A DNA stretch of 64,000 bases from Megaustenia siamemsis (Eukaryota > Mollusca > Gastropoda > Stylommatophora > Ariophantidae), in assembly GCA_032433765.1 (NCBI GenBank), contig JAVIAB010000073.1, positions 55,417,565-55,481,564 of the forward strand, written 5' to 3'. Each line of letters starts with the position of its first letter. The first letter of the stretch is position 1. The notes under the pieces are model-generated. The model had not been told where the DNA came from and searched no databases. It was given only the letters and a program-made list of their open reading frames with translations. Positions 1-64,000 of the stretch are shown here, one piece after another. Both the position numbers and the translations under genes were made by a program.

Positions 1-870
1 AGGTGTGGGTGCCGATCTTAGCAGTGATTTTTTAATTGGAAATGCCACTACGACGTTTCTCAATATTTGTTTATTTATAACATATATCACTACATTGTTA
101 ATGGCATAATTAGCTAAGTGTGAAGCACTTGATTGTGGGCAAATATCGCGGGAAGTGATTTAAATACTCTAAGGCCTCGTAAACAAATCCTGCTGAAATA
201 ATTTGTATTTTGTGTGTGTGTTTTTTTTGACGAATTGATAGTTGCCCGATGGTTTGAGGTTCTAACAGAACGCTTTCAGCATTGCTGTAGACTAGCATTA
301 TATGAAGTTGTTGAAATTGCCGGATTAAAAATATAAAAAAAGTGACAACTCATGTGTTAGGATAAACAGAAAAATAAACGGAAACAGAACGAATTCTGGG
401 AAAAACAAAATGAATAAAAATAGAAACCTAAGAATTTTTACAACAAAAATGAACCGTAATTTTGAAGAAAAAAAAAACTAATTTTGAACGACAAAAGAAA
501 ATGTAAAGAACAAACTTCAACTGATAGCAATGAATGGAAGTGGAAAATATTAAATTCTCGCAGCACAAGAAAAAAAAAAGAACGAAAATAGAAAGGAACG
601 AGTTATGACAGACTAATAAAAAAAAGAAATGAAAAAAAAATCTGACTGACAAAGAAAAAGACAACAATTAATAGAAAAATATTATTCTGACTTATAATAG
701 AATGAAAAGGACACTAAAAAAAAAAAGAACTAAACAGAGAATGAACGGAAATGCAAATAAAAACAAATTCTGATTTGACAAAATTTACATCCGATTATCT
801 ACAAGCTCGGAAAGTAAATATCTCGTATAAGAGAAAGTATGTTAGATTTAGTTCTTTGTGTCTGATCACA
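1..870. other. A-rich low-complexity DNA, no gene
   Basis: No supportable gene. From about 350 to 770 the plus strand is dominated by A with scattered GAA and AAAG, which produces a spurious Phe/Leu-rich open frame on the minus strand. The first 300 bases are unremarkable AT-rich sequence. Confidence 0.7.
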
Positions 871-879
871 TGTCCGAGC

Positions 880-1630
880 AACTTGGTCTGTTATCGCTTT
901 ATTCAATAGTTTGTTCCGTTCCTAGTCTTTCTCTTAACTCTTCATTTCTGATCTTATCTCTCAGGCTGGTTCCTGTCATGCGTCTGACACAATTAATTTC
1001 GTGGTAGTTATTTTTCTAATAGTTATTGAGTCTAAGGTCCGTATCTGACAGTGGTATCACAACGTTGGGATAAAGATAGTCTTGTAAATGGCACGCTTCG
1101 CTTCTGACGTTTATTCTTTGTTCGACAGTAGTGGTGAGATCTGTTCAATAACTCGACAACCTTTGTTACATCTTGAGACTATTTCTGTTGTTTGCGTGTT
1201 GTTATATGTCCGGGTGCTGCCTAAGTAGGTGAATTCCTTTACTTCTTTTTCTTTCCTTCCTCATTTATCTTTCAACGTCGAGGGGAGATATAATTACCGG
1301 TCTTTTGCGCTTCTGTTCGCCTCTGCTGCTGTTATGTTTCCTAGTGCTTCTAGTATTACATCGATCCATCTTTTTCGTTGTCGACCCTTTGGTTTTCCTT
1401 CACTTGTTTTATGATACTGCCATATATCTTAACGCTGGTATCTTGTGTTTCTTTTGAAACATCGTTTTTGTTTTCTCGTCATTACTTCTGTCATTTTTAT
1501 GTTGATTTTCATATTATGTCCCTTAGTACTCGTCTTCAAAATGTTGCATCATTTGTTGGTGGAGACGTCAAAGGTGAACTACATAGCTCTCGCTCTTAAA
1601 GTTGATAGTCATGGTCGTGATTACAATGTG
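880..1630 (-). mobile_element. Non-LTR retrotransposon relic, reverse transcriptase C-terminal part (rearranged)
   Basis: Read on the minus strand in shifting frames, this stretch gives pieces of the C-terminal half of an endonuclease/reverse-transcriptase polyprotein: a KMTEVMTRKQK-like stretch (about 1520-1450), a GRQRKRWIDVILEALGNITAAEAN stretch split over 1400-1280, and a KEFTYLGS-like block near 1220. In related elements the YLGS block precedes the RKRWID block, whereas here it follows it, so the copy is rearranged or two fragments abut. Many stops and frameshifts make it dead. The copy at 12785-13325 has the usual order and similar sequence, which supports the family call. The clade is not assigned. 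Confidence 0.6.
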
Positions 1631-1639
1631 TGATACACC

Positions 1640-2690
1640 ACACAATCACACACACACACACACACACACGTGAATTTACTATCTTACTTTTTGTGCTAAC
1701 TGTGTTTTAATATATTCAAAATCATAAAAACATTAAGAATGAAAAGTTGACAACTTATCGCATTAAATATTCCATTTTCACCAATAAATCTCGTTAAAAT
1801 GTAATCTATAAAATATTGAAATCAATAGGATAAAATCATGAAAGAATCATAAATATAATTATACTTCTGAAATAAACAGTTAAGCAACACAATCAAACTA
1901 TGAGTGGCAAGTGTCTGTGACGAACCATAATTGAAATAATAACGTTTTAAAGCTCAGTATAAGCTTGAACCATCACAGATGGTACGGTTTCAATGCGCTG
2001 TGTCGAGATACTCAAGAGATTAGAAAAAAGAAGACTGAGTGCTCATGGGCATTATCATAGTTCGCTTATGACAGTTTTATATTACATGAATTGTTGCAAA
2101 GTCATTACAAACTGTGCAGTTTTGAAGTAGCATTGGATCAGTACTAATGTCGCAGATCAGAAGTTTTATTATAATATTATCAGTACATCACTCAGGTTGA
2201 AGGGGTGTGGTTTTTGCATCATGTGCCTTCTTTGGTTATTATTTTAACAGAACAGTAGTAGATATAGTATGGTTAGGGCGTTCATCTACTGGTTACATTG
2301 TCCAAGATCAATTCTCAAAGTGGGAATTATGAGGAATCGGATACAGCTTGGCTATTCAACCACATTCTAAAATTGGGTACCGCGGATTCTAACACATGGA
2401 ATAAGACGACCTGGCTAAATGCTGACCATGTACTCCATAAAGCACAAATAGTCACGAACGACTCTAATACCATATTGTCCACATACCACAAGACAAATTG
2501 GATGTGCTTAAACCTTATAACACACCTTATCACAACATAGCATGACATGAGCAAAACAGTGCTGAACATCAGAACAATCAAAAGGGTCATATTTGTGAAC
2601 TCAAATATAACTCTCTTGGCCAGGATAAGGGTTGCCAGAAGATAGAAATGATAATGAGAACATGCGATCAAAAAAAATGCTCCACAAAGA
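1640..2690. other. Unassigned AT-rich DNA with a short (CA)n tract
   Basis: Contains a CA dinucleotide tract at about 1651-1669. The interval 2298-2540 has a modestly open frame in both directions but no codon bias, start context or recognisable domain, so I do not call a gene. A phrase near 2400 (GACCTGGCTAAATGCTGACC) resembles text at 60125 that follows a LINE stop codon, so part may be LINE 3'-UTR. Confidence 0.4.
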
Positions 2691-2960
2691 GTGGAGCAAG
2701 TTAATGAGTCGTTTATTTTCAAAGCTGAGATATAAAATATATGGCGATAGAAGGAGACGTAGACTGAGAAGGAGATAGGAAAGAAACATTAAGAAACAGA
2801 CACCTTGGATTTGTGGAGTCCCAATAAATGATTAAAAGAAGATATAAATGAAGAAGATTAACGAAGTCTGTCTGTGGTGTCCCAGCGACCCTCAGGGTGC
2901 CTGGATGAAGACCATGAAAGGAGATGATAATGTAAATTGTACTCTCCCTTACCGGACACA
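2690..2960 (+). mobile_element. LINE 3' end fragment
   Basis: The plus strand gives, in broken frames, a tail resembling the last residues of a non-LTR reverse-transcriptase polyprotein, ending with W-x-x-L-x-K-S-V-C-G-V-P around 2860-2910. The same tail, better preserved, is at 28180-28325. It is 5'-truncated and interrupted by stops. No target duplication was found. It is assigned by pattern resemblance only. Confidence 0.4.
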
Positions 2961-3934
2961 GACACTACAGGAGCGGGACGTGTCCGGCGACATCCTAACG
3001 GCCTCTAACCCTAGCCATAATTAATATTTAAGGGCGTGCAAAAACCTTTTATAATTGCTCTCATATTTCCTTGCACGGGGCCATCTATAGTTTTAATAAA
3101 GTAAACTATGGATGACTATGGTTCCTTGTATCTTATACAAATGTATCTAGCATTGAAATTGCATTAACTTATGCGTACTTGCTAATCAGGATTAGATGAA
3201 ATGATATTAGAATATGTAAGGCAGATCTAGAATAGGAAACAGAAGGAGAAAAAAAAAACACAGAAGATGAATTAAAGAAACACCAAAAACATACGCTGAG
3301 GGGAGAAGAAACATAAGCAGGCTCCCCTCAGAAGTTGAGAGGCTCGCCATGAACATGAACCAATGTAGCAGTACAGTGTGAGGCCTGTGCAAAGTTTGAC
3401 AAAAATGAAGAGTCCGGAATTTCAGCCTTATTTATCGTCTTCAGTTTGAAGGGACAATAACTGATAGAATGCAGACCTCATAATATTTAACAAGCTAATG
3501 GGAGAATGGCATAAATACATAGAATCAAATGAAATAAAATTTGAACAAAAATATAGAACTGTATGTAACAGCTTATTTAAAAGGAAGTGACAAGACATTG
3601 TCTTCCTTACTGTTGCTTACAGTTTTAAGTTAATTTTTGTTATAACAAGCTACAGGACAGAAAACACTCTCTTTACAAGGGGAAAAACTCCGGATTATCA
3701 GATTACTTTCTGTTGCAATTATCAGCAAACATTACCAAATTATGGAAAACGAATAAATAATATCACGAGAAACAAAACCAGCAAGAAATAAAGTAGAGAA
3801 AATGCTGAAATGACTAAAAGACCATAGTAGTATATACAAACTTGTGAAAATTAACGAGATGAATGAAAGACAAAAGCAGAAATATAAAAAGTGAAGAAAG
3901 TTAACGAAATCATGTAAAAATGTGACCAGCACGT

Positions 3935-4048
3935 GGCAACCAGGAAATGACGCCTCTGCGTGTTGGTAACCATGAAACTACTATATATAAGGCAACCAGG
4001 AAGTGACGCCTCTACGTGTTGGTAACCATGAAACTACTATATATAAGG
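3935..4048. repeat. Tandem duplication, 56 bp x 2
   Basis: Two adjacent copies begin with GGCAACCAGGAA at 3935 and 3991 and differ at two or three positions. Each ends with CTACTATATATAAGG, so the duplication places two TATA-like strings 56 bp apart. No transcript or reading frame downstream supports a promoter call. Confidence 0.8.
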
Positions 4049-5700
4049 AAAGCAGGATCCAGTTTGTTGGTGCTAAGCTGCAAATAAGATTCGCCCTGAC
4101 CAAAGGAACATAAATGTGGAGAAAAGGGATATGAGTTAAATCCATGATTATAAATCCCATTCTGGCAATGGTTTCTTGTTTTTTTTCTGCAAAATCCGAA
4201 GAAAAGAATGGGACGATTTTTTGCGTTTAAATACAAAAGCTTACAATGTTTTTATTTTTTAATTTTCAAATTCCCTCATTTGGTTCAAGATTAGCAGAAA
4301 TGTAAATATTACACTAATTTGCAGAAAATAGAGTATTTGTCTTTTTTCCCATTTAAAGAAAAGACAAGAAAGTTCTAGATATGTTCTAACATCATTCGTG
4401 TTTGATGACATCATGATTTTGTGTCTTCTTCGAATTGAAGATGGTTATCATGGGACACCATTTTATTCTGTCTCTTGCCTAAATAATAGATGTTCTCACG
4501 AGGCTTTCTTTTTCTTCCCTTGATGCTGTCAGCCAAATAGACTATACAAATAATATATACAATTTGTCTGCCTCTGGTTCGCTTACTTTGTATTCTCCCT
4601 GTCAAGATAACTCGATGTACGTTATTGTGTCCCGTGACTAATGAACGTTATTTGACTTGCTAGATATGTGTTAAATAACTGTTTCTCATTGGCAGCTGTT
4701 TCAGAACCTCATTCGGGTATGAAATGCTCGTTACTCATGTAAGGCTGATTTTATGGAATGGGTCGAAAGTGACTGATGTAGTGTTGGAGAGTCAAGTAAA
4801 AACAAAGGCTTGGGTAGCAGTTCCGAACAAATGAACACTCAGGGTGGATAAACCGGTCTGCAGGGTGCATGACAAAGCACATGCACATTGCTTTTAAAAA
4901 AGCACGATGAAGAACAGACGTGATGCATTAAATGTAAAAAAAAAAGGAGTAACGTACAATACAGACTGAATTAAGAATCATAATAACATAAAACTCGAAA
5001 TGCTAGCATAAACATATATCAGAAAATAAATATAGGATACAGCTTGAATTATTGACGCTAGAGAATACTAGCGAGTCTAAGCGCGAAAATACACACAAAC
5101 ACCGTGACAATGGACGTCGCATCAACAACAGAGAAGCTTTCCTAGTTTTGTGGCAACATTTGGAACGACCACGATAAATGTAAGATGGAGTCATTTTGAT
5201 TAATCTGTCAAACAACAGTGTAGTTGACTTGACAAGGCGTAAACTGTTTATTTACACGCCTGAAGAAAAGAGAAAGAAAAACAGTACTGGGCCATTGAGG
5301 TCTAGATAGAATGAAGTACGTGAGTGGGTAAGTTGCTTCAACAAAGAGCATTTACAAGCAGAACAGGGGAAGTAAGAGTGATCGATATGGATAAAAATAA
5401 AATGGATACATTTGCATATATAAACTAGGTAAACTGTGGACTGGTTCGTGCTGAGTTTGTTTGGGCGAAACAGTGGTAAAGGAATTATGTGATATCATCA
5501 TTAAATAGCTCCAGAAAACACCACATCTTGACAGTATACAACGAAATATAATATTTTGGCTAAGGTTTTTTACATACCGTCACAAAGGTATTACAAATGT
5601 AGATATAAATAATCCGACGCAATGCGACAAATTCAAGTAAACAGCATAACAAACTGTAAACAAAACAAAACAAAACACAATTGTGAAAAATATAGATGTC
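4049..5700. other. Unassigned sequence
   Basis: AT-rich with short open frames only. The minus-strand frame at 4411-4605 contains a GRIQSKRTRGRQ string vaguely like the GKIxGxRxRGRQ tail of the LINEs elsewhere in the window, too weak to call. Nothing else recognised. Confidence 0.4.
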
Positions 5701-5722
5701 AAACTAGCATAAGCCTCACAAT

Positions 5723-5808
5723 TCGGATGATTCCACTGGCACGGGTGGTTGAGCAATTATGGATTTTCATTCGTTTGCAGTTATACCGGGGCTTTCCATA
5801 ATCATAAC
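5723..5808 (+). mobile_element. 5'-truncated retroposon R1 (copy 1) with 15-bp target duplication
   Basis: An 86-bp insert starting TCGGATGATTCCACTGGCAC and ending in a CATAATCATAAC tail. It is flanked by an exact 15-bp duplication, CATAAGCCTCACAAT, at 5708-5722 and 5809-5823. Three longer or partial copies of the same 3' end lie at 10120-10765 (+), 11913-12597 (-) and 15557-15655 (+), all ending in the same CATAAC-type tail. The direct duplication plus simple-repeat tail is the signature of target-primed reverse transcription. Confidence 0.85.
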
Positions 5809-5861
5809 CATAAGCCTCACAATATAATCATAACAAATTTATATGTACATATGTATGTATG

Positions 5862-6433
5862 GCTACTGGCGCCTTGACAGACGGTTGGTAGTAAACAATA
5901 ATGGTATATCAATATTTTCACAATGTATTAGTACCATATGCTAGATGATGTTTTATTTAGGAGCTTCTCTCGTGCCTGAATTACCAATATTGGATAGCCA
6001 GATCCAACCACAGAATGAACAAGATGCCTTTATGGTGCTTGACCTCATCTCTTTTCTCCTAGGCCTTTTGTCTTTTCATTTTCTCATCACCACATCTTCA
6101 AATATTGATGTACCATTTTGTAATCATTTATCCGACACCATATGTTCGCACTTTTCTATCGTTCATTGACAATTCTCCAAAGGAAGCCCTGAAAATATCC
6201 TCATATATCAATCAGCACTGGTCTGGCTTTCGGTCCTTTTCTATCCCTAAATTCTCCATACAATAATTGTTTGGGAATACGATTGTTTACCACTTTTCTC
6301 ACCTGATCCAACCAGCTTAATCTCCGATTTCTAAGTGTTGCCATTATGGATGGGAGTTTGGCTCGTTGCAGGACTGAATTATTCTACCCTACCTATGTAC
6401 TCTATCCTACCATTTGATGTTCAACATCTTACG

Positions 6434-6435
<2 letters not shown>
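5862..6435 (-). mobile_element. Non-LTR retrotransposon relic, C-terminus and 3' UTR (family D, copy 1)
   Basis: On the minus strand this aligns with the C-terminal part of the better copy at 14215-15405: the same PQNEQD/PQNEHD complement on the opposite strand and a shared 3' UTR phrase containing CCGTCTGTCAAGACGCCA or its derivative. It is dead, with stops and frameshifts. The 5' end coincides with a long TA tract (6436-6514), where the copy is cut off. Confidence 0.65.

Positions 6436-6514
<79 letters not shown>
6436..6514. repeat. (TA)n microsatellite
   Basis: About 79 bp of uninterrupted TA, followed by imperfect TATAAAAC units to about 6555. Abuts the truncated LINE to its left. Confidence 0.97.
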
Positions 6515-6518
<4 letters not shown>

Positions 6519-6599
6519 TATATAAAACTATATATATAACTATATACATATATATGTCCTATATGTATGTAGGATTGTGTGTGCATGTATGTATATACA

Positions 6600-7185
6600 T
6601 AGAGCGAAAGAGCGTGAGAACAAGGAGGCGTGGGGGATAGCTAGAAATGAACACTAGAAGAAAATGAGAGAGATAAAGAAATAGAAGAACAGAAAGGAAA
6701 GAATAAAGCAAGAGTAAAATGGAGACAGAAATTAGAAAAAAAAATAACACAGGAAAAGGAAAAAAAACCGAGAGAGCGGTCTTGAAAAAGATCGCTGTGT
6801 CAAAAAAGAAAGGTAAATGGGAGAAAATAAAATGACATAGAATTAGAGAGCAGGAAAAAAAATGATAGGAAAGTAAGAAAGAGGTATAACAGACAAGGAA
6901 AGTAAGAAAGATGTATAACAGACAAGAAAAGTAAGAAAGATGTATAGCAGACAAGGAAAGTAAGAAAGAGGTATAACAGACAAGGAAAGTAAGAAAGAGG
7001 TATAACAGAGAAAGTGATAGAAATTTATTTTGAAGAAAAGAACGATCACACAAAGATAAGCAAAAAAGGAAAGAAAGAGAAATGGGGAAAAAATAAACGA
7101 GAGAGAAAGGAAAACAATAGAATACAGAAAAATGGGGAAACAATAAACAGAGAAAAGAAAGTGAGAAGGGAAAAAACCGAAGAGT

Positions 7186-7232
<47 letters not shown>

Positions 7233-7445
7233 TAGCGAGCAAGAAGACAGATGTAGAGAAAAGAATTTGAAAGAAACCTTCTTGTGAGAAAAAAAAAGTC
7301 AGAGAGAGAAATTACGACGGAGAAGCATAAGAGAGGATAAAGCATGTGGACAAAAGAGAACCGAGGAAAACAAGAAAAGAGAGAAGGAGAGAAAGAAACG
7401 AGAGAGAGAGAGAGAGAGAGAGAGAGCTAGGGGGTGAGAGAGAGA
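6600..7445. repeat. Purine-rich (GA) tract with embedded 29-bp tandem repeat
   Basis: The plus strand is nearly all purine for more than 800 bp. It includes pure (GA)n at about 7184-7229 and 7397-7426. At 6866-7010 a 29-bp unit beginning AAGGAAAGTAAGAAAGA is repeated five times. The Ser/Leu/Phe-rich 227-codon open frame on the minus strand is a by-product of this composition. Confidence 0.9.
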
Positions 7446-7965
7446 AAGTAATTATGGCAGCAAATACATTATTATTTAGAATATTCAAACCTAAGTAACA
7501 ATAAAAAGCTTCACTTGTGATTCTAATACCTAACAAAAATGCAAGAATATTAACTTGCAGGTACATTTTGACCGTTAGCAATACATTTTCCTGCATCTGC
7601 TTCAATTCTGTGACTATTGTACCCAATTTCAGTTTTGTATTAACTTTCACATTATCTGGAAGCATAGAAAACGCTTACTGGGTTGTCTCTGGTTAAAGCC
7701 AGTCGATCCAGTTGGTGTTGTGAAAGTCCTGGAGGATTTCCTGCTCTAGAAACAACTTAAAGCAGGTTAATTCGCTTTGTCTATAGGATACCCCACTGGG
7801 ATTTATGCGCAGCTAGTAATGTACATAAAGTCGTGCATAAACGGAGAAAATCAGCACAGGGCTGGACCTTCAGAACTCTAAAAAAAAAAAAATGATGCTC
7901 CTTTTTTTTTCTTAACTTCAATTCTATTTTTTTTTTTAGATTGCGTATTATTGACACAATATTCA
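7446..7965. other. Unassigned sequence
   Basis: No gene or repeat recognised. T-runs occur at 7890-7940, next to the LINE fragment that follows. Confidence 0.4.
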
Positions 7966-8585
7966 AACAGGCAAGTCAATTTAAATATTTGAGAATCTGG
8001 GAACAATGTTAACCTCAGATGGTAGATGCACAACACAGGTGAGAATGCAGAATGGCTCAGGCAAAGGCAGTTTTCCAAAAACAATTATAAAGATACTGTG
8101 CAATCTATTTTTGACAATAAAAACAAGAAAAAGAATTCTAAAATGCTAAGTGGAGCCAGTATTAACATATGTATGTGGATCATAGGCAATAGTACAACGG
8201 ACAAGACAATCGCTGGAGGCTGTAGAAATGTGGTTTTACATAAGAATGTTGAGAATACCACGGACAGCTAAGATGATTAATGAAAGCGTTCTGACAGAGG
8301 TCAAAACAAAGAGAGAGAGAGCTAATATTCAATATTAGGAAGAAGCAATCGTCATATTTTTGGCTATGTAATGAGAAGAGAACAGCTGGAATATAATGTA
8401 ACAACTAGGAAAATTAAGGGATGCAGAGATAGAGGGAAGCAAAGAGAAAAGATACCATACAGCTTAAGCGAATGGCTTGGCAGAAGATCAACAACAAAAA
8501 TGATAAATAACTGTCGAGATCGAGAGTTGTGGAGAGACATGATCACCTACGCCAGCAGGCACGATACTTGATGATAATGATTATT
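7966..8585 (+). mobile_element. Non-LTR retrotransposon 3' part (family A, copy 1)
   Basis: The C-terminal domain of a reverse-transcriptase polyprotein in broken frames. The order is FKYL near 7980, TSDGRCTT near 8015, RMAQAKAVFQK (8045-8080), EMWFY-like (8220), MRREQLEYNVTTRKIKG (8371-8420), then GRRSTTKMINNCRDRELWRDMITYASRHDT ending at 8571. The final 66 codons are open. The 3' end runs straight into a GAT-type simple repeat, as in other family A copies at 18.9, 24.4, 30.9, 47.3 and 51.5 kb. It is 5'-truncated and frameshifted. Clade not assigned. Confidence 0.8.
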
Positions 8586-8639
8586 ATTGACACGGAAAAA
8601 TTTACTGCAACAAAATCTCATAAGTATGAGCAAGGAATG

Positions 8640-9335
8640 TTCTATCAAAAGGATGCACGTAAATGTAACTACTAGAAAACACGTTGTGGTAATAGGAGGG
8701 AAAATAAAGAACTTGAATATAGAAGCTGAAAATACAGTCAAAATACAGTATAAAGGGTGAAATATCTATGAGCAACATTAAGATGGTAGAATGGAGAAAG
8801 AGATCAATGTCAGATATAATAAGAGGAACAAAGGGTTGGGAAAATTAGCACCTATTTTACGACACAAGTTAATCAGTATCATTACAGATCATGAAACACC
8901 TGTCACAGAATATATTTATACCTGCCATGTGTTATCAGTGTCAAACTTGAGCACTTAGGCGAATTACAAGCGTAAAGGGATCATTACAGAAATGAGATGT
9001 CTGAGAAGAGCGACAGGAGTGTCATTAAGAGACAGAATGAAATGAGAACATAAGGAAACGTTTGGGCACTGAGCCGATCCTATTTATATAAAAGGACAAT
9101 AAGTGAGATGGTTCGACCACCAAGAAAGACTTAATGATAAATGTCTGACCTATCAGGGTACATACCAACTTAATAAGTGGATATAAGAGGAAAACCAAAA
9201 AAAGATGGCAGGAAAACAAAGATACCGTGTATCAACACAGGTTAACTATCCAAGAAACCAAAAGCCAAACCTTTGAAAGAATCCTTAAGATGTCTTAATA
9301 ACAGAGAGGAGGGGCGAAAACACCCTCAACCAAAT
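8640..9335 (+). mobile_element. Non-LTR retrotransposon relic
   Basis: Plus-strand frames give scattered matches to a reverse-transcriptase C-terminal domain: a KLISII stretch near 8870, MRCLRRATGVSLRDR (8993-9040), WFDHQERLND (9112-9140), and a Lys/Arg-rich RKTKKRW-like segment near 9190. This is the same layout as the minus-strand copy at 12785-13325. Stops are frequent, so it is dead. Confidence 0.6.
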
Positions 9336-9524
9336 CTCGTGCAGCATGAGAAGGAATGATGATTCAAACATTTTTGTTTCAACGCCAATCTTTATTTCAA
9401 CAATGGTTCATTCATCTTGACAACAGCCTAATCTTTTTTTTATTTTTTGACAAACGACTCTTTAATATAGCAACAATACCTACTTCTTTTCAATATTCAA
9501 TTTTATTTTATTACATTACAAACA

Positions 9525-9893
9525 GGGTGTCCGGTTAGCGCAATCGATAGGCGGTTGGCTTACCACGGCAACAGCCGGGGTTCGTACCCTGGCGAGGACA
9601 CCTGGGTTTTACTAATTCCCTAAAAATTAGTAGGAGCCGCGATAGCTCAGTGGTTAGTGAACTGGACTACTACGGACAAGGGGTAGGGTTCGATCCCAAC
9701 CGACGGCTCCGGGTTCACCCAGCCTTAAATGGGTACCGGATTTTTTCTGGGAAAGTAAAACAGCACGGGCGTAATACCGACCACATTACCCCAAAAATCA
9801 TGTGCTGAAGGTCTGTAAAATATAGGGTCACTAACACCATATTTCCCTATACGCCACTTGGCGTGACGGGGGGTACTTTACTTTTACTTTTTT
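9525..9893 (+). mobile_element. Chimeric SINE: extra tRNA-like head fused to SINE-A (copy 1)
   Basis: A 369-bp insert bounded by an exact 14-bp duplication TTACATTACAAACA at 9511-9524 and 9894-9907. The left module (about 9527-9605) is tRNA-like: GGTGTCC pairs with GGACACC, with an A-box-like TTAGCGCAATCGATAGG and a B-box-like GGGTTCGTACCC. A short linker holding an ACTAATT/AATTAGT inverted repeat joins it to a standard SINE-A beginning GGAGCCGCGATAGCTCAG at 9633, with A box TAGCTCAGTGG, B box GGTTCGATCCC, core AAATGGGTACCGG and 3' end CACTTGGCGTGACGGGG plus T/C-rich tail. No other SINE-A copy here has the extra head, and the duplication encloses both, so they inserted together. Confidence 0.85.
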
Positions 9894-10119
9894 TTACATT
9901 ACAAACAAAAATTTATTTTGACAAGAGCACCTTTTTTGTCAACAAAAGGTACATTTTTGACAACACAGAGTCCTCTCTTTGATAACCGTCATTTCTTGTT
10001 GATAACAAAGGAGTCTTCTTCGACAAATATCCCTTCTATTTATCATGTTTTAACAATAAATAATTCGACAATTGTCACCTTTTTTTTTAGAAACATACGT
10101 CTATTTCTTTATTGGAGAA

Positions 10120-10765
10120 CAGTCTCTTCCTTTTGTGGCTCACGGAGTTTCATGTTGGTCAGGAGGGATGTTGCCTAGATTCAAGACTGTGAGATCAAGG
10201 GTAGACTTGTGGACTGGTTTATCATTTCAGAGATTAACATTGCAGGGGAGATCTCAGCGCTTGGACTGGTTCGATGTACGATGTGGATAATTCGACGATC
10301 AACTGTGTTTCATGTGTTCGGATTTGGAGACAAAAACGATGTCATGTGGCGGATATGCGGCAGGAACCATTATATGCTGTGTATGAAAAGGGTTCCTTGT
10401 TGCAGTTTCTTCATATTCTAAGTCCAGCTTGTTGCAGGAGCTACTGAGTTAAGTGCTCTCTGCACACCGTGAGTTTGCGTTTCATCCGTATTGATCATGT
10501 TTTGATATTCCGATTGCTTGCGATGAATGATGATATCGTATGACGGGGAACAGATGACTGTGTTCGCTTTCTGTGCGGTTTCGCCTTATGTCTTTTGGCG
10601 TGTGCTGAGACTGCTATGATGAGGACTGCAGCTACCTTTCTTTGTTTGGGAGATGAGATATTAATTCGGATGATTCCACTGTCACGGCGGTTGAGCAATT
10701 ATGGATTTTAATTCGTTTGCAGTGATACCGGGGCCTTCCACAAACATAACCATAACCCTTCCTTT
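10120..10765 (+). mobile_element. Retroposon R1 (copy 2, long)
   Basis: Ends in the R1 tail (GATGATTCCACTGTCACGG ... CATAACCATAACC) and aligns in reverse orientation with 11913-12597 over most of its length. Shared landmarks are ATGTTCGGATTTGGAG-type text near 10315, CTTGTTGCAGGAGCTACTGA near 10428, and CTTTCTTTGTTTGGGAGATG near 10638. The 5' boundary is approximate. Short open frames are not conserved between copies, so I see no coding evidence. Confidence 0.7.
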
Positions 10766-11290
10766 TGACACCATATTATTCAATGCAAGTAGAAATAAAA
10801 AAAAAAAATCAAAGGTTGATTATTTGGATTTATTTTAACGGAGGACATTCTCTTAATAAAATGGGAGCACTTGCAATTGAAAAATAAAGAGCCTGTTTAT
10901 TGTGTAAAAATGCCAATATTGAGTGCTTTAATTATTGTGTAGATGAACATACTGTAGTTGTTTTATGCTCCATGTTGTAGTTAGTGCTTTTAAGAGAAGA
11001 GACGAACAATTGTTTTTTTAATAACATACTGGCGTTACATTTATAACATTTACACAAGAGATGTTTTTGACTGCTGTTTGATAATTTTTACAGACATGCT
11101 CTCGAAACGATTTATTTGTTCATAGGTCATAACATTAGATAAAACACTCTTTTAGCTGTTCATGATACTTAAAATAACATTTATTTTTATTTTTTTTATT
11201 TTTTTATTTTTTTTTTTTGCACCAGCTTTATATCTCCATGGAAGTTCCAACGAACCACATTTTGCATGAATATAATTTTTTTCCCATATT
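10766..11290. other. Unassigned AT-rich DNA
   Basis: No gene seen. A T-run-rich segment (about 11175-11220, TTTTTTATTTT units) marks the right part. Confidence 0.5.
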
Positions 11291-11299
11291 TTTCACAAC

Positions 11300-11475
11300 G
11301 ATAGCGACGTGCTCATGTGTCTCTCGCCATGAAGGCAGATATTCTCCGACTTGAGAATTACCCTCATTTTTTCATCGTGAAGAGTTTTGATATTTTGAGT
11401 AAACTTTTTCCAATCACATTTACCCGAGTTGCCACCATTTTTGGCCCCATCATTTTTATTTTTATTTTGAGTTGT
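11300..11475 (-). repeat. Unknown dispersed repeat with a coding-like frame (copy 1)
   Basis: On the minus strand an open frame includes FTQNIKTLHDEKMRVILK and GERHMS. A second copy on the plus strand at 18690-18860 shares the DNA (for instance CAAAACTCT.CA.GATAAAAA and GGCGAGAGACAC) and gives SAQNVKTLHDKKK in the equivalent position. I do not recognise the family. The better frame is in this copy, open for about 70 codons (11293-11505). Confidence 0.55.
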
Positions 11476-11559
11476 CAATGGTAATTTATCGTTATCAGAA
11501 TGCACACGCTAACTCTTTCTTATTTATTGTGTTTTGCCATTATCAGAGAGAGAGAGAGA

Positions 11560-11684
11560 GAGCTGGAGATCGCGTCTCACAACTCAACAGACAAGGGGAT
11601 GATAAAGCCACGAAGCAACCACGAATTCGAAGTGGAAAATCTCACCCCCTCCCCCTTTTCCCGCATGTGAAAGGAGTTTAACTC
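11560..11684. other. Short spacer with (GA)n
   Basis: A GA tract (about 11546-11562) and unique sequence separate the unknown repeat from SINE-D. No feature otherwise. Confidence 0.5.
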
Positions 11685-11912
11685 AGGTTCAGTTAGCTGA
11701 GTTGCAGTGTTCCTAAGCGTTCGACTTCTCGTGCCAAGGCGTAGTGCCATGGAGTACGGGTTCGATCCTGCTTCGGACCATATATTGTTCTTTGTTTTTT
11801 CTGTTGTTGTTTATTTGTCATTTTTTTCTGAGTGCTGTAGTACATACCTCTTCCTCCTATGATTCCCTGAAGGGAGTTTACCCTGGTAGTTTGACCTATT
11901 CTTTGGTTCTTT
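11685..11912 (+). mobile_element. SINE-D (copy 1), tRNA-like head
   Basis: Begins near 11690 with a type II tRNA-like module: A-box-like GTTAGCTGAGTTGCAG, a long variable region, then B box GGGTTCGATCCTG at about 11757. The 3' body (TTTCTGTTGTTG, TTTGTCATTTTTTTCTGAGTG, CCTCTTCCTC) is shared with a reverse-oriented copy at 50068-50275, which defines the family. It is not a functional tRNA gene, since the acceptor stem does not close properly and sequence continues into the SINE body. Confidence 0.7.
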
Positions 11913-12597
11913 TGTTATGGAAGGCCCCGGTATCACTGCAGACGAATTAAAATCCATAATTGTTTAACCGCCCGTGCCAGCGTAATCATCCGAATTAATA
12001 TCTCATCTCCCAAACAAAGAAAGGCAACTGTAGTCTCCATCGTAGCAGTCTCAGCACACGCCAAAAGACATAAGGCGAAACCGCGCAGAAAGTGAATACA
12101 GCCAACTGTTCCCTGTCATACGTTATCATCATTCATCGTCAGCAATTGGAATATCGAAACATGATCAAAACCGATGAGACACACAGCTCACGATGTGCAC
12201 AGAGCACTCAACTCAGTAGCTCCTGCAACAAGCCGGACCTGGAACATGAGGCAACTGCAACAAGGAACACCCTTCATACATAGCCTTCAATGATTCCTGC
12301 CGCCTATCCACCATACACCGGAAGTTCACGTCCTCCTGAAAACGATGATCGTCATATTTAAAAAAAAATGTTCCGCACGTGATGATGCCAGGCCATCGTC
12401 CTCGACTCCAAATCCGAACATACAAACACACAGCTAGTCATCAGATTATCCCCGTCGCACATCAAACAACAGACTAAGATTTGCGCATTGCCAGATATAC
12501 GATGAGACATTAGGTTTGACCTAATCTTGTCCAAACGCCGACGTTTTACCTCTAGATCACCGAGCTTACAGTAGTAAAAAAATAAAACTGACACATG
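11913..12597 (-). mobile_element. Retroposon R1 (copy 3, reverse orientation)
   Basis: The reverse complement of copy 2 with moderate divergence. The tail on the minus strand ends ...CCTTCCATAAC at 11915, directly against SINE-D. It extends further 5' than the other copies, to a tRNA-like GGTGATCTAGAGG string near 12565. Together with copy 2 it forms an inverted pair with about 1.15 kb between the two 3' tails. Confidence 0.7.
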
Positions 12598-12784
12598 TGT
12601 CTAGGCTACAGCCACTCGCTCACTGGTAATTCCTTGAGTTAGTAACGCTATCCCATCTTTCCAGTGCATGCAAGCTCAGGTTTGATGTATATTTCACAGC
12701 ATCTAATATGAAGACAAATTGGAATAAATAGACCCATAGGATGGACAATTTTTAGAAAATGAAAGCACCTTTTTGGACGTAAAT

Positions 12785-13325
12785 CATAGGTACAAAGTAA
12801 TGATTGTATCTTCTGCTTCTATTTCTCCCTCCTCGTTTGCCTTTCAGCGTCGAGGAGAGATATAATTTGCTGTCTATTGCTCTTCTGTTCGCTTCTGCTG
12901 CTGTTATGTTTCCCAGTATTTCTAATATTCCGTCAATCCATCTTTCTCGTGGTCGGCCCTTTGGTGTTGTGTTCTATTAACGTTTATTGAAGGCTCGTTA
13001 TGTTGTGATCTTTCTGCCTTTTCACGTGGTCAGACCTTTTTATCTGTTGTTTCTTTATATATTCTACGGCGGGGGTTATTGTTAGTTTTTTTTCTCAGTT
13101 CTTCATTTTTAATCTTATCTCTATGGTTGTTTCCTGTCATTAGTTTAACACATTTAAGCTCAGTAGAGGTTATTTTTCTTATTGTTGTTGCATATAAGGC
13201 TCAGGGCTGGCATTGATAGCACAACGTTGGAATAAAGATTGTACTATAGAGTGCCCGTTTTGGAGTTATCACCTTGTTGGATAATAGTGGTGATAGCTGC
13301 CCAATGATTGTATCAGCTAAAATAA
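12785..13325 (-). mobile_element. Non-LTR retrotransposon relic (same family as 880-1630)
   Basis: Minus-strand frames give, from high to low coordinate, IIGQLSPLLSNKVITPKRA, an IRKIT..ELK block, a RDKIKNEELRKKT block and then GRPRERWIDGILEILGNIT (about 12960-12900). This is the standard order for the C-terminus of this reverse-transcriptase type. Many stops; dead. Confidence 0.65.
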
Positions 13326-14214
13326 AATAGCAACAGATACAAACACTAATCTTAATTCATCTCGAATACTGATAGTAAAATCATAAACTGGAGCCAAAAG
13401 ATATATTGTGCTTTGTCGCGTGTTATGTTGTTGCTGAGAAAAGAGTATTACCACACATTACTAGGCTACCATATTTATAGTTGATGGAACTAGTGACATT
13501 TCTCTCGCTGCTTCTCAATATATATATATATTGTTATACTCGTTCTTTTATGCAGGGTTAATACTGTTTAAAAAATACAGTACAAGTATGGTTTGTTTTG
13601 CTTGCTGTTTTGCCTTCTTTTTAGCGAGACCCGATCTTTTCACCCTCAAACTATCTTCTAGGTTTTCTTGGACTGCTATTGTCATTTTAAAAACAGTTGG
13701 TATTGCATTCTACTTTCAAAAAAATATGTTATATTTAATTTTATCAAATTGCATGACAATAGCAAAGGATGATTCAATTTCATAAAACCGTATGATACTG
13801 GTGAGAAATTACCATAAAATGAAATAAAAAGATGTGATATTTGAATGTTTTTGTTATTGATAAATTGTGAATGATAATTACTTTATTTTTTTCTATTTAT
13901 ACATGTTTATGTAAAGATGTGTCATCAGACAAGGCACCTACTGGCATCGTGTTCCTGAGGCAACTTCACTAGTCCGGAATAACTTGCAACACTGGGTTCG
14001 ACTCGTGGTGACAGTAGGGTAAGAATACATACATCTCGTCGAGATTGAGAAATCAGTATAATATCATAGCGATGTGAGGAACATGTAACACAAATCAGAT
14101 ATTAAACTCTTTAATCGTACGTTATTGTGCGAACTTTTCCATAGGACGAAATCTGTAGAATAATTTCTTGTCAGTAATTGAGACCGACCATAAAATTCTA
14201 CGGTAGATCTTCCC
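13326..14214. other. Unassigned DNA
   Basis: An 84-codon open frame at 13531-13785 lacks any recognised domain. A string near 13985 (GGGTTCGACTCGTGG) resembles a tRNA B box, possibly a decayed SINE, but no second copy is present. Not called. Confidence 0.4.
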
Positions 14215-15405
14215 AGCCATTTGAGATGAACTGTGGTGTCAAATAAGGATGTGTGCTTGCTCTACACTTTTTTCGGAATATTTTTTCCTGCCTTTCTACA
14301 CAATGCGATTGAAACCGTCTCTGAAGACATATGTGTCCGTGCAAGATCGCATGGCTGCTTATTTCATCTAGCACGTCTGAGGTCACAATTTAAAACAACT
14401 GAGACCCTAATCAAGGAGCTTCTATTCGCTGATGATGCGGGACTGGTTGCTCTCGATGAATCCCTCCTGCAGTCAATCATTGACAATCTAGCTAGGTCAT
14501 GTGATTTATTGTCCCTGCACAAGACTGGTGTTTCAACAAGGTGTAGCCAGTCACACAACTATATCATTAAATAACATACCACTTGAACCTTTGAAAAAGC
14601 TCACCTATCTCGGTTCTATGGTCACAACATTTGTCTCCATTGCAGAAGAAGAAGTAAATTCTCGAATCGTAAAAGCAGCTTCCACATTTGGTGAACTTAC
14701 AGATAGAGCATATGCCAACACCAAATTAACAATCAGGACTAAGATTCAAATTTACCAAAGTTGTGAGCTTAGTACACTTCTATACGCCCCAGAAACTTAG
14801 ACTACCCATGTTGAGCAGGAGAAAAGGTTCAACAGCTTTCATGGGCGTTGCTTTCGGAAGATTAAGAACATCACATGGCAGGATAAGTAACCAACTCTGT
14901 CTTACAACGAACCAAATTCCTATTTATCATATCAACACTTAGGAGTCGTAGACTAATGGAAACAATCGTATTCCCAAGCAAATATTCTATGGTGAACTTA
15001 GGAATGGAAAGAGCCCAATGGACAGACCAGTGCTGAGATATAAAGATATTTGCAGGATTTCCTTGAGGGAATTCTCTATCTGTTAAAGAAATTGGGAAAA
15101 TCTGACTACAGATCGTAGCACATGGAAAGCAAAAATAAAAAAAATGGTACATCAACTTTCGAGGCAGTGTTCATATCAAATTCAGAAGACAAAAGGAGCA
15201 GGAGAAAGGAGACGAGGCCAGGCACCACGAATACATCGTGTTCATTCTGCGGATCGATCTGTCTGTCCAATATTGAGAGATTCAACCACGAGAGTAGCTG
15301 TTCAGCAAAGTAGTATCCAGCATAAGACACTACTATTTTTACCAAACAGCTGACCTATCATATTTGTTGATACCAACCGTCTGTCAAGACGCCATAGGCC
15401 ATACT
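14215..15405 (+). mobile_element. Non-LTR retrotransposon 3' half (family D, copy 2) with RT catalytic motif and zinc-finger-like C-terminus
   Basis: The frame at 14233-14574 carries ELLFADDAGLVALDE (about 14418-14462), in which FADD is the position of the reverse-transcriptase catalytic YADD-type motif. A frameshift leads to LKKLTYLGSMVT (14598-14640) and a region equivalent to the YLGS domain, then an in-frame stop at 14800. Later frames give FYGELRNGKRPNGRPVLRYKD-like text (14985-15045), and 15236-15305 encodes CSFCGSICLSNIERFNHESSC, a C-x2-C...H-x4-C zinc-finger-like end typical of this LINE type. The 3' UTR matches 5862 onward. Multiple stops and frameshifts; inactive. Confidence 0.8.
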
Positions 15406-15556
15406 ATTATTTTTACTATTTTTATTATATATATATATGTATATAAATATGGACCAGACTAGATTAGGAATGATAGACAGTCAGAAGATACAGACTGATG
15501 CCTATCGCGATGATAGGGACTACAGCAGACATTTTTTTTATATTCGATGACATGTC

Positions 15557-15655
15557 AATTCGGTTGATTCAACTGGCACGGGCGGTTGAGCAGTTATGGA
15601 CTTTCATTCGTTTGCAGTGATCAGGAGCCTAAGAATAACTATAACTATAACCTAG
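15557..15655 (+). mobile_element. Retroposon R1 (copy 4, 3' end only)
   Basis: Starts TCGGTTGATTCAACTGGCAC and ends with AACTATAACTATAACC, a drifted form of the CATAAC tail. It is about 100 bp, 5'-truncated to nearly the same point as copy 1. Confidence 0.75.
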
Positions 15656-15802
15656 CGTGAAGAAAATAAGCATATAGACTGAACCATTTACTGAAGTTTG
15701 TTGTTATTGCCGTTTAAAAATATAACACACTTTAGTAACGGCGAGTAACGGTTTAGTAATATGTGACGGATTTGAAAACAAATATAGTAATATATATATA
15801 TA

Positions 15803-16056
15803 GGGAGCCGCGATAGCTCAGTGGTTAGTGAACCGGACTACAAAGGACAAGAGGTAGGGTTCGATCCCAACCGACGGCGTCCGGGTTCAACCAGCCTTAA
15901 ATGGGTACCGGATTTTTCTGGGAATGTAAAGCGGCACGGGCGTAATACCGACCACATTACCAAAAAATCATGTGCCGAAAGTCTGTAAAATTGATGGTCA
16001 CAAACACCATATTCCCTATACGCCACTTAGCGTGACGGGGGCTCTTTACTTTTTGT
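15803..16056 (+). mobile_element. SINE-A (copy 2)
   Basis: Full-length member: GGGAGCCGCGATAGCTCAG head with A box TAGCTCAGTGG, B box GGTTCGATCCC near 15858, core AAATGGGTACCGG at about 15899, and 3' end CACTTAGCGTGACGGGGG plus a T-rich tail. Preceded by a TA tract. No clear target duplication. Confidence 0.9.
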
Positions 16057-17010
16057 AATTCAGAAAATGGAATTTTTAATGAAGAAAAATTTAGAAAATA
16101 ATGCAGATCAGATCATTTTAACAAATCAAAATAAAGTTTGTAATTACGTGTTTACTTCACTAAAAACGAATCAAATAATGTCGGATAATTGTAAAATAAT
16201 ATAGCTCTCGGTACATTTGGATATATACTCGGCGTTACTGCTAACAATGATCTAACATTTATACAAACAAGTCTTATTATATAACGTTCAAATCACAAGA
16301 GTGCACAGATAGTAAAATGTCTGTATATATATATATATATATATATAGTATTTTGAAAGTGCTAAATACTGAGCTAATGGACGAGGTGAGCTTTCTCTGA
16401 GAGACAAGAAGTACAATTTGCATTAATATACATCAGCAACAATAAATGGGAAAACACAACATACAGCTTCTTTCTTTGAGAAAGATATATCTCGGAATCA
16501 ACTTCAAAGTTTAGAACATTTAATCCTTTTTTAAAACAATTTCCAAACCTGAAATATAAATGAAATACATGGAAATGTGTCGAGGCTATACTAAACATAA
16601 AAAAAGGAACAAAACACAAATTTTCTGTTTGCAAAATGTGATGGGTCGATATGTATTTGTTATTTACACAATTTTTGGAGTTAAGAAATATTTGTGGAAG
16701 ATACAAGAGTACACAGAATAGTAAGACCAATTTCTCGACATACCAAAACATCGTAATACGCGGGTCAGAAACTGCAATCACAATGTTGTTATATCAATAT
16801 CCGCAGTTGCCTTTTTTTAAATAATAAAGTGACATTTTAGTAGCTATTCTATGAAATTTACAACATTCAAGGGTGTAGATGTTCTGATTGTGTATAATGC
16901 GGCTTATTTTTAACATGTATACTTGATGGGAGTGGTACGAGTTTGTAACACCAAACAGTAATGTTAACTACATTCTAACTTAACTCATGTTTGCGATAGT
17001 GGGTGTTTTA
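16057..17010. other. Unassigned AT-rich DNA
   Basis: Contains a (TA)n tract at about 16325-16347. A 135-codon minus-strand frame at 16374-16781 is open but has no domain I recognise, and its composition follows the AT-rich background. Not called as a gene. Confidence 0.4.
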
Positions 17011-17014
17011 ATTA

Positions 17015-17205
17015 TCTATTTGGTGATCTTTAGCTCAGACGTCAGCCTCTGGACAAAAGGCTCACGGGTTAGAATCATACCCCAGGCGGAGTGAATTTTT
17101 CACTTCGAATCCGGGGTTTATTTGTGGCTTTACCCTACCCTGGTCTCTAAGTAGTGAGATCCGATGCTTAGCCCTCTCAGATAATGGCAAAACACAGGGT
17201 ATATC
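17015..17205 (+). mobile_element. SINE-C (copy 1), degenerate tRNA-like head
   Basis: GGTGATCTTTAGCTCAGACG (A-box-like) is followed 40 bp later by a degenerate B box GGGTTAGAATC, then a body with CCCTCTCAGATAATGGCAAA. The body matches the copy at 23825-24110 (CCTCTCGTATAATGGTAGCAA in the same position). Ends against the mariner relic. Confidence 0.55.
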
Positions 17206-17210
17206 TTCTT

Positions 17211-18570
17211 CTAAGTGCATTCAGAAAGTAATGAACCATATCGGTTTTCTCAGGAATCTATAATTCATAAAGTATTAAATTTTTACACAGTACATATGGA
17301 TATGTCATGTAAACATCGGTATAATTCAACATAATCCCCATCCACTTGTACAGCTTTACGCCAGCGCGGCTTATGTGCATGTATTCCTAGCCGGCACCAG
17401 TCTTCATCTTGACTGTGTAGCCATCTCATCACTGCATGAATTACCCTTCATCATCTTCAACTTTGTTTCACGGAGGTCATCTTTAAGTGTACCAAAGAAA
17501 TGGAAATCAGGGGGTGCCAAATCATGGCTGTAAGGTGGATGGGGGAATACAGTCCAACCCAATCTAGTGATTGCTTCCCGTGTTGCCAGGCTTGTGTGAG
17601 GGCGTGCATTATCGTGAAGGAGAAGCAGGTCTGCTGGATTGTTGTGCGGCCGAACTCTGAGACGACGTTGATTGAATTTTTTTTTTTCAATGTCTTAATG
17701 TAAGCTTGCGAATTGATTGTCTCTCCTCTTGTCATAACACCCACACGAGTCACACCTTCAAAGTCCCAATTGATAGTAATTGTGGCCTTACCAGATGAAG
17801 GAGATGTCTTGAATTTCTTTCCTCGTAGTGAGTGCGGATGATGCCACACTATTGAGTGTCTTTTTGTCTCAGGTTCAAAGGCAATTATAAACACTCCCAG
17901 ATTCTCTAAGGTTTGTGCAAGATGGGTTCCATGAAATCTGACAAATGATCACCGATTACAAAGAAAAGCAATTTCTTCTAAACGGTTTCAAAATGATGTG
18001 CACAGGTTTTGTCACCTGTAACAATCTTAGCCTAAAAGTTCATCAACATTGAAATCCTCCAACAGTTTAGAAGAAATTGCTGTTCTTGGTAATCGGTGCT
18101 CATTTGTGAGATTTCATGGAACCCATCTTGCACAAACCTTAGAGAGTACAGAAGTTTTTATAATTGCATTTGCACTACCAATGTTGACTGACAACTTTAA
18201 GCCAGTTGTTGAGTAGTGTGGCGCTTATTAACAAGAATGCCATCAGCGCATTTAAACATCTAAGCACTGGTGGCTGTGGCAGGTCATCCACAGCGCGGCC
18301 GATCAAGAAGTTCCGTATCTCCGCTTTCCGACTCCTTTATTCTCTGAATCCAGCGACTTAATGTGCTTCTGTCGACTGCATAACTTCCATACACATCACA
18401 TAGGCGCTTGTGAATGTTCACAACAGTTTCTCCTCTAAAACGAGAAATTCTATCACAATTCGCCGCTTATAACGCAAGTTGCTAACATGCTCCAATTCAA
18501 CAGTTTAGTGCAGTAGTATTATTTGGCCGATTGCAGTGCAATTTGGTGAACACTATCAATACATATCATA
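17211..18570 (-). mobile_element. Mariner-type transposase relic
   Basis: On the minus strand the frame at 17457-17894 contains FEPETKRHSIVWHHPHS, GKATITINWDFEGV and MTRGETINSQAYI, the standard mid-portion of a mariner transposase (catalytic DDD region). A frameshift near 17640 moves the HDNARPH-like segment to another frame (the complement of 17600-17640). Upstream frames (18480-18230) give a helix-turn-helix-like N-terminus with SRWIQRIKESE-like text. The low-coordinate end begins GTGCATTCAGAAAGTAATGA at about 17217, a plausible terminus; no matching inverted terminus was found at the other end. It is interrupted by an inverted duplicate (17904-18144) and many stops, so it is inactive. Confidence 0.85.
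17904..18144. repeat. 80-bp inverted repeat inside the mariner relic
   Basis: Arms 17904-17983 and 18065-18144 are reverse complements at roughly 90% identity (for example TGCAAGATGGGTTCCATGAA versus its complement), with an 81-bp loop. Both arms encode the same transposase segment, one in each direction, so a piece of the gene was copied back in inverted orientation. Confidence 0.85.
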
Positions 18571-18689
18571 TTTAAAGTGTAGAAAATTGCATCTTCCATG
18601 TTTATTACTCGCTGAGAATGCCGATGGGGTGCATTACCTTTTGAAAGCCCATCTCGCACATCCTATGCACGTTATATAATCCTTGGCAG

Positions 18690-18860
18690 TTGGAATCTGA
18701 AAGAAAAGATCTGAAATGGCTGTTCCCCCCAAAAAATGATAAGAAAAAATCTGCTCAAAACGTCAAAACTCTACATGATAAAAAAAAAACCCAGAGTAAT
18801 TCTGAAGTGGAATATCTGCCTATACGGCGAGAGACACGTGAGTACACGGCTACCGGTGTG
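18690..18860 (+). repeat. Unknown dispersed repeat with a coding-like frame (copy 2)
   Basis: Partner of 11300-11475: SAQNVKTLHDKKK then a frameshifted GERHVS-like segment. The DNA match includes ATCTGCCT.TA.GGCGAGAG. Sequence further upstream is not obviously shared. Confidence 0.5.
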
Positions 18861-18924
18861 AACAATAACACAACAGTGATATGACGTTAACTGCAGTTTC
18901 TCGGGACATCGCTAGAGCATATCC

Positions 18925-19310
18925 ATCTATCATCATCAAGTGCCATACCTGCTGGAGTAGGTGATCATGTCTCACCACAACTTTTGATCTCGACAGTTAT
19001 TTATCATTTCTGTTGTTGACCTTAATCCAAGCCATGCCCTTAAGCTGTATGGTATCTTTTCTCTTTGCTTCCCTCTATCTCTTTCTACTTCAATTTTCAC
19101 AGTAGTTACAATATATTCCAGCTGCTCTCATTACATGACCCAAAAAATCATGATTGTTTCTTCCTAATATTGGAAATTAGCTCTCGTTTTGCTTTGGCCT
19201 CTTTCAGAACGCTTTAATCACTATTCTTAGCTGTCCATGGTATTCTCAATATTCTTCTGTAAAACCACATTTCTACAGCTTCTAGTGATTTTCTCAGTGA
19301 TATCCATCTA
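18925..19310 (-). mobile_element. Non-LTR retrotransposon 3' end (family A, copy 2)
   Basis: Minus strand: same C-terminus as copy 1 (AWLRSTTEMINNCRDQKLW-like text, complement of 18980-19040) followed by a 3' ATGAT-type tail (ATCATCATC at 18931-18941 on the plus strand). 5'-truncated near 19305, with scattered stops. Confidence 0.75.
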
Positions 19311-19911
19311 TAGACTTGCAACAAGCCCTCGACTGCACTAAATAAAACCAGAAAATCCTCTAATTATCGTGACGTTATCAAATATAGGAGCTGAAGACGG
19401 CTGACGTCACACAACCCAGAACCACGCCTGCTCGGAAAGCTCAAAACGACACACTAGATCGATTGTTTTACGGGAGTTTTCTGTCAGCCCGTAGACCTTT
19501 TGTAAATCTATAGAATGTTATGACTAGAGACATAAAGCTGGTGTTAGTAAACAAATATAGAAAAGAAAAAACAACAACGATTAATGCCTATATGAATGGA
19601 CATTTTACAGATTAATTAAGATATTCTTTTTACACCACAAAATGTAAAAGGGAAAAAAGCATCAGTTTCATCTAACCACCTTGAATTGTCATTGAAAAAT
19701 AATATACATTTAACATTACCATATATCGATAGGCATTTTCGAATTTCTAGCATATGGAGGAGGTTGAAGAATAATAGCCACATGTTCAGTGAAATCGCAA
19801 AATGGCGTTTGGATCAGATTTTTTATTTCAACCCCGATTGATAATAATTATTAACCCCGATTGATAATAATGATTAACCCCAATTGATAATAATGACAAA
19901 ACGTTTTCCTT
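19311..19911. other. Unassigned DNA with a small triplicate repeat
   Basis: At about 19834-19898 a 24-bp unit (AACCCCGATTGATAATAATG) occurs three times. Nothing else recognised. Confidence 0.6.
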
Positions 19912-20177
19912 CATCATCATCATCATGTGCCATACGGTTGGCGGAGGTGATCATGTCCTTCCACAATCTTCTGTCTACAGCGTATCGTATCAGTTCTGTT
20001 GTTGATTGTTTTCCATGCCATGACACCAAGCTATCCAGTATTTTCTGTCTTTGTCGTCCGCGATCTCTTTTTCCTTTTATTTTGGCAGTTGTAACCAAGT
20101 ATTCTAACTTTCCTCTTCTCATGATGTGCCCAAAAAGTGTTGATTGTTTCTTTCTGATGTTTTTAGGAGTTCCCTTT
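19912..20177 (-). mobile_element. Non-LTR retrotransposon 3' end (family C, copy 1)
   Basis: The minus-strand frame at 19874-20185 is open and encodes MRRGKLEYLVTTAKIKGKRD (about 20130-20070), DSLVSWHGKQSTTELIR and LWKDMITSANRMAHD, ending in a (GAT)n tail at 19910-19925. It is 5'-truncated exactly where the 30-bp minisatellite starts. Compare family C at 34770-36717 and 45320-45757. Confidence 0.85.
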
Positions 20178-20815
20178 TCCTTCAACCTACATTAACTATA
20201 ACCCTTTTCCTTCAACCTACATTAACTATAACCCTTTTCCTTCAACCTACATTAACTATAACCCTTTTCCTTCAACCTACATTAACTATAACCATTTTCC
20301 TTCAACCTACATTAACTATAACCATTTTCCTTCAACCTACATTAACTATAACCATTTTCCTTCAACCTACATTAACTATAACCATTTTCCTTCAACCTAC
20401 ATTAACTATAACCATTTTCCTTCAACCTACATTAACTATAACCCTTTTCCTTCAACCTACATTAACTATAACCATTTTCCTTCAACCTACATTAACTATA
20501 ACCATTTTCCTTCAACCTACATTAACTATAACCATTTTCCTTCAACCTACATTAACTATAACCCTTTTCCTTCAACCTACATTAACTATAACCATTTTCC
20601 TTCAACCTACATTAACTATAACCCTTTTCCTTCAACCTACATTAACTATAACCCTTTTCCTTCAACCTACATTAACTATAACCATTTTCCTTCAACCTAC
20701 ATTAACTATAACCATTTTCCTTCAACCTACATTAACTATAACCATTTTCCTTCAACCTACATTAACTATAACCATTTTCCTTCAACCTACATTAACTATA
20801 ACCCTTTTCCTTCAC
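20178..20815. repeat. Minisatellite, 30-bp unit x ~21
   Basis: Unit TTCCTTCAACCTACATTAACTATAACCnTT, with only one common variant position (C or A before TTTTCC). Very homogeneous. Because 30 is a multiple of three, it gives a 239-codon open frame with a FLQPTLTIT period, which is not evidence of a protein. Confidence 0.97.
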
Positions 20816-21309
20816 CATATTTCGGAGAACGACTTGTGTTTATCTACACGATCTCATTACTAGAATGAACAAATGAAAGTCAACTAAAGCATCTCTGAGA
20901 AGCAACTGTGTATCGCATACATATGTGCTAATCTTTTTGTTAAATGTACCCTTGTTTTACGTTACACACATTATTTCGAAACTACAACTGATTTTTGCGT
21001 AAGTAATTGAAATACGATAAAATGTGTATCTTCATTAAAATATCTCTCAGACTTCTAACTGCTAACTCATTGCCCATTGCTGGTGTCCCTGAACAAAACT
21101 CCGCTGTTTAAAAGTGGTCAGGAAATAGATTGGAGCGGGAAAAGAACAATCCGCGACTGCAATTTCCGATTGTTCTATATTATAGTAAAGGGTTCATTAT
21201 AAAGCAGTGCCCTGCGAGGCTGTCTGTTAAAACCATCGCTGAAAGTGTTGAACGTATCATAGAAGACTTGGACCAGGATCAGCTCTTCTTTTCAACACTC
21301 ACCTATAGC
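20816..21309. other. Unassigned DNA
   Basis: No gene or repeat recognised between two minisatellites. Confidence 0.5.
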
Positions 21310-22165
21310 CTTGTCTATAGTGGGCTGTGACGATGTCCCTAGCTAAATCTATAGTTAGCTGTTATGATGTCAATAACCATATCTGTTGTTGGCTGTGAGG
21401 GTGCATGTAACCACCGTTGGTAGTGGCGATGCACTTAGCCATATTTTTAGTGGGCTGTAATGGTGCCATTTATGTATCTGTAGTTGGCTGTGACGGCGCT
21501 CTTCCATATTTATAGTTCGCTGTGACGGTGCCCTTCCATATCTATAGTCAACTGTGACGGTGACTCCATATCTATAGTTGGCTGTGACGGTGTATATCCA
21601 CATATATAATTGGCTGTGACGGTGCATATCCATATATGTAGTTGGCTGTGACGGTGCATATCCATATATATATATATATAGTTGGTTGTGACGGTGCATA
21701 TCCATATATATATATATATATATAATTGGCTGTGACGGTGCATATCCATATATATATAATTGGCTGTGACGGTGCATATCCATATATATAGTTGACTGTG
21801 ACGGTGCATATCCATATATATTGTTGGCTGTGACGATGCATATCCATATATATAGTTGGCTGTGACGGTGCATATCCTTATATATAGTTGCCTGTGACGA
21901 TGTCCGTCCACATCTATAGTTGGCTGTAGCGGTGCCCGTCCATATCTATATTTGGCTGCGACGATGCATATCCATATCCTTAGTTGGATGTGACGGTGCC
22001 CATCCATACCTATAGTTGGCTGTGACGATGCATATCCATATCTATATTTGGCTGTAACGGAGACCGTCCATATCTATAGTTGGCTGTGACGGTGCATATC
22101 CATATCTATAGTTCACTGTGACGGTGCCAATCCAACGTTATTGTTGGCTGTGACGGTGCCCCTAG
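21310..22165. repeat. Minisatellite, ~32-45 bp degenerate unit (GTTGGCTGTGACGGTGC)
   Basis: About 24 imperfect copies of a unit containing TATAGTTGGCTGTGACGGTG plus CATATCCATATATATA. Unit length varies because an internal TA stretch expands and contracts (for example 21666-21724). Minus-strand reading frames are spurious. Confidence 0.93.
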
Positions 22166-22334
22166 TAACAAATTAACCAGTCTGGCGAATCTTAGATCTA
22201 GAGGCACTCAAAAATGCAATCCTGGAGACCAATGTGACCGAATTGTGTAAATATTGTGTAGCTTGAACTGAAATAGAACACATTTTTACTACTTACGTAC
22301 TTTATACTACACCCACAACGTCATGGGTGGATTA

Positions 22335-22870
22335 TGAACTATGTCCACTTATCGTCAATTGGGTGGATGAAGAAATCTGTCCACTTAGCGTCAATTGGGT
22401 GGATGAAGAAGTCTGTCCACTTAACGTCAATTATGTATAGTTAGATGATGACGTCTGCCCACTTAACGTCAAGTATATATAGTTAGATGATGAAGTCTGC
22501 CCACTTAACGTCAAGTATATATAGTTAGATGATGAAGTCTGTCCACTTAACATCAATTATGTATATTTAGATGATGAAGTCTGTCCACTTAACGTCAATT
22601 ATGTATATTTAGATGATGAAGTCTGCCCACTTAACGTCAAGTATATATAGTTAGATGATGAAGTCTGCTGACTAAACGTCAAGTATATATAGTTAGATGA
22701 TGAAGTCTGTCCACTTAACGTCAATTATGTATAGTTAGATGATGAAGTCCGTCCACTTAACGTCAATTATGTATAGTTAGATGATGAAGTCTGTCCACTT
22801 AACGTCAATTATGTATAGTTAGATGATGAAGTCTGTCCACTTAACGTTAATTTATGGGTGGATGAAGAAG
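22335..22870. repeat. Minisatellite, 42-bp unit x ~13
   Basis: Unit CCACTTAACGTCAATTATGT + ATAGTTAGATGATGAAGTCTGT. The first two or three copies (22345-22420) are a diverged variant with GGGTGGATGAAGAA in the second half, and the last copy returns to that variant. Confidence 0.95.
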
Positions 22871-23824
22871 CTCGCCTACCTAGCTATAATCTATGGTTAT
22901 AACAACAAATGTATGTACGAAACTAAAGACAAAAAAGCCAGGAAATATTGATTTTCCTACTCTGAGTTAACTCTTTCGATGCCCTCGCTTTTCTGAGAGT
23001 TTTAACTAAAACAAACCATCGCCAGCATGCTGGGCCGGCCCATTGCGACGAGTTCAGAATTTTGCATGCAAAATGTGAATAACAGCAAACAAAATGTCAT
23101 AATAAGTATTAAATAAAAAGATGCAACAACTAAAGGTTACGATGAATATTTACCAAAAAAGTTGGTTTAATTATAAAACGGAACACAATTTTCAACGAAC
23201 CCGTAGAGTTCTTTTAGAAAAAAAAACATTACAAAAACACTCATAGTTGCCTCGACGGATGAAAAGAAAACAAGAACTCAAGGAGAGAAGGGAGAAAATA
23301 GTGGTTTGTTATGTTAATTCTAGACTCAATCTTTTTCTCCGTTTTACATCGAAAGTTCTTTAATTGAGGACAACTTGTTTAGTCCACTATGTCTGGTCTG
23401 GTAAGATAGGTCAACGAATAACGCAATAGAGAAAGGAAGAAAGAGTTTCTGAGATAAAAATGACGCCATTTTGAAATTCACGGTAACGTCTATGTGGCTT
23501 GGATTTATTGGCCTGTTATCGCAGATAGAGAATACAAGCTGGCCACGACGAGGTCAACTGTATGGGCCGAGGAAAGATCGTTTTAAAAGAAATATATGTG
23601 ATGTGGATGTAAGAGAGAACACAACAGCCGACAGTAGATAATGGCAGTTAGGTGGATGAGAGATTGTGAGAGACAGACAGGCAGGCGAGAGAGGGGGAAA
23701 AGAGATAGGTGACTGGCAGAATATATTTATCTTCTGAATCGATTAAAATATTGGCAGATAGAATATAGCAGAACTTATATAGTTCCACAAACATAATACG
23801 CACGATTTAGCCCGTTAGCCTAAA
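22871..23824. other. Unassigned DNA; possible piggyBac-like terminus at 22976
   Basis: TTAACTCTTTCGATGCC at about 22976 resembles a TTAA-flanked piggyBac-type end, followed by GGGCCGGCCCATTGCGACG near 23030. No transposase and no partner terminus were found, so this is only a suggestion. The rest is AT-rich and GA-rich. Confidence 0.25.
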
Positions 23825-24110
23825 ACAAAGAACACAGTTAGGTAATCAAGAGGTCCGATGTCGTCTGGAAGGACTTCAGTTCAAAGCCCACCGTAGGCCG
23901 TGGTGTTTTTGTTTATTTAAAAAAAAAAGAAAAAGGAAAAATTATTCCGTGGTTATTTCGTTACGTTGCCCTCACTGAATACTGTATAGCAAGGTCCAAT
24001 ATCTAGTCCTCTCGTATAATGGTAGCAAACAGGAGGTCCCGTGTGCATTCCCGCACGTTAAAAAACCTCCGACAGCTGAAGTCGAAAAGAGTATGCCATA
24101 ACTGTGGCCG
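23825..24110 (+). mobile_element. SINE-C (copy 2)
   Basis: Head with B-box-like AGTTCAAAGCCC (about 23877) and A-box-like GGTAATCAAGAGGTCCG, an internal A-rich gap (23918-23940), then the body CCTCTCGTATAATGGTAGCA, shared with 17015-17205. Family assignment rests on the two copies here. Confidence 0.55.
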
Positions 24111-24354
24111 TCACACGGGTAAAATTGTCAGTAAAACCTACCAGAACAGTGGATTTCAAACTGTGCTACTGGGTTCGTTAACGTGAGCCAGGATTCTTCT
24201 CGGATTTCCTCGATATTCTCCATGGGTCTATCGAGACACCTGTGGGTCCATTTAGTGTGCATTGATGATGATCCTAACAACAAACAACACAGCATATGAT
24301 TTATTATAATTTAAAAAAAAACATGTATAATGGAAGGTTGATCTGCTAACGAAA

Positions 24355-24602
24355 TCTACACGAAGAGGATTCATCATTTTTTGTCTGTGTAATGAGAAGG
24401 GAACAGCTGGAATATTTTGTGAAAACTGGGAAAATTGAGAGACGAAGACACAGAGGAAGCAAATAGAAAAGATACCAGACAGCATAAGAGAATGGCTTGG
24501 TAGAAGCTCAACAACAGAAATGATAAATAACTGTTCAGATCGAAAGTTGTGGAGATACATGATCACCTACGCCAACAGGCATGGCACTTGATGATGATAA
24601 CG
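24355..24602 (+). mobile_element. Non-LTR retrotransposon 3' end (family A, copy 3)
   Basis: CTGTGTAATGAGAAGGGAACAG begins an MRREQLEYF frame, followed by MINNCSDRKLWRYMITYANRHGT and the GATGATGATAA tail at 24588. About 250 bp, 5'-truncated, interrupted by stops. Confidence 0.8.
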
Positions 24603-24832
24603 ACAGGAAGAGGACAGGCAACTGAGGCCCAATTACAAAATGTGCATACCACAGACAGAATGTGCCAGAGTTTAGCTTAGTCTGGATGGAAGTAGCAGTT
24701 TAGAGACTATACTAAAAATGGGGATTAAAAGTATAGCTTGCATGACAAATAAATAGAATAGTTGTCAGCCTATAGTTCAAGGATATCTCGTGCAAATCAT
24801 GTCCAGGTAGTCAGGTGACAACGTCCTAAAAA

Positions 24833-25097
24833 GTAAAAAAAAAAAGAAGGAAAGAACCTCGTCACGCCAAGTGGCGTATAGGGTATTTGGTGTTAGTGAC
24901 CATACATTTTACAGACCTTCAACACATGATTTTGGGGTAATGTGGCCGGTATTACGCCCGTGTCTCTTTAATTTCCCAGAAAAAAATCCGGTACCCATTT
25001 AAGGCTGGGTGAACCCGGAAGCTGTCGGTTGGGATCGTACTCTACCTCTTATCCTTTGTAGTCCAGTTCACTAACCACTGAGCTATCGCGGCTCCCT
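24833..25097 (-). mobile_element. SINE-A (copy 3)
   Basis: Complete in reverse orientation: GGCTCCC... head complement ends at 25097, B-box complement GGGATCGTAC near 25030, core complement GGTACCCATTTAAGG near 24990, 3' end CACGCCAAGTGGCG near 24862, A/T tail 24833-24850. Confidence 0.9.
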
Positions 25098-25659
25098 ACG
25101 ACTTAGAGATAGGTTTATATGCTTCCATACCGAGATAAGCTTCCAGAGACATCGAAAGTAACACATTTTTTTTAGAGATTATGAAGAAAGATTTGCCAAG
25201 ACAATGTTATCACTTAAGATGTAGACAACGTCCAGATATAGAAGCAAGATTAGCTGGGTAGATTCCAAGAATACTTTAGCAGAAAAAGATCTTGAGCATG
25301 GTTCACTTAAGATATCTTGGGTAATAATGTTGATATTTTTGGTCCACCTCGGACAGTGCTGATTTCAAGCGGTTCGATAGGTAGTTAGATTGAAACCTGA
25401 GTAGCATCTTGTAGGAATATTAATTCAGGTAAAATGGTTTCTGTGATGCTTGAATGGAGAATATTGCCATTGATATTTAAATAATATATGCAGCGTTTAA
25501 TAAGTCCTGCTCGAGTCAGCCTCCTAAGATGTTAACAAATCACCAGCGAGTTCATTGCATATTCAATGTTTGTCAAGTATTGTCCAGACCAGTCAGTCTC
25601 CGTATATCACAGAGAAAATAATAATCATATACGGTTATTGGCAGGAATGTGAGCATCTT
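25098..25659. other. Unassigned DNA
   Basis: No gene or repeat recognised. Confidence 0.5.
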
Positions 25660-25895
25660 TATATCAGAAGTAGCTGGCTTTCTATCTATCTCTATTGTCC
25701 TTTCGAGCCGAAGACGGCACATAGGGCAGAACCACAATCTCAAAAACAGAAACCTTGCGTGCCAAAATAGCACCTATTGCAGAGATCACTGCTGTTTCCA
25801 TAACAATACTTTTTACAATGACAGCTTGTCAAGCCATCGACCATCTCCTTAGTCGCCTCTTACGACATGCCTGGAAGGTCATAGTGTCACTATTC
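25660..25895 (-). mobile_element. SINE-E or 3'-UTR-type retroposon (copy 1) with (ATAG)n tail
   Basis: On the minus strand it runs from a CATGTCGTAAGAGGCGACTA phrase (25880-25850) to GCCGTCTTCGGCTCGAAAGG (25720-25700) and an ATAGATAGA tail at 25680. It matches the shorter insert at 61706-61868 almost base for base. Its last ~26 bases before the tail are shared with the 3' ends of the LINE copies at 25972-26170 and 33195-33665, suggesting it is mobilised by that LINE. Confidence 0.75.
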
Positions 25896-25971
25896 TTTAA
25901 TAGCAGCTTTTTTCATATTATCATGGTTGCTCTATGTGACTACATTTCTGATAACTACTATATATCTGTCT

Positions 25972-26170
25972 ATCTATAGACCCTTCGAGCCGTAGCCGGC
26001 CCAAATGCCTCTATCTCTTATCTAAAATTTTATTCTAGCAGTCTTCAATCCTTCTAAAGATATTTTATAAAATCTAGCCATTTGTCTCTGTTCTGTGCAA
26101 GCAACTCTATCTCATTGATTCCTTTAAAATTATCGGCCATCCACTATAAGTCATTAATAATTTACTAAAA
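25972..26170 (-). mobile_element. LINE 3' end (family G, copy 1)
   Basis: Minus strand: FKGINEIELLAQNRDKWLDFIKYL then stop (26150-26060), a short 3' UTR ending GGGCCGGCTACGGCTCGAAG, and an ATAGATAGACAG tail at 25972. Matches the fuller copy at 33195-33665; severely 5'-truncated. Confidence 0.8.
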
Positions 26171-27499
26171 CCATTACTCCACACCTTACAAACATTCCCA
26201 TGACATACAGTCGTTCTTGAAAAGTCAACCCACACCCCGACTCCCCCCCCCCCAAACTTCATAATACAAAGACGCGTCCACATTCATATAGGACGTCATT
26301 GTAAGTCAATGGCCCTTCCATCAATCAACATATCAATGCACCCACCTTCAATACATCAAACATAAAAGAAGTGTTCTACCAACCTCTCCTACAAACGGAA
26401 ACACGTGAGAATATTCTTATTAAAAATCTTTCCTCCCGTCTTATATCAACAATTATCAGAAAGTCTTTACACGCCGCCCCAGGAATACTTGTATTGACCG
26501 TTAAATAAACCAACAGACAACGCTGGAATCCAAATGTGCATGAAATCTGTACCTTATTTGCTCACCACATTGTATATTTCCGTTAAGTTAATTACGTATT
26601 GACTAGGGTACGTTGCATCTAGCTTCTAATTGTAATTTACTATTACCTGTTGTATTTGAAATACAAAGTGTTTTTGCTACAACGGGCGTTAAGTAGGCGT
26701 GATGTCATCTTGGTAGGGAAACCGGGAAAAAAAAATCACAATTTACCCAGTGAGCTTGTTAAGCAACTTGTGGTATGTCGAAACTTAGTTAATGCCAGGC
26801 CGGGTAAACTATAATGTAGTCTATAATGACTTAATGCCAAGCCTAGGAAGGTAATTGTATCTATAACGATTCATTGAGGTCCGGGAGAGGAAGGTCGTTT
26901 GCCAAGCAGGTGAAGTAGTTTCGATTTCCGGTTGGTTTTTAAGAGGTTGAAATATTTTTACTTGCGAAATTAAAAATATAGACATCGGCTGGTTTGCAAA
27001 TGTGGTAAATGATCCTCCCAGATCCTTAGTGAACAAACTCCCTCCCGAGATAGGAACATACAGCCTCTCCCCACCCCCAAAACACTTTCTAAAAAAAAAG
27101 AAAAAAAAAGAAAAAGGAGATAATGATGGTAATAAAATAGTTCTAATGATTTATTGTTTATTTTTTCGGATTAGCTCTACGGTAGGGAACAACAAATAGG
27201 CAATGCAAACTTCTTGGGAGCAATGAGGAGGTCGGTCTGCTCTTTCCTATATTTGATATGAAGGTAGTGCACAATCAGCTGATGCAAACATTTTATTTCA
27301 GTTGTCTTTGTTTCTCACTACGTTCTTTAATTTGACAAAAATCTGGACCTGTTGACTTCTTGATGTTTCCATAATAGAATTGTGGGTCCTCCTACCTCCA
27401 CCCTTTCCACAACATATTTCCCTCCATTACGATTATTGCCAGACATAAGCGTGTTAGCGGAACTCTCTTGATTGGCTGCCGAGAAATCTGAACATCATA
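26171..27499. other. Unassigned DNA
   Basis: Includes a C-run at about 26245-26255 and a weak internal duplication near 26790-26850 (TAATGCCAGGCC / TAATGCCAAGCC). No gene recognised. Confidence 0.5.
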
Positions 27500-27760
27500 A
27501 AAGAAAACACCATTCTACAAAGATACAATAGGACCACGTCAAAAAATACTGAGGACTCGAAAGTACAATACGGGAAGGCATGGTTCCTGGGCGACGTATC
27601 TGGGGCAGACCAAGGAGAAAGTGGTTTAAAGTCATCAATGAGACCTTGAACATAACAACAGAAGCAGTTGGTGATTTGACTTGAGACAGACGTTTTTTTT
27701 TTTTCCGACAGGCTGTGGTGAATGTAATGTTCTGCAAATAACATGCGACCTGATGGATGG
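27500..27760 (+). mobile_element. Non-LTR retrotransposon C-terminal relic
   Basis: Plus-strand frame: REGMVPGRRIWGRPRRKWFK (about 27570-27630) then INETLNITTEAVGDLT (27630-27680), the G-R-P-R-x-x-W motif and following helix found at the end of many LINE reverse-transcriptase polyproteins. A related scrap (TLNRTTEVGDLTRERD) is at 61060-61190. Stops interrupt it. Confidence 0.6.
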
Positions 27761-28179
27761 ATGGATGGATATGTATGTATGGATAGATGGATATAACCAT
27801 GTCGGCGCTAAGAACAGATAGACATCTGCGACAAAGAGACAGCATATCTGCTAAAGAAGAAAGAAACACCTCGGCCTATCAAAGCAATGAGTCAGCTAAA
27901 CTTTATAAGCGATTCTGAAAATAACTCGACAGAAGATTAGTTGTTTTTCTGGATCTCCGACAATGCAGGCCGAAGCACTGTATGTGGGGTGAAATAAATA
28001 AACGACAACTAAAGGATAAATCTGTTACATAGGAGAGTTTCTAGTACAGTATTCTAATTAGGAACTGGACATGTGGAGGTGGGATGATGAAATATCTAAC
28101 TTCCAGCCAATCGCTGAGTTAAACAACAGCCATTATTCTTTCGAAGTCGCGAAACATAAATTGTTTGATTGAAGGAAGA

Positions 28180-28325
28180 TAACATCAACGAATGGACAGG
28201 CCAAAACGTCGCAGTCCAAACGAATGGGTGAATATAGAGATAAATGGAGAAGATTGATGAAGTCTGTTAAAAGTGCCCCAACGACCCGCAGAACCATGGG
28301 TCGGAGCAGAAAATAGTAGATGAAA
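28180..28325 (+). mobile_element. LINE 3' end fragment
   Basis: Reading EWTGQNVAVQT then RDKWRRLMKSVKSAPTTRRT on the plus strand; same tail type as 2690-2960. Short and interrupted. Confidence 0.5.
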
Positions 28326-30857
28326 GAAGACAAAAAAGAAGCGATGAGACTTATTTTCACCGAATCAATCTATTAGCAATACCCTATATGGTTCATGTGT
28401 ACGTGTGTAGTATGTTTGTTCCAGTTTAAGGCCTGTTGCACCGAAATGTCGTTCTGTTTTGTGCTGTTCCATTGTTACGCGAAGCTTTGAACAAACTATT
28501 TGTTTCTCTTTTCTTCTATATTTATTTCATTTCTCCTCATTGTTCATTACCCCACATTTCGCAAACTTACAGTTCAAAAGACTGGCATTGCTGCCGAAGA
28601 GTGCTACCTAATCTGTATGGAGACAAATCTGGTCATACCTTCTCATCTTTCATTTTATCTCGGTGACAGGAAGATCTCCGAGGTGACCAGTTCTTGTTCG
28701 GAATCTACAGCATCATCTGTTTTGATGGTAATGTGGTCTAAGTCTGACATGCTAAGGATCACATGGTAGCACATTATCTTATATATATATATATCTCTCT
28801 CTGCGTTCAGGACTCAATCAGAGTAAGGATTCCAGACTCTCATATGAAGTCAGCTGACAGGCTAAGTATGTTGATCGCCCCCACAGACAGAACATCACAA
28901 TTAGAGTCTGTCAGATCCACTCTGACTGAACACCCGTTAATACGTTGCACTGTGTTCTGCGCCAGTGGCCCAGTGCATCCGATTTCAGCCAGCATTTTAT
29001 TCGGGTTTGCTTTCCCTAGCCTTTGATTGTCCCCAATCTTCCTGCAAGGCAGCAGATTGTCTTTTCTGTAGGGGGATTCTGCCCTTAGATGGTCGGCCCT
29101 CCCAGGTTTACGAGCACCATCTGCCCGAGTCACTAGAGGTGACTAACACAGACATGCACACACAAAGATCGCCCTTTCAATCCGTAACTTGTTGATCAGA
29201 CCAGCCCCAGAGCAGAAGACATCAATCTCGTGCGGACTAACTACAAACCTTGATACATTGTTACATGAGGCAGAACCATTCAGTTTTACCGTGAAACTGT
29301 CCGGATCTTTTAAGTCATTCGCATAAATCCTAAACCAGGAGCACGGCAAAGATTGTTATCTTATGTCAAGCACATGAACCTTTCGTTGTAACTTTACAGC
29401 TACGGCCCCTGCTTAAGAAGGTTATCTGACAATTGGAGTAACGATGTTTCACATTAATCTCATTTTTGTATGTGGTATTATTTTCCTACATTCATGATTT
29501 GTTTTATCATTTGTGGTTATTTATTACGTAACATAACGCAACACAACATAGTATAACAAAACAAAACATACATAACAAAACCTAACATAATAAAACAAAC
29601 ATAAAATAGTAAAACATAAAATAACATAACACGTGTTCTGTACTGTAATGTAATGTAATATTGTCGGAAGTGAAGTGACCTGACTAATATTTTTTCACAT
29701 AATATACATTGTAACAATATAACCACCAGTGCTTTTCTTCTGGAAAAAAAGGTACCGGTTTCACTCTGAAAATATTATCATATCTATAGCTACACTTTTA
29801 ACATATCCTCTTATATACCCTTGTCTTCTCTAGGCCGCTTCTTGTTTTGGGTATCAACTGCAGAATAACGACATAGGACTAGCCACATCATAATTACTAT
29901 GCTAACATATTACAGCTAAAATAAATACTGTTGATGGCTTGGAAATACGTTCACAAAGTCAGTGAGGACCTCTCCGAGGCAAGTTTAGCTATGGAATGTG
30001 TAAATAAAGATGAGGACAGAAAGATTAGATGATACAAGGAGTTAAGAGTTAACAAGAGATAAAAAAAAAGGCAACAAATACATAAATAAGCCAAGAAAGA
30101 AAAAGCATGGAACAGAAATGATACATAGAGTTGGTTTGCTGAATGGACAATTTTCTAAAATCTTGAGTACTGTTGACGATTATGATGACTTTGTGCATTA
30201 ATCAAGCCAGTTAGTTGTAAGTTGCAATACCGTTATATCGTTATTGATTAGTAGTTGTTTTGTTTTGTTGGTTATTCCCCCCCCCTTTTCACCCCCCCCC
30301 CTCCCCCCCCACCACCTTTCTCCATTTGCCTGCTGTTTTGATCGATGAGAGAAAAGTCTTGCTATTTTGTTGTAGAGTTGACTTCATCTAAATCACAGTT
30401 TCGAATGACAAGTATGTTTTAGTAGTCTTTAGGTTGTCTTCTTTGTCTGTTTTTTTTTCGCAACGATTGTTGATTCCTGCATTTACTATGCATAGTTCAT
30501 TACTATAATTACTTGCACAACACTACTTTCGATTTGCAATAAGAAATTATTTCGCGTTAGAAGAAAACGAAGTTGATTAGTTATTTCATTAATTTTTGTC
30601 CTAGTTATTTTCTTAGTTACACAAATGGTTTGTTGTTTATTTAATTAATTAGATAATATCTCAGTGCAGCTGTTCGATCAATTTATTTGCTCATTAACTG
30701 ATTGATTAATTCATTTCTAAGATAATAGATATGTTAGTTATTTAGTTAACTGACTAATTACTTCATTAATTTACTAATTTTTATTGTTTAAGTTGATTCT
30801 AGTTAATTTTCTTCAGCAGCGCTTATCCAGCGACTACTTAAAAAAAAAAACGTATAT
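28326..30857. other. 2.5 kb without a recognised gene
   Basis: Holds short open frames (28436-28769, 28840-29133) with no domain I recognise. The latter is relatively GC-rich but has no second copy or splice-supported context. An AACATA-rich simple stretch lies at 29525-29640, a poly-C block at 30277-30311, and a TTAGTTA/ATTAATT-rich degenerate stretch at 30590-30790. Confidence 0.5.
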
Positions 30858-31545
30858 ATCATCAAGTACCATGCTGCTGACGTAGGTGATTATGTTTCTC
30901 CACAACTTTCGATCTGAACAGCTGTTTATTATTTCTGCTGTTTATCTTTTACCAAGCCATTCTCTTATTCTGTTTGATATCTTTTCTCTTTGCTTCCCTC
31001 TATCTCTTCGTCCCTCAATTTTCCCAGTTGTTACAATATATTCCAGCTCTTCCCTTCTCATACATGGCCAAAAATGATGATTGTTTCTTCCTAATACTGG
31101 ATATTACCTCTCGTCTTCCTTTGGCCTCTTTCAGAACGTTTTCATTGCTCTTCTTAGCTGTCCATGGTAATCTCAGCATTCTTCTGTAAAAACCGTATTT
31201 CTACAACCTCCAGCGATTTTCTTGTTCGTTGTCCTATTGTCCACGATACACATCCATATGTTAAGACTGTTCTACATAACATTTAAGAACTCTTTCTCTT
31301 GTTTCTATTGTCAAAAATGGACTGCACAATATCTTTCTCATTTTTTTGGAAAGCTGCTTTTGCCCGAGCTATTCTGCATTTCATCTATGTTGTACATCTA
31401 TTATCTGAGGTTAACATTGTTCGCAGATATTTAAATGCATTTAGCTGTTTTAATATTAATCCACGTGTCTTTATTGTGCATTGTGGTGATGTCCTTTCCT
31501 TTGTTGCTACCATTGCTTCTTTCTTTTTTATTATTTAGCTGAGTC
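30858..31545 (-). mobile_element. Non-LTR retrotransposon 3' part (family A, copy 4)
   Basis: Minus strand: about 690 bp matching the family A C-terminus, from a YLR..LTS-like block (complement of 31425-31390) through RNARAKAAFQK, MWFLQKNAEI and MRREELEYIVTTGKIEG to the tail GATGATATATAC at 30858. Stops and frameshifts; 5'-truncated. Confidence 0.8.
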
Positions 31546-31584
31546 CTTTAATTTTGCTTTACTTCACTATAATATCCAACATTT

Positions 31585-32586
31585 CACATTTCACAACACA
31601 CTACCATGCTATATAATTGTACCACTCCTCATATCTCAATATCACAACACACTACCAAGCTATATTAATGTACCACTCATCATATCTCACCATGCTATAT
31701 TATCGTACCACTCATCATTTATCACCATCATACCACATCACCACAACACACTACCATGCTATATTATTGCACCACTCATCATATCTCACCACCACAACAC
31801 ACTACCATGCTATATTATCGTACCACTCATCATATCTCACCATCATACCACACCACCACTACACACTACCATGCTATATTATTGCACCACTCATCATATC
31901 TCACCACCACAACACACTACCATGCTATATTATCGTACCAGTCATCATATCTCACCACCATAACACACTACCATGCTATATTATCGTACCAGTCATCATA
32001 TCTCACCACCACAACACACTACCATGCTATATTATCGTACCAGTCATCATATCTCACCACCATAACACACTACCATGCTATATTATCGTACCACTCATCA
32101 TATCTCACCACCATAACACACTACCATGCTATATTATCGTACCAGTCATCATATCTCACCACCATAACACACTACCATGCTATATTATCGTACCACTCAT
32201 CATATCTCACCACCACAACATACTACCATGCTATATTATTGTACCACTCATCACATCTCACCACCACAACACACTACCATGCGATATTATCGTACCACTC
32301 ATCACATCTCACCACCACAACACACTACCATGCTATATTATCGTACCAGTCATCATATCTCACCACCATAACACACTACCATGCTATATTATCGTACCAC
32401 TCATCATATCTCACCACCACAACACACTACCATGCTATATTATTGTACCACTCATCACATCTCACCACCACAACACACTACCATGCGATATTATCGTACC
32501 ACTCATCACATCTCACCACCACAACACACTACCATGCTATATTATCGTACCACTCATCATATTTTCACCATCATATCTCACCACCA
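31585..32586. repeat. Minisatellite, 51-bp unit x ~19 (left part)
   Basis: Unit ACCACCACAACACACTACCA + TGCTATATTATCGTACCACT + CATCATATCTC. Variants alternate (CAC/CAG before TCATC; CACAACA/CATAACA). A 204-bp block of four units recurs (the TGCGATATT variant at 32280 and 32484), showing higher-order duplication. Two frames stay open for over 300 codons because 51 is a multiple of three. The array resumes after the SINE at 32851-32885. Confidence 0.97.
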
Positions 32587-32850
32587 GGGAGCCGCGATAG
32601 CTCAGTGGTTAGGGAACTGGACTACCACGGACAAGGGGTAGGGTTCGATCCCAACCGACGGCTTCCGGGTTCACCCAGCCTTAAATGGGTACCGGATTTT
32701 TTTCTGGGAAAGTAAAGCAGCACGGGCGTAATACTGACCACATTACCCCAAAAATCATGTGCTGAAGGTCTGTAAAATATAGGGTCACTAACACCATATT
32801 TCCCTATACGCCACTTGGCGTGACGGGGGTACTTTACTTTTTTTTTTTAT
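32587..32850 (+). mobile_element. SINE-A (copy 4) inserted into the 51-bp minisatellite
   Basis: Full-length copy: head GGGAGCCGCGATAGCTCAG, B box GGTTCGATCCC, core AAATGGGTACCGG, 3' CACTTGGCGTGACGGGGG and a T-run. Array sequence ATATCTCACCACCA stands on both sides, consistent with a 14-bp target duplication, although the host array repeats this string anyway. Confidence 0.93.
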
Positions 32851-33098
32851 ATCTCACCACCACAACACACTACCATGGTATATATTTATCCTACCATGAT
32901 TGCCGTTCATTCCTCCAATTCTCACACCCACATCTAAAATAACCCCACGACATCACATGTTAAGTCCCCACATTCATACCTCCCTTCTCAATCTGTCTAT
33001 GTAAAGTCATAACCTTTTTCCTCACCATACCCCACGTATCATGCTTGAACGCTCTCTCTAGCCTTTTATCATTTAACCCCTGACCTCTCCCTCTCGAT

Positions 33099-33190
33099 CT
33101 ACATTATCTTATTTCTCTATCTACACTATCTTATTTCTCTATCAACATTACCTTATTTCTTTATCTACATTATCTTATTTCTTTATGTGT
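33099..33190. repeat. 24-bp tandem repeat x ~4
   Basis: Unit CTACATTATCTTATTTCTCTAT with small variants, directly upstream of the LINE tail on the opposite strand. Confidence 0.85.
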
Positions 33191-33194
33191 TATG

Positions 33195-33665
33195 TCATGT
33201 CATTGCCTTTCGAGCCGTAACCGGCCCATAGGGCGTAGACCAAGATACACCTTCTCCTATATGAATTTTTGTTCTAGCAGTTTTCTTTTAAAGATATTTT
33301 ATCAAATCTCGCCATCTGTCTCTGTTCTGTGCAAGCAGTTCTATCTCATTGAGGGAGCCGATTCCTGCTGCTCTTGCCTCTCTCATCAATGTTCTTCTCA
33401 GTGTCTCCCTGGGTCTTCCTCTTTTTCTTTTACCTGTTGTTTCCCATATGAGGGCTTGCTTTGCTATTCGATTATTATCTCTTCTCATCACATGTCCAAC
33501 GTATGACCATCGTCTTTTCTTTATTACAGAAGATATTAGTGGTTGATTGGCGATTTCTCTAATTTCCTCGTTTGTTTTGAATTCGTTCCATTCTATACCA
33601 AGTATTTTCCTTAGACGTTTATTTTCGAATGCGTTCAACTTTTCTTTATGCGTTTCTTTATGTAC
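33195..33665 (-). mobile_element. LINE 3' part (family G, copy 2), best-preserved C-terminus
   Basis: The minus-strand frame at 33288-33638 is intact for 116 codons: LRKILGIEWNEFKTNEEIRE, KKRRWSYVGHVMRRDNNRIA, KRKRGRPRETLRRTLMREA, AQNRDRWRDLIKYL then stop. This is the standard C-terminal domain of metazoan non-LTR reverse-transcriptase polyproteins. The 3' UTR is short and ends GCCGGTTACGGCTCGAAAGG at about 33210, the tail shared with SINE-E. 5'-truncated. Confidence 0.88.
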
Positions 33666-34233
33666 ACTATCTTAATTCGCTATCACTACTCCGAATATCA
33701 GCTATTTCTTTCTCTCTCTGGAACGAGACTTGTCCACACAAAGACAACATAAAAAATTACATGTAACGGGTAAATCCATTTCCTGAGAAAAGTCGCCATC
33801 AAGAAGTTTCCACTCAAACAAGACAAGACAGCTGCTGATCCTAGTGCGTGAGCTTAGCCATTTGAATGCAACTCACTACAAATGCGTGTTTCCGATTCGA
33901 TTTCTGATGTCTAGTGGATCATAACTTAATTATCAGTCTCCCCGTCCTCACAGGGAATTAAACCTTTCGAATTATTTCACCGAGTAGTTTTTTCCTCTTT
34001 GTGTTACTTTCCGTTTTCTTTCAGTGGTATCTTTTGAAATCTATTGGACCATACACAAAATATCCATAAAGCCCACAATCTATTTTTACCGATTTGGCCA
34101 CATAACAAGGCAGAGATGTAAACACAAGTCACACAGCAACCAACAGTGCTACAACACAAACAGACCGAGAGGAAATCCTGGAGAGAAAAAGAATATATGA
34201 AAAAATAAAAACACTGGAAAAATGACAGCAGAT
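33666..34233. other. Unassigned DNA
   Basis: Nothing recognised. A string GATTCGATTTC near 33895 resembles a B box, with no supporting A box. Confidence 0.5.
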
Positions 34234-34393
34234 GAGGTTAACCAAAGAGCAAAAGGCTGCAAACTATTTCTCTTCTCGACGCTGTGAGGTTAACCAAAGA
34301 GCAAAAGGCTGCAAACTATTTCTCTTCTCGACGCTGTGAGATTAACCAAAGAGCAAAAGGCTGCAAACTATTTCTCTTCTCGACGCTGAGAGG
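34234..34393. repeat. 52-bp tandem repeat x 3
   Basis: Unit GAGGTTAACCAAAGAGCAAA + AGGCTGCAAACTATTTCTCT + TCTCGACGCTGT in three nearly identical copies at 34234, 34286 and 34338. Confidence 0.95.
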
Positions 34394-34769
34394 TAAGTGA
34401 GTAGGAAAGGACGACAAACATATTTGCTTATTTCATGATCAATTAGTACGTACTGTGTTTGACTTCCCTATGTCTGTGTTGACTTTCAGTGTAATGGGGA
34501 AATGGAGTGGAGTGTAAGGGGTCTAAGCTTTCTAGCATGTCTTTTGCATTTTTCTAATTGCGATGTTTGCAATTTTATTTATTAGCTATTTGTTTATTTT
34601 GTTGACTGGTTAGTTATTAATTTGTTTTAAATTTAGAAATATAAATGTTATTAGTTTTTTGTTTGTACAGATATTTTATCAGTTAGCTTGATAAATGACA
34701 CGATAACTTTATTCACTCACTGAAAATTCAGTGTTTTAGTTAGTTGAATGTAAAAGTAGACACTATTTA

Positions 34770-35167
34770 AGAGCTTAAAATCTGAGACAAGTGCAACACG
34801 CCAAATACTTGGGCACTATAATAACATCAGATGGAAGATGCACCACAGAAATACAAAGCAGAATAGCTCAGGCCAAAAAAGTATTTCAGAAAATGAAAAA
34901 TATCTTATGTAACAAATCTATATCAGTAGAAGGGCGAAAGAGAGTTCATTGGTGCTATATAGAACCAATTATGACCTATGGAAGCGAATCATGGACAGTA
35001 GACAAACAAATGAAAAGACGATTAGAAGCCATAAAGATGGAATTTCTCAGAAGAACGTTGACAATTTCCCGCATAGTTAAAATGACCAATGAGGACATTC
35101 TTAAAGAGGCCAACACAAAAAGGTAGCTCCTAAAAACATCAGAAAAAATCAATCGACATTTTTCGGG
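34770..35167 (+). mobile_element. LINE (family C, copy 2), part upstream of the LTR insertion
   Basis: Open frame 34791-35126: VQHAKYLGTIITSDGRCTTE, RIAQAKKVFQKMKNILCNKS, RVHWCYIEPIMTYGSESWTV, MEFLRRTLTI, NEDILKEANTKR then a stop. This is the YLGT-to-WT domain of a non-LTR reverse transcriptase. The element breaks at CGGG (35164-35167) and continues after the LTR at 36492. Confidence 0.88.
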
Positions 35168-36491
35168 TGTAACAGTGGGCTAGTGAAAGCATGGGGACGG
35201 GTAACTTAGTTGTTACCCGCTTCTCAATAGACAATAGCAGTAACAAATGGTAGCGACCATCAGTGTTAGGACATTAATATAAGTATGGAAAAGGTCCAGC
35301 CAGATAACAAGTTGTAGAAACAAAGTTAAGAGAGTAAAGGTTTATAGTGGGTGGTAGACACACAGAGGTGAGGAAGGTAAAGTAGAATTATACAGAGAGT
35401 TAGGGTCCATGGAATTTTCCACGCAGCAGGTTGTGGAAATTGGAAGATAGCGCGGTGTTTGTAGGGGTGGGGACCTCAGACATGACAGGGACACCCACCA
35501 GGCTAAGGTAGGAAGGTCCAGAATTATCCTGGACATAATAGTTAATTGAAATTTCCACGATTTCCACAACAACAGGTTGTTGTGGACAGGTTGTTGTGGA
35601 GGTGACCATAGACGCATGACTAGCGCATGCATTGACCCCATGACTTTGGTCGTATGATAAATGAGTGGTCATCCAACAAATGGGTCATGGAGATTCACGA
35701 AAACAAGGTGTTTTCATAAAACCAGGAGATAGTTCAGGTGTCGGTCACAGAATGGTGAGCAGCGACCAACTCAAGAGACCTAAATGGCGCAAATTGGCAC
35801 TTGGCAATAGTTTTGATTGACTGCTGAATTTCACACGAAGAGAGTGGTTGGAGTATTTAAACTTCAACACTATAGGTTTGAGACAGTCAGGGATTGACAG
35901 TCAGGATTAAATTAGTCAGGAATGAGAATAGTCAAGATGTAGACTAAGTAAGCTTAGTCCGGCTTCGGCCGAACTACCGAAGGCAGTTAGATAGAGTTAG
36001 AACAGTCAGAACAGTTAGAAAGTTAAGATTGGAAAGTCAAGCCAGTTAGTTAGGAAGTTAGAATCTCCAAGTTGTAGTTTAAGACAGTTGAGAAGTTATT
36101 AGCAGAAGTCGATAGAGAGTAGGAGTATAGCAATGAGAATATGAACATTGGTGAGGTGAAGTGTTTTTTAAGAGTATTTCAAGTTGTTTCACATTCCTTA
36201 TGAACGTAAGTTGAATAATGTTGCATGCAAAATATGCATTTGGGACGGACCATAGTCATCGGCGGTAGCCTCAGAGAAGTCCCGGATTAATTAACATTAA
36301 TTTAAGATAAGAGCATCAACCACTAGTCGATCATTGTGCCTAGAGATATCAATAAACTTGATTATCATTATGTATCCAGAAAAAGAGTGTGTCTTGAATT
36401 ACCTGTTGTGATCAACTAAAATAAATGTGATGTGCTGTCAAGAGAGCACAAAGATAATATAAAGAATAAATAACATTACAGTTCTATAACA
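35168..36491 (+). mobile_element. Solo LTR, 1324 bp, with 4-bp target duplication
   Basis: Starts TGTAACAGTGGGC and ends TTCTATAACA (TG...CA). CGGG stands on both sides (35164-35167, 36492-36495), and removing the insert brings family C LINE sequence back together, matching the uninterrupted copy at 45320-45757. Inside, a TATTTAAA box at 35854, AATAAA at 36351 (followed by CTTGATTATCATTATG) and AATAAA at 36465 give a U3-R-U5-like order on the plus strand. No gag/pol and no second LTR, so an internal region was probably lost by LTR-LTR recombination. It contains a GTTAG/CAGTCAG-rich degenerate stretch (35880-36080). Confidence 0.85.
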
Positions 36492-36717
36492 CGGGCACAT
36501 CATTTGAAGAGGAAAGCTGGAATACTTGGTTACAACTGAAATAATAAAAGGAAAGAGAGATCGCGGAGGTGGGCAAAGAGAGAAGATACTGAATAGACTG
36601 GTGTCATGGCATGGAAAAGATTCAAAAACAGAATTGATACGATGCACTGTGGATAGAAGATGGTGGAAAGACATGATCACCTACGCCAACCGGTATGGCA
36701 CACGATGATGATTACAG
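36492..36717 (+). mobile_element. LINE (family C, copy 2), 3' end after the LTR
   Basis: Continues ...GCACATCAT then VTTEIIKGKRDRGGG, LVSWHGKDSKTELIRCTVDR, KDMITYANRYGT and ends in CGATGATGATTAC. Together with 34770-35167 it is one split copy. Confidence 0.88.
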
Positions 36718-36744
36718 ACAGATAGATTACTTACCTTAGTATAT

Positions 36745-37085
36745 TACAGAATTTGAGAATAAGTAGAATTGGATGGAAGGAAAAGAAAACAAACGATGAA
36801 GTCTCAAAACAACTAAAAATGAAAAGTGAACTACTAAGCACAATTCAAACAAAATAAATGCGATTTTTGGGCCATGTTAAAAGACACAACAGCCTACTAC
36901 AAGTAATCCTGGAGGGGAAAATACAAGGTAAAAGAGGCAGACCAAGACTAACATGGACGAGTAACATCAAAAGATAGACAAATCAGCATATGACAACCTG
37001 CACCATCAAAGCAAGAGACGGAGCAGAATGGCGCTCCATGGTAGCCAACCTTCGTTGCGGAGACGGCACTCGATGGTGATGATTA
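36745..37085 (+). mobile_element. Non-LTR retrotransposon 3' end (family B, copy 1)
   Basis: RISRIGWKEKKTNDEVSKQLK-like text, FLGHVKRHNSLLQVILEGKI, GKRGRPRLTWTSNIKR, CTIKARDGAEWRSMVANLRC, GDGTRW then a GATGATTATAG tail. Same family as 60538-61005 (-) and 61360-62369 (+). Two in-frame stops. Confidence 0.85.
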
Positions 37086-37739
37086 TAGTGTTTATTTCAT
37101 GATATGTTATGTTTTTATTATATAAAGTTAGAGGTATCCTGTTAGTGCTGCTACGGGAAAGGTGTAGGTCTGAACGCCAAATACAAAAAGAAACTGAAAG
37201 AAATAAGATGCAATTACGGTAACGATATGTGGACAGTGATGTCCATAGTCCAGCATTCTCTCAAACCATCGTCACGAAGACAATGAGATTGCATTCACAC
37301 TCCAGCCAGGTCTGAGCGTGTGGATATCCAAAGGAACATTTTGCTAATTAGCCTCTGAAATCTTGGAATTATAGTCTTGCCAGGGAGTCGTAAAATACCA
37401 CTCAAGTCACGCGCCAGAATGTGTGGAGTACTTTGAAAGACAGGGGGGCGGAAGGAAGAAAGAGCTGGCATTGGGGACAGAGAAATAAATTATCACTGAG
37501 TTAGCGTGCTGTCGTTAAGAATATGGTCAGACTGTTGCCAGTTCGACGGTGAAGAATCGACACTGATGTTACCTTCCTGTGCTAACGTCTGTGATCAGGA
37601 CTGTTTCTCTTCGTTATTAAGAGCATCAAGTATTTTTCAATACATTATTTGACTTTTTAAAAATATCTTTTTTCCTTTCAGTGTTGAGGGCATTAATTTA
37701 TCTTGCACGAAAGACATCATTTCAAATGAAGACAAACTC
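37086..37739. other. Unassigned DNA
   Basis: No gene or repeat recognised. Confidence 0.5.
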
Positions 37740-38165
37740 AGATTTATAATTAATTTACCCGTTGATATGTTCTAATCATCAGATTTATAATTAACTTACC
37801 CCGTTGGTATGTTCTAATCATCAGATTTATAATTAACTTACCCCGTTGGTATGTTCTAATCATCAGATTTATATTTAACTTACCCCGTTGGTATGTTCTA
37901 ATCATCAGATTTATAATTAACTTACCCCGTTGGTATGTTCTAATCATCAGATTTATAATTAACGTACACTGTTGGTATGTTCTAATCATCAGATTTATAA
38001 TTAAATTACCTCGTTGGTATGTTCTAATCATCAGATTTATAATTAACTTACCCCGTTGGTATGTTCTAATCATCAGATTTATAATTAACTTACCCCTTTG
38101 GTATGTTCTAATCATCAGATTTATAATTAACTTACCTCGTTGGTACGTTCTAATCATCAGATCTA
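37740..38165. repeat. Minisatellite, 42-bp unit x ~10
   Basis: Unit ATCAGATTTATAATTAACTT + ACCCCGTTGGTATGTTCTAATC. Open on the minus strand as a 14-residue protein-like period (NLMIRTYQRGKLII), an artefact of the period. Confidence 0.96.
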
Positions 38166-38639
38166 TATCAACAAAGGTTTTCTTTATATCCTTCACCACA
38201 GATCACCAGGACGCGTGGGTTTCCTGGGGAAAATATGGCAACAACGGCTCAGTTTTTATTACAAGATAATATATTTTGGAATTGAAGATTTTAAACCAAA
38301 CAAATGATAGGTTATTTATTCTTAGTTCAGTTTAGGTTAGTTCAGTCAGCAGTAACACTGCATTTAGGATGGAGAACATTTATCAGACATACATACCCTC
38401 ATATACGGGTCCACGACTTGTACACTACTTAATCAAGACAGGAAAGGAGATTGCAAAGTTCTCATCTGCTCTGGTCGCCCAAAATATTGAACTTGAAATG
38501 GCAGAACAAAATAACTAATTTAGTTATCTTGCAATGCACTTAAGTTCTGTTCATGCAGGTGTCATAGCTTGGTTGGTTGGACCCTTTTTGATGTAATGCA
38601 GAACTCCCTGTATTGTAGAGAGAGCACGAACAAATTTAC
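38166..38639. other. Unassigned DNA
   Basis: No gene recognised; separates two minisatellites. Confidence 0.5.
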
Positions 38640-39765
38640 TTGTAGCACACAGCTACCTATCACTGTGTGGAGAGCACGTATAGTTGTATATATGGTACAC
38701 AGCTACCACTGTGTGTAGAGCACGTATAGTTTTATATATGGCACACAGCTACCACTGTGTGTAGAACACGTATAGTTTTATATATGGTACACAGCTACCA
38801 GTGTGTGTAGAGCACGAATAGTTTTATATATGGTACGCAGCTACCAGTGTGTGTAGAGCACGTATAGTTTCATATATGGTACACAGCTACCACTATGTGT
38901 AGAGCACGTATAGTTTTATATATGGCACACAGCTACCAGTGTGTGTAGAGCACGTATAGTTTTATATATGGCACACAGCTACCACTGTGTGTAGAGCACT
39001 TATAGTTTTATATATGGTACACAGCTACCACTGTGTGTAGAGAGCACTTATAGTTTTATATATGCCACACAGCTACCAGTGTGTAGAGAGCACTTATAGT
39101 TTTATATATGACACACAGCTACCAGTGTGTAGAGAGCACTTATAGTTGTATATATGCCACACAGCTACCAGTGTGTGTAGAGCACTTATAGTTTTATATA
39201 TGCCACACAGCTACCAGTGTGTAGAGAGCACTTATAGTTTTATATATGGCACACAGCTACCAGTGTGTAGAGAGCACTTATAGTATTGTATATGGCACAC
39301 AGCTACAAGTGTGTGTAGAGCACGTATAGTTTTATATATGGCACACAGCTACCACTGTGTGTAGAGCACTTATAGTTTTATATATGGTACACAGCTACCA
39401 GTGTGTAGATAGCACTTATAGTTTTATATATGCCACACAGCTACCAGTGTGTAGAGAGAACTTATAGTTTTATATATGGCACACAGCTACCAGTGTGTAG
39501 AGAGCACGTATAGTTTTATATATGGCACACAGCTACCACTGTGTGTAGAGCACCTATAGTTTTATATATGGTACACAGCTACCAGTGTGTAGATAGAACT
39601 TATAGTTTTATATATGCCACACAGCTACCAGTGTGTAGAGAGAACTTATAGTTTTATATATGACACACAGCTACCAGTGTGTAGAGAGCACTTATAGTTT
39701 TATATATGCCACACAGCTACCAGTGTGTAGAGAGCACTTATAGTTTTATATATGCCACACAGCCA
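38640..39765. repeat. Minisatellite, 46-47 bp unit x ~24
   Basis: Unit GTGTGTAGAGCACGTATAGT + TTTATATATGGCACACAGCT + ACCACT, with length variants (GTGTAGAGAG) and TGCC/TGGC/TGGT variants. The first two copies (38610-38700) are the most diverged. Confidence 0.96.
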
Positions 39766-40020
39766 GTTCATCACAGATTGTTACCAGTTTTACCAAACTC
39801 AATCACCGAGACCAATCACCGAGAGGTCTGGTGCTGTGTGCTTCGCTTCCTGTAACTCCTTGATTATTTCTTTCTGTTGTACTTCGCGATGTTTTTCTTC
39901 ACGTGAGATTTAATCTCATTAAAAATGTTGGTGATTAACTGACATCAGAATCATACATTTACTAATCGAGCTAATTCAATTCTTTTAATTATGCGAGTCA
40001 TCTATCTGACTGTCTGTCAG

Positions 40021-40281
40021 TAAAAAGTAAAGTAAAGAACCCCGTTACGTCAAGTGGCGTATAACGAATATGGTGTTTGTGACCACAATTTTTTTAGACC
40101 TTAGGTACATGAGTTTAGGGGTAACATGGTTGGTATTACGCTTGTGCCGTTTTAATTTCCCAGAAAAAATCCCTTACCAATTTAAGGATGGGTGAACTCG
40201 GAAGCCGTCGATCAGGATCGAACCCGATCTCTTGTCCTTTGTAGTCCAGTTCACTAACCACTGAGCTATTTCGGTTCCCTA
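40021..40281 (-). mobile_element. SINE-A (copy 5, diverged)
   Basis: Reverse-oriented, older copy: head complement GCTATTTCGGTTCCC ends at 40281, B-box complement GGATCGAACCC near 40217, core complement TACCAATTTAAGG, 3' GTTACGTCAAGTGGCG at about 40043. More substitutions than the other copies. Confidence 0.88.
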
Positions 40282-41506
40282 CTGTCTCCGTTTTATTTAA
40301 CAATCAATATCACGTTCACTAAATCTGTCTCAAACGCAATTCTCACAATCTCAATCTACTAACATTGTTAACGACTTGCTACACTGTCATTATGCCAACT
40401 AACGGACAACTTGGCCCATATAACTTACACAATCCTTTTTAACTAAAACCTTATTTACTCATTTCCTAAATCTGTGGCATTTTCTACTATTATAAATAAT
40501 TCTCTAGACATTGATTTCCTTTAATTTTGCTCTGGCTATGAACCTAGTATGTTTTCATTTTTTTACTTTTTTACTGTTGTATGTTTCACGCGGTCTTTTC
40601 TTGCCACAGAGACTGCTCTCTTCAAACGCTAGTGGGCAGCTAATGAGTTTCTGTATATTCTGTTATGCCTCTATCTCTGATGTCACTTCCGCGGCGCCAA
40701 AAACTAGCTCGTTCATTGGCTAGTTGGAATGGTCATTCAATCAAACTCTGAGATCTTGACATAAGATTATGAATATTCTGTTGACCCCGTGCCTACGGGT
40801 TTCAGAATGTTCTATCTATTTTTAGACTCGACCCAATTGATGTGACTAATTTCCCAACACTATTGCACAATCAATGCTACGGAGCCGCAGAACGAAGTGA
40901 CTGGGTTATGTTAGAAGATGGACTTGGTTTGCATCCCCACGCAGTTATCAAATGGAGGACGTAGGAGTGGCAAAATATCTACGAGTAGACGAAAGTTTAG
41001 GTATAGTAATATCCGTAAAGAATCTAAGAAGGATTTCAATACCTGAAGAGAGTGAGTGAGCATGACAACAGATCAAGTCGTGTGTTGAACAGGCGCAAAC
41101 ATAATCTCTGGACAGTTCATGACAAGTTCAAGGAACACGCGGCAAAAGAGAAATGAGAAAGTATCAAGTACGGCTGAAAATGTACAACTATACATTTGCT
41201 CCTTCTGCCGCCGGTCTTGTGAACTTAACATTGTTGTATTCGGCCACTAAAGAAGCTGCTAGTTAAAAAAAAAAAAAAACCTGACATGATCTAGTAACAT
41301 CTACTGATTGCTTGCAACAGATAAGTCTACCAAGACAATAGGGGCATGAGACGGCTAGATGGTTCTTAGTTCTCACAAAAGACGGGGAGTATTAACGGTG
41401 ATGGTAACACAGATCGCCACTTTCGTTACTTAAATAGTCTTGTCTAACAAATAAAAGCCGGCATCTCCTTACATTGACTTACATATACAGTGCTTTTATC
41501 GTGAGG

Positions 41507-41561
<55 letters not shown>

Positions 41562-42178
41562 TACTCCATCACGTGAAGAACTGGAGTGATGGAAATAAGG
41601 ATAAAAGGTTGGACGTATTTACTTTACAAATTTGAGTAGAGGTGTTTACCATGAAGAGAGGAACAATTGTTTGGTATACAGGGAGGGTTTTTTTGTTTTT
41701 TCAATGGAGATGGAGAATAAGGACCGCAAGTCCTGTGAAGTCGCCATGAGGTGCTCTGGCCAACGTTTTTAAATGACGACAGGAACAATTTATCCAAAAT
41801 AATAAGTCATTAGTAAAAATAGTGCACAATTATAGAAGATCAACCACAAGAAGTGTGCAAGAATAATTAATATACGACTATGGGCTTCATTTTGTGGCAT
41901 ATCTTGACATAGATTTTTGAAAATGGAAACTCATGAATGGGCATATTCTATTATAAATTCTCATTATGTGCTGTTTATTAACTATCACCATTTCTTCCGT
42001 GCAAATTCACAAGCTTATCTAGTGTCAAAACAAAGCTTAGATTCTCCATAAATTATTCCTGAGGCTCCTGAAAGAACCTTGGCCAGTATGTTGTAGAAGT
42101 TATCTCCTTCCTTTCTCCATCCCATTGCTTATCCACACTAATGTCCTGCTCCATCCTCTCACTCTCTCACTGCATTTT
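40282..42178. other. 1.9 kb without a recognised gene; (TA)n at 41511-41558
   Basis: A 70-codon open frame at 40511-40723 has no recognisable domain. A (TA)n tract of about 48 bp sits at 41511-41558. Nothing else called. Confidence 0.5.
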
Positions 42179-42858
42179 CTTCGTTGTGGTCAGGTGTTAG
42201 TGAACTATGTACAGCCTAATTCAGTTTTACACCTCTTCGTTGTGGTCAGGTGTTAGTGAACTATGTACAGCCTAATTCTGTTTTACACCTCTTCGTTGTG
42301 GTCAGGTGTTAGTGAACTATGTACAGCCTAATTCAGTTTTACACCTCTTCGTTGTGGTCAGGTGTTAGTGAACTATGTACAGCCTAATTCAGTTTTACAC
42401 CTCTTCGTTGTGGTCAGGTGTTAGTGAACTATGTACAGCCTAATTCTGTTTTACACCTCTTCGTTGTAGTCAGGTGTTAGTGAACTATGTACAGCCTAAT
42501 TCTGTTTTACACCTCTTCGTTGTGGTCAGGTGTTAGTGAACTACGTACAGCCTAATTCAGTTTTACACCTCTTCGTTGTAGTCAGGTGTTAGTGAACTAT
42601 GTACAGCCTAATTCAGTTTTACACCTCTTCGTTGTGGTCAGGTGTTAGTGAAATATGTACAGCCTAATTCAGTTTTACACCTCTTCGTTGTAGTCAGGTG
42701 TTAGTGAACTATGTACAGCCTAATTCAGTTTTACACCTCTTCGTTGTGGTCAGGTGTTAGTGAAATATGTACAGCCTAATTCAGTTTTACACCTCTTCGT
42801 TGTAGTCAGGTGTTAGTGAACTACGTACAGCCTAATTCAGTTTTACACCTCTTCGTTG
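42179..42858. repeat. Minisatellite, 56-bp unit x 12, with dimeric higher-order part
   Basis: Unit CTTCGTTGTGGTCAGGTGTT + AGTGAACTATGTACAGCCTA + ATTCAGTTTTACACCT. In the first five units the variant is GTGGTC; from the sixth on, GTAGTC and GTGGTC alternate strictly, and two GTGGTC units also share GAAATATG. So a 112-bp dimer has been amplified. Confidence 0.97.
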
Positions 42859-43904
42859 TAACATGTTCCCAGTATGAGATGCATTGATATAGTTTATTTT
42901 CATTGCTGGTGCTATTCTGTTTAGTCCTAATAGTAAAATCATTGCTTCTCGTACGTATACAAAGATGGATGCAACGTGAGAAATAATATATGAAGAAAAA
43001 CAATGGTGTTTTCACAAGTGGGTACATAAGATAGGACAGAAAATATGCAGACGTTTTGATATGTAATACACACCACATAATGTGAGAATTTATAAAGTGT
43101 GCCTACTCAGATAAACAGTCTCATTTTGTTAGCGGAGAGGGAGAACTTTATTTTTTCCAGATAAATTATGTCTGCTCCTGATAAATGAGCAGGTTCCTTC
43201 ATAACATATACTTGCATTCGTTGAGGCAATTGCCCTTTATTCCTTTGTTTTAAAAAAAAACGACTAAAACTTCTAATAAACCACTTCATTACAATTTAAT
43301 ACGATTCACAGCATAACAGCTCGCGCGCATCACCAAAGCAATTACGAACATAATCGTATAATAATCGTGTCCAGCATATTTGATAAATATAATAAAGTTA
43401 ATTATACAAAAATCATATCTATTCAATAACTGAGCACGCGTCTCACAGCTTGGAAAACGTGTACTCGTGTGGAATGATTGTATTCCTGATTGAAAAATAA
43501 TTTAAATCATTGAACCACTTGGAAACAATAAGCGTATATTATTGGGGAAATTCAGATTGGAAAATAGTTAACTCTATGGGAATTCAATGATGAGTAAAAA
43601 CGTAAAGAAATTGATATTAAGTACAGAAACGAAACCAATGAGCGTGCGTGACAAACGTAATATGTGAATGAAATGAAAACAATAATTTGATTGAATTAAT
43701 TCACGATAATATGTTAGCAGACATTTTTTTTACGATTGAAAAAAATAGCTTTGTCTGTTTTTTATGGAAGGAAAATTGAGAAGAAATGTTTATATTTTTA
43801 TAAATGAAGTCCTCCTATACACCCTTGTGTTGCTTTTCTTGGCATTCCCGTGATTTAGTCCTTACGGTCAAATCAACGATCCCACGAAGTTTTCTACTTG
43901 TTTT
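42859..43904. other. Unassigned AT-rich DNA
   Basis: Short frames only (85 and 60 codons, minus strand), without recognisable content. Confidence 0.5.
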
Positions 43905-45065
43905 CTCAGTCACACACATAATTATTATACTCAGTTTTCTCAGTCACACACACAACTATTCTACTCAGTTTTCTCAGTCACACACACAAATATTGTACTC
44001 AGTTTTCTCAGTCACACACACCTATTCTACTCCAGTTTTCACAGTCACACACACCTATTCTACTCCAGTTTTCTCAGTCACTCAACTATTCTACTCCAGT
44101 TTTCTCAGTCACTCAACTATTCTACTCCAGTTTTCTCAGTCACTCAACTATTCTACTCCAATTTTCTGTCACTCAACTATTCTACTCCAGTTTTCTCAGT
44201 CACTCAAATATTCTACTCCAATTTTCTCAGTCACATACAACTATTCTACTCCAATTTTCTCAGTCACTCAACTATTCTACTCCAGTTTTCTCAGTCACTC
44301 AACTATTCTATTACAGTTTTTCTCAGTCACACACAACTAATCTACTCCGGTTTTTCTCAGTCACATACAACTAATCTACTCCATTTTTCTCAGACACACA
44401 TAACTATTCTACTCCAGTTCTCTCAGTCACACACAACCTTTCTACTCTAGTTTTCTCAGGTTAACACAACTATTCTACTCCAGTTTTCTCAGTCATTCAA
44501 CTGTTCTACCCCAGTTGTCTCAGTCACACACAAATATTCTACTCCAGTTTTCACAGTCACACACACCTATTCTACTCCAGTTTTCTCAGTCACACACCTA
44601 TTCTACTCCAGTTTTCTCAGTCACACAACTATTCTACTCCAGTTTTCACAGTCACACAACTATTCTACTCCAGTTTTCACAGTCACACACAACTATTCTA
44701 CTCCAGTTAGTTATCACAGTCACGCACATCTATTCTACCCCAGTTTTCTCAGTCACTCAACTATTCTACTCCAGTTTTCTCAGTCACTCAACTATTCTAC
44801 TCCAGTTTTCTCAGTCACTCAACTATTCTACTCTAGTTTTCTCCGTCACTCAACTATTCTACTCCAATTTTCTCAGTCACTCAACTATTCTACTCCAATT
44901 TTCTCAGTCACTCAACTATTCTACTCCAATTTTCTCATTCACATAACTATTCTACTCCAGTTTTCTCAGTCACTCATCTATTCTACTCCAGTTTTCTCAG
45001 TCACTCAACTATTCTACTCAGTTTTCTCCGTCACTCAACTATTCTAAACCATTTTTCTCAGTAAA
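43905..45065. repeat. Minisatellite, 31-bp unit x ~37
   Basis: Unit TTTTCTCAGTCACTCAACTA + TTCTACTCCAG with frequent 1-4 base changes in length (ACACACAACT/ACTCAACT). The open frames (178 and 143 codons) arise because the 31-bp unit lacks stops in all frames. Confidence 0.96.
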
Positions 45066-45319
45066 ACGCAATTATTTGTAATGCAGAAAACTCTAGACCT
45101 GTTCATCCATTATTGTCGTGATAGTTATTTTTGATTGCCCTCTCTAAATCTCGGTGTAAGGTAGTTTTTGCAAGACTCGACAACTTAAAACAGTATCACA
45201 GAATTATAACAATCTACTCTCACAGCGCATCCCACTAGGGAAGAAACAAATAATCCAAGCATTATTATGATCATAATACTGTTGGTGTACTAACTTTTTG
45301 TCTACAATTGTTTAAGAGC
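45066..45319. other. Unassigned DNA
   Basis: Nothing recognised. Confidence 0.5.
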
Positions 45320-45757
45320 TCTGCTGTTCTGAACCAATCCAGACATATGGAAGCGAATCATGGACAGTAGACAAGGAAATGAAAAGACGGTCAGAGGTCA
45401 CAGGGATGGGATTTCTCAGAAGAATGTTGAAAGTTCCTTGAACAGCTAAAAAACACAAATGAGTAAATTCTCAAAGAGGCCAACACAAAAAGGGAGTTCC
45501 TAAAAAAACATAAGAAAGAAACAATCAACAATTTTTGGGCACATCATGAGAAGAGGAAAGTTGGATTACTTGGTTACAACTAGCAAAATAAAAGGAAAGA
45601 GAGATCGCGGACGACAAAGAGAGAAAATACTGGATAGCTTGGTGTCATGGCATGGTAAACAGTCAACAACAGAACTGATAAGATGCTCTGTAGATAGAAG
45701 ATTGTTTAAGGACATGATCGCCTTCGCCAACCGGTATGGCACATGATGATGATGATG
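45320..45757 (+). mobile_element. Non-LTR retrotransposon 3' part (family C, copy 3)
   Basis: PIQTYGSESWTVDKEMKRR (45340-45390), then frameshifts, then MRRGKLDYLVTTSKIKGKRD, DSLVSWHGKQSTTELIRC, LFKDMIAFANRYGT (frame 45546-45746) and a (GAT)n tail. It shows the uninterrupted TTTTTGGGCACATCATGAG junction that the solo LTR splits in copy 2. Confidence 0.88.
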
Positions 45758-46196
45758 TTCATTTTCTACCGTGCTATTCTCTTATGTTACTGGTATTTAT
45801 TGTGTCTGTTTCCAGCTATCGCTTCTACTCTATTTTCACTGTTCAACTATCCATTTCTCATACCAAACAGTGATACTGTTTTCCCTTCTTCGTCATGATT
45901 TTTTTTTGGACTTTCTTCCTAGGAGATGGTCGCCCCAGACCTTCAACAAAGACAGATGTTATGCGCATTTATTCCTATACCTTTTATAATGATTAGTTTA
46001 CTGATATATTAAGCAATGGAAGCATTAAGAGAGAATTGATAAAATCGAAATAAAATACATTCGTTTTTCGTGCTGCGAGGCACTGTAGAAAGAGGGTGCC
46101 TTCTTTACTTTAACCCGGCATTTAAAAAAATTGTTTTTATTTTTTCCCACAATGGTTTCACCACTAAACACTCGCTCCTCTAGAGTAGACCAACAC
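45758..46196. other. Unassigned DNA
   Basis: A 72-codon frame at 45771-45989 with no recognised domain. Nothing else called. Confidence 0.5.
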
Positions 46197-46209
46197 ACTT
46201 TTAGCAGTC

Positions 46210-46546
46210 GGGGGGCCTCGGTAGCCTAGTTGGGAAAACCACCCGACTGGACTACCGACGTTCGGACAACCCGTGTTCGATTCCCGCTGGGAGCAGTGTG
46301 AATTGTACTCGTGGTTGGAAAAAAAAAAATACCCCCACGGTCGACCCAGCCGTTGGCAGAAATGGGTACCAGGGTATTATCCTGGGAAGGTGAGGAATGT
46401 CGCTTCGCATCTGAGTTTCGATGCTTGAGGCGACACTATACAGAAATATCCGAACATTTCTGGATAGGTGGCCGAGCACATATGTGTGTAAACTCGCGTG
46501 CTAAGACGCCGGTTCAAGTCTCGTACTTTACCTTTACCTTTACCTT
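46210..46546 (+). mobile_element. SINE-B: tRNA-like head, core, second tRNA-like module
   Basis: A 337-bp insert with an exact 13-bp duplication ACTTTTAGCAGTC at 46197-46209 and 46547-46559. Head: A box TAGCCTAGTTGG (46222), B box GTTCGATTCCC (46276). Core: CCCAGCC...AAATGGGTACCAGG...CCTGGGAAGG, sharing the AAATGGGTACC and CTGGGAA words with SINE-A. Near the 3' end a second tRNA-like module: A box GGTGGCCGAGCACA (46467), B box GGTTCAAGTCTC (46511), then tail CTTTACCTTTACCTTT. An intact, relatively young-looking copy. Confidence 0.92.
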
Positions 46547-46589
46547 ACTTTTAGCAGTCATGTGTGAACTCTGAACTAAATATGGAAAA

Positions 46590-46900
46590 GTACAAGTCAA
46601 ATACTAGTGGATAAAGAGATACAGCTCAGACGATGGCGCTGGATAGGACACACACTGCTGAGGCCAACTGAGAGTATTACACGTACATGTATTACACAAC
46701 AGGCTCTTTTTTTAGAACCCACAAGGAAAAAGACATAGAGAAAGACCAAGATATTCTTGGAGAAAACAGATGGAAGCAGAGATGAAGATGATGAGGAAAA
46801 CATGGAATGATCTTAAAAGAATGGCAAGAAACAGAACGGCTTGGAAAGTGTTTGTTGAAGACCTATGCTCCACAGGGAATTGAAAAGGTAGAAGAAGAAG
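46590..46900 (+). mobile_element. Non-LTR retrotransposon C-terminal relic (family F)
   Basis: Plus-strand frame: QLRRWRWIGHTLLRPTESIT, then NPQGKRHRERPRYSWRKQME, AEMKMMRKTWNDLKRMARNR, TAWKVFVEDLCSTGN then stop. Standard LINE polyprotein tail; the frame shifts near 46700. Sits 31 bp after SINE-B's duplication. Confidence 0.8.
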
Positions 46901-47339
46901 AGAAAGATTTATGAACTCCAACGTACTGTCATTAAAACTCATGACCAACAACCTTATTGTGTAAGAAACCTCAGCAAAATAACAGAGATCTGTAGAGAGG
47001 CACGTTAGGTAGGCTGCGCTCCTCAGAGTGGTAACAGTTTAGCACCACACACACGCACAAGCATACACACAAGCACACTACAGACAACTTTCTATTTCTC
47101 ACACAATAAGCATACTCCTTACATCTGTTTGTTTTCATCTCAAAGTGGAATTTTAGTTACAATTTAGGAAATTTGACATCGTTTATAGAAGAAGATATCC
47201 TGAATTTAGTAAGTTCTGTTCATTCTAGAATTGGTAATCTATGAAAGCGGTATCAACTTAGTACATAACACACAACATACGTTTCTAGTTAAAGTAACAA
47301 TGGATGCCTCAAAGACACTTTAGTAATTAATGATCGTAA
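46901..47339. other. Unassigned DNA
   Basis: Imperfect ACACACGCACAAGC simple repeat at 47043-47085; nothing else. Confidence 0.5.
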
Positions 47340-47806
47340 CAAAAGAACAATAAAGAGTTCTTAAATGTTATGTAGAGCCAGTCTTAACATGTGGATGTGA
47401 ATTATGGACAATATGACAACAGACAATAAAATCACTGGAGTCTGTAGAAATGTGGTTTTACAGAAGAACATTGAGAATACCATGGACAGCTAAGAAGAGG
47501 AATGAAAATGTTCTGAAAGAGGTCAAAGCAAAAAGAGAGCTAATTTCCAATATTAGGAAGAAACAATTATAATTTTTTGGCCATGTAAGGAGAAGAGAAC
47601 AACTGGAATATATTGTAACAACTGGAAAGATTGAGGGACGAAGAGAAAGAAGGAATCAAAGAGAAAAAAAACCAAACAGCTTAAGAGAATGGCTTGGCAG
47701 AAGGTCAACAACAGAAATGATAAATAACTATCGAGATCGAGAGTTGTGGAGAGACATGATCACCTACGCCAGCAGGCCCGGTGCTTGATGATGATGATGA
47801 ACAAAA
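47340..47806 (+). mobile_element. Non-LTR retrotransposon 3' part (family A, copy 5)
   Basis: SLKCYVEPVLTCGCELWTI-like text (47355-47410), VEMWFYRRTLRIPWTAKK, AKRELISNIRKKQL, MINNYRDRELWRDMITYASR, ending in GATGATGATGAAC. 5'-truncated; a few frameshifts and stops. Confidence 0.82.
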
Positions 47807-48684
47807 GAATCAAAGATTAACAAATCTGATAGTTTCAGGAGATGCAATATTCTATTTTTAAACTACAAGTGTTTTCCTATTTTTAAACTACAAAATATTT
47901 TACATTTTAAGATACATCTTCTTCTGATCTATGTATAATCAAAGCAGCATATGTGTTTTGTCTTCCTGGAAAGATATAAATGAGCAAATCAACGAAAGTA
48001 GCAGTGACAGACATCTTGAGCCTTTAACAACTTGTAACAGTATCTTCATTGGGTATTAGGATTATAAGCGAAGTGTCGGGTTTGCTAACGAGTGAGACAC
48101 ACTGTATTTAATATCAGACTTAATTAAATAAACACGCCGAGTCGCAGGAAAGGCGAGCCAATAAGCGCAAGTAATAATACAGAAGTATATTACTTATATA
48201 TTACAACTTTAAATATGAATAGCGGAACAAGTCAGAACATTCCGACCCATGTCTCCATGTCTCTTGTGTATTATTATCTTTGCTTAAGTGTATCTTTCTG
48301 GTTATCATTATCTATATATTTTAAATTGTTGTCGTCTTATTGAATATATTAATTGATACCTTGACTCGGTCTATTTATCTTTCTCTATGTCGCCAGTTTG
48401 CCCCGCAGCCTGAGGTTTTCATTTCATATTCTTCGTTGCACGTTAACTCGTTATCTTCTCCCGCTCTCTTCATACTCTTCCTCTTTCTCTACCTCTTTTG
48501 TCTTCTTTTTCTCCTCCTTGCCATTATTCTTCTTCTTCGCATCCTCCTTCTTCACCCTCCCATACTCCTGTGGGTCATCGGGACGTTATCGACACTGCTC
48601 ATAAACCTTCTCTATATATCTCGATTTTAAATTATTGTTTTGTACTCTGCGAAATCGAGGCCTATCCATCCTACTTGCGTGTGT
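47807..48684. other. Unassigned DNA
   Basis: A CT-rich stretch at 48440-48560 creates Leu/Ser-rich open frames. No gene recognised. Confidence 0.5.
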
Positions 48685-49180
48685 GTTATGACATTACACG
48701 TAATGACTATTATAATCTTCCTTATATCTATTGTGTGTGTTATGACATTACACGTAATGACTGTTATGTTCTTCCTTATTCCTATTGTGTGTGTTATGAC
48801 ATTACATGTAATGACTGTGATGTTCTTCCTTATACCTATTGTGCGTGTTATCCCATTTCACGTAATTATTTATTTGATCTGCCTATACATATTGTGTGTG
48901 TTATGACATTACACGTAATTATTACGATGTTCTTCCTTATATCTATTGTGTGTGTTATGACATTACACGTAATTATTGTGATGTTCTTCCTTATATCTAT
49001 TGTGTGTGTTATGACATTACACGTAATTATTGTGATGTTCTTCCTTATATCTATTGTGTGTGTTATGGCATTACACGTAATTATTGTGATGTTCTTCCTT
49101 ACACCTATTGTGTGTGTTATTACATTACACGTAACGACTGTGATGTTTTTCCTTATACCTCTTGTGTGTGTATTACATTC
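48685..49180. repeat. Minisatellite, 54-bp unit x ~9
   Basis: Unit TTATGACATTACACGTAATT + ATTGTGATGTTCTTCCTTAT + ATCTATTGTGTGTG. Each unit contains the palindrome ATTACACGTAAT (ATTACGTGTAAT on the other strand). Open in several frames because 54 is a multiple of three. Confidence 0.96.
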
Positions 49181-49513
49181 CCAGAAGTCCACGCTTGTCC
49201 CGGCGAACAACAAAAAGCGCAGTCATTGTTGACCTAGGCTTGTGATCGATCTGGTATGGAATCAGAGAGTTTATTTATCACTTGTGTCTAACAGTGTCGT
49301 GGAGAGGCCAAACAATTACTAGGACGATTGCGACTACTACCGAATGACACATCTACCATTAACATCAGACGGTGTATGTCGGGGGATTCTCCACGTGATT
49401 AGTGAAATCAAAGTACTAACTTTATAGCGTCGGAACTTCGTTCTCATTTGTGTTGTCCACTTGTCACGTGACGCTTTAACCATATTGGTTTTTTTTCTAT
49501 TCTATCTCTCTTC

Positions 49514-49544
<31 letters not shown>

Positions 49545-50067
49545 TCTCTCTGCATATGTATATACATATTTTTTTCATATTATCTAGAGATATTATGGCC
49601 GCTTGGTGAAAGCAGTCGCCACGACGTGTGAGACTTTATATGCGTGAGGATTTATATTTCATCCCCCATAGAAAAAATCACACCGAATGCCCGCTTTTCA
49701 GCCAGCGACACAAGGAAAGCGACTACACTAGTAGAAAAGTGTAGCAATTATCTCTAGAAATGAAATCCTCTGTCTGCAATCACGGAGTCTAGACCCCAAC
49801 TAGCACTACTCGTTGGCTGCTCCTGTACCACCATCTACCATGAAAATCGGTTTCATCCTGTGTAAATATGTATGACATATATTTCTTTATTATGCGATGT
49901 AGCTAGACATTATTCATTGTTGTTATTGTTGGCATTATAACACACACACCTCCCCCCCCCCCCAAGTGCTCACTCGCCCTCCCTAGATGACAGCGTGTCT
50001 GAACACTGATCGTTTCAAGAACACGCTGGTTTGGTACGGAGACAAATAATAATAAATGAATATTATT
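49181..50067. other. Unassigned DNA with (CT)n and a poly-C block
   Basis: (CT)n at about 49505-49552 and a run of C at 49952-49963. No gene recognised. Confidence 0.5.
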
Positions 50068-50275
50068 ATAGAGGGAAACTTCCGAGGCGATAATCCGCGA
50101 ATCAATTCAGAGGAAGGGGTATGTTTACAGCACTCGGAAAAAATGACAAATAATCAACAACAGAAAAAAATAAGGACCAAAGCAGGATCGAACCCGTACT
50201 CAGTGGCACAGCGCTTTGCCACGAAAAGCCAAATGCTAGGGAACACTGCCACTCAGCTAACTAAAAAATTAGCTA
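50068..50275 (-). mobile_element. SINE-D (copy 2, reverse orientation)
   Basis: Reverse complement shares with 11685-11912 the A-box region TTAGCTGAGTGGCAGTGTTC, B box GGGTTCGATCCTG (complement near 50185), and the body TTTCTGTTGTTG / TTTGTCATTTTTTCCGAGTG. Together the two copies define the family. Confidence 0.75.
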
Positions 50276-50447
50276 TCGTGAACAATATCTTTTCGCGCAG
50301 GTTTTCTCATAACGCTAGGATAACGCTGCGGTCACAGCTCGGAAATACATCGTGTATCTGTATTTTTTCCTGTTAAGACAAGTATTACCTTGCCCCCATG
50401 AGACTGTCGTTACTACTTGGTAAACATTGCAATCGCAATGTTTACAG

Positions 50448-50805
50448 CTTGTTTGATATAATCATATACTGTAGTTTGTTTACTTTAATCATTTACTGTA
50501 GCGTATTTGATTCAATCATTTACTGTAGTTTGTTTGATCTAATCATTTACCGTAGCTTCTGTGATTTAAGCATATACGGTAGCGAATTTCATCAAAACAT
50601 TTACTGCCGTTTGTTTGGTATAATCATTTACTGTAGCGTATTTACTTTAATCATTTACTGTAGCGTGTTAACTTTAATAATTTACTGTAGCGTATTTGAT
50701 TCAATCATTTACTGTAGTTTGTTGATTTAATCATTTACTGTGGTTTGTTGATTTAATCATTTACCGTAGTTTGTTTGATTTAAGCATATACTGTAGCGTA
50801 TTTAC
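50448..50805. repeat. Minisatellite, ~27-bp unit x ~13
   Basis: Unit CTGTAGTTTGTTTGATTTAA + TCATTTA with GTAGCGTATTT variants. Open on the plus strand for 110 codons as a nine-residue period. Confidence 0.95.
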
Positions 50806-51477
50806 ATAACTGGATAATTGTTGTGATAGAACTGGATAATTTGTGTGATAACAAATGGGAAATAGGTTGAGAACAAGTGCGGCTCTTGACACTGAGGTGT
50901 AATTAGGTTAATTGCCATTTTGTTGATTTATGTACATGAAGGTAAACAGTGATTGCAGTTTTGTCCTATCTGTTGGATACTGATGACCAGACATTTCTGG
51001 TATTTCAAAGGACAGGTAACGTTGACGGTAGTCTATTGGAGCAAATTGAATGTGGGTGAGAGATAGAAAGGAGGGATAGAGAAGACGTGAAAAGAAAGAC
51101 GAAAGAAAAACAAATCGGAAACAAGAAATATGTAGGGAAAGAGAGATAAATAAAATATATGAAACAGCAATAGCGTATGTAATGTAGGCATATAACAATT
51201 ATCAATGTTGACGTGAAGATGAAAATTAGACAGATCGAAATAAAGAAAAAAGGAGCGTGAGACAGAGAAAGAGGGTAATGAATGAAGAAAGAAAAAGACA
51301 TGCAAAGAGATGGAGTGAGAGGGAAACAGACATCAGCAGTGACTCATCAACACGTGGGGGGGGAACAACAGAGTACTGTGATCATCCTGACATTTCCTAG
51401 TAATTTGTGATTGATTATATCAAAGTGTACAAGTATTCTCCATGGGCATGGGGACACGGAGGTTGAAGTAGGAAATA
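50806..51477. other. Unassigned DNA, GA-rich segment
   Basis: 51040-51320 is purine-rich (AGAAAGA), giving Phe/Ser-rich minus-strand frames. No gene. Confidence 0.5.
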
Positions 51478-52075
51478 TATCATCATCAAGTACCGGGTCT
51501 AGTGGTGTAGGTGATCATGTCTCTCCACAACTTTCGATCTCGGCAGCTATTTATCATTTCTGTTGTTGACCTTCTGCCAAGCGATTCTCTTAAGCTGTCT
51601 GTTATTTTTTCTCTTTGCTTCCCTCTATCTCTTCGTCCCTCAATTTTTCCAGTTGTTCTCTTCTCATTACATGGCCAAAAAATGATGATTGTCTCTTCCT
51701 AACATTGGAAATTAGCTCTCTTTTTGCTTTGACCTCTCTCAGAACATCTTCATTACTCTTCTTAACTGTCCATGGTATTCTCAACATTCTTCTGTAAAAC
51801 CACATTTCTACAGACTCCAGTGATTTTATTGTCTGTTGTCCTATCCTCCATGACTCGCATCCATATGTTAAGACTGGCTCTACGTAACATTTAAGAACTC
51901 TTTTTCTTTTTTCTATTGTCAAAAATGGATTGCATAGTATTTTCCTCATTTTTTTTGGAAAGCTGCTTTTGCCTGAGCCATTCTGCATCTCACCTCTTTT
52001 GAACATCTTCCATTTGAGGAAAACAAAGTTCCCAAATATTTAAATTCATTTAACTGTTTTAATATTGTAGGAAAT
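51478..52075 (-). mobile_element. Non-LTR retrotransposon 3' part (family A, copy 6), best family A frame
   Basis: The minus-strand frame at 51602-52006 is intact for 134 codons: GSGKSSFPKKMRKILCNPFL, KRVLKCYVEPVLTYGCESWR, VEMWFYRRMLRIPWTVKKSN, AKRELISNVRKRQSSFFGHV, MRREQLEKLRDEEIEG. The last ~40 codons lie in another frame to the ATGATGATATA tail at 51478. 5'-truncated at about 52075. Confidence 0.85.
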
Positions 52076-52132
52076 ATATGCAACACAGTAATAGACTAAT
52101 GAAATAATAAAGATGCAGTATAATAAAAGACA

Positions 52133-52380
52133 GGGAGCCACGATAGCTCAGTGGTTAGTTAACTGGACTACAAAGAAGTAGAGGTCGGGTTCGATCCAGG
52201 TTCACCCAGCCTTAAATGGGTACCGGATTTTTTCTGGAAAAGTAAAGCGACACGGGCGTAAAACAGACAACATTACCCCCAAAAATCATGTGCTGAAGAT
52301 ACAACTTATGAAGTAACAAATTATTATCACTAACACCATATTCCCTATACGCCACTTGGCGTGACGGGGGCTTTTTACTT
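52133..52380 (+). mobile_element. SINE-A (copy 6) with near-perfect target duplication
   Basis: Head GGGAGCCACGATAGCTCAG; the B-box region GGGTTCGATCC is followed at once by the core, so about 13 bases normally between them are missing. The 3' end is CACTTGGCGTGACGGGGG. Flanks AATAAAAGACA (52122-52132) and AATAAAGGACA (52386-52396) are an 11-bp duplication with one mismatch. Confidence 0.9.
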
Positions 52381-52779
52381 GTTTAAATAAAGGACAACAT
52401 GATCATTGATGCAGAAAGAGCAATATAGTATGTCTGCCTACTCTTAGATATGAACGGGAACTTGAATATTAACAGCAATCAACAAAAAGGAAACGTTATC
52501 ACTTTTGATATGAGATATTTGAGAAAAATTTTGAAGAGATAGCAATCTTGAAGCACAATGTCAAAAGAATTGGTGTAATCATGAATTTCCATGAGAAACA
52601 AAATAATTTAAAATATTCAGCAAGTAAATGCTGTCATCAGAATGCATCACACATTAACAATCAGGACATAGCAATAACGGAATTGTGATAGCGAAGTAGT
52701 GAGTGTGCGAGACTAAATGAAGCTTGTTTACGGTTTAATTCTAAATTGTTTGCGAATTTCTTCTAGATAGACATGACGT

Positions 52780-53009
52780 CTGGGTTCACCCAGCCTCTGA
52801 AATCGTGACTGCATATATTCACCAAACTCAAAATAGGAACTAACAGCCAATGCTACTCTACCCTGAATAACATGACAACAAAACATATTCTACAGGATTG
52901 CCCCCAGTACACAGACATGAGAGGGACAAAGCCCACACCCACCTCCCTGGAAGAGAAACAATACCTGACAATCGAATCACTGAAACAGACAGCTGCCTTC
53001 ATAAAAGAG
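52780..53009 (+). mobile_element. Non-LTR retrotransposon C-terminus, interrupted by the palindromic element
   Basis: Plus-strand frame gives NMTTKHILQDCPQYTDMRG (about 52867-52923), TSLEEKQYLTIESLKQTAAF and IKE, then the palindromic element starts at 53010. Reading resumes at 60043 as KESVVLV and a stop. The TTKHILQDCP motif belongs to the zinc-binding tail of one common LINE type. It is the target into which the 7-kb element inserted. Confidence 0.75.
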
Positions 53010-53532
53010 AGTAGTATACAAGGGTCCATTTGACCCGCATTGTGGTGCTAAATTAACAAAGATATATAGTGTGGTGCGCGGTGCGCCAAATGTACACGAG
53101 AGACAGGGGGAGTTAACCGTAACATTTCGTGTCCGGATGTTGACCTCTACTCTCGGTGACCCCGGAAGTGACCTGTTTATGTCTGGTGTATGCTGACTTT
53201 GGAGTTCTTGATGTACTTGATCAATAGTGATATGTTAGTAGATTATACAACATCAATGAAAAACATTAAATATAAAACAAAAGACAAAAGATATATTTTA
53301 TTGTTTTATTATCTCAATAGGTGTATAACATACATTGATATTATATATCATTACAAACATATTCAGTACATTCAGTAAATAGATAGTACAAGGATAACAT
53401 TTATTTATAGCTATGTAGTTGGGTGTCTGCTTAGCGTTGTACCATAAATGAAGCATAAGGGGTGAAACAGTTAGAGATTCTCGGTTAGTCTAAGCTGGTA
53501 GTGTAAATATGTTCCTCGGTGTTAGTGGTTCG

Positions 53533-53537
<5 letters not shown>

Positions 53538-53576
<39 letters not shown>

Positions 53577-53674
53577 CTCTCTCTCTCTCTCTCTCTCTAC
53601 TATTCCAGCCTAGATTTCCCTCCATTGAAACACTTACTCATTCTCTCCATTTATCCCTATCATCTCGCCTTCCT

Positions 53675-53705
<31 letters not shown>

Positions 53706-53934
53706 TTCTCCCCTAGCCGCTCTTAGACTTCTAACCTATCAGTCCACCCTCCGCCTCTCCCTTTAGCTCCCCCACCCTCCCTCATATTTTTAGCGTCCCT
53801 CCTATTGTAACACTTGATTATTCTCACCATTTATACCTAGCATCGCGCCTTCTTTCTCATAGACTTCTCTCTCTCGCACGCTCTCTCTCTTCTAACCCCT
53901 ACTAGACTTCTCTCCTACCATTCCACCTTTCTTC

Positions 53935-53998
<64 letters not shown>
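53538..53998. repeat. CT microsatellites in the left arm
   Basis: Three (CT)n blocks separated by CT-rich unique sequence with AGACTTCT phrases; mirrored as (GA)n blocks at 59033-59220 and 59375-59517 in the right arm. Lengths differ between arms. Confidence 0.93.
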
Positions 53999-54989
53999 AC
54001 CTCGCCTAGCGTTCTGCCTTCATGCGTATTTTTACCTTACCGCCAGTGTAACACATTAATAACATTGAATATCAATTACACAAAGACTTGAAATATCTAC
54101 TTTTTAAAGAACCAATAAGATAAACATATGAAAAACGAAGGAATAATACACTCGACAAGGCTTAACATACGTACTTTATACACATCACCATTAATACAAC
54201 TGAAATTCCATTAATGATAACCTATCACATCGTTATGAGCTAAGAGAAAAACAGAAAAAAAAAATTCAACTTACACCGTAAAATATTCCACTACAACACA
54301 GACCGCTAGACTGACCAGTACTATGAAAATAAACGTCCGTGAATCAAGCACGCTTATAACACGAAGTCTCACATCCGACTAGTTTAAATATAATCTGGTA
54401 AATAAAAGTTAGACGACACTATTCCACCCTCGACTAACATCTAGGTTAACCAATCAGAGAAGAAGATTTCTATCGGACACCCATCAACGAAATGACTGAC
54501 CTCTGGATTAACTAATCAGAGAAGAGGATTACTGTTATCGTGATAACTGGCCTCATTTTCAACTTGAAGTGCTGTCGAGTATGATGCATGGGTTACTTTA
54601 AATCGATTCGGCCCCTGATACAATCCACCTAGCGGGTCAATGGTGGGGGAAATAATACAAGTGGCTGGTTACTTGAACGCGTTTTGACCCATGATGCAAT
54701 ACCAGGAGTTCCATGACAGTTATAAATAGTTGGATACAACGAGCAGAAAGTTATATTCAAGGTCCAAAATGTTAGACCAAATCACTAAGATTTTACCGCC
54801 AGAACACACAAATTTAGGCTCATATTCAAAAAGTCGACCTTAAAACCATACAAATCTACTCCCATACCCATAAAAGTTAGACACATCAAACAGATAATTA
54901 CTTCCAAACTCCAAAAAGTTAGACCAAATCACGCCTCGATCGTTCTCTAACATTGCGGAACTTGTGTCCCTCATATGCTATTTCAAAAG

Positions 54990-55246
54990 TGAGGCAAGGG
55001 CAGAAACCTAGGAGGCAAGGGCAGAAACCTAGGAGGCAAGGTCAGAAACCTAGGAGGCAAGGACAGAAAACTAGGAAGCAAAGGCTGAAAACAAGGAGGC
55101 AAGGGCAGAAACCTAGGAGGCAAGGGCAGAAACCTAAGAGGCAAGGACAGAAACCTAGGAGGCAAGGGCAGAAACCTAGGAGGCAAGGGCAGAAACCTAA
55201 GAGGCAAGGACAGAAAACTAGGAAGCAAAGGCAGAAACCTAGGAGG
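54990..55246. repeat. 21-bp minisatellite in left arm, ~12 units
   Basis: Unit GGCAAGGGCAGAAACCTAGG + A with variants (GACAGAAAACTAGGAAGCAA). It is read as a Lys/Arg/Gln-rich seven-residue period on one strand and Leu/Cys/Phe-rich on the other. It directly follows the end of the DNLCFF frame, replacing whatever coding sequence once came next. Confidence 0.95.
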
Positions 55247-55433
55247 CACCTCGATGGACAGCTAGACAACCGAAGAAGCAGAGATTATCATTGTAAACTT
55301 TAGAATGGGAATCGGTTTGAAGGATATTAATACCTTGATTTGATGCAATGTAGTGTGGGATATCTAGCAGACACCCTATAGGATAATCTTGAAGTTTATA
55401 AACATAAACACTCGTACTGACTAAGGCTTCCAA
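55239..55433 (-). pseudogene. Truncated polymerase-upstream (OTU-like) fragment, left arm
   Basis: 64 codons, identical in amino acid sequence to the frame in the other arm. Contains PIGCLLDIPHYIASNQGI, VYNDNLCFFGCLAVHRG and then a stop where the minisatellite begins. D-N-x-C-F-F-x-C-L-A-x-H is, as I remember it, a conserved block in proteins encoded just ahead of, or fused to, the Polinton protein-primed DNA polymerase, and it looks like the Asp-Asn-x-Cys centre of OTU-type cysteine proteases. The start shown is a TTG; the frame stays open about 20 codons further upstream, so the true start is unknown. Only the N-terminal part survives. Function is inferred, not shown. Confidence 0.5.
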
Positions 55434-55707
55434 GGTGTATTTGGTTGTCTCCCTATTTTTGTCTGCCTAACCTTATATATCACTTTCATTTAATCAATCG
55501 ATAAACGTTTCAAAGTCATTTCTGTTGTTAACTAACAAGGGTTTGTCTAACCCTGTCGCGTTATTTGAGCTTGCGTGAAAGTAACGCAGCCCCTGTGTCT
55601 CTCTATGTCTTAAAACTAGATGATGACTATAATTTTAGATTACACAAATAACACGTGGATACTAAAAAAAAACCAACGTTTCGAAAATAGGTTACTAAAG
55701 TAACATA

Positions 55708-55914
55708 CTATAACATTAAAGATCTAAGATAACACTTACTTTTATGTGTTTGAAGGTACGAGACACATCCATCGTCAACAACTGTAAGCGTATGTCTGAT
55801 TACAAGCTTCTCAGATATATACACTTGAAACCCTAGAGGTGTTACTAAAAATAGAACTGACCTCTGAGGCAATACCGGATGTGTTACTAAAAAGATTTTG
55901 ACGTATGATGGCAA
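55708..55914 (-). pseudogene. Mirrored open frame of unknown kind, left arm
   Basis: 68 codons; equivalent to 57062-57283 in the right arm, from which it differs by a two-codon insertion (HTLTVVDD versus HTVVDD) that keeps the frame. It contains LPQRSVLFLVTPLGFQVY and SYLQTHKSKCYLRSL. I do not recognise it. It lies on the same strand as the DNLCFF frame and upstream of it, so the two could be remnants of one gene. Confidence 0.35.
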
Positions 55915-56020
55915 TTTTATGAGTTTACCTCCTGACCATTTTTGGTGACTACGCCCCTGAATTCGAAGAAAAGCGTAAATTTTCGGTGAACATACCCGAA
56001 CATACTACTTCTCGTGCGGT

Positions 56021-56059
56021 TTTGGCACCGATACTGTACGAAACAGTATCGGTGCCAAA
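56021..56059. other. Perfect 17-bp hairpin in the spacer
   Basis: TTTGGCACCGATACTGT (56021-56037), loop ACGAA, and the exact complement (56043-56059). It sits 37 bp inside the left arm's inner end, between that end and the 135-bp array, and has no counterpart on the right side of the spacer. Confidence 0.95.
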
Positions 56060-56219
56060 TCTATTGTCTTTCGGTGCATGTCCGTGCACTTTTAGTGTGG
56101 GTAAACAACACCACCTACTACTAGCTTTTTGTTGTTTTTTTGTTGGAATTTGATATGTAGGGGTGTCAAATATTATGTGGGAGGTATGCCTTGAGGTTAT
56201 ATTTCAATTTTTTATCAAT

Positions 56220-57060
56220 TTCAGGGGCGTAACCCTCAAAAATGGTAAGAGGGTTACAATTTCAAAAGTGATTTTTAAGTAAATTTTTGGTATGGGGATG
56301 TCTAAAATAAAGTTTTAAGTAAGCCTTCGTGCTAAATTTACGATTTTTATCGATTTCAGGGGCGTAACCCTCAAAAATGTTAAGGGGGTAACAATTTAAA
56401 AAGTGTTTTTTGAGTTAATTTTTGGTGTGGGGATGTCTAAAATAAAGTTTTAGGTAAGCCTACGTCCTAAATTTACGATTTTTATCGATTCCATGGGCGT
56501 AACCCTCAAAAATGGTAAGGGGGTAACAATTTCAAAAGTGATATTTAAGTTAATTTTTGGTGTGGGGATGTCTAAAATAAAGTTTGGGGTATGCCTAGAG
56601 TGAAAATTTACGATTTTTTAAAACCGATTTCATGGGCGTAACCCTCAAAAATGGTCCGGGGGTAAAATCCTAAAAGTGGTTTTTAATGTAAATCTTTGTT
56701 ATGGGGATGTCTAAAATAAAGTTTGGGGTATGCCTACAGTGAAAATTTACGACTTTTACCGATTTCATGGGCGTAATCCTCAAAAACGGTAAGGGGGGTA
56801 ACAATTTCAAAAGTGATTTTTAAGTTAATTTTTGGTGTGGGGATGTCTAAAATAAAGTTTGGGGTATGCCTAGAGTAAAAATTTACGATTTTTATCGATT
56901 CCATAGGCGTAACCCTCAAAAATGATAAGGGGGGTAACAATTTCAAAAGTGATTTTTAAGTAAATTTTTGGTATGGGGATGTCTAAAAAAAAGTTTGGGG
57001 TATGCCTAGAGAGAAAATTTACGCTTTTCGTCGAATTCAGGGGCGTAGTCACCAAAAATG
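56220..57060. repeat. 135-bp tandem array in the spacer, ~6 units
   Basis: Units start GGGGCGTAACCCTCAAAAATGG or a variant at about 56224, 56359, 56495, 56634, 56769, 56905 and a diverged one at 57040 (GGGGCGTAGTCACC). The last unit straddles the inner end of the right arm, and its inverted counterpart is at the inner end of the left arm (about 55930-55984). Thus the palindrome's inner breakpoint lies inside this array. Minus-strand frames through it are a period artefact (135 = 45 codons). Confidence 0.93.
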
Positions 57061-57061
57061 G

Positions 57062-57283
57062 TCAGGAGGTAAACTCATAAAATTGCCATCATACGTCAAA
57101 ATCTTTTTAGTAACACATCCGGTATTGCCTCAGAGGTCAGTTCTATTTTTAGTAACACCTCTAGGGTTTCAAGTGTATATATCTGAGAAGCTTGTAATCA
57201 GACATACAGTTGTTGACGATGGATGTGTCTCGTACCTTCAAACACATAAAAGTAAGTGTTATCTTAGATCTTTACTGTTATAG
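57062..57283 (+). pseudogene. Mirrored open frame of unknown kind, right arm
   Basis: Counterpart of 55708-55914, with HTVVDD and a shorter version of the same peptide. No recognised domain. Being open in both arms despite an indel of exactly two codons hints at past coding constraint, but the sample is small. Confidence 0.35.
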
Positions 57284-57555
57284 TATGTTACTTTAGTAAC
57301 CTATTTTCGAAACGTTGGTTTTTTTAGTATCCACATGTTATTTGTGTAATCTAAAATTATAGTCATCATCTAGTTTTAAGACATAGAGAGACACACGGGC
57401 TGCGTTACTTTCACGCAAGCTCAAATAACGCGACAGGGTTAGACAAACCCTTGTTAGTTAACAACAGAAATGACTTTGAAACGTTTATCGATTGATTAAA
57501 TGAAAGTGATATATTAGGTTATACAGACAAAAATAGGGAGACAACCAAATACACC

Positions 57556-57750
57556 TTGGAAGCCTTAGTCAGTACGAGTGTTTATGTTTATAAACTTCAA
57601 GATTATCCTATAGGGTGTCTGCTAGATATCCCACACTACATTGCATCAAATCAAGGTATTAATATCCTTCAAACCGATTCCCATTCTAAAGTTTACAATG
57701 ATAATCTCTGCTTCTTCGGTTGTCTAGCTGTCCATCGAGGTGCCTCCTAG
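57556..57750 (+). pseudogene. Truncated polymerase-upstream (OTU-like) fragment, right arm
   Basis: Same 64-residue frame as 55239-55433, here on the plus strand, and open upstream to about 57496. It points outward, toward the element's right end, and stops where the minisatellite begins. The upstream DNA contains a GTTAACAACAGAAATGACTT region shared with the left arm. Confidence 0.5.
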
Positions 57751-58039
57751 GTTTCTGCCTTTGCTTCCTAGTTTTCTGTCCTTGCCTCTTAGGTTTCTGC
57801 CCTTGCCTCCTAGGTTTCTGCCCTTGCCTCCTAGGTTTCTGCCCTTGCCTCCTAGGTTTCTGCCCTTGCCTCCTAGGTTTCTGTCCTTGCCTCTTAGGTT
57901 TCTGCCCTTGCCTCCTAGGTTTCTGCCCTTGCCTCCTTGTTATCAGCCTTTGCTTCCTAGTTTTCTGTCCTTGCCTCCTAGGTTTCTGACCTTGCCTCCT
58001 AGGTTTCTGCCCTTGCCTCCTAGGTTTCTGCCCTTGCCT
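57740..58039. repeat. 21-bp minisatellite in right arm, ~14 units
   Basis: Same unit as the left arm in reverse orientation, with two more copies. The internal order of variant units is otherwise the same, so the array was present before the arms were copied and later changed by whole units. Confidence 0.95.
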
Positions 58040-59029
58040 CACTTTTGAAATAGCATATGAGGGACACAAGTTCCGCAATGTTAGAGAACGATCGAGGCGT
58101 GATTTGGTCTAACTTTTTGGAGTTTGGAAGTAATTATCTGTTTGATGTGTCTAACTTTTATGGGCACGGGAGTAGATTTGTATGGTTTTAAGGTCGACTT
58201 TTCGAATATGAGCCTAAATTTGTGTGTTCTGGCGGTAAAATCTTAGTGATTTGGTCTAACATTTTGGACCTTGAATAAAACTTCCTGCTCGTTGTATCCA
58301 ACTATTTATAACTGTCATGGAACTCCTGGTATTGCATCAGGGGTCAAAACGCGTTCAAGTAACCCGCCACTTGTATTATTTCCCCCACCATTGACCCGCT
58401 AGGTGGATTGTATCAGGGGCCGAATCGATTTAAAGTAACCCATGCATCATACTCGACAGCACTTCAAGTTGAAAATGAGGCCAGTTATCTCGATAACAGT
58501 AATCCTCTTCTCTGATTAGTTAATCCAGAGGTCAGTCATTTCGTTGATGGGTGTCCGACAGAAATCTTCTTCTCTGATTGGTTAACCTAGATGTTAGTCG
58601 AGGGTGGAATAGTGTCGTCTAACTTTTATTTACCAGATTATATTTAAACTAGTCGGATGTGAGACTTCGTGTTATAAGCGTGCTTGATTCACGGACGTTT
58701 ATTTTCATAGTACTGGTCAGTCTAGCGGTCTGTGTTGTAGTGGAATATTTTACGGTGTAAGTTGAATTTTTTTTTCTGTTTTTCTCTTAGCTCATAACGA
58801 TGTGATAGGTTATCATTAATGGAATTTCAGTTGTATTAATGGTGATGTGTATAAAGTACGTATGTTAAGCCTTGTCGAGTGTATTATTCCTTCGTTTTTC
58901 ATATGTTTATCTTATTGGTTCTTTAAAAAGTAGATATTTCAAGTCTTTTTGTAATTGATATTCAATGTTATTAATGTGTTACACTGGCGGTAAGGTAAAA
59001 ATACGCATGAAGGCAGAACGCTAGGCGAG

Positions 59030-59074
<45 letters not shown>

Positions 59075-59112
59075 GAAAGGTGGAATGGTAGGAGAGAAGT
59101 CTAGTAGGGGTT

Positions 59113-59149
<37 letters not shown>

Positions 59150-60042
59150 AGAAGAAAGGTGAAATGGTAGGAGAGAAGTCTAGTAGGGGTTAGAAGAGAG
59201 AGAGCGAGCGAGAGAGAGAAGCCTATGAGAAAGAAGGCGCGATGCTAGGTATAAATGGTGAGAATAATCAAGTGTTACAATAGGAGGGACGCTAAAAATA
59301 TGAGGGAGGGTGGGGAACTAAAGGGAGAGGCGGAGGGTGGACTGATAGGTTAGAAGTCTAAGAGCGGCTAGGGGAGAAAGAGAGAGAGAGAGAGAGAGGG
59401 AGAAGGAAGGCGAGATGATAGGGATAAATGGAGAGAATGAGTAAGTGTTTCAATTGAGGGAAATCTAGGCTGGAATAGTAGAGAGAGAGAGAGAGTGCGA
59501 GAGAGAGAGAGAGAGATAGCGAACCACTAACACCGAGGAACATATTTACACTACCAGCTTAGACTAACCGAGAATCTCTAACTGTTTCATCCCTTATGCT
59601 TCATTTATGGTACAACGCTAAGCAGCAACCCAACTACATAGCTATAAATAAATGTTATCCTTGTACTATATATTTACTCAATGTACTGAATATGTTTGTA
59701 ATGATATATAATATCAATGTATGTTATACAGCTATTGAGATAATAAAAGAATAAAATATATCTTTTGTCTTTTGTTTTATATTTAATGTTTTTCATTGAT
59801 GTTGTATAATCTACTAACCTATCACTATTGATCAAGTACATCAAGAACTCCAAAGTCAGCATACACCAGACATAAACAGGTCACTTCCGGGGTCACCGAG
59901 AGTAGAGGTCAACATCCGGACACGAAATGTTACGGTTAACCCCCCCTGTCTCTCGTGTACATTTGGCGCACCGCGCACCACACTATATATCTTTGTTAAT
60001 TTAGCACCACAATGCAGGTCAAAAGGACCCTTGTATACTACT

Positions 60043-60180
60043 AAAGAGTCCGTAGTCCTAGTCTGAATTAGCCATGATCGCAGAAGAAGAAATCGTGACT
60101 TTATCTGGAAAAAATGGGGCCGCCTGGCTTGATACTGACCACATCATCAACATATATGTTGTTAGTTAGAGACAATTGAT
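60043..60180 (+). mobile_element. 3' end of the LINE interrupted by the palindromic element
   Basis: Starts with the second AAAGAG copy and completes the reading frame (KESVVLV, stop at about 60064-60066). A 3' UTR containing GATCGCAGAAGAAGAA follows. The right boundary is approximate. Confidence 0.65.
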
Positions 60181-60537
60181 TATGTGTACTATTACCATAT
60201 TCCACATACAATATAAAGTGTGACAATTACTTATTATTCTCTGTTCTGTAAATACCAAGAGAAAGAAGGAATACATTCTTCAATTCGGATTAGCAAGATG
60301 TCAAATGTTATACATGTTATTATTTATAAACCAAAACGCAAGTTCTGTCAAAAAACACCCATTCTCTGTTGACGCTATTCCAGAAGGATTGCCTGAAAAG
60401 CTGCTTATTTTAATCTCAAAATGGCACTTCAGTTTTAATACGGAATTTGTGCCGTATTTATGTGTCAATATGGCTTGAGTATATAACTTTCTACTTATCT
60501 TTCCAGCGAATATTTTATGCAGGTTGTTTCAATGTAT
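60181..60537. other. Unassigned DNA
   Basis: Nothing recognised. Confidence 0.5.
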
Positions 60538-61005
60538 TTCATCATCATCATCATCATTATCATCGAGCGCCATCTCCGCATCGAAGTTTGGCTACCATGA
60601 AGCGCCATTCTGCTCTGTCTCTTGCTTTGATGGTGCAGGTTGTCATAGGCTGGTGTGTCCATCTTTTGATGTTACTCGTCCATGTTAGTCTTGGTCTGTC
60701 TCTGCCTCTTTTACCTTGTATTTTCCCCTCCAGGATTACTTTTAGTAGGCTGTTGTGTCTTTTAACATGGCCCAAAAATCGCAATTGTCTTGTTTGAATT
60801 CTGTTAAGTAGTTCTCTTGTCATTTTTAGTTATTTTAAGACTTCATCGTTTGTTTTCTTTTACTTCCATTCAATTCTACCTATTCTTCTATATATCCACA
60901 TTTCACAGGCTTCAATTCTCTGTTCTGTTTTCTTGTCTAATGTCCATGTTTCTGCACCATATAGGAATGTTGAGAAGACATAACATTTTGCTATTCAATG
61001 TTCAC
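60538..61005 (-). mobile_element. Non-LTR retrotransposon 3' part (family B, copy 2)
   Basis: The minus-strand frame at 60560-60823 is intact: LLNRIQTRQLRFLGHVKRHN, LLKVILEGKIQGKRGRDRPR, TWTSNIKRWTHQPMTTCTIK, WRFMVAKLRCGDGAR, then a (GAT)n tail (complement of 60541-60562). Upstream, broken frames continue to about 61000. Nearly the same protein as 61360-62369. Confidence 0.87.
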
Positions 61006-61059
61006 TATACACAAATATTCGTTTTGTAGCTTTATTGTATCGTGTATTATTGACAGGTG

Positions 61060-61190
61060 GGATTCAGGATATCAGAGCGACCTTGAACAGAACAACAGAA
61101 GTGGGAGATCTGACTAGAGAAAGAGATCCCCTCAGACGGGTTGTGTAAAGTTCTGAAAAGGACGCGCAATCTGATATGATGATGTTGCAG
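61060..61190 (+). mobile_element. LINE C-terminal scrap
   Basis: TLNRTTEVGDLTRERDPLRR in one plus-strand frame, matching INETLNITTEAVGDLT at 27630-27680; ends near GATATGATGATG. Very short. Confidence 0.4.
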
Positions 61191-61359
61191 ACATTTAAAT
61201 AAGCTAACTTTACCAGGATAAAGGTTGCGAATATGCGTATGTGTTAAATTTGAAACTAAAAAGTATCGTTTCATGAAGTAAAAAAAAAAAAAAGTAAAGT
61301 ACCCCCGTCACGCCAAGTGGCGTATAGGGAATATGGTGTTAGTGACCATAAATTTTACA

Positions 61360-62369
61360 TTTACGTTACACTAATGGAAAGATAATCAATAACCTAAGAT
61401 ATACTGATGATACTGTTCTACTAGCAGAAAATCCTAAAGATCTACAACAATTGCTTTCATGTGATAAACATAACAAGCAAAAAATATGGACAAGAAATGA
61501 ATATCAAAAAGACTAAAACTATGATCATAAACACAGAAAATTCTCAAGATCTACAATTAAATATCTTGGTTGAGGGAATACATTTGGAGACAGTCCAGAG
61601 CTACAACTACCTGGGACATACTATAACCAATGATGGAAAATGCAAAACTGAAATAAACAAAAGAATAGGTATGGCAAAAGGTAATTTTAATGTCATGAAA
61701 AATATCTATCTATCTATTCTCCTTTCGAGCCGAAGACGGCACATAGGGCAGAATCACAATCTCAAAAACAGAAACCTCGCGTGCCAAAGTGGCACATATT
61801 GCGGAGATCAACTATGGCTCTGTTTCCATAACAACACTTTTTACAATGACAGCTTGTCAAGCCATCGATCATGAAAAATATACTAACAACAAAACAAATA
61901 TCAGCAGGGCTGAAACTTAGAATGGCAAAATGTTACGTCTTCTCAATATTCCTGTATGGTGCAGAAACATGGACATTAGACAAGAAAACAGAACAGAGAA
62001 TTGAACAGAAAATTGAAGCCTTTGAAATGTGGATTTATAGAAGAATAGGTAGAATTGGATGGAAACAAAAGATAACAAACGATGAAGTTTTAAAACAACT
62101 GAAAATAAAAAGAGAACTACTAAATACAATTAAGACAAGACAAATGACATTTTTGGGGCATGTTAAAAGACACAACAGCCTACTAAAAGTAATATTGGAA
62201 GGAAAAATACAAGGTAAAAGAGGCAGAGACAGACCAAGACTAACAGGCACGAGTAACATCAAAAGATGGACAAGTCAGTCTATGTCAGCCTGCACCATCA
62301 AAGCAAGAAACATAGTAGAATGGCGATCCATGGTAGCCAACCTTCGTTGCGGAGAAGGCACGCGATGAT
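61360..62369 (+). mobile_element. Family B LINE (copy 3) inserted in SINE-A
   Basis: Flanked by GACCATAA[A/G]TTTTACA at 61344-61359 and 62370-62385 (16 bp, one mismatch). 5'-truncated inside the reverse-transcriptase palm: YTDDTVLLAENPKDLQQLL (about 61399-61455) holds the catalytic-type motif with Thr for Ala. A frameshift leads to MNIKKTKTMIIN, YNYLGHTITNDGKCKTE (61461-61700), then, after the SINE-E insert, LYGAETWTLDKKTE, FLGHVKRHNSLLKVILEGKI and LRCGEGTR, ending in CGATGATG. The frame 61871-62368 is open for 165 codons. Confidence 0.92.
61706..61868 (-). mobile_element. SINE-E (copy 2) inserted in the family B LINE
   Basis: 163 bp between exact 13-bp duplications TCATGAAAAATAT (61693-61705, 61869-61881). 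On the minus strand it ends GCCGTCTTCGGCTCGAAAGG and an ATAGATAGATAG tail. Removing it restores the LINE frame across the site. Same sequence as 25660-25895 but 5'-truncated. Confidence 0.92.
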
Positions 62370-62570
62370 GACCATAAGTTTTACAAACCTTCGGCATATG
62401 ATTTTCGGGGTAATGTGGTTGGTATTACGCCCGCGCCGCTTTACTTTCCCAGAAAAATCAGGTACCCATTTAAGGCTGGGTGAACCCGGAAACCGTCGGA
62501 TGGGATCAAATCCTACCCCTTGTCCTTTGTAGTCCAGTTCACTAACCACTGAGCTATCGCGGCTCCTGTA

Positions 62571-62841
62571 TCATGAAGTGTGTTTACTAAATTACTTTTA
62601 CCTTTCATGTCGCTTATTTTTTCTGACGTTGACGCTGTGACTAATTGTCATCGCCTAAAAAGACGTTAAATGAACGTAAACTTGCGCTGTGTTGTGGTTT
62701 TCAGCAAAGCTATGCTATTTGCGCCTTTCAGCTAACATGTCTGACTTCATCATGAAAGATCACGTGGTATCCCGAAGCGGTCATCCATCAAGTACTAACT
62801 ACGTCCATCTTTGCTGACTTTATAAAAATAAATAGTGCCTT
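62571..62841. other. Unassigned DNA
   Basis: Nothing recognised. Confidence 0.5.
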
Positions 62842-63053
62842 ACCAATGTTTTAGATTTAACAATGTTTTAGATTTAACAATGTTTTAGATTTAACAATGT
62901 TTTAGATTTTACAATGTTTTAGATTTAACAATGGTTTAGATTTAACAATCTTTTAGATTTAACAATGTTTTAGATTTAACAATGTTTTAGATTTAATGTT
63001 TTAGATTTAACTGTTTTAGATTTAACAATGTTTTAGATTTAACAATGTTTTAG
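62842..63053. repeat. 17-bp minisatellite x ~12
   Basis: Unit CAATGTTTTAGATTTAA; two or three units have lost internal bases (near 62995-63010). Confidence 0.95.
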
Positions 63054-63186
63054 TCATTAAACAAAACCTTATAATCTCAAGTGATACGTTTCCATCCTCT
63101 TATACTATATCCCACTTGAGAAAAGATGTGGCTGGAGTTCTTGTTAGAACTGCACATTGTTAGATACATTATAATGTTCCTCACAG
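63054..63186. other. Short spacer
   Basis: Unique sequence between two arrays. Confidence 0.6.
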
Positions 63187-63925
63187 ATAGATGCTGAAGG
63201 ACACGACAACCCACATAATGCTCACAAATAGTTTGGTGAGGGACACGACAACCCACATAATGCTCACAAATAGTTTGGTGAGGGACACGACAACCCACAT
63301 AATGCTCACAGATAGTTTGGTGAGGGACACGACAACCCACATAATGCTCACAAATAGTTTGGTGAGGGACACGACAACCCACATAATGCTCACAGATAGT
63401 TTGGTGAAGCACACGACAACCCACATCGTGCTCACAGATATTTCGGTGATGGACACGACAACCCACATAGTGCTAACAGATATTTTGGTGATGGACATGA
63501 CAACCCACATAGTGCTCACAGATATTTTGGTGATGGACACGACAACCCACGTAATGCTCACAGATATTTTGGTGATGGACACGACAACCCACATAATGCT
63601 CACAAATAGTTTGGTGATGGACACGACAACCCACATAGTGCTCACAGATATTTTGGTGATGGACACGACAACCCACATAATGCTCACAGTTAGTTTGGTG
63701 AAGGATACGACAACCCACATAATGTTCACAAATAGTTTGGTGATGGACACGACAACCCACACAATGCTCACAGATAGTTTGGCGATGAACACGACAACCT
63801 GCATAATGCTCACAGATAGTTTGGTGAAGGACACGACAACCCACAAAATGCTCACAGATAGTTTGGTGAAGGACACGACAACCCACATAATGCTCACAGA
63901 TAGTTTGGTGATGGACACGACTACC
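63187..63925. repeat. Minisatellite, 42-bp unit x ~17
   Basis: Unit ACAACCCACATAATGCTCAC + AGATAGTTTGGTGAAGGACACG with ATTTTGGTGATG and AAATAGTTTGG variants. Open on both strands for about 245 codons because the unit has no stop in several frames. No protein is inferred. Confidence 0.97.
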
Positions 63926-64000
63926 CGTTGGCTTTAATGGGCATTCTCAACTGGTGAAGATTCGTGTAATGTAACATGATATGACTGGGTTACAGAGACA

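Follow-up and report, generated by a model that had tools for sequence, protein, structure and literature searches.

The 7-kb palindrome described here is a worn, gene-poor and internally reduced member of a palindromic family in the genome of Megaustenia siamemsis. We consider this family to be a large group of polymerase-only transposons of group I Polinton/Maverick descent that are probably copied through a hairpin. The copy lies in a stretch of 64,000 nucleotides on contig JAVIAB010000073.1, hereafter the window.

Anatomy of the window element

Self-comparison of the window delimited a palindromic element of 7,033 bp at 53010-60042, with the following features:

53004-53009, no strand: left target-site duplication AAAGAG (flank sequence)
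53010-55984, + strand: left arm, terminus outward at 53010 (inverted match to 57013-60042)
53010-53027, + strand: terminus AGTAGTATACAAGGGTCC with the (AGT)2 end motif, as in vertebrate Mavericks (PMC8097293, excerpt)
54991-55248, + strand: 21-bp tandem array, 12.3 copies (tandem repeat analysis)
55242-55577, - strand: left-arm PolB-gene fragment broken by stops, approximately residues 261-372 of the 1477-aa frame of copy L057
56021-56059, no strand: central hairpin with 17-bp stem and 5-nt loop (folding against shuffles)
56209-57072, + strand: 135-bp tandem array of the right arm, 6.4 copies (tandem repeat analysis)
57013-60042, - strand: right arm, terminus outward at 60042 (inverted match to the left arm)
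57412-57747, + strand: right-arm PolB-gene fragment broken by one stop (match to the L057 frame)
57741-58040, + strand: 21-bp tandem array, 14.3 copies (tandem repeat analysis)
60025-60042, - strand: right terminus with the (ACT)2 end (end sequence)
60043-60048, no strand: right target-site duplication AAAGAG (flank sequence)

The initial annotation had described inverted arms of about 3 kb, matching ends and an AAAGAG duplication, and the arm alignment and end sequences bear this out: AGTAGTATACAAGGGTCC is present at both ends (AGTAGT...ACTACT), and AAAGAG flanks them. Of the 2,928 ungapped columns in the arm alignment, 39 (1.33%) are mismatched. There are also nine gaps, some of them in CT runs, one comprising a 44-bp unit and one removing 42 bp from the 21-bp array; the differences are spread over most of the arm length. 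Since the arms differ by both substitutions and indels and other copies bear other 6-bp duplications, the palindrome is, judged from sequence, unlikely to be an assembly echo. The 1-kb "spacer" consists of the central hairpin, where a 141-nt stretch folds at z -6.35 (0 of 200 shuffles as good), and the 135-bp array of the right arm. The left counterpart of this array is absent from the window copy; complete copies, such as L027, have the array on both sides. The coding fragment noticed earlier in the arms turned out to be part of the family PolB, with 92% DNA identity to L057:4162-4553.

Palindromic copies across the genome

The terminus of the family is of the type AGTAGTATACAA. With at most two mismatches allowed, the 27-bp end gave 332 forward and 350 reverse matches in the genome (682 in total) and the same pattern read backwards gave 0 and 0 genome-wide, which excludes a chance origin of the termini. 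The terminus pattern had no matches in viral_contigs and six bacterial or archaeal matches in genome_contigs, a number not above chance for a pattern of 17 bases when 257 billion bases are searched. The first 100 of the 682 termini include 76 that face a partner less than 15 kb away, giving 38 pairs with spans of 6.8-12.6 kb; two wider facing pairs, one of 22 kb at C51:152618317-152640418 and one of 47 kb, are known from their spacing. Copies that were read or paired are 4.5-12.6 kb long, with arms mostly of 1.6-5 kb, and the (AGT)2//(ACT)2 end motif is found in the window and in the family copies.

Other palindromic copies with different 6-bp duplications, expected at the outset, were found: 13 of the 18 copies with both ends located carry perfect duplications that differ between copies. 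The duplication of L024 matches at 5 of 6 bases, and that of L027 and L028, which seem to be a single locus present twice, fits if the right end is (ACT)3; L030 and L033 have discordant ends and no matching 6-bp duplication. All four PolB-bearing copies with both flanks read have the 6-bp duplication. Five of the 18 copies are palindromes of 8.5-8.9 kb. The arms extend to the centre in L016, L017, L018, L026 and L027, giving near-zero loops, and in most family copies read the loop is larger, from several hundred bp up to 4 kb. In 15 of the 18 copies the centre holds a motif resembling the terminus (AGTAGTAT....GGGT), which is missing from the centre of L057. We considered L034 (4,525 bp, with 161-bp identical ends and a perfect duplication) as a monomeric ancestor and set it aside, as deletion of one arm explains it equally well.

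Within a copy, the two arms are near-identical at their ends, also in cases where the closest other copy differs by 3-7%. The two arms are not strictly closest to each other in 6 of 14 copies for the terminal region, 2 of 9 for the middle segment, 5 of 9 for the coding fragment and 1 of 3 for PolB pairs, most of these cases being ties inside near-identical clusters. The window copy is among the six, its own terminal regions being 2.14% apart and the nearest other arm 1.17%. Whole-arm divergence is larger in some copies (2.94% in L032 and 1.26% in L019), and the terminal regions of L030 and L033 are 10.9% and 23.8% apart between arms.

Coding relatives and their polymerase

The coding relatives are also palindromes, of approximately 11.6-12.6 kb. 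Each arm runs from the AGTAGT terminus through about 0.5 kb to an outward PolB of about 1,475 aa with low pN/pS, followed by 135-bp repeats and a short central loop, the last two as read in one copy. All 54 recognised polymerase pairs are head to head (42 further matches are unpaired), which, with the inverted arms, upholds the head-to-head structure proposed for the window element.

Comparison of structure models placed the polymerase in a phi29-like fold of the protein-primed type. It has a VSR-like insertion of about 140 aa, the feature given for group I Mavericks (PMC10328495, excerpt), and the Pfam Vsr model scored below cut-off in the relatives. The best viral structural matches of the model include PolB of bidnavirus, adintovirus and MELD virus, the comparison with solved structures being a re-ranking of Foldseek's own matches and bounded by its list. 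The conserved N-terminal part of PolB may resemble an OTU-type cysteine protease. Together with the 6-bp duplications and the (AGT)2//(ACT)2 ends, this polymerase sustains the Polinton/Maverick ancestry suggested initially.

The polymerase fragment of the window copy found no relatives as query, and the L030 polymerase piece found none in viral_contigs; a protein search from the L030 piece did find relatives. PF03175 was scored in relatives of the C73 polymerase piece, the piece itself scoring no Pfam family; in the animal's own genome, PF03175 occurs at 12 places in six loci, none belonging to the palindromic family. Pfam, NCBIfam and PHROGs gave zinc fingers or nothing useful for the window frames and the family polymerase pieces. 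PolB is the sole long sense frame in the L057 half, with no integrase there, and inspection by eye found no integrase among frames of at least 110 aa in 19 fetched copies and no ATPase, protease or capsid genes in these copies and the L057 half. Two PolB frames of 4.4 kb each leave little space for the latter three in a palindrome of 12.2 kb.

The listed contigs hold 44 integrase copies of the Polinton type, none of which lies within 25 kb of a listed family terminus, and no large Polinton with the same terminus is found among the termini listed. A further polymerase family, with frames of up to 1,358 aa, has a listed integrase within 4 kb in 35 of its 44 matches, convergent in all 35, so that by sequence the two look like parts of integrase-bearing Polintons, an example of which lies around C73:71.30 Mb. 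These same convergent partners led us to discard the idea of separate "integrase-only" elements.

Proposed copying through a hairpin and alternative explanations

From the anatomy of the element we infer hairpin replication. Synthesis would be primed by a terminal protein at the AGTAGT end, and the polymerase would displace one strand, which, being self-complementary, would fold on itself as a hairpin that has a single duplex terminus; from that terminus, copying round the loop would then give a full duplex. As both arms would be copies of one arm, they would be identical at insertion and diverge later. Insertion with the 6-bp duplication may use an integrase supplied in trans by the integrase-bearing Polintons of the same genome. 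The window copy would have inserted, lost the inner array of its left arm and seen its arms drift 1.3% apart. Several observations weigh against this account: the sizeable loops of most copies read, the copies whose arms are not strictly closest to each other (the window copy included), the larger whole-arm differences of L032 and L019, and, for an integrase in trans, the lack of listed integrase copies near listed family termini. More tentatively, the family may represent a class of one-gene hairpin-genome transposons, inserted by their own VSR-type nuclease or by a borrowed Polinton integrase.

Group I Mavericks have an integrase of their own, and the 6-bp duplications and AGT ends suit a Polinton integrase. 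It is unlikely that the polymerase both copies and inserts the element, with its VSR-like domain making the staggered cut and no integrase being needed. The sub-threshold Vsr scores tell against such a nuclease, as does the report of this insertion for group I Mavericks as a whole (PMC10328495, excerpt). The likeness of the arms in most copies could also come from chromosomal gene conversion after insertion rather than from replication of the element, long inverted repeats being able to convert, but the ends of L030 and L033 have not been evened out and the window arms differ over most of their length, which makes conversion an improbable source of arm identity.

In their long arms with tandem repeats inside and a domain in the middle, the copies resemble foldback elements (PMC4079207, excerpt), and the sizeable loops of many copies would suit an ordinary foldback cut-and-paste transposon of the Galileo, Tetris or Mutator types with the polymerase fragment as captured cargo. 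That reading is largely refuted and retains hardly any probability, given the (AGT)2 ends, the near-zero loops, the low-pN/pS polymerase gene in each arm of coding copies and duplications of 6 bp against the 8-10 bp of Tetris (PMC4079207, excerpt). Head-to-head structure and Polinton-type ends would equally be expected if a large Polinton had given rise to one defective snap-back genome, a very improbable account that, for the window copy, is refuted by the family: its termini number in the hundreds, and no fewer than 54 of its polymerase pairs are head to head. The initial annotation had suggested that the element derives, as a defective form, from a 15-25 kb Polinton with the same terminus; this found no support, since coding relatives too are palindromes, the family is amplified and no such Polinton is among the listed termini. 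A snap-back of such a Polinton may still have been the founding event of the family.

Snap-back genomes are known mainly as replication errors, and a multiplied palindromic family without virion or integration genes would show that they can be an inherited lifestyle. The structure suggests selfish DNA copying itself through a hairpin and, if this is true, a one-gene hairpin transposon would be a selfish replicon reduced to one enzyme and its own mirror image. The family yields a testable prediction on how arm identity persists. It may also be a natural example of an element with only a polymerase living as a satellite of Polintons that bear an integrase. Palindromic polymerase-only Polintons had no description in the literature searched, with subscription journals mostly outside it. 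Polintons are central to current thinking on how large DNA viruses, linear plasmids and adenoviruses arose (PMC6431247, excerpt).

Comparison with known systems

The PolB of bidnavirus, adintovirus and MELD virus is among the best viral structural matches to the family polymerase. These are viruses with capsid genes, and we know of none that is integrated in palindromic form with PolB as its only gene. Snap-back defective genomes occur in adenovirus and linear plasmids. Those of AAV, the 5'-snapback genomes, are self-complementary defective genomes (PMC8235507, excerpt) and share with the family the self-complementary linear DNA of a terminally primed replicon; the family form, unlike them, is integrated, amplified and polymerase-coding. 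Foldback elements such as Galileo and Tetris have very long inverted repeats, internal tandem arrays and many gene-free copies in common with the family, whose coding members, however, bear PolB and no Mutator- or P-type transposase and whose duplications are of 6 bp. IS3EU/GingerRoot also makes 6-bp duplications, but its termini are TA..TA (PMC10045372, excerpt) and those of the family AG..CT. The group I Polintons/Mavericks share with the family the 6-bp duplications, the end motif and a protein-primed-type PolB with VSR-like insertion. Intact vertebrate Mavericks measure 12.7-24.6 kb and have inverted repeats of 46-1,447 bp (PMC8097293, excerpt), far shorter than the element, whereas no integrase, ATPase, protease or capsid gene was found in the sequence read from the family, which is palindromic, with arms that reach the centre in five copies and, in coding members, PolB once in each arm.

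Structure of the Window Copy

The palindromic copy in the window comprises the following features.

53010–60042: element, 7,033 bp, flanked by two copies of AAAGAG
53010–55984 and 57013–60042: arms, an inverted pair (39 substitutions in 2,928 ungapped alignment columns, 9 gaps)
56021–56059: central hairpin with a 17-bp stem (141-nt stretch, z = −6.35; none of 200 shuffled versions folds equally well)

Both ends of the element carry AGTAGTATACAAGGGTCC. The 1,028 bp between the arms are more than a neutral spacer: besides the hairpin they hold a 135-bp tandem array. As complete relatives such as L027 have this array on both sides of the centre, the left array appears to have been lost from the window copy. 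Elsewhere in the window, a frame at 17404–17694 resembles, by eye, the end of a mariner transposase.

Family Size, Termini, and Duplications

The window's own genome (2.59 Gb, 155 contigs) holds at least 41 matches to the 601 bp that start at 53004 (40 of 5,336 candidates scored), 30 of them forming 15 opposed pairs when counted by hand. The outermost 27 bp of the terminus, allowing up to two mismatches, matched 332 times forward and 350 times in reverse; the control pattern, read backwards, had no match in this genome. Among the first 100 terminus places listed, 38 neighbouring pairs less than 15 kb apart face each other (spans 6.8–12.6 kb) and three do not; two facing pairs among the places listed exceed the 15-kb cut-off, at 22 and 47 kb. 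The 22-kb pair, two exact termini at C51:152618317–152640418, may represent an element larger than the rest or one with another insertion nested inside it.

We read 19 further copies, giving 20 stretches, and located both ends in 18 of these including the window; L029 and L031 showed a single end only. Perfect 6-bp duplications, every one different, flank 13 of the 18, the duplication of L024 matches at five of six bases, and L030 and L033 have no matching 6-bp duplication. Those of L027 and L028 fit if the right end is taken as (ACT)3; in L027 (C51:133173205–133182271) the right terminus is apparently (ACT)3, not (ACT)2, giving the perfect duplication GTAGAT. The two share a contig, roughly 600 kb from each other, and, as their flanks are identical, are apparently one duplicated locus.

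Five copies (L016, L017, L018, L026, and L027) are palindromic to the centre, with arms 0.05–0.22% apart when the innermost 300 alignment columns are excluded; most others have loops of 0.3–4 kb. In L034 (304–4828) one arm is complete and the centre is present, but the opposite end is just 161 bp long; it matches the first end at 100%, and the duplication flanking this copy, GTCGAC, is perfect. Around the centre of a 12-kb copy (L019:4781–7892), a 438-bp unit is repeated several times, with a 118-aa open frame in each.

Polymerase Gene in Relatives

The copy in L030 encodes the C-terminal 205 residues of a polymerase, 507 bp inward of the same terminus as in the window element. Of 221 candidates from a protein search with this piece, 28 are relatives (top match at E 3.4e-66 and 59% identity); their named sources include Littorina, Nucella, and Pecten, and Pfam DNA_pol_B_2 is listed for five. 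Against its own genome, the piece gave 150 scored matches (of 8,552 candidates), made up of 54 head-to-head pairs and 42 unpaired matches, with no convergent or same-strand pairs. In 5 of the 54 pairs, each arm has an open frame 1,400 aa or more in length. Three pairs fall within listed elements with exact 27-bp ends, the polymerase lying 484–503 bp from the left terminus, and the end motif is found near the polymerase in 10 of 12 loci cut out, all except L054 and L055. Where both flanks of polymerase-bearing copies were read, the duplications match in four of four (ATCGTC, GATGCC, TTCGTT, and TGTGTG).

Arm Comparisons and Proposed Replication

In the terminal 515 bp, five copies differ by more than 3% from every other copy, and in all five the arms are at most 0.4% apart (L019, L021, L024, L026, and L032). 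Across 14 two-armed copies, the discordant L030 and L033 excluded, own arms are strictly closest to each other in eight; of the six exceptions (window, L017, L022, L023, L025, and L027), five are ties or near-ties inside near-identical clusters. Own arms are strictly closest in 7 of 9 copies for the middle segment (exceptions the window and L029), in 4 of 9 for the coding fragment (the other five being ties at zero or one difference), and in 2 of 3 pairs for the polymerase region. Whole-arm divergence is higher in some copies, up to 2.94% (L032; 1.26% in L019), part of it sitting in tandem arrays, which align poorly.

Gene conversion in the chromosome could also keep arms alike, yet it seems weak, since the terminal regions of L030 and L033 are 10.9% and 23.8% apart. 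Together with this divergence, the arm comparisons fit both arms being copied from one during replication. Synthesis would be primed on a protein at the AGT-repeat end and proceed by strand displacement; the displaced, self-complementary strand would then snap back, and copying round the loop would derive both arms from one. Protein-primed systems slide at repeated ends, and by analogy the extra ACT of L027 would fit such sliding. Recounting the arm comparisons that run against it lowered our confidence slightly; we regard the account of the family as a whole as the best explanation and as probably correct.

Integration and Classification

The half-element read in the coding copy L057 has no integrase gene. 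Elsewhere in the same genome, at C137:9.13 Mb, lies a Polinton whose frames for DNA_pol_B_2, rve integrase, and an A32-type ATPase each score above Pfam cut-offs; a long tandem repeat (L043:2369–4930; 853-aa frame, 15-aa period) adjoins its integrase gene. Integrase relatives number 116 scored (of 1,871 candidates). A further polymerase family has 44 matches, with frames up to 1,358 aa, and a listed integrase lies within 4 kb of 35 of these, convergent in all 35. On contigs with listed termini, none of 44 integrase copies is within 25 kb of a listed terminus, and 1 of the 116 is within 60 kb of a palindromic-polymerase place (96 places from the 150 matches). Integrase may thus be supplied in trans; alternatively, the nuclease domain of the polymerase may perform integration.

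The sole divergent pair among the 116 integrase matches, at C73:71299468–71307943, represents a Polinton with integrase in palindromic form: its head-to-head units run polymerase +, integrase −, integrase +, polymerase −, and the 501 bp adjoining the integrase are 100% identical to the mirror copy.

Unlike Polintons, the family sequence read shows no integrase, no virion genes, and no short inverted repeats when searched for them. We therefore name the window family a Polinton-derived palindromic polymerase element and keep it apart from Polintons proper. It is like Mavericks, as these are described in PMC8097293, in having 6-bp duplications and AGT-repeat ends.
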